Source: Acetobacteraceae bacterium (GTDB lineage Bacteria; Pseudomonadota; Alphaproteobacteria; Acetobacterales; Acetobacteraceae). Taken from it: a stretch of DNA of 64,000 bases. The notes beneath the pieces are model-generated. The model did not search any database. It was not told where the DNA came from and saw only the letters and a program-made list of their open reading frames with translations. A program made the position numbers and the translations under genes. Of the stretch, positions 1 through 64,000 are shown piece after piece (within the stretch, counting starts at the first letter, position 1; every line of letters begins with the position of its first letter). Location: positions 1 through 64,000 of the forward strand of contig CANBXZ010000001.1 in NCBI GenBank assembly GCA_947373495.1, given 5' to 3'.

Positions 1-48
1 TTCCATCATTCAGGGGAATTTCGCACTTACAACGTGTTTGGTGAGCGA

Positions 49-100
49 TGAAAATATTGAAAAGGAGGCACATCACCTCTGCGTTTTTTCAATATTTTCA
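49..100. terminator. AT-rich perfect inverted repeat, possible bidirectional terminator
   Basis: Two perfect 15-base arms, TGAAAATATTGAAAA (49-63) and its reverse complement (86-100), enclose a 22-nt loop that contains a further GAGG/CCTC pairing. The arms are almost pure A/T in a very GC-rich genome, and either strand would place a U-rich segment at the end of the stem. A terminator for a gene left of the window is the simplest reading. An operator or the edge of a foreign element is also possible. A second hairpin with 7-bp arms (GGAGAGA/TCTCTCC) lies at 145-164. Nothing else in 1-283 resembles a gene. Confidence 0.4.
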
Positions 101-283
101 ATAACATCAACCTTGTTGGAAAAATCACCCTACCCTCAAGGTCTGGAGAGAACTCCCTCTCTCCGCGCGGCATTTCCCGGTCATTCCCGCCGCGCACCAT
201 CAAGGTGGTGGCGCCGACGCTGGCGGAACCTGCGCCTCAGCGCGGTGCCCCCGGAGGGGGAGATTATTTGTGGTGATCTCGAC

Positions 284-358
284 TGGAGCGGGCGAAGGGA
301 TTCGAACCCTCGACCCCAACCTTGGCAAGGTTGTGCTCTACCCCTGAGCTACGCCCGC
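284..358 (-). tRNA. tRNA-Gly (anticodon GCC)
   Basis: Read on the minus strand, 75 nt fold into a full cloverleaf. The acceptor stem is GCGGGCG/CGCCCGC, followed by a D arm, an anticodon loop TTGCCAA with anticodon GCC, a T arm with TTCGAAT, the discriminator T and an encoded CCA tail. The 3' end faces the AT-rich stretch at the left edge of the window. Integrating elements often use the 3' ends of tRNA genes, so the junction deserves attention. Confidence 0.97.
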
Positions 359-736
359 ATTCCGTCGAGGGGGCGGCTTTTACCATGCTTCCACGGCTTG
401 GCAAGCACCCTTGTACAACTTCTTCTCCTTTTCGTGTGGCAGGCTGGCAAGGGCTGGTTTGGTCGGATTGGGCACGCTGGCAGCGGCCGGTTGGCGGGGC
501 CAGGCTGCGGTTTGCCCGGGCCCGGCGAACCGCTCCAAGGTTTTGTCTGGGCGCGGCGAATGGCGCATTCCAGCCACGTCCAGCCACACCGCGGCTGCTC
601 CAGGCCAGGGTGATTGCCGACAGGAAGGCCCATGCCCGGCTTTTTCCGGCTTGGAGGCTGATTCTCGCCTTTCGGCGATTCCGTCCCGGGCGATCAGGCC
701 CTAGCCTTGGCGGCCTTGTCGAATGCCCCGGGGCCC
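359..736. other. Gene-free stretch with one intergenic repeat copy
   Basis: No convincing coding frame was found between tRNA-Gly and the deacylase gene. Frames that cross this stretch lack recognisable protein features and run over the tRNA. The only structure seen is one copy of a dispersed repeat at 660-700. Confidence 0.5.
660..700 (+). repeat. Copy 1 of a dispersed intergenic repeat of about 40 nt
   Basis: The copy begins GATTCTCGCC and ends GGGCGATCAGGC. Related copies occur at 7081-7126, 7144-7187 and 7209-7230 (minus strand) and at 48161-48199 and 48215-48253 (plus strand), all in gaps between genes. The ends (GATTC.CGCC and GGCGATCA.GC) are the best conserved parts. Confidence 0.6.
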
Positions 737-1252
737 ATGATCGCGACCGCCGAATCCCTGCTCGCCCAGCTTGCCGCCTTCGGCGTCGAAGCCCGCACCA
801 CCCGGCATCCCGCGGTGTTCACCGTGGCGGAAAGCCAGTCGCTGCGCGGCCAGCTGCCGGGCGGGCATGCAAAGAACCTGTTCCTCAAGCCCAAGGCCGG
901 CCCCTTCCTGCTGGCGGTGCTGGAGGAAGACCGCCAGGTTTCGGTCAATGCGCTTGGCCGCGCCGTCGGCCTCGGCCGGGTCAGCTTCGGCTCGGCCGAG
1001 GAATTGCGCGCCCAGCTGGGGGTGGAACCCGGCTCGGTCACGCCCTTCGGCCTGGTGAACGCCGCGCCGGGCGCGGTGCGGGTGGTGTTCGACCGGCAGC
1101 TGATGGAGACGTTCGAGTGGGTGAACTTCCACCCGCTGACCAATACCGCCACCACCACCCTCCGCCCGGCGGACCTGCTGCGCTTCCTGGCCAGCCTGGG
1201 CCACCAGCCGGAGCTGCTGGACCTGGCCAGTCTGGCCCCGCCGGCCAGCTGA
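737..1252 (+). CDS. YbaK/ProX-family aminoacyl-tRNA deacylase
   Basis: This is a free-standing editing hydrolase of the YbaK/ProX (Cys-tRNA-Pro / Ala-tRNA-Pro deacylase) family, which clears mischarged tRNA in the cytoplasm. The family hallmarks are visible: an early TTRHPAVFTVAES stretch, LPGGHAKNLFLKPKAG soon after, and a C-terminal FNPLT-like segment (FHPLTNTAT). At 171 residues it has the usual single-domain length. An in-frame TTG at 707 would add ten residues. The ATG at 737 was chosen because the homology starts just after it, although no clear ribosome site precedes either. The exact tRNA substrate (ProXp-ala or YbaK type) cannot be decided by eye. Confidence 0.85.
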   Translation: MIATAESLLAQLAAFGVEARTTRHPAVFTVAESQSLRGQLPGGHAKNLFLKPKAGPFLLAVLEEDRQVSVNALGRAVGLGRVSFGSAEELRAQLGVEPGSVTPFGLVNAAPGAVRVVFDRQLMETFEWVNFHPLTNTATTTLRPADLLRFLASLGHQPELLDLASLAPPAS

Positions 1253-1296
1253 ACCGCGACCCGGAGCAGCCAACAACACAGCCAACAGCCCTGTGA

Positions 1297-1336
1297 GATG
1301 CGCCCCCGGCTTGCGTCCGGGCGCCAGAGGCGCATC
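1297..1336. other. Structured intergenic element (nested hairpin)
   Basis: Arms GATGCGCC (1297-1304) and GGCGCATC (1329-1336) pair perfectly and enclose a second stem CCCGG/CCGGG (1305-1309 with 1317-1321). A 7-nt bulge sits on one side. No T tract follows. It sits between the deacylase stop and the thioredoxin-like gene and may end the first transcript or act in the leader of the second. Confidence 0.4.
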
Positions 1337-1392
1337 TATCATCCAACAACGCCCCAAACCGGGGCCCGATTGCCAGCGACAGGACCGCCACC

Positions 1393-2340
1393 ATGGAAGT
1401 GCTCTTCGACCCCGCCCGCCAGCCGGCCCCCGCTGATGGCCTTGGTGGCCCAGACCCGGTTTCCGACGGCAACCAGCAGACCTTCATGCAGGACGTGGTC
1501 CAGGGCAGCCGGGAAGTGCCGGTGCTGGTGGATTTCTGGGCCACCTGGTGCGGCCCCTGCAAAAGCCTGACGCCGACGCTGGAGAAGGTGGTGCGCTCCG
1601 CCGGCGGCCGGGTGCGGCTGGTGAAGATCGACATCGACAAGAACCAGCAGCTGGTCGCCCAGCTGACCCAGATGGGCCTGCCGCTGCAATCCGTGCCCAC
1701 CGTGGTGGCGTTCTGGCAGGGCCAGATCGCCGACCTGTTCCAGGGCGCCCTGCCGGAAGCCGAGGTGAAGAAGTTCATCGAGGGCCTGCTGAAGGTGGCC
1801 GGCGGCCAGATGCCGACCGCCGACCTGCTGGCGGAAGCCAAGCAGGCTGTCGAGGAAGGCGACCACCAGGGCGCGCTGGAGATCTTCGGCGCCCTGGCGC
1901 AGCAGGAACCCGAGAACGCGGACGCCTTCGCCGGCATCGCCCGCTGCCTGATGGCGCTGGGCGAGGAGGAGCAGGCGCTCAACATCGTCAACAACGTGCC
2001 GGCCAAGATCGCCGAGCATGCCGAGATCGTCAGTGTGCGCAGCGCGCTGGAGCTGGCCGCCGAGGGCCGCAAGGCGCGGGAGAAGTTCGGCGAGTTCGAA
2101 GCCCGGCTGGCCGCCGACGCGAACGACCACGCCGCCCGCATCGACCTGGCGGTGGCGCTGAACGCCGCGGATGAGCGCGAGAAGGCGATGGACCAGCTGA
2201 TCGAGGCCATCAAGCGCGACCGCGCCTGGAACGAGGAAGCCGCGCGCAAGCAGCTGGTGAAGTTCTTCGAGGCCTGGGGCTTCAGCGACCCGGCCAGCGT
2301 GGCCGGGCGGCGCAAGCTCTCCGCCGTGCTGTTCCGCTAG
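1393..2340 (+). CDS. ybbN: Thioredoxin-TPR co-chaperone, YbbN/CnoX family
   Basis: This is a 315-residue cytoplasmic protein. Residues about 30-135 form a thioredoxin domain with an intact redox motif, WCGPC (Cys53 and Cys56), preceded by VLVDFWAT. The rest is helical and reads as tetratricopeptide repeats (for example EGDHQGALEIFGALAQQEPENA). This order is that of YbbN/CnoX, which holds unfolding or oxidised clients for GroEL/DnaK. E. coli YbbN has SxxC at the redox site, whereas alphaproteobacterial members such as this one keep CxxC. It is followed after 9 nt by the LON-domain gene, an order common in alphaproteobacteria, so the two are probably cotranscribed. Confidence 0.9.
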   Translation: MEVLFDPARQPAPADGLGGPDPVSDGNQQTFMQDVVQGSREVPVLVDFWATWCGPCKSLTPTLEKVVRSAGGRVRLVKIDIDKNQQLVAQLTQMGLPLQSVPTVVAFWQGQIADLFQGALPEAEVKKFIEGLLKVAGGQMPTADLLAEAKQAVEEGDHQGALEIFGALAQQEPENADAFAGIARCLMALGEEEQALNIVNNVPAKIAEHAEIVSVRSALELAAEGRKAREKFGEFEARLAADANDHAARIDLAVALNAADEREKAMDQLIEAIKRDRAWNEEAARKQLVKFFEAWGFSDPASVAGRRKLSAVLFR

Positions 2341-2349
2341 GCCGCGGCG

Positions 2350-3024
2350 GTGGCGGCCTTCCATCCGGGCTTGCAGGACCTGCCGGCGGAGGTCGGGATC
2401 TTCCCGCTGCCGGGCGCCCTGCTGCTGCCGCAGGGCCGGCTGCCGCTGAACGTGTTCGAACGCCGCTACCTGAACCTGGTGGAGGACGCGCTGGGCCAGG
2501 GCCGGATGTTCGGCATGGTCCAGCCGGACACCAGCCAGCCGGCGGGGGAAGCCGGGCCAGGGCTGTTCCGCACCGGCTGCCTGGGGCGGCTTTCCTCCTT
2601 CTCGGAAACCGCGGATGGCCGCTTCCTCATCACCCTCACCGGGGTGATCCGCTTCCGCGTGGCGCAGGAGTTGCCGCTGGCCCGGCTGCACCGGCGGGTG
2701 CGCGCCGACTACACCGGCTTCGAGGCCGACCTGGACCTGGCCAGCCGGCCACAACTGGCCGACCGTGCCGCCCTGCTGGCGGCGATGCGCGCCTTCTTCC
2801 GCCAGCGCGGCATCGAGGCGAACTGGACCGGGATCGAGCAAACCCCGGACGACGCCCTGCTGACCACCTTGTGCATGGTCTGCCCGTTCGAACCGCGGGA
2901 GAAACAGGCGCTGCTGGAAGTGGCCACGGCGGATGAGCGGGCCCGGCTGCTGCTGGGCCTGCTGCTGATGGGCGGCCAGGCCGGCGCGCACAACGACCCC
3001 CCGCCCGGCACCCGGCCGAGCTGA
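2350..3024 (+). CDS. LON peptidase substrate-binding domain protein
   Basis: This is a stand-alone LON N-terminal (substrate-binding) domain of 224 residues without the AAA ATPase or Ser-Lys protease domains. Family marks include VGIFPLPGALLLPQGRLPLNVFERRY near the N-terminus and the GRLSSFSETADGRFLITLTGVIRF segment. The GTG at 2350 lies 9 nt after the ybbN stop and is the start that keeps this N-terminus. Its role is unproven. Proteins of this family are assumed to bind unfolded chains or to modulate proteolysis, which fits its place beside the YbbN co-chaperone. Confidence 0.85.
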   Translation: MAAFHPGLQDLPAEVGIFPLPGALLLPQGRLPLNVFERRYLNLVEDALGQGRMFGMVQPDTSQPAGEAGPGLFRTGCLGRLSSFSETADGRFLITLTGVIRFRVAQELPLARLHRRVRADYTGFEADLDLASRPQLADRAALLAAMRAFFRQRGIEANWTGIEQTPDDALLTTLCMVCPFEPREKQALLEVATADERARLLLGLLLMGGQAGAHNDPPPGTRPS

Positions 3025-3118
3025 CCGGCGGCAGCGGTTCCTGGCCAGGCTGCCCGGCCTTGGCTAAGGGAGCGCTGGCGGCACCACCCCTTGCATCACC
3101 ATCCCGAGGAGCCCGAGC

Positions 3119-3319
3119 ATGAGCGATACCCAAGGCCCGGCCGGCGGGGCGGTTGACCCGCAGCTGCTGGAAATCCTGGTGTGCCCCGTCACCAAGGGCC
3201 CGCTGCGGTATGACCGCGTGCGCGGCGAGTTGGTCAGCGACCGCGCCCGGCTGGCCTTCCCGATCCGGGATGGCATTCCCATCATGCTGCCCGACGAAGC
3301 CCGCCCCCTGGAAGATTGA
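3119..3319 (+). CDS. Trm112-family protein (UPF0434/YcaR type)
   Basis: This is a 66-residue protein with the family line [17 protein letters not shown], followed by [17 protein letters not shown]. The short N-terminal extension ([10 protein letters not shown]) is not conserved. GAGGAG lies a few bases before the ATG. Bacterial members are small partners or accessory factors of unknown exact function. Eukaryotic Trm112 activates methyltransferases. Only one Cys remains, so it would not bind zinc through the classic four-Cys site. The DUF971 gene follows after 6 nt. Confidence 0.85.
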
Positions 3320-3325
3320 GCCCGC

Positions 3326-3688
3326 ATGGCCGACTGCACCGAAATTCGCCTGAAGCGGGCCGAGCGCCGGCTGGACGTGGCCTATGATGACGGGCTGAGC
3401 TTCAGCCTGCCGGCCGAATACCTGCGGGTAGAAAGCCCCAGCGCGGAGGTTCAGGGCCACGGCCCGGGGCAGAAAACCACGGTGGGCGGCCGCCGGCAGG
3501 TGGGCATCATGCGGGTGGAACCGGTGGGCCAATACGCCGTGCGGCTGATCTTCGACGACCTGCACGACAGCGGCATCTTCTCCTTCGCCTATCTGCGCAC
3601 GCTGGGGCTGGAACACGCCACCCGCTGGGCCGCCTATGAAGCCGACCTGGCCGCCAAGGGCCTGAGCCGCGACCCGCCACCACGCTGA
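3326..3688 (+). CDS. DUF971 domain protein
   Basis: This is a 120-residue protein made of a single DUF971 (gamma-butyrobetaine hydroxylase-like N-terminal) domain. Typical segments are SLPAEYLRVESPSAEVQGHG, the central GIMRVEPVGQYAVRLIFDDLHDSGIF and YLRTLG. In plants and animals this fold precedes an oxygenase domain or takes part in iron-sulfur protein work. The bacterial stand-alone form has no settled function. It sits 6 nt after the Trm112-like gene in the same direction and ends the core operon that starts with ybbN. Confidence 0.85.
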   Translation: MADCTEIRLKRAERRLDVAYDDGLSFSLPAEYLRVESPSAEVQGHGPGQKTTVGGRRQVGIMRVEPVGQYAVRLIFDDLHDSGIFSFAYLRTLGLEHATRWAAYEADLAAKGLSRDPPPR

Positions 3689-3749
3689 GCCGCCAAGCTA
3701 AGCCGGGGCGCCGGAGCAAATTCGGCGACCCGACGCGAGCGGAACCGCC

Positions 3750-4619
3750 CTACCGCCGCGCCCGGAACAGCAGCAGCAGCCCGGCCAGGGTCAGCAGCCC
3801 GCCCAGCACATCGGTGCCGCCCAGGGCCTCCCCCAGCAGCGCCCAGCCGAACAGCGCGGCCAGCGGCGGCGCCAGCAATTGCAGCGCGGCGGCGCTGGCG
3901 GCGGGAAAGCGCCGCAGCAGCATGAAGAACAGCGCGTAGCCCACCCCGCCCACCACCAGCACGGAATAGGCCAGGGTCCATAGCAGCGTGGCGCTGGGCG
4001 GCGGCGGCAGGCCGGGATGCACCAGGCTGGCCAGCACCAGCATGGTGCAGGCCGCGATGCCGGCCTGCCCGGCATTGGCCACCCAGGGGTCCACCCGGCC
4101 GCGCGCCGGGGCGAAGACCAGAATGCCCACCGCCTGCGCCATGGCCCCGCCCAGCACATAGCCCAGGCCCCACAATTCCTCCGCCCGCACCGCCAAGGCA
4201 CCGCGCCCCACCCCCAGCACCGCCACGCCCAGCCAGCCCAGCCCCAGGCCCAGCCAGGCCAGCGCCGGCAGGCGTTGGCGCAGGAACACCACCTCCCCGC
4301 CCGCCACGAACAGCGGCGCGGTAGCGGACAGCAGCGCCACCAGCCCGGTGGGCAGCACCCGCGCCCCCAGCCAGGCCCCGCCCAGGTAGAAGGCGGAACC
4401 GAACATGCCCATGGCCACCAGGCGCCAGCGATCCTCCCGGCTGGGCAGGGCGGCGCGGCGCCACCACACCACCGCCAGCAGCAGCGGCGTCACCAGCGAA
4501 AACCGGCTGGCCAGGCCCCAGAGCGGCGGCCATTCCGGCACCAGCCCCCGTATGGAGGTGAAGGCCGAGGCCCAGATCACCACGAACACCACCGCCAGGG
4601 CGAGGTCACGCATCGGCAC
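3750..4619 (-). CDS. EamA/DMT-family inner-membrane transporter
   Basis: This is a 289-residue, strongly hydrophobic protein with about ten membrane segments arranged as two EamA repeats. It begins with a first helix containing VVFVVIWASAF, a usual signature of drug/metabolite transporters. The second repeat shows the conserved LAPPLAALFGWALLGEALG stretch. Such proteins export or import amino acids, metabolites or drugs, and the substrate cannot be told here. It converges on the DUF971 gene and is transcribed away from folD without an obvious shared operon. Confidence 0.85.
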   Translation of the reverse strand: MPMRDLALAVVFVVIWASAFTSIRGLVPEWPPLWGLASRFSLVTPLLLAVVWWRRAALPSREDRWRLVAMGMFGSAFYLGGAWLGARVLPTGLVALLSATAPLFVAGGEVVFLRQRLPALAWLGLGLGWLGVAVLGVGRGALAVRAEELWGLGYVLGGAMAQAVGILVFAPARGRVDPWVANAGQAGIAACTMLVLASLVHPGLPPPPSATLLWTLAYSVLVVGGVGYALFFMLLRRFPAASAAALQLLAPPLAALFGWALLGEALGGTDVLGGLLTLAGLLLLFRARR

Positions 4620-4795
4620 CCTCCCGGGGGTAAAGGTGGCTCAGAGCGGGGTCGGCGGCCAGCCGGTTGCTGAACCAGGGGCGGTGGCACCGGACGGCGA
4701 AACCAGCGCGCCGGATCAGGCCAGGGCAGTTCCGCCCAGCCGGGCTAAGCGAAGCGCCGCCGCCGGCCGCCCGGCGCCCAACGGCGCGCCCTGAT

Positions 4796-5638
4796 TCAGC
4801 CGCGCCGGGCCAGCGCGGCCTTCAGCGTATTCTCCAGCAGGCAGGCGATGGTCATGGGGCCAACACCACCCGGTACCGGGGTGATGGCGCCGGCATGACC
4901 CACCGCCTCGGCAAAGGCCACGTCGCCCACCAGCTTGCCATCGGCGCCGCGGTTGATGCCCACGTCGATGACGGTGGCGCCCGGCGCCACCCAGTCACCG
5001 CGCACCAGTTGGGCGCGGCCCACGGCGGCCACCACCACCTCGGCGCGGCGGCATTCGGCGGCCAGGTCCCGGGTGCGGGAATGCGCCATGGTCACGGTGG
5101 CATCGGCCGCCAGCAGCAGTTGCGCCACCGGGCGGCCCACCAGCACCGAACGGCCGATGACCACGGCGCGGGCACCCTTCAGCGGGGTGCCAGCGGCGGC
5201 CAGCAGGTGCATCACGCCCTGCGGCGTGCAGGGCACCAGCGCCGGCGCACCACTGGCCAGCTGGCCGGCGTTGATCGGGTGCAGCCCGTCCACATCCTTG
5301 GCCGGGGAGATGGCGTTGATGACCGCGTCCTGCCGGATATGCGGCGGCAGCGGGAACTGCACCAGGATGCCGTCCACCGCCGGGTCTTCGTTCAGCCGGT
5401 GCACCACGGCCAGCAGCTCGGCCTCGGTCGTGGCCTCGGGCAGCACCAGGGTGGCACTGTCGAAACCGCAGGCGGCGGCGGCACGGTCCTTGTTGCGCAC
5501 ATAGACCACGCTGGCCGGGTCTTCCCCCACCCGCACCACGCGCAGGCCGGGCTTGAAGGACAGGGTGGCCACCTGGGTGGCCAGGCGCGCCCGCAGCGCT
5601 TCCGCCACCAGCTTGCCGTCGATGATGCGCGCGCTCAT
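4796..5638 (-). CDS. folD: FolD: methylenetetrahydrofolate dehydrogenase/cyclohydrolase
   Basis: This 280-residue cytoplasmic enzyme interconverts methylene-, methenyl- and 10-formyl-tetrahydrofolate. Catalytic-domain marks are [16 protein letters not shown] (the Tyr and Lys pair), [14 protein letters not shown] and the [13 protein letters not shown] stretch. The NADP-binding half contains [18 protein letters not shown] and ends with [19 protein letters not shown]. The ATG at 5638 overlaps the stop of the upstream DUF167 gene by 4 nt, which supports this start over a longer in-frame extension. It is the last gene of the YggT-DUF167-FolD operon. Confidence 0.97.
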
Positions 5639-5940
5639 GCCAGCGCCTCCAGTCTTGCGATGATGTTTGATGCCTCGCCGGCCACCGCCAGCGTCTTCTC
5701 CCGGCTGGTGGCGCCGTGTTCCACCGAAACCGCGCCCCCGGGCAGCCCCAGCGCCTTGGCCACCGCCAGGCAAACCGCCTTGTTGGCGCGGCCGTCCTCC
5801 GGCGCCTCGGTCACCGCCAGCTTCAGGCGGGGGCCATCGGCGGCCTGTACCAGCCCTTGCAGGCCGGGGCGGCGGGACTTGGGCTGCACCTTGACCCGCA
5901 GCTGCACCCCGGCCGCCGTGGCGCGCCAGCAGTGGTTCAA
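5635..5940 (-). CDS. DUF167 (YggU-like) protein
   Basis: This is a 101-residue protein of the DUF167/UPF0235 family. The core reads [15 protein letters not shown], then [30 protein letters not shown] and a C-terminal SREKTLAV segment, all family hallmarks. Function is unknown. Its gene overlaps yggT upstream and folD downstream by 4 nt each (ATGA), so the three are translated from one message. Confidence 0.9.
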
Positions 5941-6242
5941 ATGCCGACGCCGGACCGGATCAGGCTGACCTGGATCTCGCCGAGCAGGATCCGCAGCGCC
6001 TGCAGCAGCAAAATCACCACGATCGGCGAAATATCGATGCCGCCCAGGTTGGGCAGCATGTTGCGCACCGGCCGCAGCACCGGCTGGGTCAGGCGTTCAA
6101 AGAAATCCGTCACGGTCCAGACCATCCGGTTGCGGTGGTCCAGCACCCCGAAGCTGAGCAGGGTGCCCAGCACCGCGGCAATGATCAGCGCCCAGACAAA
6201 AAGGCTGATGGCGGAATCAAGCAGCCAGAACAACGCATGCAT
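5937..6242 (-). CDS. YggT-family membrane protein
   Basis: This is a 101-residue inner-membrane protein with two hydrophobic regions (about residues 5-30 and 70-95). Between them lies the conserved loop [26 protein letters not shown], the mark of the YggT family. In other bacteria YggT is linked to osmotic or potassium stress and to cell-shape defects, but its molecular role is open. It is the first gene of the operon with DUF167 and folD. Confidence 0.9.
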
Positions 6243-6366
6243 GCGGAAAGATCCCCTTCGCGGGCCGGCAACCTATCGGCCGCACCCGCCCGCCGCAAGG
6301 ATACGACGAGGCCGCTTGACAACCGGTTGAAGGGGCGCCAAAAGGCCCCCCTCTCGCGGCACGGAT

Positions 6367-6442
<76 letters not shown>

Positions 6443-6513
6443 TCCGCCGCCTGAGGTAGTACCCAAGACAGTTAGCGCCTAGCCTTCCCCGGTCCACCGA
6501 GGAGGCTATCCGC

Positions 6514-7080
6514 TTGCCCAATCCCCTGACGCCACACGCCCCGGTTCACCTGTTGCGGCTGGCCGCGCGGCACTGGTGGCTGTTCGCGCTGCGCGGCGTG
6601 GCGGCGTTGCTGTTCGCCGCCCTGGCCGTGCTGATGCCGCAGGCCGGGCTGGCGCTGATGCTGGGCTTCCTGGCCGCCTGGCTGGCGCTGGAAGGCGGCG
6701 CCACGCTGTGGAAGGCGGCGGCCGGCCAGGTGCATGGCGCCTGGTTCTGGCTGGATGGCCTGGTTTCCCTGGCAGCCGCGGCGTTCCTGCTGTTTGCGCC
6801 GGCGCAGTCCGCGCTGGGGCTGGTGGTGGTCACCGGCGCCTGGTCCATCGCCATTGGCGGCATCCGGCTGGTGCTGGCGTTCCGCCTGTCCTCCGTGCTG
6901 CTGGGGCTGCTGGGGGCAGTGACGGTGTTCTTCGGCTGCTGGCTGGTGCTGAACCCGGAACCCGGGCTGCTGGCCCTGGTATGGCTGGTGGGCCTGCAGG
7001 CGCTGGTGATGGGCGTGGTGCTGCTGGGCCTGGCCTGGCGGCTGCGCAGGCTGCGGCACGACCCGCGCCACCACGGCTAG
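6514..7080 (+). CDS. HdeD-like (DUF308) membrane protein
   Basis: This is a 188-residue inner-membrane protein with about six hydrophobic segments in the DUF308 pattern. It opens with WWLFALRGVAALLFAALAVLMP and repeats a short-loop, Gly-rich helix design. HdeD of E. coli is tied to acid resistance at high cell density, but most homologues are uncharacterised. The TTG start at 6514 is supported by GAGGAGG at 6499-6505, a good spacing. The gene stands alone after tRNA-Ala and ends directly at the block of intergenic repeats. Confidence 0.85.
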   Translation: MPNPLTPHAPVHLLRLAARHWWLFALRGVAALLFAALAVLMPQAGLALMLGFLAAWLALEGGATLWKAAAGQVHGAWFWLDGLVSLAAAAFLLFAPAQSALGLVVVTGAWSIAIGGIRLVLAFRLSSVLLGLLGAVTVFFGCWLVLNPEPGLLALVWLVGLQALVMGVVLLGLAWRLRRLRHDPRHHG

Positions 7081-7126
7081 AGCGTGATCGCCTGAGGCGG
7101 GATCACCGAAAGGCGCGAATCACGCG
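7081..7126 (-). repeat. Copy 2 of the dispersed intergenic repeat
   Basis: On the minus strand it reads GATTCGCGCC near its start and GGCGATCACGC at its end. It begins at the first base after the HdeD-like stop codon. Confidence 0.6.
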
Positions 7127-7143
7127 ACAAATCCATGACCTGG

Positions 7144-7187
7144 AGCGTGATCGCCTGCGGTGCGCTCACCGCAAGGCGTGAATCCCG
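7144..7187 (-). repeat. Copy 3 of the dispersed intergenic repeat
   Basis: This is in the same orientation as copy 2 and 17 nt from it, reading GATTCACGCC and ending GGCGATCACGC. Both copies share the flank GGAGCGTGATCGCC or a close variant, so they look like a local tandem duplication. Confidence 0.6.
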
Positions 7188-7208
7188 CGGCCAAACGACA
7201 CGCCGAGG

Positions 7209-7230
7209 TCCGATCGCCTGAGCCGGCGTC
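7209..7230 (-). repeat. Partial copy 4 of the dispersed repeat
   Basis: Only the 3' half is recognisable, as GGCTCAGGCGATCGG on the minus strand. It lies just downstream of the end of the DUF1028 operon. Confidence 0.35.
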
Positions 7231-7240
7231 GTACCCCAGC

Positions 7241-7258
7241 GCCCGGCCGTGGCCGGGC
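7241..7258 (-). terminator. GC-rich hairpin after the DUF1028 operon
   Basis: GCCCGGCC (7241-7248) and GGCCGGGC (7251-7258) are perfect complements. They lie 5 nt beyond the DUF1028 stop codon in the direction of transcription. No U tract follows, so termination would be weak or Rho-assisted. Confidence 0.4.
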
Positions 7259-7263
7259 CCGCC

Positions 7264-7941
7264 TCAGGGGTCGCCGGCCACGCCGAAGGCCGGCGCCGCC
7301 GAGGGGTCCAGCGCCCGGCTGACATAGGCTTCCTGCTGCGGCTGCCACAGCGCCCACAGCGCGGCGAGTTCCGCGACCGGGTCGCCCTCGGTCCAGTCCA
7401 CCCGCAAATCCGCCACCGGCCAGGGCTGGTCCCGCACCACCAGCATGCCGGCGGAATGCACCGGCCCGGCCTCGCCCCCCGCCGCCAGCCCGGCCTGCAT
7501 GGCGGCCAGCAGCCGGGCGGCCAGCGGTTGCTCGGCCGCCGCCTCGAACGCCGCCACCATGGCCTGCGGCACGCCGTCATGGGCCAGCAGGTTGCCGGCG
7601 GCGGCACAATCCTGCCCCAGCGCGCCGCCATGCACGCCCAGCGTGCCGCTGCCATGGAACACCGCCGCCGGGCCGCTCGGCCCCAGCACCACCAGCTGGC
7701 GGTACTGGATGTGCGGGGTGGCCTCGGTCAGCCGCGCCAGCACCGCCGGCGCCGCCAGCCCTTCCGCCAGCAGCGCCAGGCCCCGCTGGCCCAGGCGCGG
7801 GTCGGTGATGTTCTGCGCCCCCACCACCCCGGCGCCGGCCCGGGCATGGGCGCAACGCGCCGCCACCGCCGGCGAGGAGGACGAGACCGCGATGCCGAAT
7901 TCCCCCGTGCGCGGGCAGCGGCCGCTGATCGAGAAGGTCAT
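7264..7941 (-). CDS. DUF1028 family protein (Ntn-hydrolase-like)
   Basis: This is a 225-residue protein of the DUF1028 family, which has the N-terminal-nucleophile hydrolase fold. The family start MTFSISGRCPRTGEFGIAVS is followed by the Ala-rich VAARCAHARAGAGVVGAQN and DPRLGQRGLALL segments. The ATG at 7941 overlaps the RidA stop by 4 nt (ATGA) and matches the conserved N-terminus, so the longer frame upstream was not used. Physiological substrates are unknown. DUF1028 genes often travel with RidA and amino-acid or amide catabolism genes, as here. It is the last gene of the TauD-RidA-DUF1028 operon. Confidence 0.85.
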   Translation of the reverse strand: MTFSISGRCPRTGEFGIAVSSSSPAVAARCAHARAGAGVVGAQNITDPRLGQRGLALLAEGLAAPAVLARLTEATPHIQYRQLVVLGPSGPAAVFHGSGTLGVHGGALGQDCAAAGNLLAHDGVPQAMVAAFEAAAEQPLAARLLAAMQAGLAAGGEAGPVHSAGMLVVRDQPWPVADLRVDWTEGDPVAELAALWALWQPQQEAYVSRALDPSAAPAFGVAGDP

Positions 7942-8351
7942 TCCGGGATCACCGCGGTGGCGTCGATCTCCACCAGCCATTCCGGCCGCGCCAGCGCCAC
8001 GATGACGAGCCCGGTGCACACCGGATGCACGCCGCGGATGTATTCGCCCATGGTGCGATAGACCGCTTCACGGTGGCGCACGTCGGTGATGTAGACCACC
8101 AGCTTGGTGACATGCGCCATGGCGGCACCGCATTCGTCCAGCAGCTGGACGATGTTCTGCATCACCTTGTGGGTCTGCGCCACCGGGTCGCCGATGCCGA
8201 CGCTTTCGGCGGTGTCGAGGTCCTGCGGGCATTGGCCGCGCAGGAACACCAGGCTGCCGCGCGCCACCACCGCCTGCGCCAGGTCGTTGTCCAGCTTCTG
8301 GGTGGGGTAGGTGTCGCGGGTGTTGAAGGGGCGGATGCGGCGATGCGCCAT
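7938..8351 (-). CDS. RidA/YjgF-family protein
   Basis: This is a 137-residue member of the Rid family. Canonical RidA hydrolyses reactive enamine/imine intermediates in the cytoplasm. Visible family features are FLRGQCPQDLD, QTHKVMQNIVQLLDECGAAMAHVTKLVVYITDVRHRE, and a C-terminal ARPEWLVEIDATAVIP. The usual active-site Arg in the R-x-x-V stretch is not obvious (VCTGLVIVALARPEW), so it may belong to a Rid subfamily without imine deaminase activity. The ATG at 8351 lies 11 nt after the TauD stop. Confidence 0.85.
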   Translation of the reverse strand: MAHRRIRPFNTRDTYPTQKLDNDLAQAVVARGSLVFLRGQCPQDLDTAESVGIGDPVAQTHKVMQNIVQLLDECGAAMAHVTKLVVYITDVRHREAVYRTMGEYIRGVHPVCTGLVIVALARPEWLVEIDATAVIPE

Positions 8352-8362
8352 GGCCAGGTTCC

Positions 8363-9403
8363 TTACGCGGATTGCAGGTCGAGCGGGCTGAGGTAGCCGG
8401 CCTCCGCCACCACGCCGCCACGCAGCGCGCCGGCGGCGGTGGCGCCCCACAGCTCGTCGAAGTCGGCTGGCAGGGCGCGGCTGTTGGGCATGGAAAGCCA
8501 CAGCCGGTAGACCAGCCGCTTCTGCTCCGGCGCCTCCCAGTCCTGCAGCGCGGTGCGGGCATGGTAGGTGACGTGGTTGTTCAGCAACTGGATGTCGCCC
8601 GGCTCCATCCGGGTGTGCAGTGCCAGTTCCGTGGCCAGGGCGGCCAGCAGGTCCAGCGCCTCGTTCTGCTGGTCGGTCAGGCGCGGCACCTCGGGGAAGC
8701 GTTGGGCGCTTTCCACGAAGCTGCGGGAATACTGGCTGGTGAACTTGCCCTGGTGCACGGCGAAGATGCGGTTGCGGTACCAGGGCAGTTCACCCGGCCG
8801 CTGTTCCTGCTGGCGGCTGTGGAACCAGGGTTCGTACAACAGCGCCAGCAGGTCCGGCCGGCGTTCCAGCATGGCGTTGTGGATCGCCGGGGTGGAAACG
8901 ATCAGGCTGTCCCCGCCGGTGACGGATTGGCGGGCGCAGAGCAGCGCCACCACGTCGCACCGGTCGGTATGGAAGCGCAGCGAGCCGCCGGTGCGATAGC
9001 CGCGCGAGCCGGGCTCGCCCAGCTTTTCCCCGGTGTCGCGCACCTCCCCCAGCAACTCGCCGAACTTGGACTGGGAAACCGGAATGCCCAGGTGCAGGCC
9101 GATGATCCACAGCACCAGGCGCAGCAATTCGGGCGCCACGTCGGTGGGCAGGCCGCGCAGGTTGGCCACGCCGCAGCCCGCCTCCAGCGCCTCGGCAAGG
9201 GCGGCCAGGCGCGGCGCGGTCACCGGCAGCGGCAGGTCGGCCGCGCGCAGCCGTTCCAGCGGGGTGCCGGCGGCCAGCGTGGCCCGCGCCAGGCCGAGCA
9301 ATTCCGCCACTTCCTCGGCCCGCCAGGGCCAGATCCAGTCGGTTCGCGCGGCCATGGTGGTGCCGTTCCACACCGCCGGGCCGGTCAACGGCGAAAGCGT
9401 CAT
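8363..9403 (-). CDS. TauD/TfdA-family Fe(II)/2-oxoglutarate dioxygenase
   Basis: This 346-residue enzyme of the taurine dioxygenase fold would hydroxylate a small organic substrate while decarboxylating 2-oxoglutarate. The metal triad is visible as HTD (His145, Asp147) and a distal His281 in NNHVTYHART. Arg300 in VYRLW is placed to bind 2-oxoglutarate. The N-terminal 140 residues are longer than in TauD and hold GVANLRGLPTD. It is the first gene of an operon with RidA and DUF1028. The substrate is unknown. Divergent from it is the dehydroquinase-like gene, and the 184-nt gap shows no sigma-54-type site with correct spacing. Confidence 0.85.
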   Translation of the reverse strand: MTLSPLTGPAVWNGTTMAARTDWIWPWRAEEVAELLGLARATLAAGTPLERLRAADLPLPVTAPRLAALAEALEAGCGVANLRGLPTDVAPELLRLVLWIIGLHLGIPVSQSKFGELLGEVRDTGEKLGEPGSRGYRTGGSLRFHTDRCDVVALLCARQSVTGGDSLIVSTPAIHNAMLERRPDLLALLYEPWFHSRQQEQRPGELPWYRNRIFAVHQGKFTSQYSRSFVESAQRFPEVPRLTDQQNEALDLLAALATELALHTRMEPGDIQLLNNHVTYHARTALQDWEAPEQKRLVYRLWLSMPNSRALPADFDELWGATAAGALRGGVVAEAGYLSPLDLQSA

Positions 9404-9587
9404 CGCCTGCTTCCTTTCGGGCTTGCCGGGGCCAGCCTAGGGCGGCGATGCGGCTGACGAAATCGGCAAAAAGCGCAAACCGGCATCATCACCCGCCGGG
9501 CCGGCCGAATAATGCCCGCGCAACAAGCATCACTGCCCTGGCTTCGGCCTGCGCCGCGTGGAACCATGCGCGCAGGAGACCTTGCCG

Positions 9588-10037
9588 ATGCCAACAGCCT
9601 TCTTCCTGAACGGTCCCAACGCCAACATGTACGGGCTGGACGCCAAGGGCGTGTATGGCACCGAATCCTTCCCCGCCATCCGCCAGCGCTGCCTGCGCGC
9701 CGCCGCCCGCGCCGGGCTGGCGCTGGACTTCCGCCAGACCAACGACGAGGGCGAGATGGTGGACTGGATCCAGGAGGCCAGGCAGGCCGCCGATGGCCTG
9801 CTCATCAACGGCGCCAGCCTGTCCTACCGCTCCATCGCCGTGCTGGACGCGCTGCTGATGCTGGAATGCCCGGTGCTGGAGGTACACATGAGCAATATCC
9901 ATCGGCGCGAGGCGTTCCGCGACAAGACCATGCTCAGCCTGGCCGCCACTGGCTCCATCTGTGGGCTGGGGCCGCTGGGCTACGAGCTGGCGGTGGGCGC
10001 GATGGCGGAGATGATCGCGGTGGGGCGGACCCGCTGA
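9588..10037 (+). CDS. Type II 3-dehydroquinate dehydratase-like protein with altered active site
   Basis: The 149 residues have the flavodoxin-like type II dehydroquinase fold: an N-terminal LNGPNANMYG, then EVHMSNIHRREAFR and a C-terminal ICGLGPLGYELA. By alignment to the known enzymes the catalytic His100 and Glu98, the lid Tyr23, Asn74 and Arg111 are kept. However, the lid Arg (Arg19 in M. tuberculosis) is Asp18, and the substrate-binding His in the THTS motif is Tyr80 (SYRS). It is therefore probably not the housekeeping AroQ but a paralogue with another hydroxy-acid substrate. The start at 9588 follows AGGAGACC. The next gene overlaps its stop (TGATG). Confidence 0.8.
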   Translation: MPTAFFLNGPNANMYGLDAKGVYGTESFPAIRQRCLRAAARAGLALDFRQTNDEGEMVDWIQEARQAADGLLINGASLSYRSIAVLDALLMLECPVLEVHMSNIHRREAFRDKTMLSLAATGSICGLGPLGYELAVGAMAEMIAVGRTR

Positions 10038-10957
10038 TGGGGGCGGTGGCCTTCCACAGCGGGCTGGACGACCCCGAAGCCTGGGGCCGCGCCCTGGCCG
10101 CGGCGCTGCCCGGCGTGGACTTCCGCGTCAGCCCCAACCTGGGCGACCCGGCCGAGATCGAGGCCGCGCTGGTCTGGCGCCCGCCGGCCGGCTTCTTCGC
10201 GCCGATGCGCAACCTGAAGCTGGTGGTGAACCTGGGCGCCGGGGTGGACAGCCTGGTGGGCCGGGACGACCTGCCGCCGGTGCCGATCGCCCGGCTGAAC
10301 GACCCCGGCATGGTGCAGTTGATGACCAGCTACGTGGTCTTCGCCGTCACCCGCTACGCCCGCGACATCCACCTGTTCGAACGCGCCCAGCGGCGCGGCG
10401 AATGGCAGTACATCCACCCCCGCGCCCTCGGCGGGATCAGCGTCGGCGTGCTGGGGCTGGGCGAGCTGGGTGGCCCGGCGGCGGCGGCGCTGGCCGGCAT
10501 GGGCTATCGCGTCACCGGCTGGTCCCGCAGCCCGAAGGAGATTCCCGGCGTGCGCTGGGAAGCCTCGCTGGACGCGGTGCTGGCGGGGTCCGAGATCCTG
10601 GTGGTGCTGGTGCCGCTGACCCCCGGCACGCGCGGCCTGATCGGCGCGCGGGAGCTGGCGCTGCTGCCGCCCGGCGCCAAGCTCGTCAACGCCTGCCGCG
10701 GTGCGGTGGTGCCGGAAGGCCCGCTGCTGGCGGCGCTGCAACAGGGCCAGGTGGGCGAGGCGACGCTGGACGTGTTCGACACCGAGCCGCTGCCGCCCGG
10801 CCACCCGTTCTGGGCCATGCCGAACGTGCTCATCACGCCGCACCTGGCCAGCATCACGGTGCCCGAAGCGGCGGCGATGGACGTGGCGGAGAGCATCCGC
10901 CGCGTCGGACGCGGCGAGCCGCCACTGCACCAGGTGAACCCCGCCCGCGGCTACTGA
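10037..10957 (+). CDS. D-2-hydroxyacid dehydrogenase (glyoxylate/hydroxypyruvate reductase A type)
   Basis: This is a 306-residue NAD(P)H-dependent oxidoreductase of the GhrA subgroup. The dinucleotide fold shows GVLGLGELGGPAAAALAGMGYRVTGWSRS. The catalytic triad is present as Arg in ACRGAVV, Glu in DVFDTEPLP and His in TPHLAS. It would interconvert a 2-keto acid and a D-2-hydroxy acid. The start ATG overlaps the stop of the dehydroquinase-like gene by one base (TGATG), so the two proteins are translationally coupled and probably act in one pathway. Its 3' end overlaps the convergent LysR gene by 7 nt. Confidence 0.88.
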   Translation: MGAVAFHSGLDDPEAWGRALAAALPGVDFRVSPNLGDPAEIEAALVWRPPAGFFAPMRNLKLVVNLGAGVDSLVGRDDLPPVPIARLNDPGMVQLMTSYVVFAVTRYARDIHLFERAQRRGEWQYIHPRALGGISVGVLGLGELGGPAAAALAGMGYRVTGWSRSPKEIPGVRWEASLDAVLAGSEILVVLVPLTPGTRGLIGARELALLPPGAKLVNACRGAVVPEGPLLAALQQGQVGEATLDVFDTEPLPPGHPFWAMPNVLITPHLASITVPEAAAMDVAESIRRVGRGEPPLHQVNPARGY

Positions 10958-11877
10958 GGTTCGTCGAAGATGCCACCCCGGGCGAAGGCTTCGCGCAGGA
11001 AGCCGGCGAAGGCGGCCACCGCCGGGCGCGGCGGCAGCCGGCGCGGCGACAGCAGCATCAGCCGTACCGGCGCCAGGTCGGGGTCCAGCGGCAACGCGGT
11101 CAGCCGGCTGCCGTCCAGCGCATAGGGGCTGCGTGGCACCGCGTTCTGAATGGCGAAGCCGTGGCCATTGCCCACCATGCCACGGATCAGTTCCTGGCTG
11201 CGGCTGGCGAAGCCGATGCGCGGCTCCAGCCCCTTGCTGCGGAACAGGCCATAGAAATAGTCGCGCGAATGCGGCAGGTCGAGCAGCAGCAGCGGCTCGT
11301 GCACCAGCTCCGCCAGGGTCACCCGGGCGCGGGTTGCCAGCGGGTGGCGGGCGGGCAGTACCGCATGCGGCGGCAGCGCGGCCAGGGGCGTGGCCTCCAC
11401 CGCCTCGGGCAGGGCGAAGTCGTAGGCCAGCGCCAGTTCGGTGCGGCCCAGTTCCAGCGCGGCCAGGATCTCCTGCTGGTCGCCTTCCTCCAGCCGCACG
11501 CCGATGGCCGGGTGGCGGGCGGCGAAGGCGGCCAGGATGCGCGGCAGGAAGCGCGGCGCCACGGTCAGGAAGCAGCCCAGGGTGATCTCGCCCGCCGGCT
11601 CCCCGCCCAGCGCCCGGGCACCGCGGGCGAAGTCGCCGGCATGGGCCAGCAACTGCCGCGCCTCCGCCACCACCCGCGCCCCGGCGGGGGTGGGGGAGAC
11701 GCCGCGGGCGTGGTGGCGCAGGAACAGCGTCAGGCCCAGCTGCGCCTCCAGCGCCGCCAGCGCCTCCGAGATCGAGGGCTGCGAGACATGCAGCCGCCGG
11801 GCGGCGGCGGTGACGCTGCCATGGTCGGCCACCGCCACCATGTAGCGCAGGGCACGAAGCGAGAATTCCATCGGCAT
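10951..11877 (-). CDS. LysR-type transcriptional regulator
   Basis: This is a 308-residue DNA-binding regulator. Residues about 5-65 form the winged helix-turn-helix with GSVTAAARRLHVSQPSISEALAALEAQLG. The remainder is a periplasmic-binding-like effector domain. The start is either the ATG at 11877 or the one two codons on at 11871. It is divergent from the HpaB-type monooxygenase gene, the classic arrangement for a LysR protein and its target, and a dyad of LysR-box form lies at its start. It is one of only two regulator genes in the window. The effector is unknown. Confidence 0.92.
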   Translation of the reverse strand: MPMEFSLRALRYMVAVADHGSVTAAARRLHVSQPSISEALAALEAQLGLTLFLRHHARGVSPTPAGARVVAEARQLLAHAGDFARGARALGGEPAGEITLGCFLTVAPRFLPRILAAFAARHPAIGVRLEEGDQQEILAALELGRTELALAYDFALPEAVEATPLAALPPHAVLPARHPLATRARVTLAELVHEPLLLLDLPHSRDYFYGLFRSKGLEPRIGFASRSQELIRGMVGNGHGFAIQNAVPRSPYALDGSRLTALPLDPDLAPVRLMLLSPRRLPPRPAVAAFAGFLREAFARGGIFDEPQ

Positions 11878-11893
11878 AGGCTAGGCCGATGCC
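11873..11893. promoter_or_regulatory. Candidate LysR-box operator
   Basis: The dyad GGCAT-N11-ATGCC fits the T-N11-A rule for LysR-type sites. It overlaps the first ATG of the LysR gene and lies about 80 nt before the monooxygenase start. That placement would allow autorepression and activation of the divergent gene. Confidence 0.55.
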
Positions 11894-11973
11894 AAAGCCC
11901 GGTAAAAGATATTTCCCCGATGGCCCGGCTTGCCATCATCCTGCCTGCCCTGTGAGCAGATGAGGGCTTGGCG

Positions 11974-13428
11974 ATGATCCGGACCGGCGCGCAATACCTG
12001 GATGGCATCCGCGACGGGCGGGAAGTTTGGATCGACGGCGAAAAGGTGCGGGACGTGCCCAGCCACCCGGCCTTCGCCCCCATCGTCGCGGTCAAGGCCC
12101 GCATGTACGACATGCAGCACGAGGCCCGCTTCCAGGCCGACCTGACCTATGAGGAAGGCGGCGAGCGCCACAGCGTCTATTACCAGCCGCCGCGCACCCA
12201 GGAGGATTGGCACCGCAAATGGCGCAGCGTGGACGCGCTGCTGCAGGAGATCGGCGGCGTCGTCACCCGCGTGGGCGACGAGACGGTGGGCGAGATGTGG
12301 TCGCTGCAGGACGGCAAGGACCTGCTGAACGAGATCGACCCGCGCTTCGGCGACAACATCTCCAACCATATCCGCCGGGTGGTGGAGCTGGACCCGTTCC
12401 ATGTCTCGGCCAATACCGACCCGAAGGGCGACCGCAGCCGCCACATCAGCGACCGCGACCCGGACATGATGGTGCATGTGGTGAAGGAGACCAGCGCCGG
12501 CATCATCATTCGCGGCGCCAAATATGAAACCGCCGCCGCCTATGCCGACCAGGCCTACCTGAAGCCCACCGTCGGCGCCTGGACCGACGAGAAGGAAAGC
12601 GACTACGCGCTGGGCTGCATCGTGAAGATGGGCGCGCCCGGGGTGAAGCACATCTGCCGCAACGGCTTCGCCGGCCGCGGTGACCCGGCCGACTACCCGC
12701 TTGCCAACCGCTTCGACGAGGTGGACACCCTGGTGGTGTTCGACAACGTGCTGATCCCGTGGGAGGACGTGTTCTTCTACCGCTACACCAAGGCGGCGCA
12801 GCAGGTGCGCGCCACGCTGCACCGCTACAGCGCCTTTCCCTACGTGCTGCGGCTGCTCTACAACGCCGACATGATGATCGGCGCGGCGATGTTCAACGCC
12901 CGCCAGACCGGCCTGGAAAAGTTGCAGGCGGTGCAGGAAAAGCTGGCCGACCTGGTCTGCTACCGCGAAGGCATCCGCGCCCACCTGGTGGCCTCGATCG
13001 CGCTGGCGGAACGCTCCCCGGCCGGGCTGCTGATGCCGAACCAGTCGCTGCTCTATGCCGGGCGGGTGCTGGCCTGTTCACAGCTGCCGGTGATGATGCA
13101 TGCCGCCCGCGAGTTGATCGGCGGGCAGATCTGCGTCACCCCCAGCGCCGCCGCCTTCAACGCCGAGGGCAGCAGCGAATGGCTGAAGAAGTTCTATTCG
13201 CTGAACCAGAACTGGGAATCCGAGGACCGCCGCAAGCTGCTGGCCTTCTCGCGCGACCTGCTGAACAGCGACTACGCCGGGCATCGCCTGGCTTTCGTGC
13301 AGTTCGCCCAGGCGCCGCACTTCAACCACCTGGCCGCGGTGTACAAGTCCTTCGACTTCTCCGGCCCGCTCGACTTCGTGCGCCGCGCGGCGGACATGTC
13401 GGCCAAGGTGATGGGCCAGCCGCGGTAG
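11974..13428 (+). CDS. HpaB-family (class D) FADH2-dependent monooxygenase
   Basis: This 484-residue protein is the large oxygenase component of the 4-hydroxyphenylacetate 3-monooxygenase family. It uses reduced FAD from a separate reductase to hydroxylate, usually, a phenol. It begins MIRTGAQYLDGIRDGREVWIDGE, a family N-terminus, and carries DKKGDR-like (NTDPKGDRSRH), IPWEDVFFYR and CVTPSAAAFNAEGS segments. No HpaC-type reductase gene is present in the window. The ATG at 11974 is preceded by TGAGGG at a good distance, whereas a TTG six bases upstream is less likely. The next gene encodes the binding protein of an ABC importer, so the substrate may be imported by that system. Confidence 0.88.
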   Translation: MIRTGAQYLDGIRDGREVWIDGEKVRDVPSHPAFAPIVAVKARMYDMQHEARFQADLTYEEGGERHSVYYQPPRTQEDWHRKWRSVDALLQEIGGVVTRVGDETVGEMWSLQDGKDLLNEIDPRFGDNISNHIRRVVELDPFHVSANTDPKGDRSRHISDRDPDMMVHVVKETSAGIIIRGAKYETAAAYADQAYLKPTVGAWTDEKESDYALGCIVKMGAPGVKHICRNGFAGRGDPADYPLANRFDEVDTLVVFDNVLIPWEDVFFYRYTKAAQQVRATLHRYSAFPYVLRLLYNADMMIGAAMFNARQTGLEKLQAVQEKLADLVCYREGIRAHLVASIALAERSPAGLLMPNQSLLYAGRVLACSQLPVMMHAARELIGGQICVTPSAAAFNAEGSSEWLKKFYSLNQNWESEDRRKLLAFSRDLLNSDYAGHRLAFVQFAQAPHFNHLAAVYKSFDFSGPLDFVRRAADMSAKVMGQPR

Positions 13429-13443
13429 CGGCACGGCGCTTGC
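13429..13443 (+). promoter_or_regulatory. Candidate sigma-54 promoter for the first polyamine-type importer
   Basis: The sequence CGGCACG-GCGC-TTGC has GG at 13430-13431 and GC at 13442-13443, exactly ten bases apart. Only the first base departs from the TGGCACG-N4-TTGC consensus. It begins at the first base after the monooxygenase stop, and the binding-protein ATG lies 29 nt beyond it. Confidence 0.65.
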
Positions 13444-13472
13444 TAATCCCACGGCAGGACATGGAGGCGAGC

Positions 13473-14513
13473 ATGGCACTGATCGGACGCAGGACTGCCC
13501 TGGGGCTTGGCATGGGCGCGCTGGCGGCGCCCGGCATCCTCCATGCCCAGGTGAACAAGCTGAGCATCAGCATCTGGGGCGGCAGCTGGCGCGACATGGT
13601 GGCGGAGCTGGTGGCGAAGAAGTTCACCGCCGAGACCGGCGCCGCGGTGGAGTTCATTACCGGCGGCACCATCGACCGGCTGAACCGCGCCAAGCTGGCC
13701 AAGGGCTCGCCCGAAACCGACATGACCTTCACCACCAGCCATGTCGGCTGGCTCTACGCCACCGACGGGCTGTATGAGACGCTTGATCTTTCCAAGGTGC
13801 CGAACGCGCGCAACCTGGTGGAGCAGGCCAGGATCAGCCCGTTCCACATCGGCACCTGGGCCTATGTCTACACCATCGGCTACCGGCCGGACCTGCTGCC
13901 CAACATGGCCTTCACCAGCTGGGCGGACCTGTGGGCGCCGGCCATGCGCGCCAAGCTGGCGGCACCCGACTTCGACCCCAGCCACATCATCACCGTGGCC
14001 GCCATGCTGGAAGGCGGCGACGCCAGCACCTGGGAAAAGGGCCAGGCCCGGCTGCGGGCGCTGAAGCCCAGCTTCAAGGCATTCTACACCAACGACGCCA
14101 ACAGCCAGCAGTTGATCGCCAGCGGCGAGACGCCGGTGCAGGTGATCCTGTCGATGAACGCGCACCACATGGCGTCCCAGGGCGTGAACCTGAAGCTGGT
14201 GATCCCGAAGGAAGGCGCGGTGCTCGGCATCGACACCGCCGCCATCATGCAGGGCAGCACCAAGTCCACGCTGGCCTACAAGTTCATCGACACCCTGCTG
14301 GACCCCGGCGTGCAGGCCGCCATCGCCGCCGACAAGAAGGGCAGCCCCACGGTCTCCAACGCCGTGCTGCCGGCCGCCGTGGCGGCGCTGCCCGGGGTGT
14401 TCACCACCGCCGACCAATGGCGCAGCCAGGCCATCATCATCGACCACCGGCTGCGGGCGGAAAAGACCGCGGAATGGCGCCGCTGGTTCCAGGAAAACAT
14501 CATCGCCGGCTGA
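13473..14513 (+). CDS. ABC importer solute-binding protein, PotD-like
   Basis: This 346-residue periplasmic protein of the spermidine/putrescine/opine-type family opens with a Tat-like signal (GRRTALGLGMGALAAPGILHAQ). The mature part holds ISIWGGSWRDMV and a long two-lobed fold ending at EWRRWFQENIIAG. It would deliver a small solute to the permeases encoded directly downstream. GGAGG at 13463-13467 fixes the start, and a sigma-54-like promoter lies 30 nt upstream. The HpaB gene before it suggests an aromatic or amine-type substrate, which is inference only. Confidence 0.88.
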   Translation: MALIGRRTALGLGMGALAAPGILHAQVNKLSISIWGGSWRDMVAELVAKKFTAETGAAVEFITGGTIDRLNRAKLAKGSPETDMTFTTSHVGWLYATDGLYETLDLSKVPNARNLVEQARISPFHIGTWAYVYTIGYRPDLLPNMAFTSWADLWAPAMRAKLAAPDFDPSHIITVAAMLEGGDASTWEKGQARLRALKPSFKAFYTNDANSQQLIASGETPVQVILSMNAHHMASQGVNLKLVIPKEGAVLGIDTAAIMQGSTKSTLAYKFIDTLLDPGVQAAIAADKKGSPTVSNAVLPAAVAALPGVFTTADQWRSQAIIIDHRLRAEKTAEWRRWFQENIIAG

Positions 14514-14520
14514 AACCACG

Positions 14521-15366
14521 ATGCGCGGCCGCCCCTTCCTCGGCTGGTTCGTCGCCCCCGGCGTGCTCTGTGCGCTGGGGTTGGCCGCGGCCATGGCGGC
14601 GGTGCTGCAATACGCCGTGCGGGCCCATATTCCAGGCTCGCTCGGCGTCGGCGGTTTCACGCTGGAGAATTTCAGCGGCATGCTGCGGCCGCTCTATGCC
14701 AGCGTGTTCCTGCAGACGGTGCAGCTTTGCGCGCTGACCGCGCTGTTCTCCCTGCTGGCCGGCTACCCGCTGGCGCATGCGCTGGTGCATGCCCGCAGCG
14801 CGGCGTGGAAATCGGCGGTGCTGGTCATCGCCGTCACCCCGCTGTTCCTGGGCGAGGTGGTGCGGACCTATTCCTGGCTGACCGTGCTGGGCAACAGCGG
14901 CTTCATCAATGGCGCGCTGTTGTGGCTTGGCCTCATCGACAGCCCGGTCCAGCTGATGTTCACCAGGTTCGGCGTGGTGCTGGCGCTGGTGCATGTGACA
15001 CTGCCGGTCATGGTCATCATGCTGGCCGCGGCGCTGTCGCACATCAACGCGGACTACCTGCGGGCGGCAATGTCGCTCGGCGCCGGGCCAGTGCGCGGCT
15101 TCCTCACCGTCACGCTGCCGCTTTCCATGCCCGGCATCCTGGCCGGCACCAGCACCGCCTTCGCCTGGACCTTCAGCGCCTTCGCCACACCGCAGATGAT
15201 CGGTGGCGGGCGGGTGAACATGGTCTCCAACCTCGTCTACCAGCTTGGCTTCGCCAGCTTCAACTTTCCCTTCGCCGCCAGCCTTTCGGTGGTGGGGCTG
15301 GCGCTGGCCGCCGCGGTGCTGGCGCTGCTGCGGCTGGGCACCGCGCGGCTGGAACGGCTGGCATGA
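14521..15366 (+). CDS. ABC importer permease, PotB-like
   Basis: This is a 281-residue inner-membrane permease with about six membrane segments. The coupling motif that contacts the ATPase is visible near RAAMSLGAGPVRGFLTVTLPLSMPGI. The gene starts 7 nt after the binding-protein stop and overlaps the second permease by 4 nt (ATGA). It forms a heterodimer with the next protein, as PotB does with PotC. Substrate specificity cannot be read from it. Confidence 0.88.
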   Translation: MRGRPFLGWFVAPGVLCALGLAAAMAAVLQYAVRAHIPGSLGVGGFTLENFSGMLRPLYASVFLQTVQLCALTALFSLLAGYPLAHALVHARSAAWKSAVLVIAVTPLFLGEVVRTYSWLTVLGNSGFINGALLWLGLIDSPVQLMFTRFGVVLALVHVTLPVMVIMLAAALSHINADYLRAAMSLGAGPVRGFLTVTLPLSMPGILAGTSTAFAWTFSAFATPQMIGGGRVNMVSNLVYQLGFASFNFPFAASLSVVGLALAAAVLALLRLGTARLERLA

Positions 15367-16181
15367 GATATGGCCTCGGACTGCGGGCGCTGCGGCTGAT
15401 GCTGCGCCTGCTGGTACTGACGATCCTCGGCTTCGTGCTGCTGCCCTCGGTCGTTGTCATCATCGCCGCCTTCAGCGACCGCAGCATCCTGGCCTTCCCG
15501 CCCACCGGGTTTTCCTGGCGCTGGTTCGCCCGCGCCCTGGCCTATGAGGATTTCCAGTCCGGCTTCCGCAATGGCGTCATCGTCATGGCCTGGGCTTCCA
15601 GCATCGCGCTGGTGATCGGCAGCGGCGTGGCGATTGCACTGCATCGCTACAGCTTCACCGGCAGCCGGCTGTTGCAGGCCATGCTGCTGGCGCCGCTGGT
15701 GGTGCCGCACTTCACGCTGGGGCTGGGCTGCCTGATCCTGGCGGCGCAACTTGGCGTGGCGCGCACCATGGGGCTGGTGGTGGCGACGCATGTGGTGCTG
15801 GTGCTGCCCTTCGTGCTGCGCAGCGTCTACGTTTCCCTGCGCAACCTGGATGGCCGGCTGGAACAGGCCGCCGCCAGCCTGGGCGCGCCGCCCGGCCGGG
15901 TGCTGTGGACCGTCACCCTGCCGCTGCTGGCGCCGGGGCTGGCGGGCGGCTGGCTGTTCGCCGCCATCCTGTCCTTCAACGAGTTCACCGCCAGCCTGTT
16001 CGTCACTGCCCAACGCACCCAGACCCTGCCGGTGGCCATGTACAACTACGTGCGCGAATATGCCGACCCGACCATGGCCGCGCTGGCCGCGATCTACATC
16101 GCGGTCACCGCGCTGCTGCTGCTGGTGGCCAACCGCTTCCTCGGCCTCGGCCGCGTGCTGGCAATAGACCATGGCCACTGA
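15363..16181 (+). CDS. ABC importer permease, PotC-like
   Basis: This is a 272-residue inner-membrane permease with about six hydrophobic segments. It has an early IIAAFSDRSILAFPPTGFSWRWF, typical of PotC-type proteins, and the coupling loop QAAASLGAPPGRVLWTVTLPLLAPG. The start codon overlaps the stop of the PotB-like gene (ATGA), and its 3' end overlaps the ATPase gene by 11 nt. It is the fourth protein of a compact binding protein-permease-permease-ATPase operon. Confidence 0.88.
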   Translation: MRYGLGLRALRLMLRLLVLTILGFVLLPSVVVIIAAFSDRSILAFPPTGFSWRWFARALAYEDFQSGFRNGVIVMAWASSIALVIGSGVAIALHRYSFTGSRLLQAMLLAPLVVPHFTLGLGCLILAAQLGVARTMGLVVATHVVLVLPFVLRSVYVSLRNLDGRLEQAAASLGAPPGRVLWTVTLPLLAPGLAGGWLFAAILSFNEFTASLFVTAQRTQTLPVAMYNYVREYADPTMAALAAIYIAVTALLLLVANRFLGLGRVLAIDHGH

Positions 16182-17256
16182 AGCGGTTCGGCTGGACGGC
16201 GTCACCCGTCGCTTCGGCGCGATGGTGGCGCTGCATGAAGCCTGGCTGAAGGTGCGGCACGGCGAGTTCCTCACCCTGCTCGGCCCTTCCGGCTGCGGCA
16301 AGACCACGCTGCTGAACCTCATCGCCGGCTTCCTGGCAGCCGATGGCGGCGAGATCTTCATCGAGGGCGCGCTGGTCACCGCCACGCCGGTGTGGCAGCG
16401 CGACATCGGCATGGTGTTCCAGAACTACGCGCTGTTCCCGCACATGGATGTGGCGCGCAACGTGGCCTATGGCCTGGCCACCCGCGGCGTGAACAAGGCG
16501 GAAGCGGCGCAACGCGTGGCCGAGGCACTTGCACTGGTGAAGCTGACCGGCATGGCAGGCCGCCGCCCGCGCGAGCTTTCCGGCGGCCAGCAGCAGCGCG
16601 TGGCCCTGGCGCGCGCGCTGGTCATTCGCCCGAAGGTGCTGCTGCTGGACGAACCCTTCTCGGCGCTGGACCGCAACCTGCGCGGCGCCATGCAGGTGGA
16701 GCTGAAGGAAATCCAGCAGCGCCTCGGCATCACCACCATCTTCGTCACCCACGATCAGGGCGAGGCGCTTTCCATGTCCGACCGCGTGGCGGTGATGAGC
16801 GCCGGCCGCATCCATCAGGTCGGCACGCCGGAGGAGGTTTATCGCCGCCCGGCGGACCGCTTCGTCGCCGGCTTCGTCGGCGATGTGAACCGCCTGCCGG
16901 CGCGGCTGCTGGGCCGGGAGGGTGACACCGCGCAGGTCGCGGCCGGCGCCTGCCACTTCACGGTGCCGGCCGCCCCCTTGGCCGGGCTGGCGCCAGGCGC
17001 GGCGGTGGAGCTGTTCCTGCGGCCAGAGCAACTGGCCCCCGCCCCGGCCGGCGGTCCGGCCTTGCTGGAGGGCGTGGTGGTGGCACGGGTCTATCAGGGC
17101 GACCGGATGGAGTTGCACCTGGAAGCCGCCGGCGTGCCCGGGCGCGTGCTGCTGCGCCTGCCGGGCCATGCCCCGGGCGTGGGCGAGCACGGCAGCCACC
17201 TGGCGGTGCAGGCGCAGCCTCAGCCGGACGCCATGGCCTTCCCGCCCACGACCTGA
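16171..17256 (+). CDS. ABC importer ATPase, PotA-like
   Basis: This is a 361-residue ATPase with Walker A GPSGCGKTT at residues 38-46, signature LSGGQQQR near residue 136 and Walker B LLLDEPFSALD just after. It has a C-terminal TOBE-type regulatory domain from about residue 240 (LRPEQLAP). This length and tail match PotA/FbpC-type importers. It energises the permeases encoded upstream, whose gene it overlaps by 11 nt. A 209-nt gap separates it from the next ATPase gene, so two importers sit head to tail. Confidence 0.9.
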   Translation: MATEAVRLDGVTRRFGAMVALHEAWLKVRHGEFLTLLGPSGCGKTTLLNLIAGFLAADGGEIFIEGALVTATPVWQRDIGMVFQNYALFPHMDVARNVAYGLATRGVNKAEAAQRVAEALALVKLTGMAGRRPRELSGGQQQRVALARALVIRPKVLLLDEPFSALDRNLRGAMQVELKEIQQRLGITTIFVTHDQGEALSMSDRVAVMSAGRIHQVGTPEEVYRRPADRFVAGFVGDVNRLPARLLGREGDTAQVAAGACHFTVPAAPLAGLAPGAAVELFLRPEQLAPAPAGGPALLEGVVVARVYQGDRMELHLEAAGVPGRVLLRLPGHAPGVGEHGSHLAVQAQPQPDAMAFPPTT

Positions 17257-17386
17257 AGCGCCTCTGCCGCCGAAATGGGCCGCCACGGCGACGGTTTGGC
17301 GCGGGACGCGGCGGCTTTGTCCGCCGGCGGCAAATCGGCCGCGCATGTCGCCTCGACGCCGGGTCGCGGCTGCGCGCAAACTTGTT

Positions 17387-17400
17387 CTTGCTACTGCAAG
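17387..17400. promoter_or_regulatory. Small inverted repeat in the leader of the second importer
   Basis: CTTGC-TACT-GCAAG forms a perfect 5-bp dyad 66 nt before the ATPase start. The 209-nt gap (17257-17465) shows no well-spaced strong sigma-54 site. It contains only a weak match at 17286-17300 with TGGC in place of TTGC. Confidence 0.25.
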
Positions 17401-17465
17401 GATGCGCTGATGACGCCGCTCCATTGCCGGTTCGCCCGATGTTTCCGCCGCACCGGATGCGGCTG

Positions 17466-18557
17466 ATGGACGCGCAGGTGGCAGACATGCCCGCTTCGCT
17501 GGCGGCACCCTCGCGCGTGCCCAAGCTTTCGGTGCAGCGCATCGGCAAACGCTACGGCAAGCTGGATGCGCTGCTGCCGATGGACCTGGACGTGGCGCCG
17601 GGCGAGTTCGTCACCATCCTCGGGCCTTCCGGGTCCGGCAAGACCACGCTGCTGCAGATCATCGCCGGGCTGACCGAACCAACCTGCGGCCGGCTGCTGA
17701 TCGATGGCCGCAACGAGACCGACACCCCGCCGCATCGCCGCGGCATCGGCGTGGTGTTCCAGAATTACGCGCTGTTCCCGCACCTGACGGTGGCGGAGAA
17801 TGTCGCGTTTCCATTGCAGATGCGGCGGATGCCGGCGGCGGAGCTGAACCGCAAGGTGGCGGCGACGCTGGAGATGGTGGGCCTGGGCGGGCTGCAGCAT
17901 CGCTTCCCGCGCGAACTTTCCGGCGGCCAGCAGCAGCGCGTGGCGCTGGCGCGCTGCTTCGTCTACCAGCCCGCCCTCATCATCATGGATGAACCGCTGG
18001 GCGCGCTGGACCGCAAGCTGCGCGAAACCATGCAGTTGGAAATCCGTCGGCTGCATCGCGACACCGGCGCCACCATCCTGTTCGTCACCCACGACCAGGA
18101 CGAGGCGCTGGCGCTGTCCGACCGGATCTGCCTGCTGAACCAGGCGCGGATCGAACAGCTCGGCACCCCGCAGGACATCTATGAGCGTCCCGCCAGCCTG
18201 TTCGTCGCCGACTTCATCGGGCTGTCGAACGTGCTGCGCGGCACGCTGGAAGCCGGCGGCCTGCGCACCGCCGATGGCCTGCTGCCGCTGCCGCCCGGCG
18301 CCACGCCGGCCAGCGGCAGCCTGGCCGCACTGGTGATCCGGCCCGAACATGTGGAACTGGACCCGGCCGAGGGCCCGGCGCTGGCCGGCCGGGTGACCGA
18401 GACGGTCTATGCCGGCTCGGAGCATCGCCTGGTCGTCACCCTCGGCTCCGGTGCCAGCCTGATCCTGCGCCGCACCGCCAGCCAGGGCAGCCTGCCGCTG
18501 GGCGCCCCGGTGCTGCTGGGCTGGCCCGCCGAGCGTGCCCAGTTGCTCCGCCCATGA
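17466..18557 (+). CDS. ABC importer ATPase, second PotA-like protein
   Basis: This is a 363-residue ATPase with Walker A GPSGSGKTT at residues 53-61. It has the Q-loop VVFQNYALFPHLT, signature LSGGQQQR, Walker B IIMDEPLGALD and the H-loop VTHDQDEA, then a TOBE tail (VIRPEHVELD). The ATG at 17466 was chosen since homology begins shortly after. A longer frame upstream is rich in Cys and Pro and looks non-coding. It begins the second polyamine/opine-type importer, whose binding protein, an LLM monooxygenase and a fused permease follow in the same direction. Confidence 0.9.
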   Translation: MDAQVADMPASLAAPSRVPKLSVQRIGKRYGKLDALLPMDLDVAPGEFVTILGPSGSGKTTLLQIIAGLTEPTCGRLLIDGRNETDTPPHRRGIGVVFQNYALFPHLTVAENVAFPLQMRRMPAAELNRKVAATLEMVGLGGLQHRFPRELSGGQQQRVALARCFVYQPALIIMDEPLGALDRKLRETMQLEIRRLHRDTGATILFVTHDQDEALALSDRICLLNQARIEQLGTPQDIYERPASLFVADFIGLSNVLRGTLEAGGLRTADGLLPLPPGATPASGSLAALVIRPEHVELDPAEGPALAGRVTETVYAGSEHRLVVTLGSGASLILRRTASQGSLPLGAPVLLGWPAERAQLLRP

Positions 18558-18579
18558 CCTCCCCGCAAGGAACCCCGCG

Positions 18580-19629
18580 ATGACCCTGCTGAACCGGCGC
18601 ACCGCGCTGAAGCTCGCCGCCCTGGCGGCACCCGTGGTCTGGACCCGCGACCGCGCCTTTGGCGCCGAGCAGATCACCGTGGCCGATGTGGGCGGCGCGC
18701 CGGGGGTGGCGATCCGCCGCGCCTTCTACGACCCGTTCGAGCAGGCCACCGGCATCAAGGTGGTGGGCGTGGTGCATGAGAGCGACCCGACGGTGCAGTT
18801 CAAGCTGCTGGTGGACAGCCGCAGCTACATCTGGGACGCCTGCATGGTAACGCCGGCGCATGTCGCCGCCCTCAGCCGGCCGCGCGACTACCTGGACCCG
18901 CTGAACATCGCCCCCGCCGCCGCCGCCAACCTGGTGCCGGGCATGCTGACGCCGAACTGGCTGGGCTTTTCGGTGTTCAGCACCACCGCCGCCTATCGCA
19001 GCGACAAGTTCGGCGAGAACGGCCCGCGCAGCTGGAAGGACTTCTGGGATGTACAGAAATTCCCCGGCCGCCGCGCGCTGTACCGCGGCGTGAATGGCAC
19101 CATCGAGGAAGCGCTGATGGCCGATGGCGTCGCGGCGAAGGACCTCTACCCGCTGGACGTGAACCGCGCCTTCCGCAAGCTGGACCAGATCAAGCGGCAC
19201 ATCAACGTGTGGTGGACCAGCGGCGCGCAGAACACCCAGCTGCTGCAAAGCGGCGAGGTGGACATGAGCGACACCTGGGGCGCCCGCGCCTTCGCCGCCA
19301 TCGACAGCGGCGCGCCGGTGAAGATGGTGTGGTCCGAAGGGCTGTACAACACCGATGGCTGGTCGATCCCGAAGGGCACGCCACGCGCCGACCTGGTGCG
19401 CAGGTTCATCGAATACTGCATCAAGCCGGAACAGCAGGCGGTCTACTGCAACATGGTGGCGAACGGCCCGACCAATACCCGCACCTTCGAGATTCTCAGC
19501 CCGCAGCGCGCCGCGGTGCTGCCGACCTCGCCGGAGAACATCAAGGGCCTGGCGCCAGTGGATTCGGTGTGGTGGGCGGCCAATCGGGTGCGGGTGGTGG
19601 AACGCTTCCAGGACTGGCTGCTGAGCTGA
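18580..19629 (+). CDS. ABC importer solute-binding protein, PotD-like (second system)
   Basis: This is a 349-residue periplasmic protein with a Tat-like leader (NRRTALKLAALAAPVVW, cleavage near AFGAEQ). The mature sequence carries ITVADVGGAPGVAIRRAFYDPFEQATGIKVV, typical of the spermidine/putrescine group, and KGLAPVDSVWWAANRVRVVERFQDWLLS at the end. AAGGA precedes the ATG at 18580. It lies between its ATPase gene and a flavin monooxygenase gene, which suggests that the imported solute is the substrate, or a precursor of the substrate, of that enzyme. Confidence 0.87.
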   Translation: MTLLNRRTALKLAALAAPVVWTRDRAFGAEQITVADVGGAPGVAIRRAFYDPFEQATGIKVVGVVHESDPTVQFKLLVDSRSYIWDACMVTPAHVAALSRPRDYLDPLNIAPAAAANLVPGMLTPNWLGFSVFSTTAAYRSDKFGENGPRSWKDFWDVQKFPGRRALYRGVNGTIEEALMADGVAAKDLYPLDVNRAFRKLDQIKRHINVWWTSGAQNTQLLQSGEVDMSDTWGARAFAAIDSGAPVKMVWSEGLYNTDGWSIPKGTPRADLVRRFIEYCIKPEQQAVYCNMVANGPTNTRTFEILSPQRAAVLPTSPENIKGLAPVDSVWWAANRVRVVERFQDWLLS

Positions 19630-19644
19630 ACGGAGACCCCGGCC

Positions 19645-21009
19645 ATGACCCAGAAAACCATGGCGCTGGCGGCGCTGGTGCACCCCACCGGCTCGCACAT
19701 CGCGTCCTGGCTGCATCCCGGCACCCAGGCCAATGCCTCGACCGACATCGACTACTACCGCGCCATGGCGCAGTTGGCCGAAAGCGGCATGATGGACCTG
19801 TTCTTCATCGCCGATACGCCGGCGGCCAGGACCACGAACCTGACCGCCTACAGCCGCTTCCCGATGTTCATGAACGTGTTCGACCCGGTGGTGCTGCTGG
19901 CCGCGGTGGCCGGCGCCACCACGCATATCGGCCTGGGCGGCACCTCCAGCACCAGCTTCAACGAACCCTACAACGTGGCGCGGCAATTCGCCTCGCTCGA
20001 CCATGCCAGCCACGGCCGCGCGGCGTGGAACGTGGTGACCTCGGCCAATGACTTCGCCGCCCGCAACTATGGGCTGGACAAGCTGCCGCCGCATGGCGAC
20101 CGCTACGCCCGGGCGCAGGAATTCGTCCAGGTGGTGAAGCAGCTGTGGGACAGCTGGGAGGATGACGCCTTCATCCGCGACCGCGCCCAGGGGCTGATGT
20201 TCGACCCCACCAAGCAACACGCCGTGGCGCATGAGGGTGCGCATTTCCGCGTCAACGGCGCGCTCAACATCGAACGTTCGCCGCAGGGCCAGCCGGTCAT
20301 CATCCAGGCCGGCGCTTCCGACACCGGGCGCGAATTCGCCGCCGAGACCGCCGAGGTGGTCTTTGCCTCCGACAGCACGATCGAGGACGGCAAGCGCTTC
20401 TACAACGACCTGAAGGGCCGCATGGCGAAGTACGGCCGCGCCCCGGACGAGTTGAAGGTGCTGGCCGGCACGCCGGTCATCGTCGCCGACAGCGCCGACG
20501 AGGCGGAGGACATGTACCAGACCCTGCAGGCGCTGATTCATCCCGATGTCGGCCGCATGCGCCTGGGCATGGACCTGGAGGCGGACCTGACCGGCCTGCC
20601 ACTGGACGAGCCGATTCCGGAGGACCGCATTCCGAAATCGGCCAACCTGCACAAGGCGTATTTCGACCATATCGTCGGCATGATCCGCCAGGGCATGACG
20701 CTGCGGCAGATGTACATGCGCTATGAGCGTGGCAACAAGACGCTGCGCGGTTCGCCCAGGCAGGTGGCCGACAGCATGGAGGAATGGTTCACCTCCGGCG
20801 CCTGCGACGGCTTCATGATGATGTTCAGCACCACGCCGGGCGGGCTGGAAGGCTTCGTGCACAAGGCCATTCCCGAATTGCAGCGGCGCGGCCTGGTGAA
20901 GACGCAATGGCGCGGCCCGACGCTGCGCGACAACCTGGGCCTGGCCCGGCCGGCCAACCGCAACCTCGCCAACCGCAACCTGGCCAGCGTGCGACAGGCG
21001 GCGCCATGA
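19645..21009 (+). CDS. LLM-class flavin-dependent monooxygenase (NtaA/SnaA/DszA group)
   Basis: This is a 454-residue bacterial luciferase-like TIM-barrel enzyme that uses FMNH2 and oxygen. Marks of the NtaA/SnaA/DszA subgroup are FFIADTPAA near residue 55, SLDHASHGRAAWNVVTSAN, and PQGQPVIIQAGASDTGREFAAETAE. Members act on chelators such as nitrilotriacetate, on sulfur heterocycles or on other C-N and C-S compounds. It needs a flavin reductase, and none is seen in the window. It sits inside the importer operon, 15 nt after the binding protein and overlapping the permease gene by 4 nt. This is strong evidence for coupled uptake and oxidation. Confidence 0.9.
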   Translation: MTQKTMALAALVHPTGSHIASWLHPGTQANASTDIDYYRAMAQLAESGMMDLFFIADTPAARTTNLTAYSRFPMFMNVFDPVVLLAAVAGATTHIGLGGTSSTSFNEPYNVARQFASLDHASHGRAAWNVVTSANDFAARNYGLDKLPPHGDRYARAQEFVQVVKQLWDSWEDDAFIRDRAQGLMFDPTKQHAVAHEGAHFRVNGALNIERSPQGQPVIIQAGASDTGREFAAETAEVVFASDSTIEDGKRFYNDLKGRMAKYGRAPDELKVLAGTPVIVADSADEAEDMYQTLQALIHPDVGRMRLGMDLEADLTGLPLDEPIPEDRIPKSANLHKAYFDHIVGMIRQGMTLRQMYMRYERGNKTLRGSPRQVADSMEEWFTSGACDGFMMMFSTTPGGLEGFVHKAIPELQRRGLVKTQWRGPTLRDNLGLARPANRNLANRNLASVRQAAP

Positions 21010-22733
21010 CCCTGGCCGGGCGGCGGCTGGACCCGCTCTGGCTGGCCGCGCCCGGCCTGGTCTTCCTGCTCGGCTTCCTGCTGGCGCCGGTGCTGCAATT
21101 GCTGTCGGTCAGCCTGGAGGACGCGGATACCGGCGGCTTCTCGCTGGCCGCCTACCAGCGCGCCTTCGGCGTTCCGGTCTATGTGCGCGTCATCACCAAC
21201 ACCTTCGTCATGGCGTTGCAGACCATGGCCTGCTGCCTGGTGCTGGGCTACCCGCTGGCCTACTGGCTTGCCCGCCTGCCGAAGCGCCGGCAGCGCCTGG
21301 TGTCGTTGCTGGTGCTGCTGCCGTTCTGGACCAGCGCACTGGTGAAGAACTTCGCCTGGCTGGTGCTGCTGGGCCGCAACGGCGCGGTCTCCGGCGTGCT
21401 GGACTGGCTTGGCATCGCCGAGCCCGGCAGCCTGTTGTTCAACCGCGGCGCCGTCATCTTTGCCATGACCCACAGCATGCTGCCACTGGCGGTGGTGGCG
21501 ATGCTGTCGGTGATGGGGCAGATCGACAATCGCCTGGTGCTGGCGGCCGGCACACTGGGCGCCACCCGGGTGGAGGCGTTCTGGCGGGTGTTCTTCCAGC
21601 TTTCCATGCCCGGCGTGGCCTCCGCCGGCCTGCTGGTGTTCATCGGCGCGCTTGGCTACTTCATCACCCCGGCGCTGCTGGGCAGCCCGCGCGAGACGAT
21701 GATGGGCCAGGTCATCATCCTGCAGATCCAGACCATGGATAACTGGATCTTCGCCAGCGCCCTGGCCGCCATGCTGATCGGCGCGGCCTTGCTGAGCTGC
21801 CTGCTGTTCGACCGGCTGTTCGGGCTTTCCGCCATTGCCGGCGGCAGCGGCGTGCAGCGCAGCCCGCGCAGCCCGGTGCGCCGCTTCGGCCTGTGGCTGC
21901 TGGCCCGCCTCGGCAGCGGCTTTTCCCGGCTGGCGGAGGGCCTGGCGCGGCTGCTGGGCGGGCATCGCTTCGGCTGGCTGCTGCCGGCCTACGGCATCGC
22001 CGTCATCGCCGTGCTGGTGCTGCCGATCCTGGCGCTGTTCCCCATGGCCTTCACCAGTTCGGAATTCCTGTCCTTCCCGCCGCCGGGCTTCAGCCTGCGC
22101 TGGTTTGCCGAGTACTTCGCCTCCCCGGTCTGGGTTGCCGCCACGCTGCGGTCCTTCGGCATCGGCGCCGCCACGGCGGTGGTGACGCTGTGCATCGCCA
22201 CGCTGGCCGGCTTCGGCCTGGCGCGCAGCGGCAGCCGCCTGACCGGCGCGGTGTTCCTGCTGTTCCTGCTGCCGATGATCGTGCCTTCCATCGTGGTGGC
22301 GGTGGCGTTGTTCTACCTGTTCGCGCAGCTTGGGCTGGTGGCGACCGACCTTGGCATCATGATCGGCCATACCGTCCACGCCATTCCCATCGCCTTCGTC
22401 ATCCTGCTGGCGACGCTGAAGGGCTACGACTGGCGGTTGGACCAGGCGGCCGCGACGCTGGGCGCGAACCGGTTGCGCTCCTTCCTGCGGGTGGCGATGC
22501 CGCTGACCAAGGGCGGCCTGGTGGCGGCCGGCATCTTCGCCTTCCTCAGCTCGTTCGAGGAACTGACCGTGGCGCTGTTCATCGGCGGCGGGCTGCGCTC
22601 CACCCTGCCGAAGCAGTTGTGGGACGACGTGGTGCTGCAGGTCAGCCCAACGCTGGTAGCCGCCTCTGTTGTTGTGGTGGTGGTGGTGACCGCACTGTTC
22701 CTGCTGGCGGAAGCCCTGCGGCCGAAGGACTAG
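21006..22733 (+). CDS. Fused double ABC permease (PotB-PotC type)
   Basis: This is a 575-residue membrane protein that joins two permease units normally made separately. Residues about 1-285 resemble PotB, with their own coupling loop (LAAGTLGATRVEAFWRVFFQLSMPG). A polar, Arg-rich linker of about 45 residues follows. Residues about 330-575 resemble PotC, starting with PMAFTSSEFLSFPPPGFSLRWFAEYF and containing QAAATLGANRLRSFLRVAMPLTKGG. About 12 membrane helices are expected. A single chain would thus supply the whole channel of the second importer. ATGA overlap with the LLM gene supports the start. Confidence 0.88.
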   Translation: MTLAGRRLDPLWLAAPGLVFLLGFLLAPVLQLLSVSLEDADTGGFSLAAYQRAFGVPVYVRVITNTFVMALQTMACCLVLGYPLAYWLARLPKRRQRLVSLLVLLPFWTSALVKNFAWLVLLGRNGAVSGVLDWLGIAEPGSLLFNRGAVIFAMTHSMLPLAVVAMLSVMGQIDNRLVLAAGTLGATRVEAFWRVFFQLSMPGVASAGLLVFIGALGYFITPALLGSPRETMMGQVIILQIQTMDNWIFASALAAMLIGAALLSCLLFDRLFGLSAIAGGSGVQRSPRSPVRRFGLWLLARLGSGFSRLAEGLARLLGGHRFGWLLPAYGIAVIAVLVLPILALFPMAFTSSEFLSFPPPGFSLRWFAEYFASPVWVAATLRSFGIGAATAVVTLCIATLAGFGLARSGSRLTGAVFLLFLLPMIVPSIVVAVALFYLFAQLGLVATDLGIMIGHTVHAIPIAFVILLATLKGYDWRLDQAAATLGANRLRSFLRVAMPLTKGGLVAAGIFAFLSSFEELTVALFIGGGLRSTLPKQLWDDVVLQVSPTLVAASVVVVVVVTALFLLAEALRPKD

Positions 22734-23038
22734 CACCGCCCGAATCGCGTGCATTCCGTGGCACGTTTGCCGCGACTCCGGGCCGTCCCGCCAACGCCTC
22801 CCCCAATCCGACGCAGCAGCAGGCAGCAACGCCCGACCGCGTGGCTTTGGCACGGTGCCTGCATGGCAGCCTTGCGCCCGGCTTGGCCGGGCCGCGCAAG
22901 CCGCCACGCGGCAAGGGCCCAGGAGCGATGTCGCTGCACGCATTGTCGCCGCCGACCGACTGCCCTGCCCCGTCGCCCGCCCCCGGGCCGGCGATGGCAT
23001 TTCCACGCGCCGCAACACCCTGAGGAGAGCAGCCGGCC
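22734..23038 (+). other. 305-nt leader region of the Rieske/importer operon
   Basis: No coding sequence was found. It holds a sigma-54-like promoter at 22848-22862. It also holds a dyad, CGTGC-N8-GCACG, at about 22747-22764 that could be an activator site for it or a weak end of the previous transcript. A leader of about 165 nt would precede the Rieske gene. Confidence 0.45.
22848..22862 (+). promoter_or_regulatory. Candidate sigma-54 promoter for the Rieske/importer operon
   Basis: TGGCACG-GTGC-CTGC, extended to TTTGGCACG...CTGCAT, has GG at 22849-22850 and GC at 22861-22862 with ten bases between. The -24 half is a perfect match and the -12 half differs by one base. Part of it is also an 11-bp palindrome (GGCAC-G-GTGCC). 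Confidence 0.65.
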
Positions 23039-24208
23039 ATGGCACAGCCTGAACGTGACGAGGACCCCGGCGAGCTGCCCTACCGCGCGCACAACATCCC
23101 GAAGCTCGGCTTCGAGAATTACTGGTACCCCATCCTCACCAGCGGCGAGTTGAAGAAGAAGCCGAAGGGCGTGCGCCTGCTGGGCCAGGACATCGTGCTC
23201 TATCGCGACGGCGGCAAGCTCTATGCGCTGGAGGATCGTTGCCCGCATCGCGGCGTCAAGCTCTCGCTCGGCGAATGTGCCTACAAGGGCACCGGCACCA
23301 TCAGCTGCCCCTACCATGGTTGGACCTTCGACGGCGCCACCGGCAAGCTGGTTGCCGCCATCATGGACGGCCCCGAGGCGCCGATCACCCGCAAGGTGAC
23401 CATCCGGCACTACCCCATCCGCGATTTCGCCGGGATGATCTGGCTGTGGCCGGGCAGCATGGAGCCGAGCCGGCTGGAAGACGACGTGCCCGAATGGATC
23501 GGCGACCAGGGCAAGTTCTTCAGCATGCCGATGTACACCGACTACAAGTGCAACTGGCGCTGGCTGGTGGATAATTGGGGCAACGACCAGCACGCCCAGT
23601 ACGTGCACCGCAAGTCGCCGGAATTGTTCTTCCAGCCAATGCTGCCGTTCAACCTGACCATCGAGCCGAAGCCACTGCCCAACGGCAAGGGCATGGCGTT
23701 CAAGCGCATCGGCGGTGTCACCAGTGCCGAGTTCCCCGGCCTCGGCACCTTCCCGAACAAGGAGTGGTGGCGCTTCATGAAGCCGCGCGGCCGCGGCAAT
23801 GTGCGCGGCTTCGAGAACTCCAAGGCGCACCAGGTCTATGGCATTCCCAACCAGTCGGAAGTCTGGTTGCCCGGCCTGGTGCTGGTGGGACGGCTGCATG
23901 GCGAATACGCCCTGGTGCAATGGGCCGTGCCGATCGACGAGAACACCACGCGCTGCTTCAACATCAACAACTTCCGCCGGCTGGGCCTGCTGACGGCGCT
24001 GTTCGACCGGGCGCACTACTACCTGTGGCGCGGCTGGGCGCATGACCGCATCTTCTCCGACCAGGACAAGGTGCTGCTGGAAGCGGTGGTGCCGGGGCCG
24101 GAGCGGCTTTCCAAGAGCGATATCGGCGTCATCGCCTGGCGCAAGTTCATGGGCGGCAATGCCCGCCGCCCGCCATCGTTGCAGGAAGCACCACGCGATG
24201 TCGCCTGA
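23039..24208 (+). CDS. Rieske non-heme iron oxygenase, alpha subunit (first)
   Basis: This is a 389-residue oxygenase. The [2Fe-2S] ligands are Cys68 and His70 (CPHRG) and Cys90 and His93 (CPYHGW). The mononuclear iron ligands are His185 and His190 in DNWGNDQHAQYVH, with an Asp in FSDQD later. The position that usually holds the Asp linking the two metal centres across subunits (D-x2-H) is Asn182, with Asp183 shifted by one, which is unusual. The length resembles monooxygenase/demethylase-type members such as VanA. GAGGAG precedes the ATG. No ferredoxin or reductase gene accompanies it. It overlaps the following permease gene by 11 nt. Confidence 0.88.
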   Translation: MAQPERDEDPGELPYRAHNIPKLGFENYWYPILTSGELKKKPKGVRLLGQDIVLYRDGGKLYALEDRCPHRGVKLSLGECAYKGTGTISCPYHGWTFDGATGKLVAAIMDGPEAPITRKVTIRHYPIRDFAGMIWLWPGSMEPSRLEDDVPEWIGDQGKFFSMPMYTDYKCNWRWLVDNWGNDQHAQYVHRKSPELFFQPMLPFNLTIEPKPLPNGKGMAFKRIGGVTSAEFPGLGTFPNKEWWRFMKPRGRGNVRGFENSKAHQVYGIPNQSEVWLPGLVLVGRLHGEYALVQWAVPIDENTTRCFNINNFRRLGLLTALFDRAHYYLWRGWAHDRIFSDQDKVLLEAVVPGPERLSKSDIGVIAWRKFMGGNARRPPSLQEAPRDVA

Positions 24209-25016
24209 AGCCCGGCGCCGCGCCCTGGGGCGGCAGGCCAGGCTGTGGTTCAGCCGGCTCTGGCCGCCGCTCGGCTTTGGCGCGCTGGTGCTGGGGGGCT
24301 GGGAAGCCGGGGCGCGCTGGGGCGGCCTCGACCCGATGATCCTGCCGGCGCCGGGCGAGATCATCGAACAACTGCGCGCCGGCTTCGGCAGCGGCATCTA
24401 CCAGGCGCATCTGGGCGTGACGCTGTTGCAGGCCATGTTCGGCTTCGTCATCGCCATTCTCGCCGGCGTCGGCGTGGGCGCGCTGATCTCCGCCTCGCCG
24501 CTGGTGGAGCGCACGCTGAACCCCTTCCTCATCGCGTTCGAGGCGATGCCGAAGATCGCCATGGCGCCGCTGGTCATCGTGTGGTTCGGCTACGGCATCT
24601 GGTCCAAGGTGGTGCTGGCCGCGGCCATCGCCTTCTTCCCGGTGCTGGTCAGCACCATCCTGGGCCTGCGCGCCTGCGACCCGGGGCGGCTGGATGTGCT
24701 GCACAGCCTGGGTGCCAGCAGGGCGCAGGTGTTCCGCCTGGTGCGGCTGCCCAGCGCGCTGCCCTTCATCTTCTCCGGCATCAACGTGGCCGTGGTGTTC
24801 GTGCTGCTGGGCAGCATCGTCGGGGAGTTCATCGGCGCCCGCGCCGGCCTCGGCACGCTGATCCTGGCCGCCAACGAGAACCTGGAAACCGCGCGGGTGT
24901 TTTCCATCCTCGGGCTGCTCGCGGCCCTGGGCATGCTGCTGCATTTCGGCGTCACCGCGCTGCGCCACCGCCTGCTGTTCTGGGCCGGCCCGCAGGGTGG
25001 CCCGCCCACTGCCTGA
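24198..25016 (+). CDS. ABC importer permease (SsuC/TauC/NrtB type), first of two
   Basis: This is a 272-residue inner-membrane permease with about six helices and the conserved AFEAMPKIAMAPLVIVWFGYGIWSK stretch. The coupling loop is DVLHSLGASRAQVFRLVRLPSALPFIFSG. Family members carry sulfonates, nitrate, pyrimidine precursors or aromatic acids. The ATG at 24198 lies inside the end of the Rieske gene (11-nt overlap). A second, different permease gene lies 2 kb downstream after another Rieske gene and the ATPase, so the channel may be a heterodimer. Confidence 0.87.
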   Translation: MSPEARRRALGRQARLWFSRLWPPLGFGALVLGGWEAGARWGGLDPMILPAPGEIIEQLRAGFGSGIYQAHLGVTLLQAMFGFVIAILAGVGVGALISASPLVERTLNPFLIAFEAMPKIAMAPLVIVWFGYGIWSKVVLAAAIAFFPVLVSTILGLRACDPGRLDVLHSLGASRAQVFRLVRLPSALPFIFSGINVAVVFVLLGSIVGEFIGARAGLGTLILAANENLETARVFSILGLLAALGMLLHFGVTALRHRLLFWAGPQGGPPTA

Positions 25017-25038
25017 ACCGAGACGAGGGGAATGATCC

Positions 25039-26211
25039 GTGAACCACATGCGTGACATGGCCGAGCCGGCCGACATGTTCGACCCGCGGCACTACACCGG
25101 CGTGCGCCGGCCCTTCCATTCGGCGGAAACCCTGCCGCCCTGGGCCTATACCTCCACGCGCTTCTATGAGCGCGAGAAGGAGACGATCTTCAAGAAGTAC
25201 TGGAACTGCCTGGGCCATGAAAGCCGGGTGCCGGAAGCCGGCAGCTACATCACGCAGACCTTCGCCGACGTGCCGCTCATCATCGTGCGCGGCAAGGACA
25301 TGGTGGTGCGCGCCTTCATCAACTCCTGCTCGCATCGCGGCTCCGAGATCCTGGAGGGCGAGGGCCAGTGCAACGTGATGAAGTGCCCCTACCACGCCTG
25401 GGCCTTCGACCTGGAAGGCGCGCTGATCGGCACGCCGATGTTCGAGGAGAGCGAGACCTTCCAGAAGGCCGACCACGGGCTGGTGCAGGTGCGGCTGGAA
25501 GTCTGGTGCGGGCTGATGTGGGTCAACTTCGATGCCAGCGCGCCGAAGCTGGTCGACTACCTGGGCGACCTTTCCGGCCGCGTGGCGCCGTGGAAGACCG
25601 AGGAGATGGTCTGCGTGGCGCGCCGCGAATTCCCGGTGAAGGCCAACTGGAAATTCTACGCCGAGAACTGGAGCGACGGCTACCACGTGCCCTTCGTGCA
25701 CCAGACCACGCTGAACAAGAAGCGCGTCAGCAAGCGGGACTTCCACGACCCCAGCATCCACCTGGGCAACTACCTGATGCACTACACCTACTTCAACGGC
25801 AGCCGCGGCACGCCAGATGGCCAGAAGAAGTTCCCCGAGCTGGATCTGCCGGAGGAGCTGAAGATCGGCACCTTCTTCCCCTATGTCCACAGCAACGCGA
25901 TGATCGGCTTCGCCGTGGACCTGGTGAGCTGCACCGAGATCCACCCCGAGGGCCCCGGCGCCTGCCGGCTGTTCACCTCCACCATGGTGCCGAAATCCAC
26001 CGCCGCGCTGCCGGACTTCCAGGAGATGCTGGCGCTGTACCTGAAGTATGGCGACATCGTGCGCGATGAGGACGTGATCGCCGCCGAACGCCAGCAGCGC
26101 GGCGCCGAAAGCGCCTTCAACCGCGCCGGCTGCTTCACCCCGCAGGACAAGCTGGTGCACGACTACGACCTGTGGATCCTGGACCGCGTCATCGGCAACG
26201 CCGCGCCATGA
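25039..26211 (+). CDS. Rieske non-heme iron oxygenase, alpha subunit (second)
   Basis: This is a 390-residue oxygenase with Rieske ligands Cys97 and His99 (CSHRG) and Cys116 and His119 (CPYHAW). Its mononuclear-iron motif is canonical, ENWSDGYHVPFVH, with bridging Asp213, His216 and His221. It differs clearly from the first Rieske protein in sequence and in this motif, so the two are not recent duplicates. The GTG at 25039 was taken as start, with GAGGGG upstream. It overlaps the ATPase gene by 4 nt (ATGA). The substrate is unknown. Carnitine/choline- and aromatic-acid-type oxygenases share this architecture. Confidence 0.88.
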   Translation: MNHMRDMAEPADMFDPRHYTGVRRPFHSAETLPPWAYTSTRFYEREKETIFKKYWNCLGHESRVPEAGSYITQTFADVPLIIVRGKDMVVRAFINSCSHRGSEILEGEGQCNVMKCPYHAWAFDLEGALIGTPMFEESETFQKADHGLVQVRLEVWCGLMWVNFDASAPKLVDYLGDLSGRVAPWKTEEMVCVARREFPVKANWKFYAENWSDGYHVPFVHQTTLNKKRVSKRDFHDPSIHLGNYLMHYTYFNGSRGTPDGQKKFPELDLPEELKIGTFFPYVHSNAMIGFAVDLVSCTEIHPEGPGACRLFTSTMVPKSTAALPDFQEMLALYLKYGDIVRDEDVIAAERQQRGAESAFNRAGCFTPQDKLVHDYDLWILDRVIGNAAP

Positions 26212-27056
26212 TCGCGCCCGATGCGCCGAGGGCGCAGCCCGAAGGTCTGCATCGGCCGCACGACACCTCGCCGCTGATCGCCGTGCGCGAACTCAGCAAG
26301 GTCTACCCGACGGCGAAGGGGGAGCGCGTGCAGGCGCTCTCCCGCATCAGCCTGGACATCGCCCAGGGCGAGTTCGTGTCCCTCGTCGGGCCCTCGGGCT
26401 GCGGCAAGACCACGGTGCTGCGCATCCTGGCCGGGCTCATCGCCGACTACACCGGCAATGTCAGCGTCAGCGGCAAGGCGCTGCACGGGCCCAGCCGGGA
26501 AGTCGGCGTGGTGTTCCAGGACGCCAACCTGATGCCCTGGCGCACCGCGCTGGCCAACGTGCTGCTGCCGGCGGAGGTGCTGGGGCTGAACCGCCAGGCG
26601 GCCCGCGCCCGGGCGCAGGAGTTGCTGGCCATGGTCGGGCTGGAAGGCTTCGAGCGGAAGCTGCCCGGCGAGCTTTCGGGTGGCATGCGCCAGCGCGTGG
26701 CGATCGCCCGCGCCCTGATCCACGACCCCGCGGTGCTGCTGCTGGACGAGCCCTTCGGCGCGCTGGACGCGATGACGCGGGACACGATGAATGTCGAGCT
26801 CGCCGCCATCGCCGCGCGGTCGAAGAAGACCGTCTTCCTCATCACCCATTCCATCGCCGAGGCGGTCTTCCTCAGCGACCGGGTGCTGGTGATGTCGAGC
26901 CGGCCGGGCCGCATCGTCGAGGTGATTCCGGTGCAACTGCCCAAGCCGCGCGGTCTCGATATCATCGCCGACCCGCATTTCGCCGCCACCGTGCTGCGCA
27001 TCCGCCGCCTGCTGGATGGCGACGCCGCCTCCGGCCTGCCCAGCATCGCGCATTGA
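26208..27056 (+). CDS. ABC importer ATPase (SsuB/TauB type)
   Basis: This is a 282-residue ATPase with Walker A GPSGCGKTT at residues 61-69, Q-loop VVFQDANLMPWRT, signature ELSGGMRQRVAIARAL, Walker B LLLDEPFGALDAMTR and H-loop ITHSIAEA. The FQDANLMPWRT and LSGGMRQR variants are typical of the taurine/sulfonate/nitrate group. A 25-residue N-terminal extension is not conserved. It is coupled to the second Rieske gene by an ATGA overlap and is followed after 12 nt by the second permease. Confidence 0.9.
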   Translation: MIAPDAPRAQPEGLHRPHDTSPLIAVRELSKVYPTAKGERVQALSRISLDIAQGEFVSLVGPSGCGKTTVLRILAGLIADYTGNVSVSGKALHGPSREVGVVFQDANLMPWRTALANVLLPAEVLGLNRQAARARAQELLAMVGLEGFERKLPGELSGGMRQRVAIARALIHDPAVLLLDEPFGALDAMTRDTMNVELAAIAARSKKTVFLITHSIAEAVFLSDRVLVMSSRPGRIVEVIPVQLPKPRGLDIIADPHFAATVLRIRRLLDGDAASGLPSIAH

Positions 27057-27068
27057 GGGAGCCCCGCC

Positions 27069-27908
27069 ATGAGTGACGCCGCCGCCCCTGAGCTGCCCTT
27101 GGCCCCGCCACGGCTGCCCGCCCTGCCGGCCTGGCTGCGGGCCCGGCCGGAACTGGCGCTGACGCCATTGGTGTGCCTGGTGGTGCTGGCGTGCTGGCAG
27201 GCGGTGGTGCGGCTGGGCCTGGTCAGCCAATACGTGCTGCCGGCGCCATCCGACATCCTGCTGGCGCTGGCCGCCGGCATCGGCAGCGGCCTGTTCCTGC
27301 AGCATGGCCTGGTGACGCTGGCGGAAGCCGCCACCGGCTTCGGCATCGCGGTCTGCGCCGGCCTGGTCGTCGGCACGCTGGTGGCCGAGGTGCGGCTGCT
27401 GGAACGCGCGGTCTATCCCTACCTCGTCATGTTGCAGACCATGCCGAAGATCGCCCTGGCGCCGCTGCTGGTGGTGTGGTTCGGCTTCGGCGCTTCATCG
27501 AAGATGGCGGTTGCCGCGCTGATCGCCTTCTTCCCCATGCTGGTCACCACCATCGCCGGCATGCGCGCCACCGACCAGGGCCGGCTGGACGTGCTGCGCG
27601 CGCTGGGCGCCGGGCCGTTCCGCCGCTTCGCGCTGGCCAAGCTGCCGGACGCGCTGCCGCACATCTTCTCCGGCCTGTCGATCGCGGTGGTGTTCTGCAT
27701 GACCGGCGCCATCGTCGGCGAGTTCGTCGGCGCCAGCGCCGGGCTGGGCTACCTCATCGTGCAAGCCAATGCGCGCATGAACATTCCGCAGGTCTTCGCC
27801 GTGCTGCTGGTCCTCGGCTGCATCGGCGTGGCGGGCTATGCCCTGGTGCAGGGGCTGCGCCGCCGCCTGCTGTTCTGGGAACCGAAACAGGAGATGAGCC
27901 GCAAATGA
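27069..27908 (+). CDS. ABC importer permease (SsuC/TauC type), second of two
   Basis: This is a 279-residue membrane protein with about six helices. It carries MLQTMPKIALAPLLVVWFGFGASSKMAVAALIAFFPML and the coupling loop DVLRALGAGPFRRFALAKLPDALPHIFSG. It is related to, but distinct from, the permease encoded at 24198. GAGGGAG before the ATG supports the start. It overlaps the binding-protein gene by 4 nt. The order permease-Rieske-ATPase-permease-binding protein in one operon suggests that both permeases serve the same importer. Confidence 0.87.
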   Translation: MSDAAAPELPLAPPRLPALPAWLRARPELALTPLVCLVVLACWQAVVRLGLVSQYVLPAPSDILLALAAGIGSGLFLQHGLVTLAEAATGFGIAVCAGLVVGTLVAEVRLLERAVYPYLVMLQTMPKIALAPLLVVWFGFGASSKMAVAALIAFFPMLVTTIAGMRATDQGRLDVLRALGAGPFRRFALAKLPDALPHIFSGLSIAVVFCMTGAIVGEFVGASAGLGYLIVQANARMNIPQVFAVLLVLGCIGVAGYALVQGLRRRLLFWEPKQEMSRK

Positions 27909-28957
27909 TGCATCGTCGTACCCTGCTGGCCAGCGGCGCCGCCCTGCTGGCCACGCCGGCCCTGGCGCAGGCGCTGGTGAAGACCAGCTTCGGCCCCACC
28001 ACCACCGACATCTCCACCGGCCACGCCGCGCATTCCTCGCTGCCGCGCGCGCTGGGCTACTGGGCGCAGGAAGGGCTGGAGGTGGATGTCTTCGGCATTG
28101 CCGGCAACACCGCCGGGCTGCAGTTGATCTCGGCGGGCAATATCGACTTCATCACCATCGCCCCGGATGAGCTGCTGGTGGCACGGCATCGCGGCATGCC
28201 GCTGAAGGGCGCCTACATCCATGCCCGCCAGCCCATCGGCCGGGTGGTGGTGCCGAAGGCAGGCGGCATCACCAGCCTGGGCCAGCTGAAGGGCAAGACC
28301 GTCGGCATTCCGGTGATGGGCCCCAACCCCTACGCCGCCGCCACCTTCCATGAAGCCGGGCTGAACCTGGCCAGCGACGTGACCATGGTGGCCACCGGCA
28401 CCGGCGCCCCGGCGCTGCTGGCGCTGCGCCGCGGCGACATCTCCGGCTGGCTGAGCTGGGACACCGCGGTGGCCGGGCTGGAGAACCGCGGCATGGAGTT
28501 CACCGAATTCCGCCCCAGCTTCTTCAAGGAACTGGTCGGCAACTGCGTCATCGGCCGCGAGGAGATGCTGCGCACCCGGCCGGAGATGGCGGTGAAGATG
28601 TGCCGCGCCATCGCCAAGGCGGCGCATTTCGGCCTGACCAACCCCGAGGCCGCCATCCAGATCCACTGGAAGGTCTACCCGCAGACCAAGCCGCAGGGCG
28701 GCGACCCGGCCAAGGTGATGGAGGAAGCCAAGCGCGTCTTCCTCTCCCGCTTCAGCAGCTTCGCGGTGGAACCCGGCACCCCCTACGGCGCCAGCACCCC
28801 GGCACAGTGGGGCCGGGTGACACAGCAGCTCCAGGCTTCCAACGACCTGCCCGCCGGCTTCGACGCCAGCACCGCCTTCACCAGCGAGTTCATCGCCGAG
28901 ATCAACAACTGGGACCGCGAGGCGGTGGCGGCACAAGCCCGCGCCTGGGTCGGCTGA
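27905..28957 (+). CDS. ABC importer solute-binding protein (SsuA/NMT1-like)
   Basis: This is a 350-residue periplasmic protein with a Tat-like leader (MHRRTLLASGAALLATPALAQA). The mature part shows GYWAQEGLEVDVFGIAGNTAGLQLISAGNIDF, the NMT1/THI5-like pattern shared by binding proteins for sulfonates, nitrate, pyrimidines and aromatic acids. It overlaps the permease gene by 4 nt. It is the recognition part of the importer encoded together with the two Rieske oxygenases, so its ligand is probably an oxygenase substrate. Confidence 0.87.
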   Translation: MMHRRTLLASGAALLATPALAQALVKTSFGPTTTDISTGHAAHSSLPRALGYWAQEGLEVDVFGIAGNTAGLQLISAGNIDFITIAPDELLVARHRGMPLKGAYIHARQPIGRVVVPKAGGITSLGQLKGKTVGIPVMGPNPYAAATFHEAGLNLASDVTMVATGTGAPALLALRRGDISGWLSWDTAVAGLENRGMEFTEFRPSFFKELVGNCVIGREEMLRTRPEMAVKMCRAIAKAAHFGLTNPEAAIQIHWKVYPQTKPQGGDPAKVMEEAKRVFLSRFSSFAVEPGTPYGASTPAQWGRVTQQLQASNDLPAGFDASTAFTSEFIAEINNWDREAVAAQARAWVG

Positions 28958-28997
28958 TGCCTGCCCAGCCTCACCCCTTGACCACCGGAACTGCCGC

Positions 28998-29495
28998 ATG
29001 ACCCAGATCGACCGCCTGGCCGACCGCCTGGCCAACCGCACCGCCCGCTTCGAGGAACGCCGGGCGGACTGGACCGTCTTTGGCTTCGAGACGGCGAAGG
29101 ACCCGAAATTCGCCCGCATCCAGCGCCGCTACCTCGGCGCCAGCGGCTCGGTGGACCAGAACGACCTGCGCGGCGGCATCCCAGCCACCGCCTTCACCAT
29201 GTCGATCCAGACCGTGCCGGCGGGCAACATGATCCCGATGCACTGCCATGAGACCGAGGAGGTGTTCTTCATCCTGGACGGCGAATGCCTGGTGAAGTGC
29301 TACGAGGGCGAGGAAGTGGCCGAGTTGCGCCTGGGCAAGTGGGACCTGGTGCAGCTGCCCATCGGCCTGCAGCATGAACTGTTCAACACCGGCACGGTGG
29401 ACTGCCAGGTGCAGACCCTGCTCTCCACGCCCAAGCCGCGCCGGCCGCAGTACAACGACCCCGAGTTGCTGGCGCTGCAATCCGCGGTACCCTGA
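28998..29495 (+). CDS. Cupin-domain protein
   Basis: This 165-residue protein is made mostly of one cupin barrel. The first cupin motif is visible as GNMIPMHCHETEEVFFILDGECLV, with His, His and Glu metal ligands. The second is around LPIGLQHELFNTG. Cupins of this size act as small dioxygenases, isomerases or sensors. It lies 40 nt after the binding-protein gene and 5 nt before the PhnD-like gene, so it belongs to the Rieske/importer operon. A ring-cleaving or product-handling role is possible but not shown by the sequence. Confidence 0.8.
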   Translation: MTQIDRLADRLANRTARFEERRADWTVFGFETAKDPKFARIQRRYLGASGSVDQNDLRGGIPATAFTMSIQTVPAGNMIPMHCHETEEVFFILDGECLVKCYEGEEVAELRLGKWDLVQLPIGLQHELFNTGTVDCQVQTLLSTPKPRRPQYNDPELLALQSAVP

Positions 29496-29500
29496 CCGCC

Positions 29501-30304
29501 ATGCGCGTCAGCCTGCCCATGTACAACCTGCCGGAGATGCAGGCGGCCAACACCGCCTTCTGGCAGGCCCTGCGCACCGAATTGGCGGCGCTTGGGCTGG
29601 CCGGGCTGCCGGCGGCGCCCGACTTCACCCGCCCCCCGGTGCCCGGCGGCATCGAGCCGGAGACCCTGTTCACCCAGGTCTGCGGCTGGCCGTTGCAGAC
29701 CATCTATGCCGGGCAGGCGCGCCTGCTGGGGGTGCCGGTCTATGCGGCGCCCTACTGCCAGGGGCCCGCCCATGCCGGCGTCTTCATCGTCGGCCAGGAA
29801 TCACGCTTCACCACGCTGGAGGAGCTGCGCGGCTGCGCCTTCGCCTTCAACAGCGTGCATTCCAATTCCGGCATGAACCTGCCGCGCCGGGCGCTGGCCG
29901 GGCTGGGCGCGCGGGCGCCGTTCTTCGGCAACATCATCGAAACCCATAGCCAGCCGGGCAACATCGAACGGGTGGCGAAGGGTGAGGTGGAGGCCACCTG
30001 CGTCGATTGCGTGACCTACGCCTTCTATGGCCGGCACCGCCCGGCCCTGGCCGCCCGCACCCGGGTGCTGGCGGCCACGCCACCCAGCCCGGCGATCCCC
30101 TTCGTCACCGCCGCCGCCACGCCCGAGGCCACGGTGGCGCTGCTGCAGGCGGCGCTGTTCCGCGTGGCGCGGGCGCCGGAATGGGCCGCGGTGCGCGCCG
30201 GGTTGCTGCTGGCCGACATCTTGCCGCCCGACCCGGCAGCCTATGCGGTGCAGCTGGCCCATACCCGGGAAGCGGCGGAGCTCGGCTACCCGGTACTGGC
30301 CTGA
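29501..30304 (+). CDS. PhnD/SsuA-family binding protein without a signal peptide
   Basis: This 267-residue protein has the phosphonate/phosphate-type solute-binding fold. It opens MRVSLPMYNLPEMQAANTAFW and carries TLFTQVCGWPLQTIYAGQARLLGVPVYAAPYCQGP, then FNSVHSNSGMNLPRRALAG. No signal peptide or lipobox is seen, so it should stay in the cytoplasm. It could act as an intracellular ligand sensor or enzyme rather than feed the importer. It closes the long sigma-54-type operon that starts at 23039. The next gene converges with it after 16 nt. Confidence 0.78.
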   Translation: MRVSLPMYNLPEMQAANTAFWQALRTELAALGLAGLPAAPDFTRPPVPGGIEPETLFTQVCGWPLQTIYAGQARLLGVPVYAAPYCQGPAHAGVFIVGQESRFTTLEELRGCAFAFNSVHSNSGMNLPRRALAGLGARAPFFGNIIETHSQPGNIERVAKGEVEATCVDCVTYAFYGRHRPALAARTRVLAATPPSPAIPFVTAAATPEATVALLQAALFRVARAPEWAAVRAGLLLADILPPDPAAYAVQLAHTREAAELGYPVLA

Positions 30305-30320
30305 GGCACTTCGGCCCGCA

Positions 30321-31109
30321 TCAGCCGAACTCCCCGGCCGGCATCGGCGCGCCGTACCAGCGGGCGAAGCCCAGTTCCGCCAGCAGCACCGCGCCGTACA
30401 GCACCAGGCCAATGCCACACAGCAGCACGATCGCCGCCAGCACCAGCGCGGTTTCCCCCAGCGAGGCGGCGAACATCACCACATAGCCCAGCCCCTGCTG
30501 CGCGGTGACGAACTCGCCGATCACCACGCCCAGCAGCGCCATGGTCGCGGCCGTCTTCATGCCGGCCAGCAGCTGCGGCACCGCATAGGGCAGCCGCACC
30601 CACAGCACGGTCTGCCACCAGCTGGCGCCCAGCACCCGGCACAGCCGCAGCGCGCCGCTGTCGGTGCCGGCCAGCCCGGCCGTGGTGCCGATCAACACCG
30701 GGAAGAAGGCGATGAACACCGCGAAGGCCATGCGGCACGGCGCCCCCACCCCCAGCCACACCACGAACAGCGGCGCCAGCGCCATCTTCGGCACGATCTG
30801 CAACGCCAGCACCCAGGGCATCGCCACCCGCCGCAGCAGGGCGGAGGTGCTCAGCAGCGCCCCCGGCACCACCCCGGCCAGGCAGGCCAGCACGAAACCC
30901 AGCGCCGTCTCCCGCGCCGTGGCCAGGCCGTGTTCCAGCAGGATATCCGGGTGGCGCAGCAGCGCCTCCAGCACGGCGCTGGGCGGCGCCAGCAAGTCGG
31001 GCGAAACCGGCAGGCCGCGCACCAGCCCCTCCCACGCCGCCACCATGGCGGCCACCGCCAACAGGGAGGTTGCGGCAGAACCCAGGGCCGAACCCAGCGC
31101 GGCCCTCAT
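30321..31109 (-). CDS. ABC importer permease (SsuC type), minus-strand system, second
   Basis: This is a 262-residue membrane protein with about six helices and LQIVPKMALAPLFVVWLGVGAPCRMAFAVFIAFFPVL. The coupling loop is RLCRVLGASWWQTVLWVRLPYAVPQLLAG. The start overlaps the stop of the other permease by 4 nt (ATGA). It is the last gene of the operon RidA-binding protein-ATPase-permease-permease. As in the plus-strand system at 24198-28957, two unlike permeases are encoded for one ATPase. Confidence 0.87.
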   Translation of the reverse strand: MRAALGSALGSAATSLLAVAAMVAAWEGLVRGLPVSPDLLAPPSAVLEALLRHPDILLEHGLATARETALGFVLACLAGVVPGALLSTSALLRRVAMPWVLALQIVPKMALAPLFVVWLGVGAPCRMAFAVFIAFFPVLIGTTAGLAGTDSGALRLCRVLGASWWQTVLWVRLPYAVPQLLAGMKTAATMALLGVVIGEFVTAQQGLGYVVMFAASLGETALVLAAIVLLCGIGLVLYGAVLLAELGFARWYGAPMPAGEFG

Positions 31110-31879
31110 CGCCGGGTACCCCAGCGGCGCCGGGCGGCATCCTCCGCCACGCCCACCGCGGCATAGAGCCCGGCGCCCAGCAGGCACAGCACGGCCAGCG
31201 CGGCGAAGATCAACGGCGTGTCGGACTTCGCCTGCGCCTGCATCACCATGTAGCCCAGCCCGGCATTGGCCGAGATGAACTCGCCCACCGTGGCGCCGGT
31301 GAACGCCATGGTCGCCGCCACCTTGGCGCCGGCGAAGCCATAGGGCATGGCGGTGGGCAGCCGGATATGGCGGAACACCTGCCAATTGCTGCCGCCGGCG
31401 GCCTGGCACATGCGCACCTGGTTGGCATCGGCGGCGCGCAAGCCGGTCAACATGCCGATCGCCACCGGAAACACACTGACGAACACGGCAAACGCCAGCA
31501 GCGAGGGCAGGCCGATGCCGAGCCACACCACGAACAGCGGCCCCAGCGCCACCTTGGGCAGCAGCTGGAACAGCAGCAGGTTGGGGTAGAGCAGGCGGTT
31601 CACCAGCGGCCAGAGCATCATCATCGTCGCCAGCACCAACCCGGCCGCCACCGCCACCACGAAGGCCCCCACCGCCGCGCCGCCGGTGGCCAGCCCATGC
31701 CAGGCCAGTTGCGGCGCCGCCAGCCACAGGCTGCCGGCCACGCTGCCGGGGGAAGGCAGCAGCACATTCGGAATCCGTGCCCAGCGCACCAGCAATTCCC
31801 ACAGCAGCAGCGCCAGCAGGCCGGTGGCCAGGGGCAGCAGCGGCAGCCGTTGCGGCAGCGGCAGGGCGCTGCCGCTCAC
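31106..31879 (-). CDS. ABC importer permease (SsuC type), minus-strand system, first
   Basis: This is a 257-residue membrane protein of the taurine/nitrate-type permease family, with LFQLLPKVALGPLFVVWLGIGLPSLLAFAVFVSVFPV. The coupling loop is RMCQAAGGSNWQVFRHIRLPTAMPYGFAG. It overlaps the ATPase gene upstream and the second permease downstream by 4 nt each. The two permeases differ enough to suggest a heterodimeric channel. Confidence 0.87.
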   Translation of the reverse strand: MSGSALPLPQRLPLLPLATGLLALLLWELLVRWARIPNVLLPSPGSVAGSLWLAAPQLAWHGLATGGAAVGAFVVAVAAGLVLATMMMLWPLVNRLLYPNLLLFQLLPKVALGPLFVVWLGIGLPSLLAFAVFVSVFPVAIGMLTGLRAADANQVRMCQAAGGSNWQVFRHIRLPTAMPYGFAGAKVAATMAFTGATVGEFISANAGLGYMVMQAQAKSDTPLIFAALAVLCLLGAGLYAAVGVAEDAARRRWGTRR

Positions 31880-32664
31880 GCCGCCATGCTCCGGGCGATG
31901 ACACCGCGCAGATGCGCCACCAGCGCGGCGAATTCAGCGGTATCGGCCAGCGCCGGGGAGCGTGGGCGCGGGAAGGGCACCACCAGTTCCTCCGCCACCG
32001 TGGCCGGGCGGCGGCTCATCACCAGCACGCGGTCGGCCAGCAACACCGCCTCGCGGATGCTGTGGGTGACGAAGATCGCGCTCTTGTGGGTGTGCTGCCA
32101 CAGGTCCAGCAGCACGTCGCCCATCTCGTCGCGGGTAATCGCGTCCAGCGCGCTGAAGGGTTCGTCCATCAGCAGCAGGTCGGGGTCCAGCACCAGGGCG
32201 CGGCAGATGGCGGCGCGCTGGCGCATGCCGCCGGAAAGCTCATGCGGCCGGCTGTGCTCGAACCCCTTCAGCCCCACGGTCTCGATCAGGCGCATCGCCT
32301 GGTCCAGCACCTTGGCGCGGGGAATGTGGCGGATCACGGCCGGAAACAGCACGTTGTCCAGCACCGAGAGCCAGGGCAGCAGCGTGGCGTCCTGGAACAT
32401 CACCCCGGTCTGCCGGTGCGGGCCTTCCAGCGCCACGCCACCGCGTTCCAGCCGGCCCTCGGTCGGCGTCTCCAGCCCCGCCGCCATCATCAGCAGGGTG
32501 GATTTGCCGCAGCCGGAAGGGCCGAGGATGGAGACGAACTCGCCCCGGCGCACGCTGAAGCTGACGCTTTCCACCGCGCGCAGCGGGTGCGGCCGGGTGG
32601 GGAAGGTCTTCCCCACCGCCTGGAACCGTACCGCCTCGCTGGCCAGGGCCGAGGTGTCGGGCAT
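31876..32664 (-). CDS. ABC importer ATPase (SsuB/TauB type), minus-strand system
   Basis: This is a 262-residue ATPase with Walker A GPSGCGKST at residues 48-56, Q-loop VMFQDATLLPWLS, signature ELSGGMRQRAAICRAL, Walker B LLMDEPFSALDAITR and H-loop VTHSIREA. The start codon overlaps the stop of the binding-protein gene by one base, and its own stop overlaps the first permease gene by 4 nt. It energises the importer of the RidA operon. Confidence 0.9.
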   Translation of the reverse strand: MPDTSALASEAVRFQAVGKTFPTRPHPLRAVESVSFSVRRGEFVSILGPSGCGKSTLLMMAAGLETPTEGRLERGGVALEGPHRQTGVMFQDATLLPWLSVLDNVLFPAVIRHIPRAKVLDQAMRLIETVGLKGFEHSRPHELSGGMRQRAAICRALVLDPDLLLMDEPFSALDAITRDEMGDVLLDLWQHTHKSAIFVTHSIREAVLLADRVLVMSRRPATVAEELVVPFPRPRSPALADTAEFAALVAHLRGVIARSMAA

Positions 32665-33746
32665 CAGCCGAACAGGCTGCGGAATTCGGCCGCGAGCTGG
32701 GCGGCACTTTGCCATTCCGCCGCGGTCATCGTCACCGGGCCGACGAACTGGTTGCTGAAGGTGGCCGCCACCGCCGGGGGGGTGTCGCCCGGCGCGCTCA
32801 GGTAGCGCATGGTGCTGTCCACCATGCTGGCGAAGTCGGCCGGGTCGCTCCAGCCCAGCGGATGCGCGAAGGCCTTTTCCGGCGTGGCGCCCATGCGGGC
32901 CATGCCCAGACCAACCCGCGCCTGTTCCTGCGCGGTGCGCGACAGCGCCGCTTCCGGCACCGCGCGAGCGAAGATGCGCAGCGCTTCCGCCGGGTTCAGC
33001 AGGGTGAATTTCTGCGCCTTCATCAGGCCGTTCACCACGCCCTGGGTGGTGCGCGGGTCGCTGGCGGCGCGGTCCTTCTGCGTCATCACCGTGTTGCCGT
33101 AGAACACGATGCCAACCTGGCTGTACAGGAAGGTGCGCACATTCACCCCCTGCGCCGCATAGACCGGCAGCATGCTGGTGGCGAAGCCGGTGATGGCGTC
33201 CACCTGCTTCTCGGTCAGCAGGCGCTGGCGCACGTTGTTGTCCACGGTGGAGGCGGTGACCTTGCTCAGGTCGATGCCCGCCGCCGCGGCATAGGGCTGC
33301 AGGAACGGATAGTCGCCGGAGCCGGCGGTGGAGGCCAGCTTGCGGCCCATCACATCGGCCGGCTTCTGGATGGGACTGTCCGCCAGCACCACCATGCCCA
33401 TCATCACGTCGTAGGACATGGTGGCCACCTGCACCACGGGCAGCCCCTTGGCGGCCTGCTGCAACCCGGCCGAGGCGGCGGCGATGCCGTAGTCGAACCG
33501 CCCGGCACCAATGGCCTGCGCGGCGATGGTGGAGCCGGTGCCGCGGGCGATCTCCACGTCCAGCCCTTCCTCGGCCCAATAGCCATTGGCCTTGGCGACA
33601 TAGGCGATGAGGTTCGGCCCTTCCGGCACCCAGGGCAGGGTGAAGGAAACCTTCTTCATGCCCTGTGCGCGCCCGAAGGCGGGCACCAGGGCCGGCGCGG
33701 CCAGCAGGCCAAGCGCGGCGCGACGGGTCAGGGGGGTGCGGCTCAT
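32664..33746 (-). CDS. ABC importer solute-binding protein (NMT1/SsuA-like), minus-strand system
   Basis: This is a 360-residue periplasmic protein with a Tat-like leader (TRRAALGLLAAPALVPAFGRAQ). The mature part shows VSFTLPWVPEGPNLIAYVAKANGYWAEEGLDVEIARG and SAGDYP-like (TAGSGDYPFLQPYAAAAGID) segments. The TLPWVPEG...YVAKANGY opening is common in the hydroxymethylpyrimidine and related aromatic-solute group. The ligand remains open. The 200-nt gap before it contains a strong sigma-54-like promoter, so it may be expressed both from there and by read-through from RidA. Confidence 0.87.
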   Translation of the reverse strand: MSRTPLTRRAALGLLAAPALVPAFGRAQGMKKVSFTLPWVPEGPNLIAYVAKANGYWAEEGLDVEIARGTGSTIAAQAIGAGRFDYGIAAASAGLQQAAKGLPVVQVATMSYDVMMGMVVLADSPIQKPADVMGRKLASTAGSGDYPFLQPYAAAAGIDLSKVTASTVDNNVRQRLLTEKQVDAITGFATSMLPVYAAQGVNVRTFLYSQVGIVFYGNTVMTQKDRAASDPRTTQGVVNGLMKAQKFTLLNPAEALRIFARAVPEAALSRTAQEQARVGLGMARMGATPEKAFAHPLGWSDPADFASMVDSTMRYLSAPGDTPPAVAATFSNQFVGPVTMTAAEWQSAAQLAAEFRSLFG

Positions 33747-33903
33747 GCGGTGGCTCCCGGCTGGGCTGGTGGGGCGGTTCGTCAACCCGGGGCGCCACTG
33801 CCCAGCCCCGCGCCAGCCTGCCCGGTGCGCTGGCACCGTGCTGCGGCATGAAGCGTATTCCGGCAGGCAGCGCCCCGTTTGCACGAACCTGAGGCGTTGC
33901 TTC

Positions 33904-33918
33904 GCAAGCCGTGTGCCA
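33904..33918 (-). promoter_or_regulatory. Candidate sigma-54 promoter for the minus-strand importer
   Basis: On the minus strand the site reads TGGCACA-CGGC-TTGC with ten bases between GG and GC. Only the last base of the -24 half differs from consensus. The start would fall near 33892, about 145 nt before the binding-protein ATG. It lies in the gap between the RidA stop and the importer genes. Confidence 0.65.
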
Positions 33919-33946
33919 GCCGCCACCGCGCGGCCCGGCGTTGGCC

Positions 33947-34372
33947 TCATGCCGTGGCGGCGATGCCTTCGGGCCGGTAGACGAGCAGGTCGATCTCCAC
34001 CAGCGCATCCTTGGCCAGCCCGGTGGTGCCGATGCAGGTGCGCGCCGGCAGCCGGCCGGCTGGCCAATAGCTGGCATAGGTGGCGTTCATCGCGGCGTAG
34101 TCGCGCTGGAATTCGGTCAGGAACACGCGGGCCTGCGCCACCATGGCAAGGTCGCAGCCAATGCCGGCCAGCACGAGCTTCAGGTTTTCCATCACCGCCC
34201 GGGTCTGCGCTTCCACGCCCACCGGCAGCGGCAGCGAGTTGTCCACCGGGTCGCACGGCATCTGCCCGGTGATGAAGGCCCAGGGGCCGATGGAAACCGC
34301 ATGGCTGAACGGCGCCACGCGGTCCGGGCCATTGTCCAGCGTGTGGAAGAACATCGGCGGGGGAAGGGTCAT
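33947..34372 (-). CDS. RidA/YjgF-family protein (second)
   Basis: This is a 141-residue Rid-family protein. It carries VSIGPWAFITGQMPCD, EAQTRAVMENLKLVLAGIGCDLAMVAQARVFLTEFQ and the C-terminal PARTCIGTTGLAKDALVEIDLLVYRP. That stretch contains the Arg (PARTC) that corresponds to the substrate-binding Arg of canonical RidA. It is more canonical than the Rid protein at 7938. It may remove imine/enamine intermediates formed when the imported compound is degraded. It is divergent from the MarR gene with 62 nt between them. Confidence 0.88.
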   Translation of the reverse strand: MTLPPPMFFHTLDNGPDRVAPFSHAVSIGPWAFITGQMPCDPVDNSLPLPVGVEAQTRAVMENLKLVLAGIGCDLAMVAQARVFLTEFQRDYAAMNATYASYWPAGRLPARTCIGTTGLAKDALVEIDLLVYRPEGIAATA

Positions 34373-34420
34373 CGGGGCCTCGTCAACGGGTGGGCGCCCA
34401 GGCGGCGCGGCGCGGGACTT

Positions 34421-34435
34421 GCAATGCCGGGGCCA
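34421..34435 (-). promoter_or_regulatory. Candidate sigma-54 promoter for the RidA/importer operon
   Basis: The minus-strand sequence TGGCCCC-GGCA-TTGCA has exact GG-N10-GC spacing. The -12 half is perfect and the -24 half has two mismatches. It overlaps the start of the divergent MarR gene, and the predicted start near 34409 gives a leader of about 37 nt for RidA. Confidence 0.5.
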
Positions 34436-34929
34436 TGTCCGAAGCTCCCCGCCCGCGACGCCCCGCCGCGGAAGACCTGGCCGCGCTGCTGCTCGCCCGC
34501 CCCGGCGTGCTGGTGCGCCGGCTGCACCAGATCCATTCCGCCATGTTCCAGGAGGAATGCGCCGCGTTCGGCGTCACCCCGGTGCAGTACAGCCTGCTCA
34601 CACTGGTGGCGGCCGCCCCGGGGCTGGACCAGGGCGGCGCCGCCGGCGCGCTGCGGCTGGACCGCTTCACCACCGCGGATGTCATCAAGCGCCTGGTCGG
34701 CGCCGGGCTGCTGCGGGTGCAGGCCGGGGCTGACCGCCGCACCCGGCTGCTGTGGCTGACACCACACGGCGCCCAGGTGCTGGAGGCGATGCAGCCCAGC
34801 GCCGGCCGCGCGCATGACCGCCTGGTGGAACCGCTTTCCGGCCGCGAGCAGGCCACGCTGCTGCGCATGCTGAAGCGCCTGGTGGACCGCCACGCCGCGC
34901 TGGGCGCGGTGGCGCCCAAGGTCAGGTAG
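34435..34929 (+). CDS. MarR-family transcriptional regulator
   Basis: This is a 164-residue winged-helix regulator. The DNA-binding part shows FGVTPVQYSLLTLVAAAPGLDQGGAAGALRLDRFTTADVIKRLVGAGLLRVQAGADRRTRLLWLTPHGAQ, the usual helix-turn-helix and beta-wing pattern with DRRTR. Such proteins repress nearby catabolic genes until an aromatic or other ligand binds. It is divergent from the RidA operon and convergent, with an 8-nt overlap, with the molybdenum hydroxylase genes. ATG 34435 was preferred over an in-frame start 15 codons upstream. Its target cannot be assigned. Confidence 0.88.
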   Translation: MSEAPRPRRPAAEDLAALLLARPGVLVRRLHQIHSAMFQEECAAFGVTPVQYSLLTLVAAAPGLDQGGAAGALRLDRFTTADVIKRLVGAGLLRVQAGADRRTRLLWLTPHGAQVLEAMQPSAGRAHDRLVEPLSGREQATLLRMLKRLVDRHAALGAVAPKVR

Positions 34930-35395
34930 CGGCGCCGCGCCGCGCGGCCAGCACGCCCAGGATGGCGCGGACGATGCCGCGATAGCCGGTGCAGCGGCAC
35001 AGGTTGCCGGCCAGTTCCTCGCGTACCCGCGCCTCATCGGCATGCGGCAGGCGCAGCACGATGTCCCGCGCCACCACCAGCATGCCCGGCGTGCAATAGC
35101 CGCATTGCAGCGCATGCTCGGCGCTGAAGCCCTCGCGCAGGGCCGCCATCACCGGGTCCTCGGCGAAGCCCTCGATGCTGCGCACGCTGGCACCGGCACA
35201 GGCCCCGGCATGCAGCAGGCAGGACCGCGCCGGGGCGCCGTCCACCTCCACCGTGCAGGCGCCGCAGACGCCGTGCTCGCAACCGATATGGGTACCGGTC
35301 AGCAGCAGTTCACCGCGCAGCAGGTCGGCCAGGTGGGTGCGGGGTTCGGCCTCCAGCGTCGTGGCCTGGCCATTCACCGTCAGGGAAAGCTTCAT
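34922..35395 (-). CDS. Molybdenum hydroxylase, [2Fe-2S] subunit
   Basis: This 157-residue small subunit of a xanthine-dehydrogenase/CO-dehydrogenase-type hydroxylase has two clusters. A plant-ferredoxin cluster is bound by GCEHGVCGACTV and a later Cys (SCLLHA). A helical-domain cluster is bound by CGYCTPGM and NLCRCTGY. It passes electrons from the Mo site to FAD. It is the last gene of the operon amidohydrolase-large-medium-small subunit, with ATGA overlaps at each junction. Its 3' end overlaps the MarR gene by 8 nt. Confidence 0.92.
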   Translation of the reverse strand: MKLSLTVNGQATTLEAEPRTHLADLLRGELLLTGTHIGCEHGVCGACTVEVDGAPARSCLLHAGACAGASVRSIEGFAEDPVMAALREGFSAEHALQCGYCTPGMLVVARDIVLRLPHADEARVREELAGNLCRCTGYRGIVRAILGVLAARRGAAT

Positions 35396-36183
35396 GCTGC
35401 TGCCTCCGCCGCGTGGCGCAATGCCACCCGGGCCAGGGATGCGCGCCAGGGGTCTTCCAGGCCAAGCGTGGCCACCAGCCGCGCCGCTTCGGCGGCCGGC
35501 GCGGCCCGCAGTGCAGCGGCATCCGCCAGCACCAGCGGGGCGGCGTCCAGCGCCGCCAGCACGGCGCGCGGCGCGGCGCCCGGCACCGCCAGCAGGCAGG
35601 CGGTGGCCTTGGAGAACTCGCCCGGCTTGCGGCAGAACTTCCAATGCCCCCAGCGCGTGGCCTGGGGCAGCACCGGCAGTTCGATGGCGCGCAGCAATTC
35701 ATCCGCCCGCAACGCGGTTTCGAACACGCCCAGCACGAAGCCAGCCAGCGGCACCCGCCGTTCCCCCTGTGGGCCCAGCAGCACGGCATGGCCGGGGAAG
35801 GCGGGCAGTACCGCCACCCAGTCCGCCGCCGGGTCGGCATGGGCGAAGCTGCCGCCGATGGTGCCGCGGTTGCGCACCGGCCGATAGGCGATGCGCCGCG
35901 CCACGCTGGCGAGGATCTCGCCCAGCCGGCCCGGCACGGCGCCATCCTCGATGGCGGCATGGGTGGTGCCGGCGCCGATCCGTACCACCTCGCCGGCCAG
36001 TTCCACCCCGGCATAGCCGGGCAGGTGGCGCAGGTCCGCCACCGCTTCGGGCAGCGCCAGCCGCAGGTTCAGCATCGGGCCGAGCGACTGGCCGCCGGCC
36101 ACCGGCCGGGCCCCTTCGCCCAGCAGCGCCAGCGCCGCGTTCCAGTCCGCCGGGCGGGCATAGGTGAAGGCGGCGGGCTTCAT
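35392..36183 (-). CDS. Molybdenum hydroxylase, FAD-binding subunit
   Basis: This is a 263-residue medium subunit with the FAD-binding fold. ARPVAGGQSLGPMLNLRLALPEAVADL and RNRGTIGGSFAHADPAADW match the two FAD-contact motifs of CoxM-type proteins. A C-terminal CO-dehydrogenase flavoprotein-like domain follows. It overlaps both neighbouring subunit genes by 4 nt. The acceptor may be NAD, a quinone or a cytochrome and cannot be told from the sequence. Confidence 0.92.
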   Translation of the reverse strand: MKPAAFTYARPADWNAALALLGEGARPVAGGQSLGPMLNLRLALPEAVADLRHLPGYAGVELAGEVVRIGAGTTHAAIEDGAVPGRLGEILASVARRIAYRPVRNRGTIGGSFAHADPAADWVAVLPAFPGHAVLLGPQGERRVPLAGFVLGVFETALRADELLRAIELPVLPQATRWGHWKFCRKPGEFSKATACLLAVPGAAPRAVLAALDAAPLVLADAAALRAAPAAEAARLVATLGLEDPWRASLARVALRHAAEAAA

Positions 36184-38510
36184 GCTAGCGCCCTTTCGAT
36201 CGCGGCCAGCACCCGCGCCGGCGTGGCCGGCAGGTCCAGCACCTCCGCGCCGCGGCCCGCCAGCGCGTCGTTGATGGCGTTGAGGATCGCGGCCGGTGGG
36301 CCGATGGCGCCGCTTTCGCCGATGCCCTTCTGGCCGAAGCGGGTCCAGGGGCTGGGGGTTTCCATGTGGTCGATGCGGATGTCGGGCACCTCGGTGGCGC
36401 CGGGCAGCAGGTAGTCCGCCAGGGTGCCGGCCAGGGGCTGGCCCTCGCTGTCGAACGGCATCTCCTCATACAGCGCGGTGCCGATGCCCTGGGCGGTGCC
36501 ACCCAGCACCTGGCCGTCCACGATCATCGGGTTCACCAGCGTGCCGCCATCCTCCACGATGACGTAGCTTTCCAGCGTCACGCAGCCGGTCTCGGTATCC
36601 ACCTTCGCCACCACCGCATGCGCGGCATAGCTGTGGGTGCCGGTGTCGGGGTCCGGCCGGTAGCCGGCGGTTACTTCCAGGCCGCCGCGGTCGACATCCG
36701 CCGGCAGGTTCTGCGGGCTGCGGAACCAGGTGCGGGCCACCTGGTCCAGCGTCACCTTGGCCTCGCCGGCATGCACCGCGCCATCCCGCAGCACGCAGGC
36801 GGCGCGCGGCGCCTGCAGCAGCGCGGCGCCGATCGCCAGCGCCCGTTCGCCCAACTGGGTGCAGGCTTCGGCCACCGCGCCGCCGGCCATCACCATGGCC
36901 CGGCTGCCCCAGGTGCCGGTGGAATAGGGCGTCAGCGCGGTATCGCCATGCACCACCCGCACCCGGGCCGGGTCCACGCCCAAAATCTGGTGCGCCACCT
37001 GGGCCAGCGTGGTTTCCAGCCCCTGGCCGTGGCTGTGCACGCCGGTGCGGATCTCCAGCACGCCATCCGGGGTGAAGCGCGCCTGCGCCTGCTCGAACCC
37101 CGGCACGAAGGGAATGCCCCAGCCGTGGTAGACGCTGGTGCCGTGGGCGCCCTGTTCGCAGAACACCGCCAGCCCGAAGCCCACCGCCTCGCCCGCCGCC
37201 TGCCGCGCCCGGATGCCGGCGACATCCACGGCCGCCACGGCGCGGCGCAGCGCCTCGGGGTAGTCGCCGCTGTCGAACACCTTGCCGACCAGGTTGCGGT
37301 ACGGCATCGCCTCGGGCGGCACCAGGTTGGCCTGGCGCACCTGTTCGGGCGGCAGCTTCAGCTGGCGGGCCAGCGCGTCCAGCGTGGTTTCCATGGCGTA
37401 GCACACGCCGGTACGCGCCACGCCCCGATAGGGCAGGATGGGCGGCTTGTTGGTGCAGGCGGAAACCGTGTGGAAGCGGAAGCGCGGCAGCGTGTAGGGG
37501 CCGGGGAAGATGCTGCCGATCTGCGCCGCTTCCAGGCAGGCGCTGAACGGATAGGCGGAATAGGCGCCGGCATCCACGGTGGCATTCACCTCCACCCCCA
37601 GCAGCTTGCCGCCGGCATCGGCCCAGGCGGTCACCTCGTAATGGTGCTCGCGGCAATTGGCATTGGCGGTCAGTTGCTCCAGCCGGTCCTCCAGCCAGCG
37701 CACCGGGCGGCCGAGCCGCATGGCCAGCGCGGCGCAGGCCAGTTCCTCGGCCAGCAATATCGCCTTGTAGCCGAAGCCACCGCCCACATCCGGGGAGACG
37801 ACGCGGATCTGGCCCTCATCCAGCCCGAGGCATTCGGCCAGGCCGGTCTTGGTGACATGCGGCTGCTGCGTGGCGGTGGTGACCACCAGCTGTTCCAGCC
37901 GCGGGTCCCATTCCGCCAGCACGCCACGGCCCTCGATCGGCGCCATGCTCTGCCGCGCGGTGCGCAGCCGGCGCACCACCTTGGCGGCGGCCACGGCGTC
38001 GAGGTCCGACAGGTCCTCGTCCCGCCGGGTTTCCAGGAAGGCGTTGTCCGGCCAATGCTCGTGGATCAGCGGCGCCCCGGGGGCGCGGGCGGCGAGCATG
38101 TCGCTGACCACCGGCAACGCCGCGTAGTCCAGCTCGCAGGCCGCCACCAGGTCCTCGGCCTCGGCCCGGCTGGGGGCGACGCAGGCGGCAATCACCTCCC
38201 CGACATGGCGCAGCTTGCCCTGGGCCAGCGCCGGCTGTTCCGAGACGCGGAAGCCCGGCAGCGCCGAATTGGCGCGGATCGGGCCGATCTCCGGCAGGTC
38301 GGCGGCGACGAAGACGCGCTGCTCAGCGCCGGCCGGCTTGGTCACGCCCAGCAGCCGCGCATGCGCCACCGGGCTGCGCAGGAAGGCCACCTCCAGCGTG
38401 CCGGCCGGGCGGATATCGCCGACATAGCGGCCGCGGCCCAACAGGAAGCGGGCGTCTTCCTTGCGGCGCAGGCTGGCGCCGACGCCGTGCCCGGAACGCG
38501 GCGCCGTCAC
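36180..38510 (-). CDS. Molybdenum hydroxylase, large (molybdopterin-binding) subunit
   Basis: This is a 776-residue catalytic subunit of the xanthine dehydrogenase/aldehyde oxidase superfamily. GGGFGYK at residues 243-249 and PYRGVARTG near 360-368 surround the Mo cofactor. The base catalyst Glu is Glu732 in KGIGESG. The CO-dehydrogenase active-site loop with Cys (AYRCSFR) is absent, so the enzyme should hydroxylate an aldehyde or N-heterocycle rather than oxidise CO. It is cotranscribed with an amidohydrolase upstream, a partnership seen in purine, nicotinate and other heterocycle pathways. No Mo-cofactor maturation gene (XdhC type) is present in the window. Confidence 0.92.
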   Translation of the reverse strand: MTAPRSGHGVGASLRRKEDARFLLGRGRYVGDIRPAGTLEVAFLRSPVAHARLLGVTKPAGAEQRVFVAADLPEIGPIRANSALPGFRVSEQPALAQGKLRHVGEVIAACVAPSRAEAEDLVAACELDYAALPVVSDMLAARAPGAPLIHEHWPDNAFLETRRDEDLSDLDAVAAAKVVRRLRTARQSMAPIEGRGVLAEWDPRLEQLVVTTATQQPHVTKTGLAECLGLDEGQIRVVSPDVGGGFGYKAILLAEELACAALAMRLGRPVRWLEDRLEQLTANANCREHHYEVTAWADAGGKLLGVEVNATVDAGAYSAYPFSACLEAAQIGSIFPGPYTLPRFRFHTVSACTNKPPILPYRGVARTGVCYAMETTLDALARQLKLPPEQVRQANLVPPEAMPYRNLVGKVFDSGDYPEALRRAVAAVDVAGIRARQAAGEAVGFGLAVFCEQGAHGTSVYHGWGIPFVPGFEQAQARFTPDGVLEIRTGVHSHGQGLETTLAQVAHQILGVDPARVRVVHGDTALTPYSTGTWGSRAMVMAGGAVAEACTQLGERALAIGAALLQAPRAACVLRDGAVHAGEAKVTLDQVARTWFRSPQNLPADVDRGGLEVTAGYRPDPDTGTHSYAAHAVVAKVDTETGCVTLESYVIVEDGGTLVNPMIVDGQVLGGTAQGIGTALYEEMPFDSEGQPLAGTLADYLLPGATEVPDIRIDHMETPSPWTRFGQKGIGESGAIGPPAAILNAINDALAGRGAEVLDLPATPARVLAAIERALA

Positions 38511-39790
38511 GCCGCATCCGCGAGCACGGGCTGCGGCAGGATGACCGCGGTGGCGTCGTAGCGCACCCCGGCGCGCAGGCAGAAGGCCGGCCGCAGCAGG
38601 CGTTCCGCCACCACCTGGGTGCCTTCGTTGTCCTCCAGCCGGAAGCGACCACGGTCGTCATGCAGCACCGAGACATCGGCCCCCATGCCGACGCGCAGCG
38701 CGCCGATCTCAGCCCCCATGCGCAGCATGGCGGCGGGGTTGCTGCTGACCATCGGCACCACCTGCTCCAGCGGCAGGCCCAGCGCCAGCATGCTGGTCAT
38801 GGCCGAGGCCAGCGAGAAGTTCTGGTGCCCGGCGAACATGTGGTTCTCCAGGTCGTCCGGGTGTTCGCTGGGGGTGCCGCGCGGCTTCGGCACCGTGGTG
38901 TTGTAGCCGTGCATGTCGGCGCCCAGCGTGTCCGGCACCACGCCGGCGTCGATCACCAGGCGGGCCATGTTGAAGCTGAAGTGGCTGCCATGGCCGACAT
39001 CGGTCTTGAGGCCGGCGGCCAGGGCTTCGCGCACCACCGGGTGCAGCTTGCCGTGCCGGTCCACGAAGCCGCCGGGGTGGCGGGTGAAGGGGTGCGCCAG
39101 GATGTCGCCGGGGCGCATGATCTCCAGCATTTCCGGCAGGATGGTATCGGCATCATAGCTGCGGCCGTCGCCCGGCATGGGCCAGAGTTGGCCGAAATGG
39201 ATGTACAGCGGCTGGTCCAGCCCGCGGGCGATCTCGGCGGCCTTGCGCATGGCGTCGATGCCCCAGCGGGCGAAGCCGGCGATTTCCGCATGGCCCTTCA
39301 CGCCGCGCACCAGGTCCGCGTTTTCCTTGCCGGAACGGATGGTGTCGGCCACCGCGATGCAGTCCGGGCCGTACAGCTCGGGGTAGTAATGCCCTTCCAG
39401 CCCGCCGACCATGTAGGCCGAGATGAACGCCAGCACCCGGCTGGCCGAGGGCTTCACGATGTATTCCCGGAAGCCCGGGAAGGTCAGCACCGAGGCACCG
39501 CCCTGGTCCACCAGCGTGGTCACGCCGGAATGCACGCCCACCATGTCCGGGTTCAGGCCGAAGCGGCCGCTGACGTACTGGTAGACATGCGCGTGGGTGT
39601 CGATCATGCCCGGCAACACCAGCTTGCCAGCCACGTCCACCACCTGCGTCGCCGGGCCGGGAAGGGCGTTGCCGATGGCGGCGATACGGCCATCGCTGAC
39701 CGCCACGTCCATGATGCCATCCAGCCCCTGGGCCGGGTCGATGACCCGGCCGCCGCGCAGGATGAGGTCGAAGGGCTTGGGGTCGGTCAT
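38507..39790 (-). CDS. Amidohydrolase-superfamily metal-dependent hydrolase
   Basis: This 427-residue enzyme has the dihydroorotase/D-aminoacylase-like barrel: LILRGGRVIDPAQGLDG at the N-terminus and the metal motif MIDTHAHVYQYV. Further candidates for metal binding are Lys in GVKGHAE and His in LYIHFG and ILAHPF, and ADMHGYN supplies an Asp. Members cleave cyclic amides or N-acyl amino acids, and several are misnamed. It is the first gene of the operon with the molybdenum hydroxylase and overlaps the large subunit gene by 4 nt. A perfect sigma-54-like promoter lies 42 nt before its ATG. Confidence 0.85.
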   Translation of the reverse strand: MTDPKPFDLILRGGRVIDPAQGLDGIMDVAVSDGRIAAIGNALPGPATQVVDVAGKLVLPGMIDTHAHVYQYVSGRFGLNPDMVGVHSGVTTLVDQGGASVLTFPGFREYIVKPSASRVLAFISAYMVGGLEGHYYPELYGPDCIAVADTIRSGKENADLVRGVKGHAEIAGFARWGIDAMRKAAEIARGLDQPLYIHFGQLWPMPGDGRSYDADTILPEMLEIMRPGDILAHPFTRHPGGFVDRHGKLHPVVREALAAGLKTDVGHGSHFSFNMARLVIDAGVVPDTLGADMHGYNTTVPKPRGTPSEHPDDLENHMFAGHQNFSLASAMTSMLALGLPLEQVVPMVSSNPAAMLRMGAEIGALRVGMGADVSVLHDDRGRFRLEDNEGTQVVAERLLRPAFCLRAGVRYDATAVILPQPVLADAA

Positions 39791-39831
39791 GCGGGATCTC
39801 CGATCTCGGGCAGTCGGTCGCACCGGGCTTC

Positions 39832-39846
39832 GCAAGGGCCGTGCCA
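39832..39846 (-). promoter_or_regulatory. Candidate sigma-54 promoter for the amidohydrolase/molybdenum hydroxylase operon
   Basis: The minus strand reads TGGCACG-GCCC-TTGC, a full match to the -24/-12 consensus with exact spacing. The predicted start near 39820 leaves a leader of about 30 nt before the ATG at 39790. Confidence 0.75.
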
Positions 39847-39902
39847 TGGCGGCGGCCACCGGAGGCGCGGCGCATCCCCTGCCACGCCGGGCGCCGGGCG
39901 GT

Positions 39903-39932
39903 GCGGAAATGTGGCTGTACGCACATTTCCGC
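39903..39932. promoter_or_regulatory. 11-bp perfect inverted repeat, candidate activator site
   Basis: The arms GCGGAAATGTG (39903-39913) and CACATTTCCGC (39922-39932) are perfect complements with an 8-nt spacer. The repeat sits between two divergent sigma-54-like promoters, about 57 nt from the edge of the left one and 77 nt from the right one, where enhancer-binding proteins usually sit. A hairpin role is less likely because neither operon reads through it. Confidence 0.55.
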
Positions 39933-40008
39933 GCCACTGCACCACCCTGCTGCCCATGCCGTGGGCGGCATCTCCTCAAGGCGCCGGTACGTGCGGCCAT
40001 GCTGGCGC

Positions 40009-40023
40009 TGGCACCGCCCTTGC
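40009..40023 (+). promoter_or_regulatory. Candidate sigma-54 promoter for the SDR/oxygenase/Liv operon
   Basis: TGGCACC-GCCC-TTGCT has ten bases between GG (40010-40011) and GC (40022-40023). One base in the -24 half differs from consensus. The SDR ATG lies 33 nt beyond it. Confidence 0.72.
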
Positions 40024-40055
40024 TTGGCCCCGGCTGTCGAGGGGTGGCAAGGGAA

Positions 40056-40853
40056 ATGGCGGAAGTGGAACCAGGCGTGGCCGCAGCCGCCGCCGGGCAG
40101 GCGTTGCGGGGTCGCGTGGCCGTGGTGACCGGCGGCGCCTCGGGCATCGGCTTCGCCCTGGCGCGCGGCCTGGCGCAGCGTGGCGCCCGGGTGCTGCTGG
40201 CCGACCTGGCCGGCGCCTCGGCAGCGGCCGAGACCTTGCGCGCCGAGGGCCTGGAGGCCGCCGGCTGCACCGCCGACGTGGCCAGCGAAAGCGCCACCGC
40301 CGCCATGGCCGCCGCCGCCGAGGCCAGCTTCGGCGGCCTCGACATCCTGGTGAACAACGCCGGCATCTACACCAGCCTGACACCCCGCCCGTTCGAGGAG
40401 CTGGACCTGGAGGAATGGCGCCGGGTGCTGGAGGTGAATGTGCTCGGCACCTTCCTCAGCTGTCGCGCGGTGCTGCCGGCCATGCGGCGGCGTGGCGGCG
40501 GACGCATCATCACCATCAGTTCCGGCGTGGCCTTCAAGGGCAACCCGTACATGGCGCACTACGTCGCCAGCAAGGGCGCGGTGGTCTCGCTGACCCGCGC
40601 GCTGGCCACCGAGCTGGGCCGCCACAACGTGCTGGTGAACAGCGTGGCGCCCGGCTTCACCCTCAGCGACGGCGTGCTGCGCAACCCGGTGCTGGTGGCG
40701 GGGGTGCAGGAGCCTTCGCTGCGCGGCCGGGTGCTGGCGCGGGACATGCTGCCGGGCGACCTGGTGGGCGCCGTGTGCTTCTTCGCCGGGCCGGACGCGG
40801 CCTTCATCACCGGGCAGACGCTGGTGGTGGATGGCGGGTCGTATTTCCATTGA
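40056..40853 (+). CDS. Short-chain dehydrogenase/reductase
   Basis: This is a 265-residue classical SDR oxidoreductase. It has the cofactor motif TGGASGIG, the NNAG motif in DILVNNAGIY, the catalytic Ser in ITISSGVAF, and Tyr and Lys in YVASKGA, ending with TGQTLVVDGGSYFH. The residue after the second strand is Asp (LLADLAG), which favours NAD. It would oxidise an alcohol or reduce a ketone of the compound handled by this operon. It starts the operon SDR-oxygenase-LivKHMGF. The ATG at 40056 was chosen since the conserved part begins 20 residues later, and the ribosome site is weak. Confidence 0.87.
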   Translation: MAEVEPGVAAAAAGQALRGRVAVVTGGASGIGFALARGLAQRGARVLLADLAGASAAAETLRAEGLEAAGCTADVASESATAAMAAAAEASFGGLDILVNNAGIYTSLTPRPFEELDLEEWRRVLEVNVLGTFLSCRAVLPAMRRRGGGRIITISSGVAFKGNPYMAHYVASKGAVVSLTRALATELGRHNVLVNSVAPGFTLSDGVLRNPVLVAGVQEPSLRGRVLARDMLPGDLVGAVCFFAGPDAAFITGQTLVVDGGSYFH

Positions 40854-40866
40854 ACCGGGTGCGCGC

Positions 40867-41865
40867 ATGATCCCCGTCATCGACCTGGCAGCGGCCCGGT
40901 CCGGCAGCGCGGCGGACCGCCTGCGCATCGGGCAGCAGATCGACCGCATCTGCCGCGAGATCGGCTTCTTCAGCATCACCGGCCATGGCGTGCCGCTGGC
41001 GCTGATGGACGGGCTGCGCGACACCGCGAAGACCTTCTTCGCCCAGCCACTGGCGGTGAAGCAGCGCGCCATCCACCCGGTGCAGGGCACGCCGCGCGGC
41101 TACATTGCACTGGGGGTGGAGGCGCTGGCCTACGGCAACGGCGCCACCACGCCGCCGGACCTGAAGGAATACTACCACTTCGGCCGGCAGCACTGGCCGG
41201 ACCAGCCCTACTACACCAGCGCCGAGGGCCAGCGGTACTTCCTGCCCAACCTGTGGCCGGAACACCCGCCCGGCTTCGCCGCTGCCGCCGCCGCCTACTA
41301 CGCCGCCATGGAGGCGCTGACCCAGGACCTGATGCGCATCGCCGCGCTGGGCCTTGGCATCGACGAGTACTTCTTCGACGACAAGATCGACCGCCACATC
41401 ACCGCGATGCGGCTGAACCACTACCCCGAGCAAGCCATGCCGCCGGCCCCTGGCCAGCTGCGCGCCGGCACCCATACCGACTACGGCCTGCTGACCATCC
41501 TGAACGGCGAGGACGTACCCGGCGGCCTGCAGGTGCAGACCCGCGCGGGCGCCTGGCTGGACGTGCCGACCCAGCCGGAGAACTTCGTCATCAACATCGG
41601 TGACCTGCTGATGCGCTGGACCAATGACCGCTGGGTGTCCAACCCGCACCGCGTGGTGAACCCGCCGGCCGAGGCCGCGCGCAGCCGGCGGCTGTCGATC
41701 GCCTTCTTCCACCACCCGAATTACGACGCGCTGATCGAGTGCATCGCCCCCCCGGGCGAGGCCCGCTACGCGCCGGTGCTGTCCGGCGCCTACCGCGACG
41801 AGAAGTACCGCCAGACCCGCCTGGCATCCGCCCAGGCCCAACCCGAGGAGCCACCCGCATGTTGA
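40867..41865 (+). CDS. Isopenicillin-N-synthase-like 2-oxoglutarate/Fe(II) oxygenase
   Basis: This is a 332-residue enzyme of the plant/fungal-type 2OG oxygenase family (IPNS-like). It opens IPVIDL and GFFSITGHGVP. The iron triad is His203 and Asp205 (HTDYG) and His261 (NPHRV). Arg275 and Ser277 (RLS) form the usual 2-oxoglutarate clamp. Bacterial members hydroxylate amino acids, nucleobases or hormones. It sits 13 nt after the SDR gene and overlaps the LivK-like gene by 7 nt, so its substrate is probably what the Liv-type importer brings in. Confidence 0.88.
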   Translation: MIPVIDLAAARSGSAADRLRIGQQIDRICREIGFFSITGHGVPLALMDGLRDTAKTFFAQPLAVKQRAIHPVQGTPRGYIALGVEALAYGNGATTPPDLKEYYHFGRQHWPDQPYYTSAEGQRYFLPNLWPEHPPGFAAAAAAYYAAMEALTQDLMRIAALGLGIDEYFFDDKIDRHITAMRLNHYPEQAMPPAPGQLRAGTHTDYGLLTILNGEDVPGGLQVQTRAGAWLDVPTQPENFVINIGDLLMRWTNDRWVSNPHRVVNPPAEAARSRRLSIAFFHHPNYDALIECIAPPGEARYAPVLSGAYRDEKYRQTRLASAQAQPEEPPAC

Positions 41866-43010
41866 ACCGCCGCTCTGTCCTGCTCGCCGGCCTCGCCATG
41901 CCGGCCTTGGCCACCCGGGGCTTCGCCGCCGACGCCATCAAGATCGGCATGACCCAGCCGCTGACCGGCGCCGTGGCCGCTTCCGGCAACTACGTGGCCA
42001 ATGGCGCCAAGATCGCGACCGAGGTGCTGAACCGCGCCGGCGGCGTGCTCGGCCGGCCGCTGGAGCTGGTGCTGGAGGACAACAAGTCCAACCCGCGCGA
42101 AGCCGTGGCCAGCGTGGAGAAGCTGGTGCTGCGCGACCGCGTGCCGGTGCTGATCGGCGCCTGGTCCAGCACCTTCACCCTGGCGATCATGCCGAAGCTG
42201 ATGGAGTACAAGGTGCCGATGGTGGTGGAGACCTCCTCCGCCGCGCGCATCACCACCTCCGGCAATCCCTATGTGTTCCGCATCGCGCCGACCAGCGAGA
42301 TGGAAGCGGTGGCCTTCGCCGGCCTGCTCGGCAAGTTCAGCCCGCCGATGCGCAAGATCGACTTCCTGTCGGTGAACAACGACTTCGGCCGCGGCGCCGC
42401 CGAGAAGTTCGCCGCCTCGCTGGCCGCCCGCGGCATCACGGTGGGCAAGACCGAGACGATGACGCCGGAAGCCACCGACCTGGCGGCACAGCTGACCGCG
42501 CTGAAGCAGACCGACAGCGACACCGTCTTCGTCACCACCGGCGTGGAGCAGATGACGCTGGCGCTGCGCCAGGCGGTGGAACAACGCCTCGGCAAGCGCA
42601 TCGTCACCACCGGCGGCAGCTTCCCCGACCAGCTGATCGCCAACCCGCTGCCCGCCGGCAATGAGAGCTTCCACATCCTGTTCTACGCGCCGTGGTTCCC
42701 GGAACGCGCGCCGCACCCGGCGATTGCCGCGACCTACACCGCGGAATGGAACAAGAAGGGCTGGGAGTTCGCCGGCCTGACCGAAGGCTTCCGCGGCTAC
42801 GACGCCATGTTGACCGTGGTGGAAGCCATCCGCCTGGCCGGCAAGCCGGAAGCCGAGGCGATCCGCGCCGCGCTGTGGAACGTGAAGATCCCGGGCGTGA
42901 ATGGCGACATCGCCTTCACCAAGGACGGGCCGGCGGGGCAGGAGAGTGGGCAGAACCGGCCCAACGTCTCCATCCTCAAGCTGGCCGAAGGCAAGACCAG
43001 CCTGCTGTAG
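41859..43010 (+). CDS. Branched-chain amino acid-type ABC importer, solute-binding protein
   Basis: This is a 383-residue periplasmic protein of the LivK/peripla_BP_6 family. A Tat-like leader (NRRSVLLAGLAMPALATRGFAA) precedes IKIGMTQPLTGAVAASGNYVANGAKIATEVLNRAGGV. A DVPVLIG-like segment (DRVPVLIGAWSS) and the VETSSAARIT loop contact ligand in this family. Despite the name, members bind amino acids, amides, urea or aromatic acids. It is coupled to the oxygenase gene by a 7-nt overlap. Confidence 0.9.
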   Translation: MLNRRSVLLAGLAMPALATRGFAADAIKIGMTQPLTGAVAASGNYVANGAKIATEVLNRAGGVLGRPLELVLEDNKSNPREAVASVEKLVLRDRVPVLIGAWSSTFTLAIMPKLMEYKVPMVVETSSAARITTSGNPYVFRIAPTSEMEAVAFAGLLGKFSPPMRKIDFLSVNNDFGRGAAEKFAASLAARGITVGKTETMTPEATDLAAQLTALKQTDSDTVFVTTGVEQMTLALRQAVEQRLGKRIVTTGGSFPDQLIANPLPAGNESFHILFYAPWFPERAPHPAIAATYTAEWNKKGWEFAGLTEGFRGYDAMLTVVEAIRLAGKPEAEAIRAALWNVKIPGVNGDIAFTKDGPAGQESGQNRPNVSILKLAEGKTSLL

Positions 43011-43015
43011 CCTTC

Positions 43016-43888
43016 ATGGACCAACTCCTCCAGCACCTCGTCAACGGCACGGTTCTCGGCGGCACCTATGCGCTGCTGGGGATCGGGCTGACGCTGATCT
43101 TCGGCGTCATGCGCGTGGTCAACTTCACCCATGGCGAGCTGTATGCGTTCGGCGCCTACATGACCTACGCCTTCGTCTCCCTGCTGGGGGTGAACTTCTA
43201 CCTGGCGCTGGCGCTGGCCACGCTGGCCGGCGTGGCGCTGGGCGCGGCGCTGGAGCTGGTGCTGCTGCGGCGGATGCGTCGGGCCGACATCGACAGCGTG
43301 ATGCTGGTGATGATCGGTGCCTCGCTGGTGCTGCAGAACGCCGAGATGTGGGCCTGGGGCGGCGTGGCCAAGCTTATTCCCAACCCCTTCGCCGGCTCGC
43401 CGCTGGTGCTGGGGCCGGTTTCGGTGCTGCCGCTGCGGTTGTTCGTGCTGGGCGTTTCGGCCGCGCTGCTGCTGGGCTTCTGGCTGATGCTGGACCGCAC
43501 CCGCGCCGGCGTGGCCATGCGCGCCACCTTCCAGGACCCGGAGACGGCGGCGCTGATGGGGGTGCGCGTGGGCTGGGTGAACACCGCCACCTTCGCCATC
43601 GGCTCCGGCCTGGCCGCCGCCGCCGGGGCGCTGCTGGGGCCGGTGTTCATGGTCAGCCCCACCATGGGCGACCTGGTGGGGCTGAAGGCCTTCGCCATCG
43701 TCATCCTGGGCGGGCTGGGCAGCCTGCCCGGCGCCACGCTGGGCGGCTTCGCGCTTGGCTTCGTGGAGGAGTTCGCCGGCGGCTATCTCTCCACCGAATA
43801 CCGCGACGCCTTCGGCTTCCTGCTCATCATCCTGGTGCTGGCGCTGAAGCCGCAGGGGCTGGTACCGGCGAAGGAGCGCATCGGGTGA
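43016..43888 (+). CDS. Liv-type ABC permease, LivH-like
   Basis: This is a 290-residue inner-membrane permease with about eight hydrophobic segments. The opening LVNGTVLGGTYALLGIGLTLIFGVMRVVNFTHGELYAFGAY is a LivH hallmark, as are MRATFQDPETAALMGV and FAIVILGGLGSLPGA. It starts 5 nt after the LivK-like stop and overlaps the LivM-like gene by 4 nt (GTGA). Confidence 0.92.
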   Translation: MDQLLQHLVNGTVLGGTYALLGIGLTLIFGVMRVVNFTHGELYAFGAYMTYAFVSLLGVNFYLALALATLAGVALGAALELVLLRRMRRADIDSVMLVMIGASLVLQNAEMWAWGGVAKLIPNPFAGSPLVLGPVSVLPLRLFVLGVSAALLLGFWLMLDRTRAGVAMRATFQDPETAALMGVRVGWVNTATFAIGSGLAAAAGALLGPVFMVSPTMGDLVGLKAFAIVILGGLGSLPGATLGGFALGFVEEFAGGYLSTEYRDAFGFLLIILVLALKPQGLVPAKERIG

Positions 43889-44868
43889 GCAAGCTTCTGC
43901 CCTGGCTGTTCGTGGCCGCGCTGGCGCTGCTGCCGGTGGCCTTCCCCGACCCCTACCTGCTGGCGGTACTGACCTCGGCCGGCATCTTCATCATCGGCGC
44001 CATCAGCCTGAACCTGCTGCTGGGTTATACCGGCCAGCTCAGTCTCGGCCATGTCGCCTTCTTCGGCCTGGGGGCCTACACCAGCGCGCTGGCCGCGCTG
44101 GGGTTCGACATCGGCATCGGCTTCGGCCTGCGCATCACGCTGGCACCGCAACCGGCATGGCTGGGCTTCATCGCCGCCATCGTGGTGGCGGGGGGCTTCG
44201 GCTGGCTGCTGGGGCGGCTGGCCTTCCGGGTGCGCGGCGCCTACTTCGTCATCATCACCATCTGCTTCGCCCAGGTGCTGCGCATGGTGGCGCTGAACTG
44301 GATAGAGCTGACCCAGGGGCCGATGGCGCTGATCTCCATTCCGCCGTTCTCGCTGTGGCTGCCGGGCCAGGGCGTGGTGGCGCTGTACAGCAAGGCGCAG
44401 AACTACTGGCTGGTGCTGGCGGTGGCGGTCGTGGCCTTCCTGGTGGTGCGCCAGGTGGTGGAATCCCGCATCGGCCGGGCGCTGGTGGCGCTGCGGTCCA
44501 ATGAATCCCTGGCGCGCTCGGTGGGCATTCGCGTCACCCACTACCTGGTCATCGCCGCCGTCATCTCGGCCGGCATCGCCGGCGCAGCGGGCAGCCTGTT
44601 CGCGCATTACGTCCGCATCGTCGACCCCGACGTGTTCCTGTTCATCTACACCGTCACCATGGTCATCATGGTCATCACCGGCGGCAAGGGCACGCTGTGG
44701 GGCCCGGTGGTGGGTGGGCTGATCTTCGGCCTGATCCCGGACCTGCTGCGCGGCCACGCGGCACCGGAAGCGCAATGGGTGGCCTATGGCGTGGCGATGA
44801 TCCTGTTCGTGATGTTCCTGCCGCGCGGCATCGTGCCCGCGCTGGCCAGCCTGCGGCCCCGGCCATGA
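43885..44868 (+). CDS. Liv-type ABC permease, LivM-like
   Basis: This is a 327-residue inner-membrane permease with about nine hydrophobic segments. LNLLLGYTGQLSLGHVAFFGLGAYTSALAAL is the family signature, followed by ALRSNESLARSVGI and MVIMVITGGKGTLWGPVVGG. It uses a GTG start inside the LivH stop (GTGA) and overlaps the LivG-like gene by 4 nt. It pairs with the LivH-like protein to form the channel. Confidence 0.92.
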   Translation: MSKLLPWLFVAALALLPVAFPDPYLLAVLTSAGIFIIGAISLNLLLGYTGQLSLGHVAFFGLGAYTSALAALGFDIGIGFGLRITLAPQPAWLGFIAAIVVAGGFGWLLGRLAFRVRGAYFVIITICFAQVLRMVALNWIELTQGPMALISIPPFSLWLPGQGVVALYSKAQNYWLVLAVAVVAFLVVRQVVESRIGRALVALRSNESLARSVGIRVTHYLVIAAVISAGIAGAAGSLFAHYVRIVDPDVFLFIYTVTMVIMVITGGKGTLWGPVVGGLIFGLIPDLLRGHAAPEAQWVAYGVAMILFVMFLPRGIVPALASLRPRP

Positions 44869-45642
44869 GCCCCCTGCTGCGGGTGGAAAACCTGGCGGTG
44901 CATATCGGCGGGCTGGTGGCGATCGCAGATGCCAGCTTCAGCGTGCCCGAGGGCCAGGTGGTCAGCCTGATCGGCCCGAACGGCGCCGGCAAGACCACCG
45001 CCTTCAACGTCATCACCGGCTACATGCGCCCGACCGCCGGCCGCATCCTGTTCGATGGCGCCGAGATCACCGGCCTCAGCCCCGACCGCATCGCCGAGCG
45101 CGGCATTGTCCGCAGCTTCCAGCGCACCAGCGTGTTCACCGGCTGCACGGTGCTGGAAAACGCGCTGATGGCACTGCATCGCCGCGGCAGCGCCGGGCTG
45201 CTGGGCGCGCTGCTGCGGCTGCCCTCGGCACGGCGGGAGGAAGCCCGGCTGCGGGCGGAAGCCTGGGCCATGCTGGAGTTCGTCGGCCTGGCCGGGCGGG
45301 CGGAAACCCCGGCCGAGGTGCTGGCCTATGGCGAACAGCGCCGGCTGGGCATTGCGCTGGCCGCCATCGCCAGCCCGCGCCTGCTGCTGCTGGACGAACC
45401 CGCCGCCGGGCTCAACCCGTCCGAAACCGCCGAATGCATGGCGCTGATCCGGCAGTTGCGGGACCGCGGCATGACCGTGCTGCTGGTGGAACACGACATG
45501 CCCATGGTGATGCAGATCTCGGACGCCATCGTGGTGCTGAACCAGGGCCGCATCATCGCCACCGGCGCGCCGGCCGAGATCCGCCGCCACCCCGAGGTCA
45601 TCCGCGCCTATCTCGGCAGCGGCGAATACCAGGAAGCCGGCC

Positions 45643-45656
<14 letters not shown>
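44865..45656 (+). CDS. Liv-type ABC ATPase, LivG-like
   Basis: This is a 263-residue ATPase with Walker A GPNGAGKTT at residues 37-45, signature LAYGEQRRLGIALAAI, Walker B LLLDEPAAGLNPSET and H-loop VEHDM. It has the C-terminal LivG tail (EIRRHPEVIRAYLG). It is joined to LivM by an ATGA overlap and to LivF by a 14-nt overlap. Confidence 0.92.
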
Positions 45657-46331
<675 letters not shown>

Positions 46332-46350
<19 letters not shown>

Positions 46351-46514
46351 GGCGCGGCGGCGGCCAGCGCGGCTTCCAGCCGCATGGCCTGGCTGAGCAA
46401 CGCCTCGGCCTCCGCCGCCACGCTCAACTGCGCCGCCAACAGGCGGCAGAGCTCCGCTTCCGTTGCCATGCCTTGCGCCCGGCGCTGCTGGGCCAACTGG
46501 TCCATGTGTTCCAT
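46332..46514 (-). CDS. Possible 60-residue helical protein
   Basis: The frame encodes a highly Ala- and Glu-rich peptide (SVAAEAEALLSQAMRLEAALAAAA) that would form one amphipathic helix. It converges on and overlaps the livF-like gene. No family is recognised, and the ribosome site before its ATG (CGGGGGG) is unconvincing. It could equally be a chance frame. Confidence 0.3.
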
Positions 46515-46752
46515 CCCCCCGGATGATCAGGCGCCCAACCTGGGCAATGGGCCTCGATTCGGCGAATCGACATAAGCGTGAGCCACCCGCGCCACACGCC
46601 CATGTGAGGCAACCATTCCGGACATGGCCCCGGAGTGCTCCTTCGGGCGGCGCCCCTGCTGGCGCCTCGGCCGCCTCTCCCGTAACCTTGGCCGTGGATG
46701 GTCGCCCCAGGCGGCCCAAGGGGGAAGCAGCAGCCGTGAAGGTGGTTGACCG
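46515..46752 (+). other. Leader of the CoA-transferase operon
   Basis: These 238 nt before the CoA-transferase genes contain no convincing gene and one strong palindrome at 46554-46570. No sigma-54-like site with correct spacing was found; the nearest match has nine bases between GG and GC. Confidence 0.4.
46554..46570. promoter_or_regulatory. 17-bp palindrome, candidate operator
   Basis: TCGATTCG-G-CGAATCGA is a perfect 8+1+8 palindrome, 182 nt before the first CoA-transferase ATG. It is followed by CATAAG, which could be part of a -10 box. Palindromes of this size are typical of TetR-, GntR- or IclR-type sites. Confidence 0.45.
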
Positions 46753-47451
46753 ATGATCGACAAATTCGTGCGTTCCATGGCCGAGGCCATGAACGGCATC
46801 AAGGACGGCTCCACCGTGCTGGTCGCCGGCTTCGGCGATGTCGGCGCCCCCAACGCGCTGATCGAGGGGCTGATCGAGCAGGGCGCCACCGACCTGACCA
46901 TCGTGGTCAACTCCGGTGGCCGCAACCGCGTGGCCGGGCAGGCCACCACCGGGCTGACCCGGCTGGTGGAACTGGGCCGGGTGAAGAAGATGATCTCCAC
47001 CTTCATCCGCGCGCAGAGCATCGCCGGTGAACTGGTGCGCCAGGGCAGGATGGAAGGCGTGGTGATTCCGCAGGGCACCCTGGCGGAGCGCATGCGCGCC
47101 GCGGGCGCCGGCATCCCGGCCTTCTACACGCCGACCGGCGCCGGCACCGTGGTGGCCGAGGGCAAGGAAACCCGCTGGTACCAGGGACGCGAATGCATCC
47201 TGGAGGAAGCCCTGCCCGGCGACGTGGCGCTGGTGGAAGCCTGGATGGCGGATCGCTGGGGCAACCTGCTGTTCCGCGACGCCAGCCGCAACTTCAACCC
47301 CATCGTCGCCATGGCCGGTGCCATGACCATCGTGCAGACGCACCATGTCTGCGACCTGGGCCAGATCCCGTCCAACGAGGTGGTGACCCCCGGCATCTTC
47401 GTGAACCGCGTGCTGCACGTGCCCGCCGGCGACCCGAAGCCGGTGGTGTGA
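46753..47451 (+). CDS. 3-oxoacid/3-oxoadipate-type CoA transferase, subunit A
   Basis: This is a 232-residue family I CoA-transferase alpha subunit (PcaI/ScoA type). Marks are VLVAGFGDVGAPNALIEGLIEQGATDLTIV near the start, QGTLAERMRAAGAGIPAFYTPTGAGT, and DVALVEAWMADRWGNLLFRDASRNFNPI. It would transfer CoA from succinyl- or acetyl-CoA to a carboxylic or 3-oxo acid, together with the beta subunit encoded 10 nt downstream. The substrate could be 3-oxoadipate, but the usual pca genes are not nearby. Confidence 0.88.
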   Translation: MIDKFVRSMAEAMNGIKDGSTVLVAGFGDVGAPNALIEGLIEQGATDLTIVVNSGGRNRVAGQATTGLTRLVELGRVKKMISTFIRAQSIAGELVRQGRMEGVVIPQGTLAERMRAAGAGIPAFYTPTGAGTVVAEGKETRWYQGRECILEEALPGDVALVEAWMADRWGNLLFRDASRNFNPIVAMAGAMTIVQTHHVCDLGQIPSNEVVTPGIFVNRVLHVPAGDPKPVV

Positions 47452-47461
47452 GGAGGACCGC

Positions 47462-48112
47462 ATGAGCGAGACAACCTACAAGCCGCTGGGCCGTTCCGGC
47501 ATGGCGGCGCGCGTGGCGCAGGACATTCCGGGCGGCTGGTTCGTCAACCTGGGCATCGGCATTCCGACGCTGATCGCCGACCATGTGCCGGCCGAGCGGG
47601 AAGTGATCTTCCACAGCGAAAACGGCATCCTCGGCGTTGGCCCGGCGCCGCCGAAGCACCGGGAAAACCCCTGGCTGGTCAATGCCTCCAGCCAACGTGT
47701 GTCGCTGCACCCCGGCGGCAGCTTCTTCGACCACGCGATGAGCTTCGCCATCGTCCGCGGCGGCCACCTGAACCTGTGCGTGCTGGGTGGCTTCCAGGTG
47801 GCGGAAAACGGCGACCTGGCGAATTGGGCGCAAAGCGCCAGCCCCGGCACCGGGCAGATCGGTGGCGCCATGGACCTGGCGGTGGGCGCCAAGGAAGTCT
47901 GGGTGGTGATGGAGCACACCACCAAGGAAGGCCATGCCCGCGTGCTGCGGCGCTGCACCTACCCGCTGACCGCGCCCGGCTGCGTCACCCGCGTCTATAC
48001 CAACCTGGCGGCGCTGGACGTGACCGAGCGCGGCTTCGTGGTGCGGGACATCATCCCGGGCCTGAGCTTCGAGGCATTGCAGGACAAGACCGAAGCCAAG
48101 CTGCATCGGTAG
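47462..48112 (+). CDS. 3-oxoacid/3-oxoadipate-type CoA transferase, subunit B
   Basis: This is a 216-residue beta subunit. The catalytic Glu lies in the conserved HSENGILGVGP, preceded by VNLGIGIPTLIADHVP. It also has GGHLNLCVLGGFQVAENGDLANW and KVWVVMEH-like (KEVWVVMEHT) segments. AGGAGG lies just before the ATG. A strong GC hairpin follows the stop by 8 nt. Confidence 0.9.
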   Translation: MSETTYKPLGRSGMAARVAQDIPGGWFVNLGIGIPTLIADHVPAEREVIFHSENGILGVGPAPPKHRENPWLVNASSQRVSLHPGGSFFDHAMSFAIVRGGHLNLCVLGGFQVAENGDLANWAQSASPGTGQIGGAMDLAVGAKEVWVVMEHTTKEGHARVLRRCTYPLTAPGCVTRVYTNLAALDVTERGFVVRDIIPGLSFEALQDKTEAKLHR

Positions 48113-48120
48113 CGTACGGG

Positions 48121-48145
48121 CTGCCCGGGGATGCGCCCCGGGCAG
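48121..48145 (+). terminator. GC-rich hairpin after the CoA-transferase operon
   Basis: CTGCCCGGGG (48121-48130) and CCCCGGGCAG (48136-48145) form a perfect 10-bp stem with loop ATGCG, 8 nt after the stop codon. No U tract follows. Confidence 0.6.
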
Positions 48146-48160
48146 CTTGCCTGTGCGATC

Positions 48161-48199
48161 GATCCACGCCCTCAGCGTCGCCGCTTCAGGCGATCAGGC
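48161..48199 (+). repeat. Copy 5 of the dispersed intergenic repeat
   Basis: It reads GATCCACGCC at its start and AGGCGATCAGGC at its end, and it is almost identical to copy 6, 15 nt away. Confidence 0.65.
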
Positions 48200-48214
48200 A
48201 CTGCCCGCGCGACT

Positions 48215-48253
48215 GATTCACGCCCTCAGCGTCGCCGCTTCGGGCGATCAGGC
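48215..48253 (+). repeat. Copy 6 of the dispersed intergenic repeat
   Basis: The 39 nt differ from copy 5 at only two positions (GATTCACGCC at the start and CGGGCGATCAGGC at the end). The pair is a near-perfect direct repeat. The copy ends 2 nt before the cinA stop codon. Confidence 0.65.
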
Positions 48254-48254
48254 G

Positions 48255-49508
48255 CTATCGCCGTTCGAAGTCCAGCCGTTCATCCACCGGCAGCCCCAGC
48301 AGGCGGCGGCGCAGGCTGTCCAGCCCCATCTCCACCGCGCCCAGCCGCACCCAGTCCCGCCCGCCCAGCAGCCGGGCCTGGCGCACCATGGCGCCTTCTT
48401 CGTCGGCCAGGCCGATGTTGATGTCACCGCCGATCTGCATGCCGTCGGCCCCCTCATCCAGTGTCACCAGCACCGCCACGGCATGGCTGGCGCCGGACTG
48501 GTCGCGCAGCGCCCGCGCCACCTGCTGCGCCAGCTCGGCCGAGAACGCCGCCCCGGCCACACCCACCGCCGCCGAAAGCTGCGCCGCGTCCCGGCTGACC
48601 ACGCCACGGCGGAACAGCGCCTCGGCCCCGGCCACGTGCAGCAGCCGCGCCGCCATGCCGCCGCCGGTGAAGCTCTCGGCCACCGCCAGCGAACCGCCGC
48701 GCGCCCGCAGCGCCTCCAGCACCACGGATTCCAGCGAGGCGGTGTCCTCGGCCACGATGTAGTTGCCCAGGCGGCGGCGCACTTCCGCTTCCAGCGGTGC
48801 CAGCGTGGCGTCCAACTCCGCCGCCGAGGCGCCGCGCAGCGCCAGCTTGGTCTCCAGCTGCGGGTAATGCGCCTGGAAGCCCAGCTTCACCCCCGGTGCC
48901 ATCGCCTCGATATCGCTCAGCATCTCATCCGCGCGGCTTTCGCCGATGCCGAACGAATGAAACCGCTTCAGCCGGGTCACGCCCGGGGTGCCGGCGCGGG
49001 CCAGCAGGCGGGGCATCACCTGCTCCTCCAGCATCTTCTTCATCTCCCGCGGCACGCCGGGGGTGAAGAAGAACCGCGCCTGGCCGATGGAGACCGCGAA
49101 GCCGCAGGCGGTGCCGATCGGGTTGTCGATGAACTCGCAGCCTTCCGGCAGCATCGCCTGCTTGCGGTTGTTGGCCGGCATCACCCGGTTGCGGCGCTGG
49201 TAGAACGCTTCCATCCGCGCCAGCCATTCCGCATGCAGCACCAGGCCCACGCCAGCCGCCTCGGCCGCCACTTCCTGGGAAAGGTCGTCCACGGTCGGGC
49301 CCAAGCCGCCGTTCACGATCACCGCGTCGGCGCGCTCGGCCGCCTGGCGGAAGGCGCTGAGCAGGCTGGCCCGGTCATCCCCCACCGTGGTGCCCCACAC
49401 CACCTCCAGCCCGGCCTCGCCCAGGCGCTGGGCCATGTGGGCGTAGTTGGTGTTGATGGTCTTGCCGGTCAGGATCTCGTCGCCGGTGCAAAGGATCTCG
49501 ATACGCAT
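48255..49508 (-). CDS. cinA: CinA-family protein (competence/damage-inducible; NMN deamidase domain)
   Basis: This is a 417-residue two-domain protein. The N-terminal part (about residues 1-170) is a MoeA/molybdopterin-binding-like domain, with EILCTGDEILTGKTINTNYAHMAQRL and VIVNGGLGPTVDDLSQEV. The C-terminal part (about 255-417) is the CinA amidase domain, with the active-site LAVAESFTGGGMAARL. It hydrolyses nicotinamide mononucleotide to nicotinate mononucleotide or acts as an ADP-ribose pyrophosphatase. The ATG at 49508 fits the conserved MRIEILCTGDE start. It is a core-type gene sitting inside the accessory region. Confidence 0.92.
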   Translation of the reverse strand: MRIEILCTGDEILTGKTINTNYAHMAQRLGEAGLEVVWGTTVGDDRASLLSAFRQAAERADAVIVNGGLGPTVDDLSQEVAAEAAGVGLVLHAEWLARMEAFYQRRNRVMPANNRKQAMLPEGCEFIDNPIGTACGFAVSIGQARFFFTPGVPREMKKMLEEQVMPRLLARAGTPGVTRLKRFHSFGIGESRADEMLSDIEAMAPGVKLGFQAHYPQLETKLALRGASAAELDATLAPLEAEVRRRLGNYIVAEDTASLESVVLEALRARGGSLAVAESFTGGGMAARLLHVAGAEALFRRGVVSRDAAQLSAAVGVAGAAFSAELAQQVARALRDQSGASHAVAVLVTLDEGADGMQIGGDINIGLADEEGAMVRQARLLGGRDWVRLGAVEMGLDSLRRRLLGLPVDERLDFERR

Positions 49509-49523
49509 GTGCTGGTCCTCGTT

Positions 49524-49538
49524 TGGGCGGCAGATTGC
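49524..49538 (+). promoter_or_regulatory. Weak sigma-54-like site before the FAH-family gene
   Basis: TGGGCGG-CAGA-TTGC has the correct GG-N10-GC spacing and a perfect -12 half, but three mismatches in the -24 half. It lies 55 nt before the ATG at 49593. Confidence 0.3.
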
Positions 49539-49592
49539 CCGCAGGCCCCGGCTGGTGTCCAATCATCCCCAAGCAACCCCAGGGAGGCGGCC

Positions 49593-50516
49593 ATGAAGCT
49601 GCTGTTCGCGGACGACTACAGGCTTTGCGTTGTCAGGGGCGACCAGGCGGTGGATGTCTCCGCCGTGGTGGCGGACATTCCCCACACCGGCCCCGGCGAC
49701 CTGATGAGCGGCCTGATCGCCCGCTTCGACGCCTACCGCCCCAGGCTGGAGGCCGCCGCCGCCACCGGCCAGGGCGTGGCGCTGCAGGGCCTGCGCATCC
49801 GCGCGCCACTGCCCAAGCCGGGCAACATCGTCTGCATGGCGGTGAACTACATGGAAGATGGCACCCTGAAGGAACCGGCGGCGATCAACGCCTTCCACAA
49901 GGCGCCCACCGCCATCATCGGCCCGGGCGACACCATGGTACTGCCCGACGTGCCGGCGACGATCTTCGAGGGCGAGGCCGAGATGGCGCTGGTCATCGGC
50001 AAGCGCGCCAGCCAGGTGAGCCAGGCCGAGGCGATGAGCTACGTCTTCGGCTACATCAACTTCATCGACGGTTCCGCCCGCGGGCTGAAGCCGGCCGGCA
50101 ACAGCTTCTTCCAGATGAAGTCGCGCGAGACCTTCGCCCCGATCGGCCCCTTCCTGGTCACCGCGGACGAGATCGCCGACCCGCAGAACCTGCCGATCAC
50201 TCTGACGGTGAATGGCGAGGTCAAGCAGAAGTTCAACACCAACGACATGGCGCACAAGATCCCGCGCTGCATCGAATGGGTCACCTCGATCCATACGCTG
50301 GAGCCGGGGGATATCCTGGCCACCGGCACCAACCATCGCGGCCTGTCCAGCTTCATGGATGGCGACGAGGTGATGCTGACGGTGGAAGGCCTGGGCACCC
50401 TCGGCTTCAACGTGCGCGACGACCTGAAGCGCACCTGGTCGCGCGCGACCCGGCTGGACCGGCAGCAGCAGGGCTTCGACACGCCCACGCCCCAGGTCAG
50501 CGGCAAGTACGCCTGA
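49593..50516 (+). CDS. Fumarylacetoacetate hydrolase (FAH) family protein
   Basis: This is a 307-residue member of the FAH superfamily, whose members hydrolyse or decarboxylate C-C bonds in ring-cleavage products, or hydrate or tautomerise oxo acids. The metal-binding acidic motif is TIFEGEAEMALVIGK. FINFIDGSARG and an SSFMDGDEVMLTVEGLGTLGFNVRDD tail are typical. GGGAGG lies before the ATG. It is divergent from cinA and stands alone. A role at the end of an aromatic degradation route fits the many oxygenases nearby but is inference. Confidence 0.87.
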   Translation: MKLLFADDYRLCVVRGDQAVDVSAVVADIPHTGPGDLMSGLIARFDAYRPRLEAAAATGQGVALQGLRIRAPLPKPGNIVCMAVNYMEDGTLKEPAAINAFHKAPTAIIGPGDTMVLPDVPATIFEGEAEMALVIGKRASQVSQAEAMSYVFGYINFIDGSARGLKPAGNSFFQMKSRETFAPIGPFLVTADEIADPQNLPITLTVNGEVKQKFNTNDMAHKIPRCIEWVTSIHTLEPGDILATGTNHRGLSSFMDGDEVMLTVEGLGTLGFNVRDDLKRTWSRATRLDRQQQGFDTPTPQVSGKYA

Positions 50517-50528
50517 GGCCGCGGGGCG

Positions 50529-51908
50529 TCAGCGGCGCTGGCGACCAGGCAGCAGCAACGCCACCACCACCAGCGCCGCCACCAGGGCGGCGCTGGCCAG
50601 GCTGGCGCCGAAGCCGCGCAGGAAGGCCTCGCCCACCGCCGCGCCGCCGCCCTGCGCCTCGGCCTGCACCCCCTCGAATACCAGCGTCAGCAGGGAAGCC
50701 GCGGTCACCACGCCCAGCGTGCGCGTCATCATCGCCAGGCTGCCGGCCACGCCACGGTCCGCCCGCGGCAGGGTGGCCGTGACGATCTCGGTGTAGCTGA
50801 CCTGCAACAGCCCAAGCCCGGCGCCATGCAGCAGCAAGGCCACCAGCAGCGCCGGCAGCGGCGTGGCGGCGCCCCACAGCGCCATCATCGCCAACCCGGT
50901 GCCGATCAGCCCCACGCCCAGCGCCGCCATGCGCCGCGCCGCCACCCGCCCCAGCAGCCAGCCGCCGGGCAGCGAGGCGATCATCGTCCCCGCCGCCGAG
51001 CTTGCCAGCACCAAGCCCGCCACCCCCACCGGCAGCAGTGCGATACGCGTGAGGTAGTAGGGCACGAACAACAGCACCGCGAAGGCCGCCAGATTGGCCA
51101 GCGCATTCGCCACATTCACCAGCGCGAAGCCCGGCAGGGCGAAGACATGCAGCGCCACCACCGGCCGCGCGCCGCGCCGCGACTGCCGCAGGAAGCCCCA
51201 CAGCGCCACGCCGAACAGCCCCGCCAGCGCCAGCGCCACCCAGCCATGCCGCGCCTGGTTCACCGCCATCAGCAGGCTGCCGATCGCCACGGCCAACAGC
51301 ACCGCGCCCGGCAGGTCGAAGGCTTCCCGCGCCGCGCCGCGCGCCGGCCCCGGCAGGCCGCGCAGCAGCAGCAGCGCCGCCAGCGCAATGGGCGTGCGGA
51401 ACCAGAACACCGCCTCCCAGCCGAACCCGGCCACCAGCAGCCCACCCAACGAAGGCCCCAGCACCGACCCGGTGGCGAACAGCAGCGCATAGGCGCCGAG
51501 CACCCGCGGCCGCAGGGCTTCGGCGTACAGGCTGGTCACCAGCGCCGGGCCGCAACTGATGACCAGCGCCGCGCCAATGCCCTGCAACACCCGGCAGGCC
51601 ATCAGCCAGCCGAAGCCTGGCGCCACCGAGCACAGCAGGTAGGCCAGCGCGCTCCAGCCCAGCCCGGCGCGGAACACCCGGGCATGGCCGAAGATGTCGC
51701 CCAGCCGGCCAATGCCCAGCATCAGGCTGCCATAGGTCAGCACATAGCAGATGACGATCCACTGGATGTCCGCCACCGGCTGGCCGAAATGCGCTGTCAT
51801 CGCCGGGAAGGCGATGTTCAGCGCGCTGTCCAGCGGCACCACGCTGGTGCCCAGCCCCACCAGCAGCAGCCGCCGCAGCGCCGCCCGGTCCTGCCACCCC
51901 GTGGCCAT
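50529..51908 (-). CDS. MFS transporter, DHA2/EmrB-like
   Basis: This 459-residue protein has about 14 membrane helices, in the pattern of drug:H+ antiporters. It opens VGLGTSVVPLDSALNIAFPAMTAHFG and carries QWIVICYVLTYGSLMLGIGRLGDIFGHARVF (the motif-A region) and RVLQGIGAALVISCGPALVTS. It probably exports drugs or metabolites. Three in-frame ATGs compete (51974, 51923, 51908). The last was chosen because GGTGGAA precedes it. It converges on the FAH-family gene and is divergent from the repeat-protein gene. Confidence 0.87.
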   Translation of the reverse strand: MATGWQDRAALRRLLLVGLGTSVVPLDSALNIAFPAMTAHFGQPVADIQWIVICYVLTYGSLMLGIGRLGDIFGHARVFRAGLGWSALAYLLCSVAPGFGWLMACRVLQGIGAALVISCGPALVTSLYAEALRPRVLGAYALLFATGSVLGPSLGGLLVAGFGWEAVFWFRTPIALAALLLLRGLPGPARGAAREAFDLPGAVLLAVAIGSLLMAVNQARHGWVALALAGLFGVALWGFLRQSRRGARPVVALHVFALPGFALVNVANALANLAAFAVLLFVPYYLTRIALLPVGVAGLVLASSAAGTMIASLPGGWLLGRVAARRMAALGVGLIGTGLAMMALWGAATPLPALLVALLLHGAGLGLLQVSYTEIVTATLPRADRGVAGSLAMMTRTLGVVTAASLLTLVFEGVQAEAQGGGAAVGEAFLRGFGASLASAALVAALVVVALLLPGRQRR

Positions 51909-51968
51909 GTCGGTTCCACCCATGCCCCCACTGTGGCGAAGCCGCGGCCGCGCCGTAACCCCCGCGCC

Positions 51969-51983
51969 CGGCACGGGCCTTGC
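51969..51983 (+). promoter_or_regulatory. Sigma-54-like site far upstream of the repeat-protein gene
   Basis: CGGCACG-GGCC-TTGC has exact GG-N10-GC spacing and one mismatch to consensus. The next plus-strand gene starts 300 nt away, so the site would need a long leader or would drive an unseen small RNA. Confidence 0.4.
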
Positions 51984-52137
51984 GCCAGATCATGGTGCGC
52001 TGGCGCTGCAGTCCTTCCCTGTACGGCGCAGGCCGGCGGCCCTGCCGTACCAGCATTGCCCCATGCCGGTCGCCATCACTCACGCTGCGCTCAAAACAGT
52101 CAATAAGTGTGCCAAATGGGCAAGGATTGAATAAATT

Positions 52138-52166
52138 TTGTACATTTGTCGCTGAATAGTTAAACT
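52138..52166 (+). promoter_or_regulatory. Candidate sigma-70-type promoter for the repeat protein
   Basis: TTGTAC and TAAACT are separated by 17 nt in an AT-rich patch of an otherwise GC-rich region. The match is 3/6 and 4/6 to consensus. The protein start lies 118 nt downstream. Confidence 0.4.
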
Positions 52167-52283
52167 TGTGGTTGCCTCGGCCGGCGAGACCCTCGCCAGC
52201 TTCAGGCACCGACCGTCGCGGCATCATGCTGCCTCGCGGCCCCGCCGCGCACCGGTCCTGCCCAGGGCCGCCGGAGAATTACC

Positions 52284-55200
52284 ATGGCCAATGTCCTGCG
52301 CTTCACCACCGGCTACAGCCAATCCCTGGTGACCGGCACCGGCGACGACACGCTGACCAGCGCCTTCGGCAGCGCCAGCCTCGACGGCGGCGCCGGCAAC
52401 GACAGCATCACCGCCGCCGGCTACGGCAACCTGCTGCTGGGCGGGCTGGGCGACGACAGCCTGGACGGCGGCGCGGGCAACGCCACGCTGGACGGCGGCG
52501 CCGGGGCCAACCTGCTGCACGCGGCCGGCTACAACGACAGCATCAGCGCCGGCGACGGCAACAACACGGTCAGCGGCACCGCGGGCAACGCCAGCATCAT
52601 GCTGGGCAACGGCAACAACCAGCTGGCGCTGGCCGGCTGGGGCAACCACGTCACCACCGGCAGCGGCCAGGACAGCATCAACCTGGCCAATGGCGGCGGC
52701 GCCGACATCCTCAGCGGCGGCGGCGACGACGTCATCGCCCTGGGCCAGGGCGGCGGCAACAGCGTGGACGGCGGCGCCGGCACCGACCGCGTCACCTATG
52801 CCGGCGCCGCCAGCGCCTATTCGGTGCATGTGAACGGCGATGGCAGCGTCACCGTCAACGGCCCGGGCGGCAGTGACACGCTGCGCCATGTCGAGAGCCT
52901 GCACTTCGCCGGCGGCGGCGCCGACGTGAACCTCAACGCCCTGCTGCATCCCGCCGCCGTGGCGCCGGCCAGCACTACCGTGCTGTTCGTCGCCAACGAC
53001 GGCAGCCACGGCACCGAGCTGTGGGCCACCGACCTGACCGGCACCCACATGGTGGTGGACCTCACGCCAGGTGCCGCGGGCTCGACGCTGCTGGGCCTGG
53101 CCAGCCTGGGCGGGCACGCCATCTTCGCCACCCAGCAGGTGCTCCCCGGGTTGATCACCGAGACCACCATCTGGGCCACCGACGGCACCGCTGGCGGCAC
53201 CTACCAGCTGACCCGGCTGGACCAGTTCCTGGGCGGTTGGGTCGGCGGCTTCGTGCCGTTGGGCAATGGCCGCGCCCTGTTCAATGGTTGGGTCGGCGGC
53301 GACGGCAAGTCGGTCTACAGCGTGGACCTCTCCGGCGCCGCGCCGGTGGTGCTCAGCCTGGCCGTGTCCGACACCACGCCGGTGGCCACCGGCAACGGCA
53401 CCGCGTTCTGGGAAACCTTCGGCGGCACCGCGGTGGTGTATTCCGACGGCACCGTGGCCGGCACCCACAGCCTGGCCAACATCACCGGCACCGGTGCGTT
53501 CGCCGCGCTGGGCGATGGCAGCGTGGTGTTCGCCGGCGCGCTGGCCAACAGCAGCAACTACCAGCTCTGGCGCTTCAGCGGCGGCAGCGCGCAGGTGCTG
53601 GCCACCATCAACCCCGGCGGCGACGCCCGCATCAGCGACCTCACCAGCTTCGGCACCGGCCAGGTGCTGTTCGCCGCCGATGACGGCAGCCATGGCGAGG
53701 AACTGTGGATCTCCGACGGCACCGCCGCCGGCACCCACCTGGTGGCGGACCTCTACGCGTCGCCGTCGATCGGCGGCGCCTGGCCGAGCGCGATTGCCGA
53801 CCTCGGTACCGGCAAGGCCGTGCTGTTCGCCAATACCGGCGGGCTGTTCGGCGCCTCCCTGGTGGTCACCGACGGCACGGCGACCGGTACGCTGACCCTG
53901 GCCACCGGCATCCTGTACAGCGGGCCGATCACCGCGCTGGGCAATGGCCGGGCGATCTTCGAAAGCTCCACCATCGGCGTGCCCGGCCAGCAGACCAAGC
54001 TCTGGGTCACCGACGGCACCGCCGCCGGCACCCATCTGGTCGACCCCGCCGCGGCGGCATTCCTGTCCGTGCCGCGCGACGTCCTCGCGCTGGGCGATGG
54101 CCGCGCGGTGTTCACCGCCGGCGACGCCGCGCATGGCGACGAAATATGGCTCACCGACGGCACCGCCGCCGGCACCACCCTGCTGGCGGATATCCAGGCC
54201 GGCGCGGGCGGCGCGCTGCCCTATGGCTATGTCGGCATCCACGCCACCCCGGCGACGCCGCGCGCCACCACCGGCTACAATCAGGCGCTGGCCGGCACCG
54301 CCGGCGGCGATACGCTGACCAGCGCCTTCGGCAACGCCACGCTGGACGGCCTGGCCGGCAACGACAGCATCGCCGCCGCCGGCTATGGCAACCACCTGCT
54401 GGGCGGCGCCGGCGACGACAGCCTGGACGGCGGCGCCGGCAATGCCAGCATCGACGCCGGGTCCGGCAACAACCTGGTCAGCGTTGCTGGCTGGGGCGAC
54501 AGCATCGCCGGTGGCGCCGGCAACGACAGCATCACCCTGGCCAATGGCGGCAATGCGCATGTCGCCAGCGGCGATGGCGATGACCGCATCTCGCTGGGCC
54601 AGGGCGGCGGCAACAGCGTGGACGCCGGTGGCGGCAGCGACACGGTCAGCTACTCCGGCCACGCCGCCAACTACCACGTGCAGCGCAACGCCGATGGCAG
54701 CCTCACGGTCAGCGGCCCGGGCGGCCAGGACCAGTTGAGCCATGTGGAGCTGGTGCAGTTCAGCGATGGCAGCTTCAACCCGGCCGCGGCGGTGCAGGGC
54801 GACCTCAACGGCGATGGCCAGGCCGACCTGGTGTTCCAGGGCCTCGGCCAACTGTGGAGCTGGACCATGCATGGCCTCACCCTCGGCGGCGCCGCCTATC
54901 TGGGCATGGCGGCGCCGACCCTGCAGTTGAAGGGCGTCGGCGATTTCGACGGCGACGGCCTGACCGACCTGCTGCTGCAGGACAGCGGCACCGGCATGGT
55001 GCAGCTATGGACCGTGCAGGGCGGCGTGGTCACCGGCATGCACAGCCTGGGCACCCCGGGCATGGACTACGACCTGCGCGCCAGCGGCGACCTGGACCAC
55101 GACGGCCGCACCGAGCTGCTGTTCGACAGCGACGCCACCGGCGGGCTGGTCTACTGGCAGCTCAATGCCGGCGTCCGCAGCGCCCAAGGCAACATGGCGC

Positions 55201-55676
55201 GCCCGGCCGAGCCGTTCCACCTGCTCATCGCCGGTGACTTCGACGGCGATGGCCGCACCGACCTGCTGTTCCGCAACGCCGTCACCAACGAGGTGATCGA
55301 CTGGCAGGCCCAGGACCTGACCCATGGCAGCATGCTGGCCACCTTCGGCACGCTGGACGCCGCCTGGCAACTGCGCGGCAGCGGCGACCTGGACCTGGAC
55401 GGCCGGCCCGACCTGCTGTGGCGCAACGCCAGCACCGGGGAGCTGCGGGTCTGGCACATGGGCGGCGCCCAGCCGCAGGTCGGCAACCTGGACAATCCCG
55501 GCCCCTGGTGGGACCTGAAGGCGGTGGGCGACGTGGACGGCGACGGCCGCACCGACCTGGTGTTCCAGGGCCAGGACGGCACCATCTATGCCTGGCAGAT
55601 GAATGGCGAGCACATCGCCAGCCAGGCCTGGGTGGGCAATCCCGGCACCGACTGGCACCTGCTCGGCCTGGGCTGA
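52284..55676 (+). CDS. Large RTX-like / ELWxxDGT / FG-GAP repeat protein
   Basis: This is a 1130-residue acidic, Gly/Asp-rich protein with four blocks. Residues 8-215 and 660-835 are related RTX-like blocks rich in GGAGNDS/GGxGDDSLDGG units that bind calcium. Residues 230-655 hold ELWATD/KLWVTDGTAAGT-type repeats (at least six), expected to form a beta propeller. Residues 838-1130 hold six FG-GAP/VCBS units with calcium motifs such as GDFDGDGRTDLLF and GDLDLDGRPDLLW. No N-terminal signal peptide is seen, which fits type I secretion, but no secretion genes are nearby. It may serve as an adhesin, a surface-layer component or a carbohydrate-binding exoprotein. Confidence 0.88.
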   Translation: MANVLRFTTGYSQSLVTGTGDDTLTSAFGSASLDGGAGNDSITAAGYGNLLLGGLGDDSLDGGAGNATLDGGAGANLLHAAGYNDSISAGDGNNTVSGTAGNASIMLGNGNNQLALAGWGNHVTTGSGQDSINLANGGGADILSGGGDDVIALGQGGGNSVDGGAGTDRVTYAGAASAYSVHVNGDGSVTVNGPGGSDTLRHVESLHFAGGGADVNLNALLHPAAVAPASTTVLFVANDGSHGTELWATDLTGTHMVVDLTPGAAGSTLLGLASLGGHAIFATQQVLPGLITETTIWATDGTAGGTYQLTRLDQFLGGWVGGFVPLGNGRALFNGWVGGDGKSVYSVDLSGAAPVVLSLAVSDTTPVATGNGTAFWETFGGTAVVYSDGTVAGTHSLANITGTGAFAALGDGSVVFAGALANSSNYQLWRFSGGSAQVLATINPGGDARISDLTSFGTGQVLFAADDGSHGEELWISDGTAAGTHLVADLYASPSIGGAWPSAIADLGTGKAVLFANTGGLFGASLVVTDGTATGTLTLATGILYSGPITALGNGRAIFESSTIGVPGQQTKLWVTDGTAAGTHLVDPAAAAFLSVPRDVLALGDGRAVFTAGDAAHGDEIWLTDGTAAGTTLLADIQAGAGGALPYGYVGIHATPATPRATTGYNQALAGTAGGDTLTSAFGNATLDGLAGNDSIAAAGYGNHLLGGAGDDSLDGGAGNASIDAGSGNNLVSVAGWGDSIAGGAGNDSITLANGGNAHVASGDGDDRISLGQGGGNSVDAGGGSDTVSYSGHAANYHVQRNADGSLTVSGPGGQDQLSHVELVQFSDGSFNPAAAVQGDLNGDGQADLVFQGLGQLWSWTMHGLTLGGAAYLGMAAPTLQLKGVGDFDGDGLTDLLLQDSGTGMVQLWTVQGGVVTGMHSLGTPGMDYDLRASGDLDHDGRTELLFDSDATGGLVYWQLNAGVRSAQGNMARPAEPFHLLIAGDFDGDGRTDLLFRNAVTNEVIDWQAQDLTHGSMLATFGTLDAAWQLRGSGDLDLDGRPDLLWRNASTGELRVWHMGGAQPQVGNLDNPGPWWDLKAVGDVDGDGRTDLVFQGQDGTIYAWQMNGEHIASQAWVGNPGTDWHLLGLG

Positions 55677-55816
55677 CCCGGCAAAGCGGCGGCGCACGTG
55701 CTGCCTTCCGCCAGGGCGAGGCAGGGCGGGCCAGGGCCGGGGCAACAGGCGCCGCGGCCAGTTGCCAGCCAGCCGCCGCGGCGCTAGCCCTTGGCCACCA
55801 GCCGAGGAAACCTGCC

Positions 55817-56620
55817 ATGGGCAACGTCCCTGCCGCCTACAGCACCAACTGGCCAAGCATCCAGGGCCAGGTCAGCCCGGAGGAATGGCAGGCGCGCTGC
55901 GACCTGGCGGCCTGCTACCGGCTGGTGAACAGCTACGGCATGACCGACCTGATCTACAACCACATCACCCTGCGCATCCCCGGCACCGAGCACCTGCTGA
56001 TCAACCTGTACGGGCTGCTGTACGGCGAGATCACCGCCACCTCGCTGGCCAAGATCGATGTCGAGGGCAACATCATCAGCAAGCCGGACACCGACTACGG
56101 CATCAACAAATCCGGCTATGTCATCCATGGCGCCATCCACACCGCGCGGCCGGACGTGGCGGCGGTGATCCACACCCACACCCGCGCCGGCATGGCGGTT
56201 TCGGCCATGAAGTGCGGCCTGCTGCCGATGTCGCAGACCTCCATGCGCTTCGTCGGCCACCACGGCACCCATGGCTATGAAGGCCCGGCGGTGGACCTGT
56301 CGGAGCGCGAGCGCATCGTCGCCGACCTGGGCCAGCATGACGCGCTCATCATGGCCAACCACGGCCTGCTGACCTGCGGCGCCAGCATCCAGCAGGCGTT
56401 CAACACCATGTACCAGCTGGAACTCAGCTGCCGCGCCCAGGTGGACGCCATGGCGGCGAAGACCGAGCTGACCCTGCCCGACGCCGAAATCCTGGCCAAG
56501 ACCGCCAACCTGTACCAGCCCGGCACCCGCCGCCCCTATGGCGTGCTGGAATGGCACGCCATGCTGCGCCGGCTGGAAGCCGAGCAACTCGGCAGCGGCT
56601 ACCCGCATTGGCGCACCTGA
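55817..56620 (+). CDS. Class II aldolase/adducin family protein
   Basis: This is a 267-residue protein with the class II aldolase fold. The zinc-binding motif is visible as VIHTHTRAGMAVSAM, with a further His in LIMANHGLLTCG, and NHITLRIPG near the N-terminus contacts substrate in the family. Members cleave sugar phosphates (fuculose- or ribulose-phosphate aldolases and epimerases) or decarboxylate related acids. The remaining active-site acid is not clear, so the reaction is open. It is coupled to the Bug-type binding protein gene by TGATG. Confidence 0.87.
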   Translation: MGNVPAAYSTNWPSIQGQVSPEEWQARCDLAACYRLVNSYGMTDLIYNHITLRIPGTEHLLINLYGLLYGEITATSLAKIDVEGNIISKPDTDYGINKSGYVIHGAIHTARPDVAAVIHTHTRAGMAVSAMKCGLLPMSQTSMRFVGHHGTHGYEGPAVDLSERERIVADLGQHDALIMANHGLLTCGASIQQAFNTMYQLELSCRAQVDAMAAKTELTLPDAEILAKTANLYQPGTRRPYGVLEWHAMLRRLEAEQLGSGYPHWRT

Positions 56621-57609
56621 TGCCCAGCCCCTTGCCAGGCAGGCGCTCCCTGCTGGCGCTGCCCCTGCTGGCCGCCACGGCGCCGGCAGGGGCGCAGGAG
56701 AGCTTCCCCGCGCGCCCGCTGCGCTTCGTGGTGCCGTTCGCCGCCGGTGGCAACACGGACGCCATGGCCCGGCTGTACGGCGCCTTCATCACCCGCAGGC
56801 TGGGCCAGCCGGTGGTGGTGGAAAACCGCACCGGCGCGGCCGGCGCCATCGGCACCGAAGCCGTGGTGCGGGCGCGGGCGGATGGCTACACCCTGCTGCT
56901 GGGCAGCCCGGGTTCCATCGTCAACGGCCCGCTGCTGACCGCCAGCCCGCGCTACGACACCTTCACCGACCTGACCCCGGTGGCGATGCTGGGCCAGGTG
57001 CCCATGGTCATCATCACCCGCCCGACACTGCCGATCCGCACCCTCGGCGAATTGGTGGCCTACAGCCGCGCCAACCCGCAGGGCGTCACCATCGGCACGT
57101 CCGGCATCGGCGGCGCCAACCACCTGCCGCTGGAGCTGTTCAAGGCCGCCACCGGCGCCAACCTGGTGCATGTGCCGTTCCGCGGTGGCGGCGCCACGCT
57201 GCCGGATTTCCTGGCCGGCAACCTGGATGGCATCCTGATCGAGCTTTCCACCGTGCTGGACCTGCACAAGGACGGCCGCGGCCGCATCCTGGGCGTCGCC
57301 GCCCCGGCCCGCTCGCCGCTGGTGCCGGAGGTGCCGACCTTCATCGAACAGGGCCAGGCCGGCTTCGTCGCCGCTTCCTTCGTGGCGCTGTTCGCCCCGG
57401 CCGGCACGCCGGAAGCCGCCTTGCGCGTGTTGCAGGGGGTGATGACGGAAGCCATGGCGGACCCCGAGGTGAAGACCCGCATGCTGGGCTTCGGCGCCGA
57501 CCTGGCGACACCGGAGGAACTCACCACGCCGGGCATGCAGGCCTTCCTGCGCGGTGAGCGGGAGAAGGCGCAGCGCGCCATCGCCATTGCCGGGCTGAAG
57601 CCGGAATAG
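56620..57609 (+). CDS. Bug/TctC-family tripartite tricarboxylate transporter solute-binding protein
   Basis: This is a 329-residue periplasmic protein with a signal peptide (residues about 1-24, ending APAGAQE). The Bug-family pattern is RPLRFVVPFAAGGNTDAMARL, VVENRTGAAGAIGTEAVVRARADGYTLLLG and VPFRGGGATLPDFLAGNLDG. Such proteins bind carboxylates or other acids and work with TctA/TctB membrane proteins. None is encoded here, so it is an orphan that must use a membrane pair encoded elsewhere. Its start overlaps the aldolase stop by one base (TGATG). An intrinsic terminator follows. Confidence 0.9.
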   Translation: MPSPLPGRRSLLALPLLAATAPAGAQESFPARPLRFVVPFAAGGNTDAMARLYGAFITRRLGQPVVVENRTGAAGAIGTEAVVRARADGYTLLLGSPGSIVNGPLLTASPRYDTFTDLTPVAMLGQVPMVIITRPTLPIRTLGELVAYSRANPQGVTIGTSGIGGANHLPLELFKAATGANLVHVPFRGGGATLPDFLAGNLDGILIELSTVLDLHKDGRGRILGVAAPARSPLVPEVPTFIEQGQAGFVAASFVALFAPAGTPEAALRVLQGVMTEAMADPEVKTRMLGFGADLATPEELTTPGMQAFLRGEREKAQRAIAIAGLKPE

Positions 57610-57615
57610 GCTTCC

Positions 57616-57644
57616 GCCGGCGGTCAACGGATTTGACCGCCGGC
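57616..57644 (+). terminator. Intrinsic terminator after the Bug-type gene
   Basis: GCCGGCGGTCAA (57616-57627) and TTGACCGCCGGC (57633-57644) form a perfect 12-bp stem with a 5-nt loop, 7 nt after the stop codon. TTTT follows six bases after the stem. This is the clearest intrinsic terminator in the window. Confidence 0.75.
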
Positions 57645-57762
57645 ATGGGCTTTTCGCGCCCTCCATCGCCGGGCGGCGGGCCGCCGCCCGCCCTGGCTTC
57701 GCGGCACAAGCCACGGGCCGCCGTCACGGCCTCGGCACAGGTCGCAGGCTCGTGCCGCCGGT

Positions 57763-58890
57763 TCACTCCTGGCGCCGCACCACCACCGCCACCGGGCCGC
57801 CACCATCCGGCCCCTGGTGCTCGGCCCCGCCGGAGACGAACAGTTCCGTCCGCCCCACCGCCGCGGCGATCACCCCGCCCACCAGCGCCCGCGCATGTCG
57901 CGTGGCGTTGATGTCGCTGTCGTCCCACATGATGTGCCGGCTGCCGCGAATGCGCCCGGTGGAGGCAGGTTCCGCCTTGGCCAGCACCGCCACCAGGCGG
58001 TCCCGCGCCGCCTCGTCCAACTGGCCGCCACCGGTGGCGAAGCCGGCGCTGGCCAGGGCGCGCTGCACCGCCGGCAGGTCGATGGCGTCGGCCATCACGT
58101 CGTGTGCCATCAGCAGGTCGCCGGCCCAGGCCGGGCTGTTGCCCAGCACCACCACCTCGCCCCGGGTCAGTTCCACCCCGGCCGAGCAACTGGCGCGGCC
58201 GGAGAACAGCGACCAATCGGCCCCCACCACCGCATCCGCCAGCACGGCCTCACCCACCTCGCCCAAGGCCAGCGCCACCCCCAGCGCCGAGGCGCCGCGC
58301 GACAGGCCCATGGAATGATAGGTGTCCTCGGTCGCCACGCCCTGGCCGCGCGCCTTGGCGGCGGCGATGCGGTCATTGGTCAGCAGCGGGCATTTCACTT
58401 GTACGTAGTGCACCTGGGCGGGGTCGGTCAGGCCGGCCTGCGCCATCGCCGCGCGCACCGCCGCCGCGGTGGCGTGCAACTGCGCCATGCGGCCGAGTTC
58501 CTCGGGGGCGAATTCGGCGGTGAAGGCGGTGCCGATGGCCAGGGCGCCGGCCGGGTTGGGCGCCGCCGCTTCCCGTCGCACCGCCAGCACCAGGAAATGC
58601 GGCGAAAGCCCGCCCTCGGTGCCGCCCGACATCACCAGCGCCACCCGCGCCTGCACCGCCTCCGCCGTGCTGCCCAGCCGGGCCGCCAGCATGTGGCTCA
58701 GGGCTTCCACCGCGTAGGCGCGGGTGAAGTCATTGACGCAGCCATTGCCCTCGGTCTTGCCGAGGATGGCCACGACCTCGGCCGGGGCCAGCAGCCCCTG
58801 GTCGAACAGCGCGGCCACGGCGGCGGCGTCCCCCGGGTGGCGGGCCGGCACGCGGTACAACAGGGCGCGACGGGTGGTGGTGGTGGGCAT
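57763..58890 (-). CDS. Ring-opening amidohydrolase (cyanuric acid hydrolase/barbiturase family)
   Basis: This is a 375-residue member of the rare AtzD/TrzD/barbiturase family, which hydrolyses the amide ring of cyanurate or barbiturate and is built of three similar units, each with a Ser-Lys pair. Visible candidates are Lys45 (GKTEGNG) with Ser88 (MSGGTEGG), Lys166 (VQVKCPLL) with a Ser in RASCSAGVE (234 or 236), and Lys305 (LAKAEP) with Ser353 (VSGGAEHQGPDGGG). GGAGGA precedes the ATG at 58890. The sequence does not separate cyanurate from barbiturate use. A sigma-54-like promoter lies directly upstream. Confidence 0.9.
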   Translation of the reverse strand: MPTTTTRRALLYRVPARHPGDAAAVAALFDQGLLAPAEVVAILGKTEGNGCVNDFTRAYAVEALSHMLAARLGSTAEAVQARVALVMSGGTEGGLSPHFLVLAVRREAAAPNPAGALAIGTAFTAEFAPEELGRMAQLHATAAAVRAAMAQAGLTDPAQVHYVQVKCPLLTNDRIAAAKARGQGVATEDTYHSMGLSRGASALGVALALGEVGEAVLADAVVGADWSLFSGRASCSAGVELTRGEVVVLGNSPAWAGDLLMAHDVMADAIDLPAVQRALASAGFATGGGQLDEAARDRLVAVLAKAEPASTGRIRGSRHIMWDDSDINATRHARALVGGVIAAAVGRTELFVSGGAEHQGPDGGGPVAVVVRRQE

Positions 58891-58920
58891 GGTGATTCCT
58901 CCGGCGAGGCCACCAGCCAT

Positions 58921-58935
58921 GCAGCGCCCATGCCA
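58921..58935 (-). promoter_or_regulatory. Candidate sigma-54 promoter for the ring-opening amidohydrolase
   Basis: The minus strand reads TGGCATG-GGCG-CTGC, followed by AT, with exact GG-N10-GC spacing and one mismatch in each half. The predicted start lies about 20 nt before the ATG at 58890. A terminator-like hairpin sits just upstream. Confidence 0.55.
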
Positions 58936-58939
58936 GGGG

Positions 58940-58961
58940 ACCCGGGCGCTGTCGCCCGGGT
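58940..58961 (-). terminator. GC-rich hairpin between the crotonase-fold and amidohydrolase genes
   Basis: ACCCGGGCG and CGCCCGGGT form a perfect 9-bp stem with loop CTGT (in plus-strand order). It lies about 20 nt beyond the crotonase-fold gene stop and directly before the amidohydrolase promoter, so the two minus-strand genes are probably separate transcripts. Confidence 0.5.
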
Positions 58962-58983
58962 GGTCAGCGGTGGCGGGGCCGGC

Positions 58984-59760
58984 TCAGGTGCCGGTCCACA
59001 CCGCCGGCTGCTTGGCCAGGAAGTTCTTCACCCCGTTGCGGAAGTCGTTGCTGGTGAAGCACATCGTCACCAGGTCGTCGCCGTCCACCTGGCGCGCGGC
59101 CAGCCGCAGCCGGCGCAGGGCTTCCTTGGTGGCGCGCATGGTCAGCGGCGCATTCGCCGCCACCTGGCGCGCCAGCGCCTCGGCACGGGCCTGCAGGGCG
59201 GCGTGGTCGGGCAGCACTTCGGAGACGAGGCCGATCGCCTTGGCCTCATCGGCCTCCACCAGCCGGGCGGTATAGACCAGGTCCAGCACCTTCGCCGGGC
59301 CGAGCAGCGCCGCCAGTCGGCCGTAATTGGCCATGGAAAGGCAGTTGCCCAGCGTCTTCGCAATGGGGAAGCCGAACCGCATGTTGGCCGCGGCGATGCG
59401 CATGTCGCAGACCCCGGCAATGGCACCACCGCCGCCGGTGCAGGCGCCGGCAATGGCGGCGATGGTCGGCTTCGGGCACATCTCCAGCGCCACCAGCACG
59501 GCGTCGATCCGTTCCTCGTAGTGCAGCGCGTCCTCGGGCGTGCTGAACGCGCGGAACTGGGAGATGTCGGTGCCGGCGGCGAAGGCCTTTTCCCCGGCGC
59601 CGGTGATGACCAGCACCTTCACCGCGGGGTCGTCGCCCACCGTCTCGGCGATTTCCTTCAACCGCGCGTACATCGGGAAGGTCATGGCGTTGCGCGCCTG
59701 CGGGCGGTTCAGGGTGATGAAGCCGACGCCGTCGCGGATCTCGTACAGCAGCTCTTCCAT
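58984..59760 (-). CDS. Enoyl-CoA hydratase/isomerase (crotonase-fold) protein
   Basis: This is a 258-residue crotonase-fold protein. The CoA and oxyanion-hole elements are present (AFAAGTDISQF and GACTGGGGAIAGVCDMRIA). The two catalytic Glu residues of classical enoyl-CoA hydratase are not found where expected; the segment after RFGFP reads IAKTLGN and the next helix begins MANYGRL. It is therefore unlikely to be a simple hydratase and may be an isomerase, racemase, decarboxylase or carnitine-type CoA enzyme. GGAGG precedes the ATG at 59760. It is divergent from the CaiB-type CoA transferase gene, a natural partner. Confidence 0.85.
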   Translation of the reverse strand: MEELLYEIRDGVGFITLNRPQARNAMTFPMYARLKEIAETVGDDPAVKVLVITGAGEKAFAAGTDISQFRAFSTPEDALHYEERIDAVLVALEMCPKPTIAAIAGACTGGGGAIAGVCDMRIAAANMRFGFPIAKTLGNCLSMANYGRLAALLGPAKVLDLVYTARLVEADEAKAIGLVSEVLPDHAALQARAEALARQVAANAPLTMRATKEALRRLRLAARQVDGDDLVTMCFTSNDFRNGVKNFLAKQPAVWTGT

Positions 59761-59778
59761 GCGGGTATCCTCCGTGCC

Positions 59779-59793
59779 TGGCGCCACCCTTGC
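59779..59793 (+). promoter_or_regulatory. Candidate sigma-54 promoter for the CaiB-type gene
   Basis: TGGCGCC-ACCC-TTGC has ten bases between GG (59780-59781) and GC (59792-59793). The -12 half is perfect and the -24 half has two mismatches. It lies 53 nt before the ATG at 59847. Confidence 0.6.
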
Positions 59794-59811
59794 CGGGGAA
59801 GCAGGTTCGCG

Positions 59812-59826
59812 GCAAGTCTTCCGCCA
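59812..59826 (-). promoter_or_regulatory. Candidate sigma-54 promoter for the crotonase-fold gene
   Basis: The minus strand reads TGGCGGA-AGAC-TTGC, with exact spacing and a perfect -12 half. It lies 51 nt before the ATG at 59760. It is interleaved with the oppositely directed site at 59779-59793, so the two transcripts would overlap at their 5' ends. Confidence 0.55.
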
Positions 59827-59846
59827 CCCCGTGCAGGAGCCTCCCC

Positions 59847-61019
59847 ATGCTGCCCTTGTCCCGCTTCACCGTGCTCGACCTCACCCGCGTCCGGTCCGGC
59901 CCCACCTGCGTGCGCCAGTTGGCGGACTGGGGCGCCAATGTCATCAAGGTGGAAGCGACCGAGGCGGTGGACACCGGCGGTGGCCTGGGCGGCGAACGCC
60001 ACGGGCCGGACTTTCAGCATGTTCACCGCAACAAGCGCAGCATGACGCTGAACCTGAAGGACCCGGACGGGCTGGCGCTGTTCAAGCGCCTGGTCGCCAA
60101 GGCCGATGTGGTGGTGGAGAACTACCGCCCCGACGTGAAGGACCGCCTGGGCATCAACTTCGAGGCATTGTCCGCGGTGAACCCGCGCATCGTGCTGGGC
60201 AGCATCGGCGGTTTCGGCCAGACCGGCCCCTATGCCCGCCGCCCGGGCTTCGACCAGATCGCCCAGGGCATGGGCGGCATCATGTCGGTCACCGGCCTGC
60301 CGGGGCAGGGCCCGGTGCGCGCCGGCATCCCGGTGGCGGACCTCACCGCCGGGCTGTACTGCGCCATCGGCATCCTGGTCGCCCTGCTGGAACGCGAGCA
60401 GACCGGCAAGGGGCGCTGGGTCCACACCAGCCTGCTGGAGGCCATGGTGGCGATGATGGACTTCCAGGCCACCCGCTGGACCATGAAGCACGAAGTGCCC
60501 GGCCAGGCCGGCAACGACCACCCCACCACCGTGCCCACCGGCCTGTTCAACACCAAGGACGGGCTGATGAACCTGGCCGGCGGCGGGCAGGAGATGTGGA
60601 ACCGCATCGTGGAAACCCTGGGCATCTTCGAGCAGGCGAAGGACCCGGACCTGGCCACCGACAAGCTGCGGGCGGCCAACCGGGAAAAGACCAACGGCGT
60701 GCTGCAGGCGGTGCTGCAGACCAACACCAGCGCCTACTGGATCGAGCGGCTGAACAAGGCCGGCGTGCCGGCCGGCCCGGTCTATGCCATGGACCAGGTC
60801 TTCGCCGACGAGCAGGTGAAGCACCTGGGCCTGGAATGGCCGGTGGAGCACCCGACGCTCGGCACGGTGAACCTGGTGCGCCACCCGACCAACATCGAGG
60901 GCGTCGCCAACCCGCGCCGCCCGACGCCGGAACGCGGCGAGCAGACCGACGAGATCCTGGCTGAATTCGGCCTGACCCCGGCGGAAGTGGCCGCGCTCAG
61001 GGCCAAGGGCGCGATTTGA
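59847..61019 (+). CDS. CaiB/BaiF-family CoA transferase (family III)
   Basis: This is a 390-residue family III CoA transferase that moves CoA between carboxylic acids, as in formyl-CoA:oxalate or carnitine metabolism. It opens VLDLTRVRSGPTCVRQLADWGANVIKVE, and the catalytic Asp is Asp136 in RPGFDQIAQGMGGIM. It also carries the RGKDRKS-like RNKRSMTLNLKDP stretch. The ATG at 59847 follows CAGGAG. It probably activates the acid handled by the divergent crotonase-fold enzyme or by the tartrate dehydratase-like enzyme downstream. A GC hairpin 9 nt after the stop separates it from the latter. Confidence 0.9.
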   Translation: MLPLSRFTVLDLTRVRSGPTCVRQLADWGANVIKVEATEAVDTGGGLGGERHGPDFQHVHRNKRSMTLNLKDPDGLALFKRLVAKADVVVENYRPDVKDRLGINFEALSAVNPRIVLGSIGGFGQTGPYARRPGFDQIAQGMGGIMSVTGLPGQGPVRAGIPVADLTAGLYCAIGILVALLEREQTGKGRWVHTSLLEAMVAMMDFQATRWTMKHEVPGQAGNDHPTTVPTGLFNTKDGLMNLAGGGQEMWNRIVETLGIFEQAKDPDLATDKLRAANREKTNGVLQAVLQTNTSAYWIERLNKAGVPAGPVYAMDQVFADEQVKHLGLEWPVEHPTLGTVNLVRHPTNIEGVANPRRPTPERGEQTDEILAEFGLTPAEVAALRAKGAI

Positions 61020-61027
61020 GGCACACC

Positions 61028-61055
61028 GGCGGGCGGGCACCTTGACCCGCCCGCC
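61028..61055 (+). terminator. GC-rich hairpin after the CaiB-type gene
   Basis: GGCGGGCGGG (61028-61037) and CCCGCCCGCC (61046-61055) form a perfect 10-bp stem with an 8-nt loop, just after the stop codon and without a U tract. Confidence 0.55.
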
Positions 61056-61060
61056 CGGCT

Positions 61061-61075
61061 GGGCCAGCAATCTGC
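61061..61075 (+). promoter_or_regulatory. Weak sigma-54-like site before the tartrate dehydratase-like gene
   Basis: GGGCCAG-CAAT-CTGC keeps the GG-N10-GC spacing but has three mismatches in the -24 half and one in the -12 half. Its place, between the terminator hairpin and an ATG 29 nt away, is that of a promoter. Confidence 0.3.
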
Positions 61076-61103
61076 CATAGCAGTAGCAGAAGGCCGGCCC
61101 AGC

Positions 61104-62282
61104 ATGCGCATCGCCTCCATCCGCGACGGGGTTGTCCCCATCGCCTCCGACATCGCCAACGCCTTCATCGACTTCTCCAAGATGACCGCCAGCGTGGTCG
61201 CGGTGACGGTGGAGGACGGCAACGGCCGCAGCGCCACCGGCTATGGCTTCAACAGCAATGGCCGCTACGCCCAGCCCGGCCTGCTGCGTGAACGCTTCAT
61301 CCCCCGCCTGCTGGAAGCCAACGAAGCCGCGCTGGAACACGGCGATGGCGGGCTGGAGCCGGCCGGCGGCTGGGCGGCGATGATGAAGAACGAAAAGCCC
61401 GGCGGCCATGGCGAGCGCAGCGTGGCCGTGGGCGTGCTGGACATGGCGCTGTGGGACGCCGCGGCCAAGCTGGAAGGCGTGCCGCTGTGGAAGCTGCTGG
61501 CGCTGCGCTACCGCCAGGGCCAGGCCGACGACAATGCCTGGATCTACGCCGCCGGCGGCTACTACTACCCGGGCAAGGGCGTCGGCGCCTTGGTCGAGGA
61601 GATGAAGCGCTATCTCGGCCTGGGCTATTCCGTGGTGAAGATGAAGATCGGCGGCGCCCCCGGCACCAGCGTGCGCGACGCGCTGCGGGAAGACGTGGAA
61701 CGCATCGAGGCCGTGCTGAAGCTGCTGGACGGCGATGGCAGCCGGCTGTGCGTGGATGTGAACGGCCGCTTCGGCCTGCACGCTGCCCTGGCCTATGGCG
61801 CCGCGCTGGAACGCTACAAGCTGCGTTGGTACGAGGAACCGCTGGACCCGCTGGACTACAGCACCCACGCCACGCTCGCCGAGCACTACAAGGGCCCGAT
61901 CGCCACCGGCGAGAACCTGTTCAGCATGCAGGACGCCCGCAACCTGATCCGCCATGGCGGCCTGCGGCCCGACCGCGACATCCTGCAATTCGACCCGGCG
62001 CTGAGCTACGGCCTGGTGGAATACCTGCGCACCCTGACGATGCTGGCCGAAAATGGCTGGAGCCCGCGGCGCTGCGTGCCGCATGGCGGCCACCAGTTCG
62101 CGCTGAACATCGCGGTGGGGTTGGGGCTGGGCGGCAATGAAAGCTACCCGGAGGTCTTCGCGCCCTTCGGCGGCTTCGCCGACGCCACGCCGGTGCAGGA
62201 CAGCCGGATCAAGATGCCCGACGCGCCGGGTATCGGCTTCGAGCAGAAGGCCAATCTCTGGGCGGTGCTGAAGGACCTTTAG
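61104..62282 (+). CDS. tarD: D(-)-tartrate dehydratase-like enolase-superfamily enzyme
   Basis: This 392-residue enzyme of the mandelate racemase/enolase superfamily closely resembles, over its whole length, the D-tartrate dehydratase (TarD) described from Bradyrhizobium. Shared features are the N-terminal IRNAYIDF-like segment (IANAFIDFSKM), GYGFNSNGRY, EKPGGHGERSVAVG and AAGGYYYPGKG. Active-site residues are Lys179 and Lys181 (KMK), metal ligands Asp218, Glu244 and Glu270, and the acid/base His in VPHGGH (327 or 330). It should convert D-tartrate to oxaloacetate, or act on a very similar acid-sugar compound. It is the last gene before a convergent core gene. Confidence 0.88.
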   Translation: MRIASIRDGVVPIASDIANAFIDFSKMTASVVAVTVEDGNGRSATGYGFNSNGRYAQPGLLRERFIPRLLEANEAALEHGDGGLEPAGGWAAMMKNEKPGGHGERSVAVGVLDMALWDAAAKLEGVPLWKLLALRYRQGQADDNAWIYAAGGYYYPGKGVGALVEEMKRYLGLGYSVVKMKIGGAPGTSVRDALREDVERIEAVLKLLDGDGSRLCVDVNGRFGLHAALAYGAALERYKLRWYEEPLDPLDYSTHATLAEHYKGPIATGENLFSMQDARNLIRHGGLRPDRDILQFDPALSYGLVEYLRTLTMLAENGWSPRRCVPHGGHQFALNIAVGLGLGGNESYPEVFAPFGGFADATPVQDSRIKMPDAPGIGFEQKANLWAVLKDL

Positions 62283-62295
62283 CGCCCTCAGGCGC
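62282..62295. terminator. Short hairpin between convergent genes
   Basis: GCGCC-CTCA-GGCGC directly overlaps the end of the tartrate dehydratase-like gene, and further GC-rich dyads follow to about 62335. The 168-nt gap to the Tim44-like gene holds nothing else recognisable. Confidence 0.35.
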
Positions 62296-62450
62296 CGGGC
62301 GCCGCCGCTTGGCTGCGCGGGCCTGAGCGGCCCGCCCGATCAGTTGGGAACGGCCTTCGCGTTCCCGCCGTGCAATCCCGTCAAGGCCGGGCCTGACCCG
62401 GCCATGCAGGCCCATCGCGCCCAGCCCCCGCGGGCCGGGCGCCGCTGCCT

Positions 62451-63395
62451 TCAGCTGTTCTGCTGGATGGCGCTCAGCAGCCACTGGCCGCCACGGGCGC
62501 GCACGAAGGTCCAGGTTTCCACCGCCTGGGTGCGCTGGGTGGTGCTGCCCTCGGCCAGGCTGTTGTCGGCCACGCGGAAGGTGGCATCCAGCATGGTGAA
62601 GCGCATGGCCACCGTGGCGTAGTCGCGGCCGTTCTCGGCCCAGGCCTCGGCCAGGTCGCCCTGCTCCAGCTTCACGTCGCGGGTTTCATTGCGCAGGCCG
62701 CGGCTGGCCAGCTCGGCCAGGTCGTCGGCGAAGTACTGCACCATCTCCGGCGTGCACAGGCCCTGCAACGCGCGCAGGTCCTGGCGCGACCAGGCGGCGT
62801 TGACGCCCTGCAGGGTCTGCTCGAAGCCCTGGAAATCGGCATCGCTGACATTCACCGGCGTGGCCGCCGGGGCACCGCCGCCGCCGCCGCCAAAGGCCGG
62901 GCCAGGCTGCGCCTGCCGGGCCATGCCGTTCGGAATGCCCGCCATGGCGGGTTCCTGGCGCCGGCGCAGGAAGCCCAGCACCAGCCACACCAGGCCACCG
63001 ACCAGCGCGATCTGCAGCAGCAGGCCCAGGAAGCCGGCGCCGCTGAAGCCGCCACCACCGAACAGGCCATGGCCGAACAGCAGGCCGCCGATGCCGACGC
63101 CGATGATCCCGCCCATCAGGCCGGACATGAAGCCCCCGCCGAACAGGCCCGGCCGCGCCGCCTGCGGCATGGCGGTCTGCGGTGCGCCCATGCCGGGGCG
63201 GCCGGGTTCGGTCATGCTGCGCTGCATCGGCGCGGCGGCGGAAGGGGCGGTATTGGTGGAGGGCGGCGCGCTGTAGGTGCGGCTGCCGCGACTGCCCGCA
63301 GAGCTGCCGCCGCCGGGGCGGGCGTCTGCCAACATGGGCGCCAGGGCCAGCATGCCGGCGATCAGGGCCGCGAGGGTGAGGGATGGGCGAGGCAT
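62451..63395 (-). CDS. Tim44-like domain protein, membrane-bound
   Basis: This is a 314-residue protein. It has an N-terminal signal or anchor (LTLAALIAGMLALAPMLADARP) and a Gly/Ser/Pro-rich low-complexity stretch (about 33-90). A Gly-rich membrane region follows (GGGFMSGLMGGIIGVGIGGLLFGHGLF and LLLQIALVGGLVWLVLGFL). The Tim44-like domain spans about residues 190-314 and contains FEQTLQGVNAAWSRQDLRALQGLCTPEMVQYF. Bacterial proteins of this kind sit in or near the inner membrane with unknown roles. AAGGAAG precedes the ATG at 63395. It is a core-type gene and marks the right end of the accessory region. Confidence 0.87.
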   Translation of the reverse strand: MPRPSLTLAALIAGMLALAPMLADARPGGGSSAGSRGSRTYSAPPSTNTAPSAAAPMQRSMTEPGRPGMGAPQTAMPQAARPGLFGGGFMSGLMGGIIGVGIGGLLFGHGLFGGGGFSGAGFLGLLLQIALVGGLVWLVLGFLRRRQEPAMAGIPNGMARQAQPGPAFGGGGGGAPAATPVNVSDADFQGFEQTLQGVNAAWSRQDLRALQGLCTPEMVQYFADDLAELASRGLRNETRDVKLEQGDLAEAWAENGRDYATVAMRFTMLDATFRVADNSLAEGSTTQRTQAVETWTFVRARGGQWLLSAIQQNS

Positions 63396-63669
63396 TGGAC
63401 GTGCTTCCTTTGGCACCATTCCACCGTGATATAGGGTGTCGGCCCCGGCAATACGAGAGATGTCCATCCGGTAATCTTCAGCCGGCCAGGGAACCGGCGC
63501 CCGAACTCGGCATTTGAATGCTCCGGGCGCCACGTGTTACGTGTGGGCGGTCAAGCTCAGCAGCATGCGCCCGAGTCGCGGCCGGTTTTGCCGCATGTTC
63601 CGCACTGCCGTGCTCAGTCTCCCATCCGCGCTTCAGCCGCAGTGGCGCGGAATTGTCCCTTGGAGTGTT

Positions 63670-64000
63670 GTGTTGAAGCTTACCCCTCAGCAGGTCGCGG
63701 CTGCGAAGGCCCGCGGTTTCGTGATGTTCCCCGCTACCCAGGGCCAGATCGACCGGATGACCATGCAGCGCCGGGTATTCGACGTTGATGGCAAGCCGCA
63801 TGTTGTCTCCCGCGATGGGCTTTACTTTGAAACCCACGCCACGCTGGCGCCGATGATTGCCGACGCCCTGGCCGCCATGCCGGCAGCGCCCGAGCCCGAG
63901 CCCATGGCAGCGGCGCCGGTAGTGGTGGCGGCCGCGCCGGACGTGGCTGTGGCCGCTGAACCCGCCGCGGTGGAAGCCGAAGCCGAGCCCGAAGCCGCGG
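63670..64000 (+). CDS. Hypothetical protein, 3' end outside the window
   Basis: An open frame without stop runs from the GTG at 63670 (or the TTG at 63673) to the end of the window, at least 110 residues. TTGGAG lies just upstream. It begins LKLTPQQVAAAKARGFVMFPATQGQIDRMT, then has a compact part with RRVFDVDGKPHVVSRDGLYFETHATLAPMIADAL. After that it becomes an Ala/Pro/Glu/Val-rich tail (from about residue 70). No family is recognised. The tail resembles flexible linkers of cell-envelope or DNA-binding proteins, but no function can be assigned. The 274 nt before it (63396-63669) show no gene. Confidence 0.55.
   Translation, partial: MLKLTPQQVAAAKARGFVMFPATQGQIDRMTMQRRVFDVDGKPHVVSRDGLYFETHATLAPMIADALAAMPAAPEPEPMAAAPVVVAAAPDVAVAAEPAAVEAEAEPEAA

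Follow-up and report, generated by a model that had tools for sequence, protein, structure and literature searches.

The 265-nt gap (39791-40055) that separates two divergent operons in the window, the whole stretch of 64,000 nucleotides analysed here, is on the evidence of its sequence a real, conserved control region with two probable inputs. The operon to its left (minus strand) encodes an amidohydrolase and a molybdenum hydroxylase, and the one to its right (plus strand) an SDR oxidoreductase, a 2-oxoglutarate/Fe(II) oxygenase and a Liv-type transporter. We consider it reasonably probable that the gap works in both directions as a sigma-54 region under nitrogen control, in which NtrC would activate both promoters from a dyad that we call D2, and a MarR protein at a second dyad, D1, would repress them until its ligand is present.

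Layout of the divergent gap

The elements of the gap and the genes around it are as follows.

39846-39831, minus strand: left sigma-54 promoter TGGCACGGCCCTTGCG, one mismatch to TGGCAC-N5-TTGCW, facing the amidohydrolase/molybdenum hydroxylase operon
39903-39932: dyad D1, GCGGAAATGTG-GCTGTACG-CACATTTCCGC, 30 bp with exact 11-bp arms, putative operator for the MarR protein encoded in the cluster
39951-39967: dyad D2, TGCCCATGCCGTGGGCG (TGCCCA-N5-TGGGCG), missed in the initial annotation, proposed NtrC enhancer
40009-40024, plus strand: right sigma-54 promoter TGGCACCGCCCTTGCT, perfect match, facing the SDR/oxygenase/Liv operon
38507..39790, minus strand: amidohydrolase, PRK09237-type
36180..38510, minus strand: molybdenum hydroxylase large subunit
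35392..36183, minus strand: molybdenum hydroxylase FAD subunit
34922..35644, minus strand: molybdenum hydroxylase 2Fe-2S subunit (ORF bounds; true start probably internal)
34390-34929, plus strand: MarR-family regulator, antiparallel to the operon and flanked by the 2Fe-2S and RidA genes (Pfam MarR, 1.3e-7; ATG 34435 as likely start), not noted in the initial annotation
33947..34372, minus strand: RidA-family protein
33903-33918, minus strand: third sigma-54-like site TGGCACACGGCTTGCG, ahead of the NMT1-type ABC transporter genes and with RidA on its other side, likewise not noted in the initial annotation
40056..40853, plus strand: SDR oxidoreductase
40831..41865, plus strand: 2-oxoglutarate/Fe(II) oxygenase, DIOX_N
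41739..46350, plus strand: Liv-type ABC transporter (binding protein, two permeases, two ATPases)

The initial annotation of this DNA had described a 265-nt divergent gap with two sigma-54 sites and an 11-bp dyad, and all of these are in place; its count of eleven genes, four to the left and seven to the right, agrees with the Pfam assignments. It had called the left sigma-54 site perfect and the right one near-perfect. Both sites exist, but the labels were swapped, as the left site carries the single mismatch.

Sigma-54 sites were defined as GG-N10-GC elements with the TGGCAC-N5-TTGCW consensus that point at genes; both gap sites have this form and face the two start codons. The genome has 14 perfect TGGCAY-N5-TTGCW sites (3 with the reversed control), and it encodes rpoN. 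Weak matches (two mismatches or fewer) show no enrichment across the window (30 observed, 44 expected). A scan of the window with Rfam returned tRNAs only and no RNA element in the gap. Control of the gap by sigma-54 is strongly supported by sequence criteria. A site similar to the third one, at 33903-33918, occupies the corresponding position in four congeners.

The two gene groups probably take up and oxidise one compound that contains nitrogen, and we infer that the pathway yields nitrogen. Another N-heterocycle enzyme is encoded about 18 kb from the gap: a ring-opening amidohydrolase of the AtzD/TrzD type, from the cyanuric acid/barbiturate family (57763-58920, minus strand; Pfam 2.4e-147).

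Conservation and helical phasing of the elements

We compared 12 Acetobacteraceae genomes, including that of the window, which carry an amidohydrolase orthologue of at least 79% identity; the named loci in this set include Belnapia rosea, Roseomonas rosea and R. acroporae. A sigma-54 site with 9-10 consensus matches lies upstream of the amidohydrolase in all 12. The second, divergent site was found in nine and was not seen in G168, G059 and G161, the last of which has a different divergent neighbour. D1 is kept as AAATGTG-N8-CAC or a close variant in 10 of the 12 genomes; the perfect 11-bp arms are specific to the window genome, and in its relatives the outer arms are imperfect. D2 is complete in eight genomes and partial in G005 and G003, and no clear D2 was seen in G168 and G059; all four of these have D1, with two D1-like copies each in G168 and G059. 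G063 and G090 have no D1, yet D2 and the two sigma-54 sites are present in both. Among four members of the genus, 60 of 79 positions (76%) are invariant within the four elements, against 38 of 187 (20%) in the rest of the gap.

The distances between the elements follow a regular pattern. The centre of D1 lies 27, 29, 38, 38, 49, 49, 60, 60, 71, 71 or 116 bp from the left promoter, in steps of about 11 bp (best period 11.0; p about 0.002 against random spacings, calculated on distinct values). The centre of D2 lies 69-71, 80-81, 92, 92 or 113 bp from the same promoter (best period 10.8; p about 0.001, calculated likewise). For both series, shared ancestry makes the effective number of cases smaller. 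The spacings from D2 to the right promoter (48-51 bp) and from D1 to D2 (42-43 bp) are nearly constant. We read the series as probable selection for a single face of the helix. The divergent sigma-54 promoters and the joint control of both operons that had been proposed at the outset are supported in that the sites and the spacings between elements are kept across genera.

Most of the more distant homologues (L034-L051, 47-66% identity) are without the sigma-54 arrangement. Several of them have an GTCAGTATACTGAC-type palindrome just 5' of the gene in place of the sigma-54 site, which suggests another repressor operator. A sigma-54-like site appears again upstream of the amidohydrolase in many loci of Betaproteobacteria, Gammaproteobacteria, Xanthobacter and Bradyrhizobium.

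Candidate regulators at D1 and D2

An exact dyad of the D1 type is not expected by chance (0 in shuffled windows), and a search of the 4.58-Mb genome that allowed up to 3 mismatches gave no second copy of D1. The initial annotation had proposed to look for the dyad near other sigma-54 sites of the genome; the core was not found at the other sigma-54 promoters that we read. Across 397 genomes of the order the core gave seven matches (reversed control, 0). Six of them map to this gap in genomes already examined, and the seventh (G460) fits this locus in R. aerilata, to which we assign it; none lies at an identifiable second locus. A role for D1 as a generic sigma-54 enhancer was rejected on these grounds, the core being confined to this locus and absent from the other promoters.

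The presence of D1 follows that of the MarR gene. A MarR orthologue is present in 11 of 11 genomes with D1 and in none of three without it, although the genomes are related to one another and the 11 cases do not represent 11 independent events. Ten of the D1 genomes have orthologues of 59-81% identity, on the contig of the cluster in nine and on another contig in G059. G063 and G090 have no orthologue (G063 has only a 43% paralogue elsewhere), and two further genomes fit the pattern: D1 and the orthologue occur together in R. aerilata and are both missing from the L061 genome. Since D1 is confined to this locus and co-inherited with the MarR gene of the cluster, it is better read as a putative repressor site, the operator of this MarR protein, than as an activator site. 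Many MarR repressors autoregulate, though this trait does not define the family. No D1-like site was found at the MarR gene itself, and D1 as an autoregulatory site was rejected for this reason.

In 22 loci of Beta- and Gammaproteobacteria a related MarR gene lies divergently beside the amidohydrolase, and the same MarR family is so placed in Xanthobacter. Of these 22 gaps, 11 contain CGTG-N6-CACG palindromes (0.2 expected); their spacer is 6 bp, compared with 8 bp in D1. Seven loci of Xanthobacter, Rhodopseudomonas and Bradyrhizobium (L063, L064, L065, L067, L068, L070 and L072) carry an ACGAAGCATGCTTCGT-type palindrome just 3' of the sigma-54 -12 element, adjoining a MarR gene. A motif common to D1 and the Xanthobacter palindromes (CGAA-N6-TTCG) was considered and dropped, as the sequences are unrelated.

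Relatives of the cluster's MarR protein with solved structures include PcaV, HosA and BpsR, which are repressors of aromatic or nicotinate catabolism. The similarity is low (3e-9 to 5e-9 for BpsR), and the sigma-54 type of the gap promoters is a difference from the PcaV, HosA and BpsR systems. Of the BpsR ligand residues within the alignment, which we matched by reading, Arg26 and His32 are conserved and His23 is replaced by Val. Nicotinate degradation, whose first step is a hydroxylation by NicAB, is under the control of BpsR, and BpsR responds to 6-hydroxynicotinate (PMC6837509).

For D2 the evidence comes from other promoters. The dyad in the window has the form TGC-N11-GCG, compared with the NtrC spacing TGC-N11-GCA, and this type recurs, in small numbers, at other sigma-54 promoters including glnK-amtB. 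TGCCCA-N5-TGGGCA was found at glnK-amtB of G003 and G059 and in variant forms in G005 and G168; the glnK promoters of the window genome's own genus have no clean D2. TGCC-N9-GGCA occurs at five other groups of sigma-54 promoters (0.2 expected), few cases in all, and a CGCG-N11-CGCG dyad shows a higher raw excess at sigma-54 promoters. Several other perfect sigma-54 sites in these genomes precede genes for nitrogen scavenging, namely rutA-like, nirB and transporters of amino-acid and nitrate type, with names assigned by reading the translations. Promoters of the NtrC/sigma-54 regulon (glnK-amtB, rutA, nirB) resemble the gap in having a sigma-54 site and, upstream, a palindrome akin to TGC-N11-GCA. 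The consensus of the enteric NtrC site is TGCACC-N5-GGTGCA, from which the variant of this lineage, TGCCCA-N5-TGGGCA, differs. Of the two dyads, D2 is more likely to be the NtrC enhancer, given that palindromes of its type are also seen at glnK-amtB and at other sigma-54 promoters of nitrogen-scavenging genes. At another locus, L009 (G000:C4, near 28006), tandem repeats, each with a sigma-54-like site GGGTGGCATATGGCTTGC, lie ahead of a gene for an amino-acid binding protein.

The sets of sigma-54 activators were also compared, with NtrC, FlbD and the response regulator types identified by their match to those of the window genome and NtrX by its place 3.8 kb from ntrC. The window genome, which is 85% complete, encodes NtrC with an intact GAFTGA motif, FlbD and two other response regulators, and the NtrC orthologues of its relatives are 84-97% identical. 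NtrC, NtrX and FlbD are present in G168 (99% complete), together with one weak partial match, and in G015, G161 and G090 (98-100% complete), together with one more response regulator each. No one-component activator of the XylR/AcoR/PrpR type was detected in these four near-complete genomes, and a dedicated sigma-54 activator that senses the substrate is disfavoured for this reason. Within about 6 kb of the cluster, no dedicated activator was found in the named relatives searched, except at two Xanthobacter loci. Given the lack of a dedicated activator, the nitrogen-scavenging genes at other sigma-54 sites and the D2-type palindromes there, NtrC at D2 is likelier, and would be the most economical reading.

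A two-input model and its alternatives

The favoured model builds on what is seen in the sequence: the elements, their conservation and helical phasing, the co-occurrence of D1 with MarR and the D2-like sites at other nitrogen promoters. Under nitrogen limitation, the presumed signal, phosphorylated NtrC would bind D2 and activate both sigma-54 promoters through looping; from the centre of D2 to the predicted start is about 75 bp on the right and 138 bp on the left. The cluster's MarR protein would bind D1, between the D2 enhancer and the left promoter, and block activation of both operons, acting as a repressor and not as an activator. It would be released by a ligand, probably the substrate of the pathway or an early hydroxylated product. 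The predicted starts lie about 96 and 117 bp downstream of D1, so such repression would occur by anti-looping or competition and not by simple occlusion. Counting against the model are this upstream location of D1, the lack of D1 at the MarR gene, the 6-bp spacer in Beta- and Gammaproteobacteria and the D1 genomes with no clear D2.

In the initial annotation D1 itself would be the enhancer from which one sigma-54 activator could switch on both operons. D1 lies at enhancer distance from both promoters, it is helically phased to the left promoter even in G168 and G059, and duplicate copies such as those of these two genomes are common for enhancers. However, a site confined to one locus in 397 genomes demands a dedicated activator, which several near-complete relatives do not have; D1 also tracks the MarR gene and is missing from G063 and G090, where the two sigma-54 sites and D2 remain. 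We therefore regard this reading as improbable, and the annotation was probably wrong on what binds D1. That MarR at D1 is a co-activator, or an architectural protein that replaces IHF, would suit the upstream position and phasing of D1 and the genomes with an imperfect or missing D2. We hold it to be quite improbable, as the solved relatives PcaV, HosA and BpsR act as repressors (for BpsR, PMC6837509) and the palindromes of Burkholderia and Xanthobacter relatives lie just 3' of the sigma-54 -12 element, in a repressor position. The activator could also be NtrX, FlbD or a LuxO-like response regulator instead of NtrC. NtrX and FlbD are likewise present in the relatives examined, but the nitrogen-scavenging neighbours of other sigma-54 sites and the D2-like sites at glnK-amtB indicate NtrC, and FlbD is by homology a flagellar regulator, which makes this reading very improbable.

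The favoured model of NtrC activation and MarR repression has a parallel in the hut (histidine) genes of Pseudomonas, where a single intergenic region with a sigma-54 promoter is a target of both NtrC and the repressor HutC (PMC8871633). Like the gap, the region between hutCD and hutU combines a sigma-54 promoter, NtrC activation for nitrogen use and a pathway-specific repressor. It differs in that HutC is a GntR-type protein, the repressor here being of the MarR family, and in that the gap has two divergent sigma-54 promoters that share sites; no involvement of CbrB was seen here. We found no paper that describes such a pairing of a MarR operator with an NtrC/sigma-54 promoter. More tentatively, and in our view doubtfully, a MarR repressor between an NtrC enhancer and a promoter may form an anti-looping switch that serves both divergent sigma-54 promoters simultaneously; indels of whole turns would have held the enhancer, the operator and the left promoter on one helix face during evolution.

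The region would offer a compact natural case of two-input control, by nitrogen shortage and substrate, over two divergent sigma-54 promoters, and the evolutionary series of spacings in steps of about 11 bp bears on enhancer looping as a constraint on promoter evolution. The data also suggest a lineage-specific NtrC site, TGCCCA-N5-TGGGCA, for Acetobacteraceae and, for an amidohydrolase/molybdenum hydroxylase pathway that is widespread in Proteobacteria and as yet uncharacterised, a candidate regulator and regulon.
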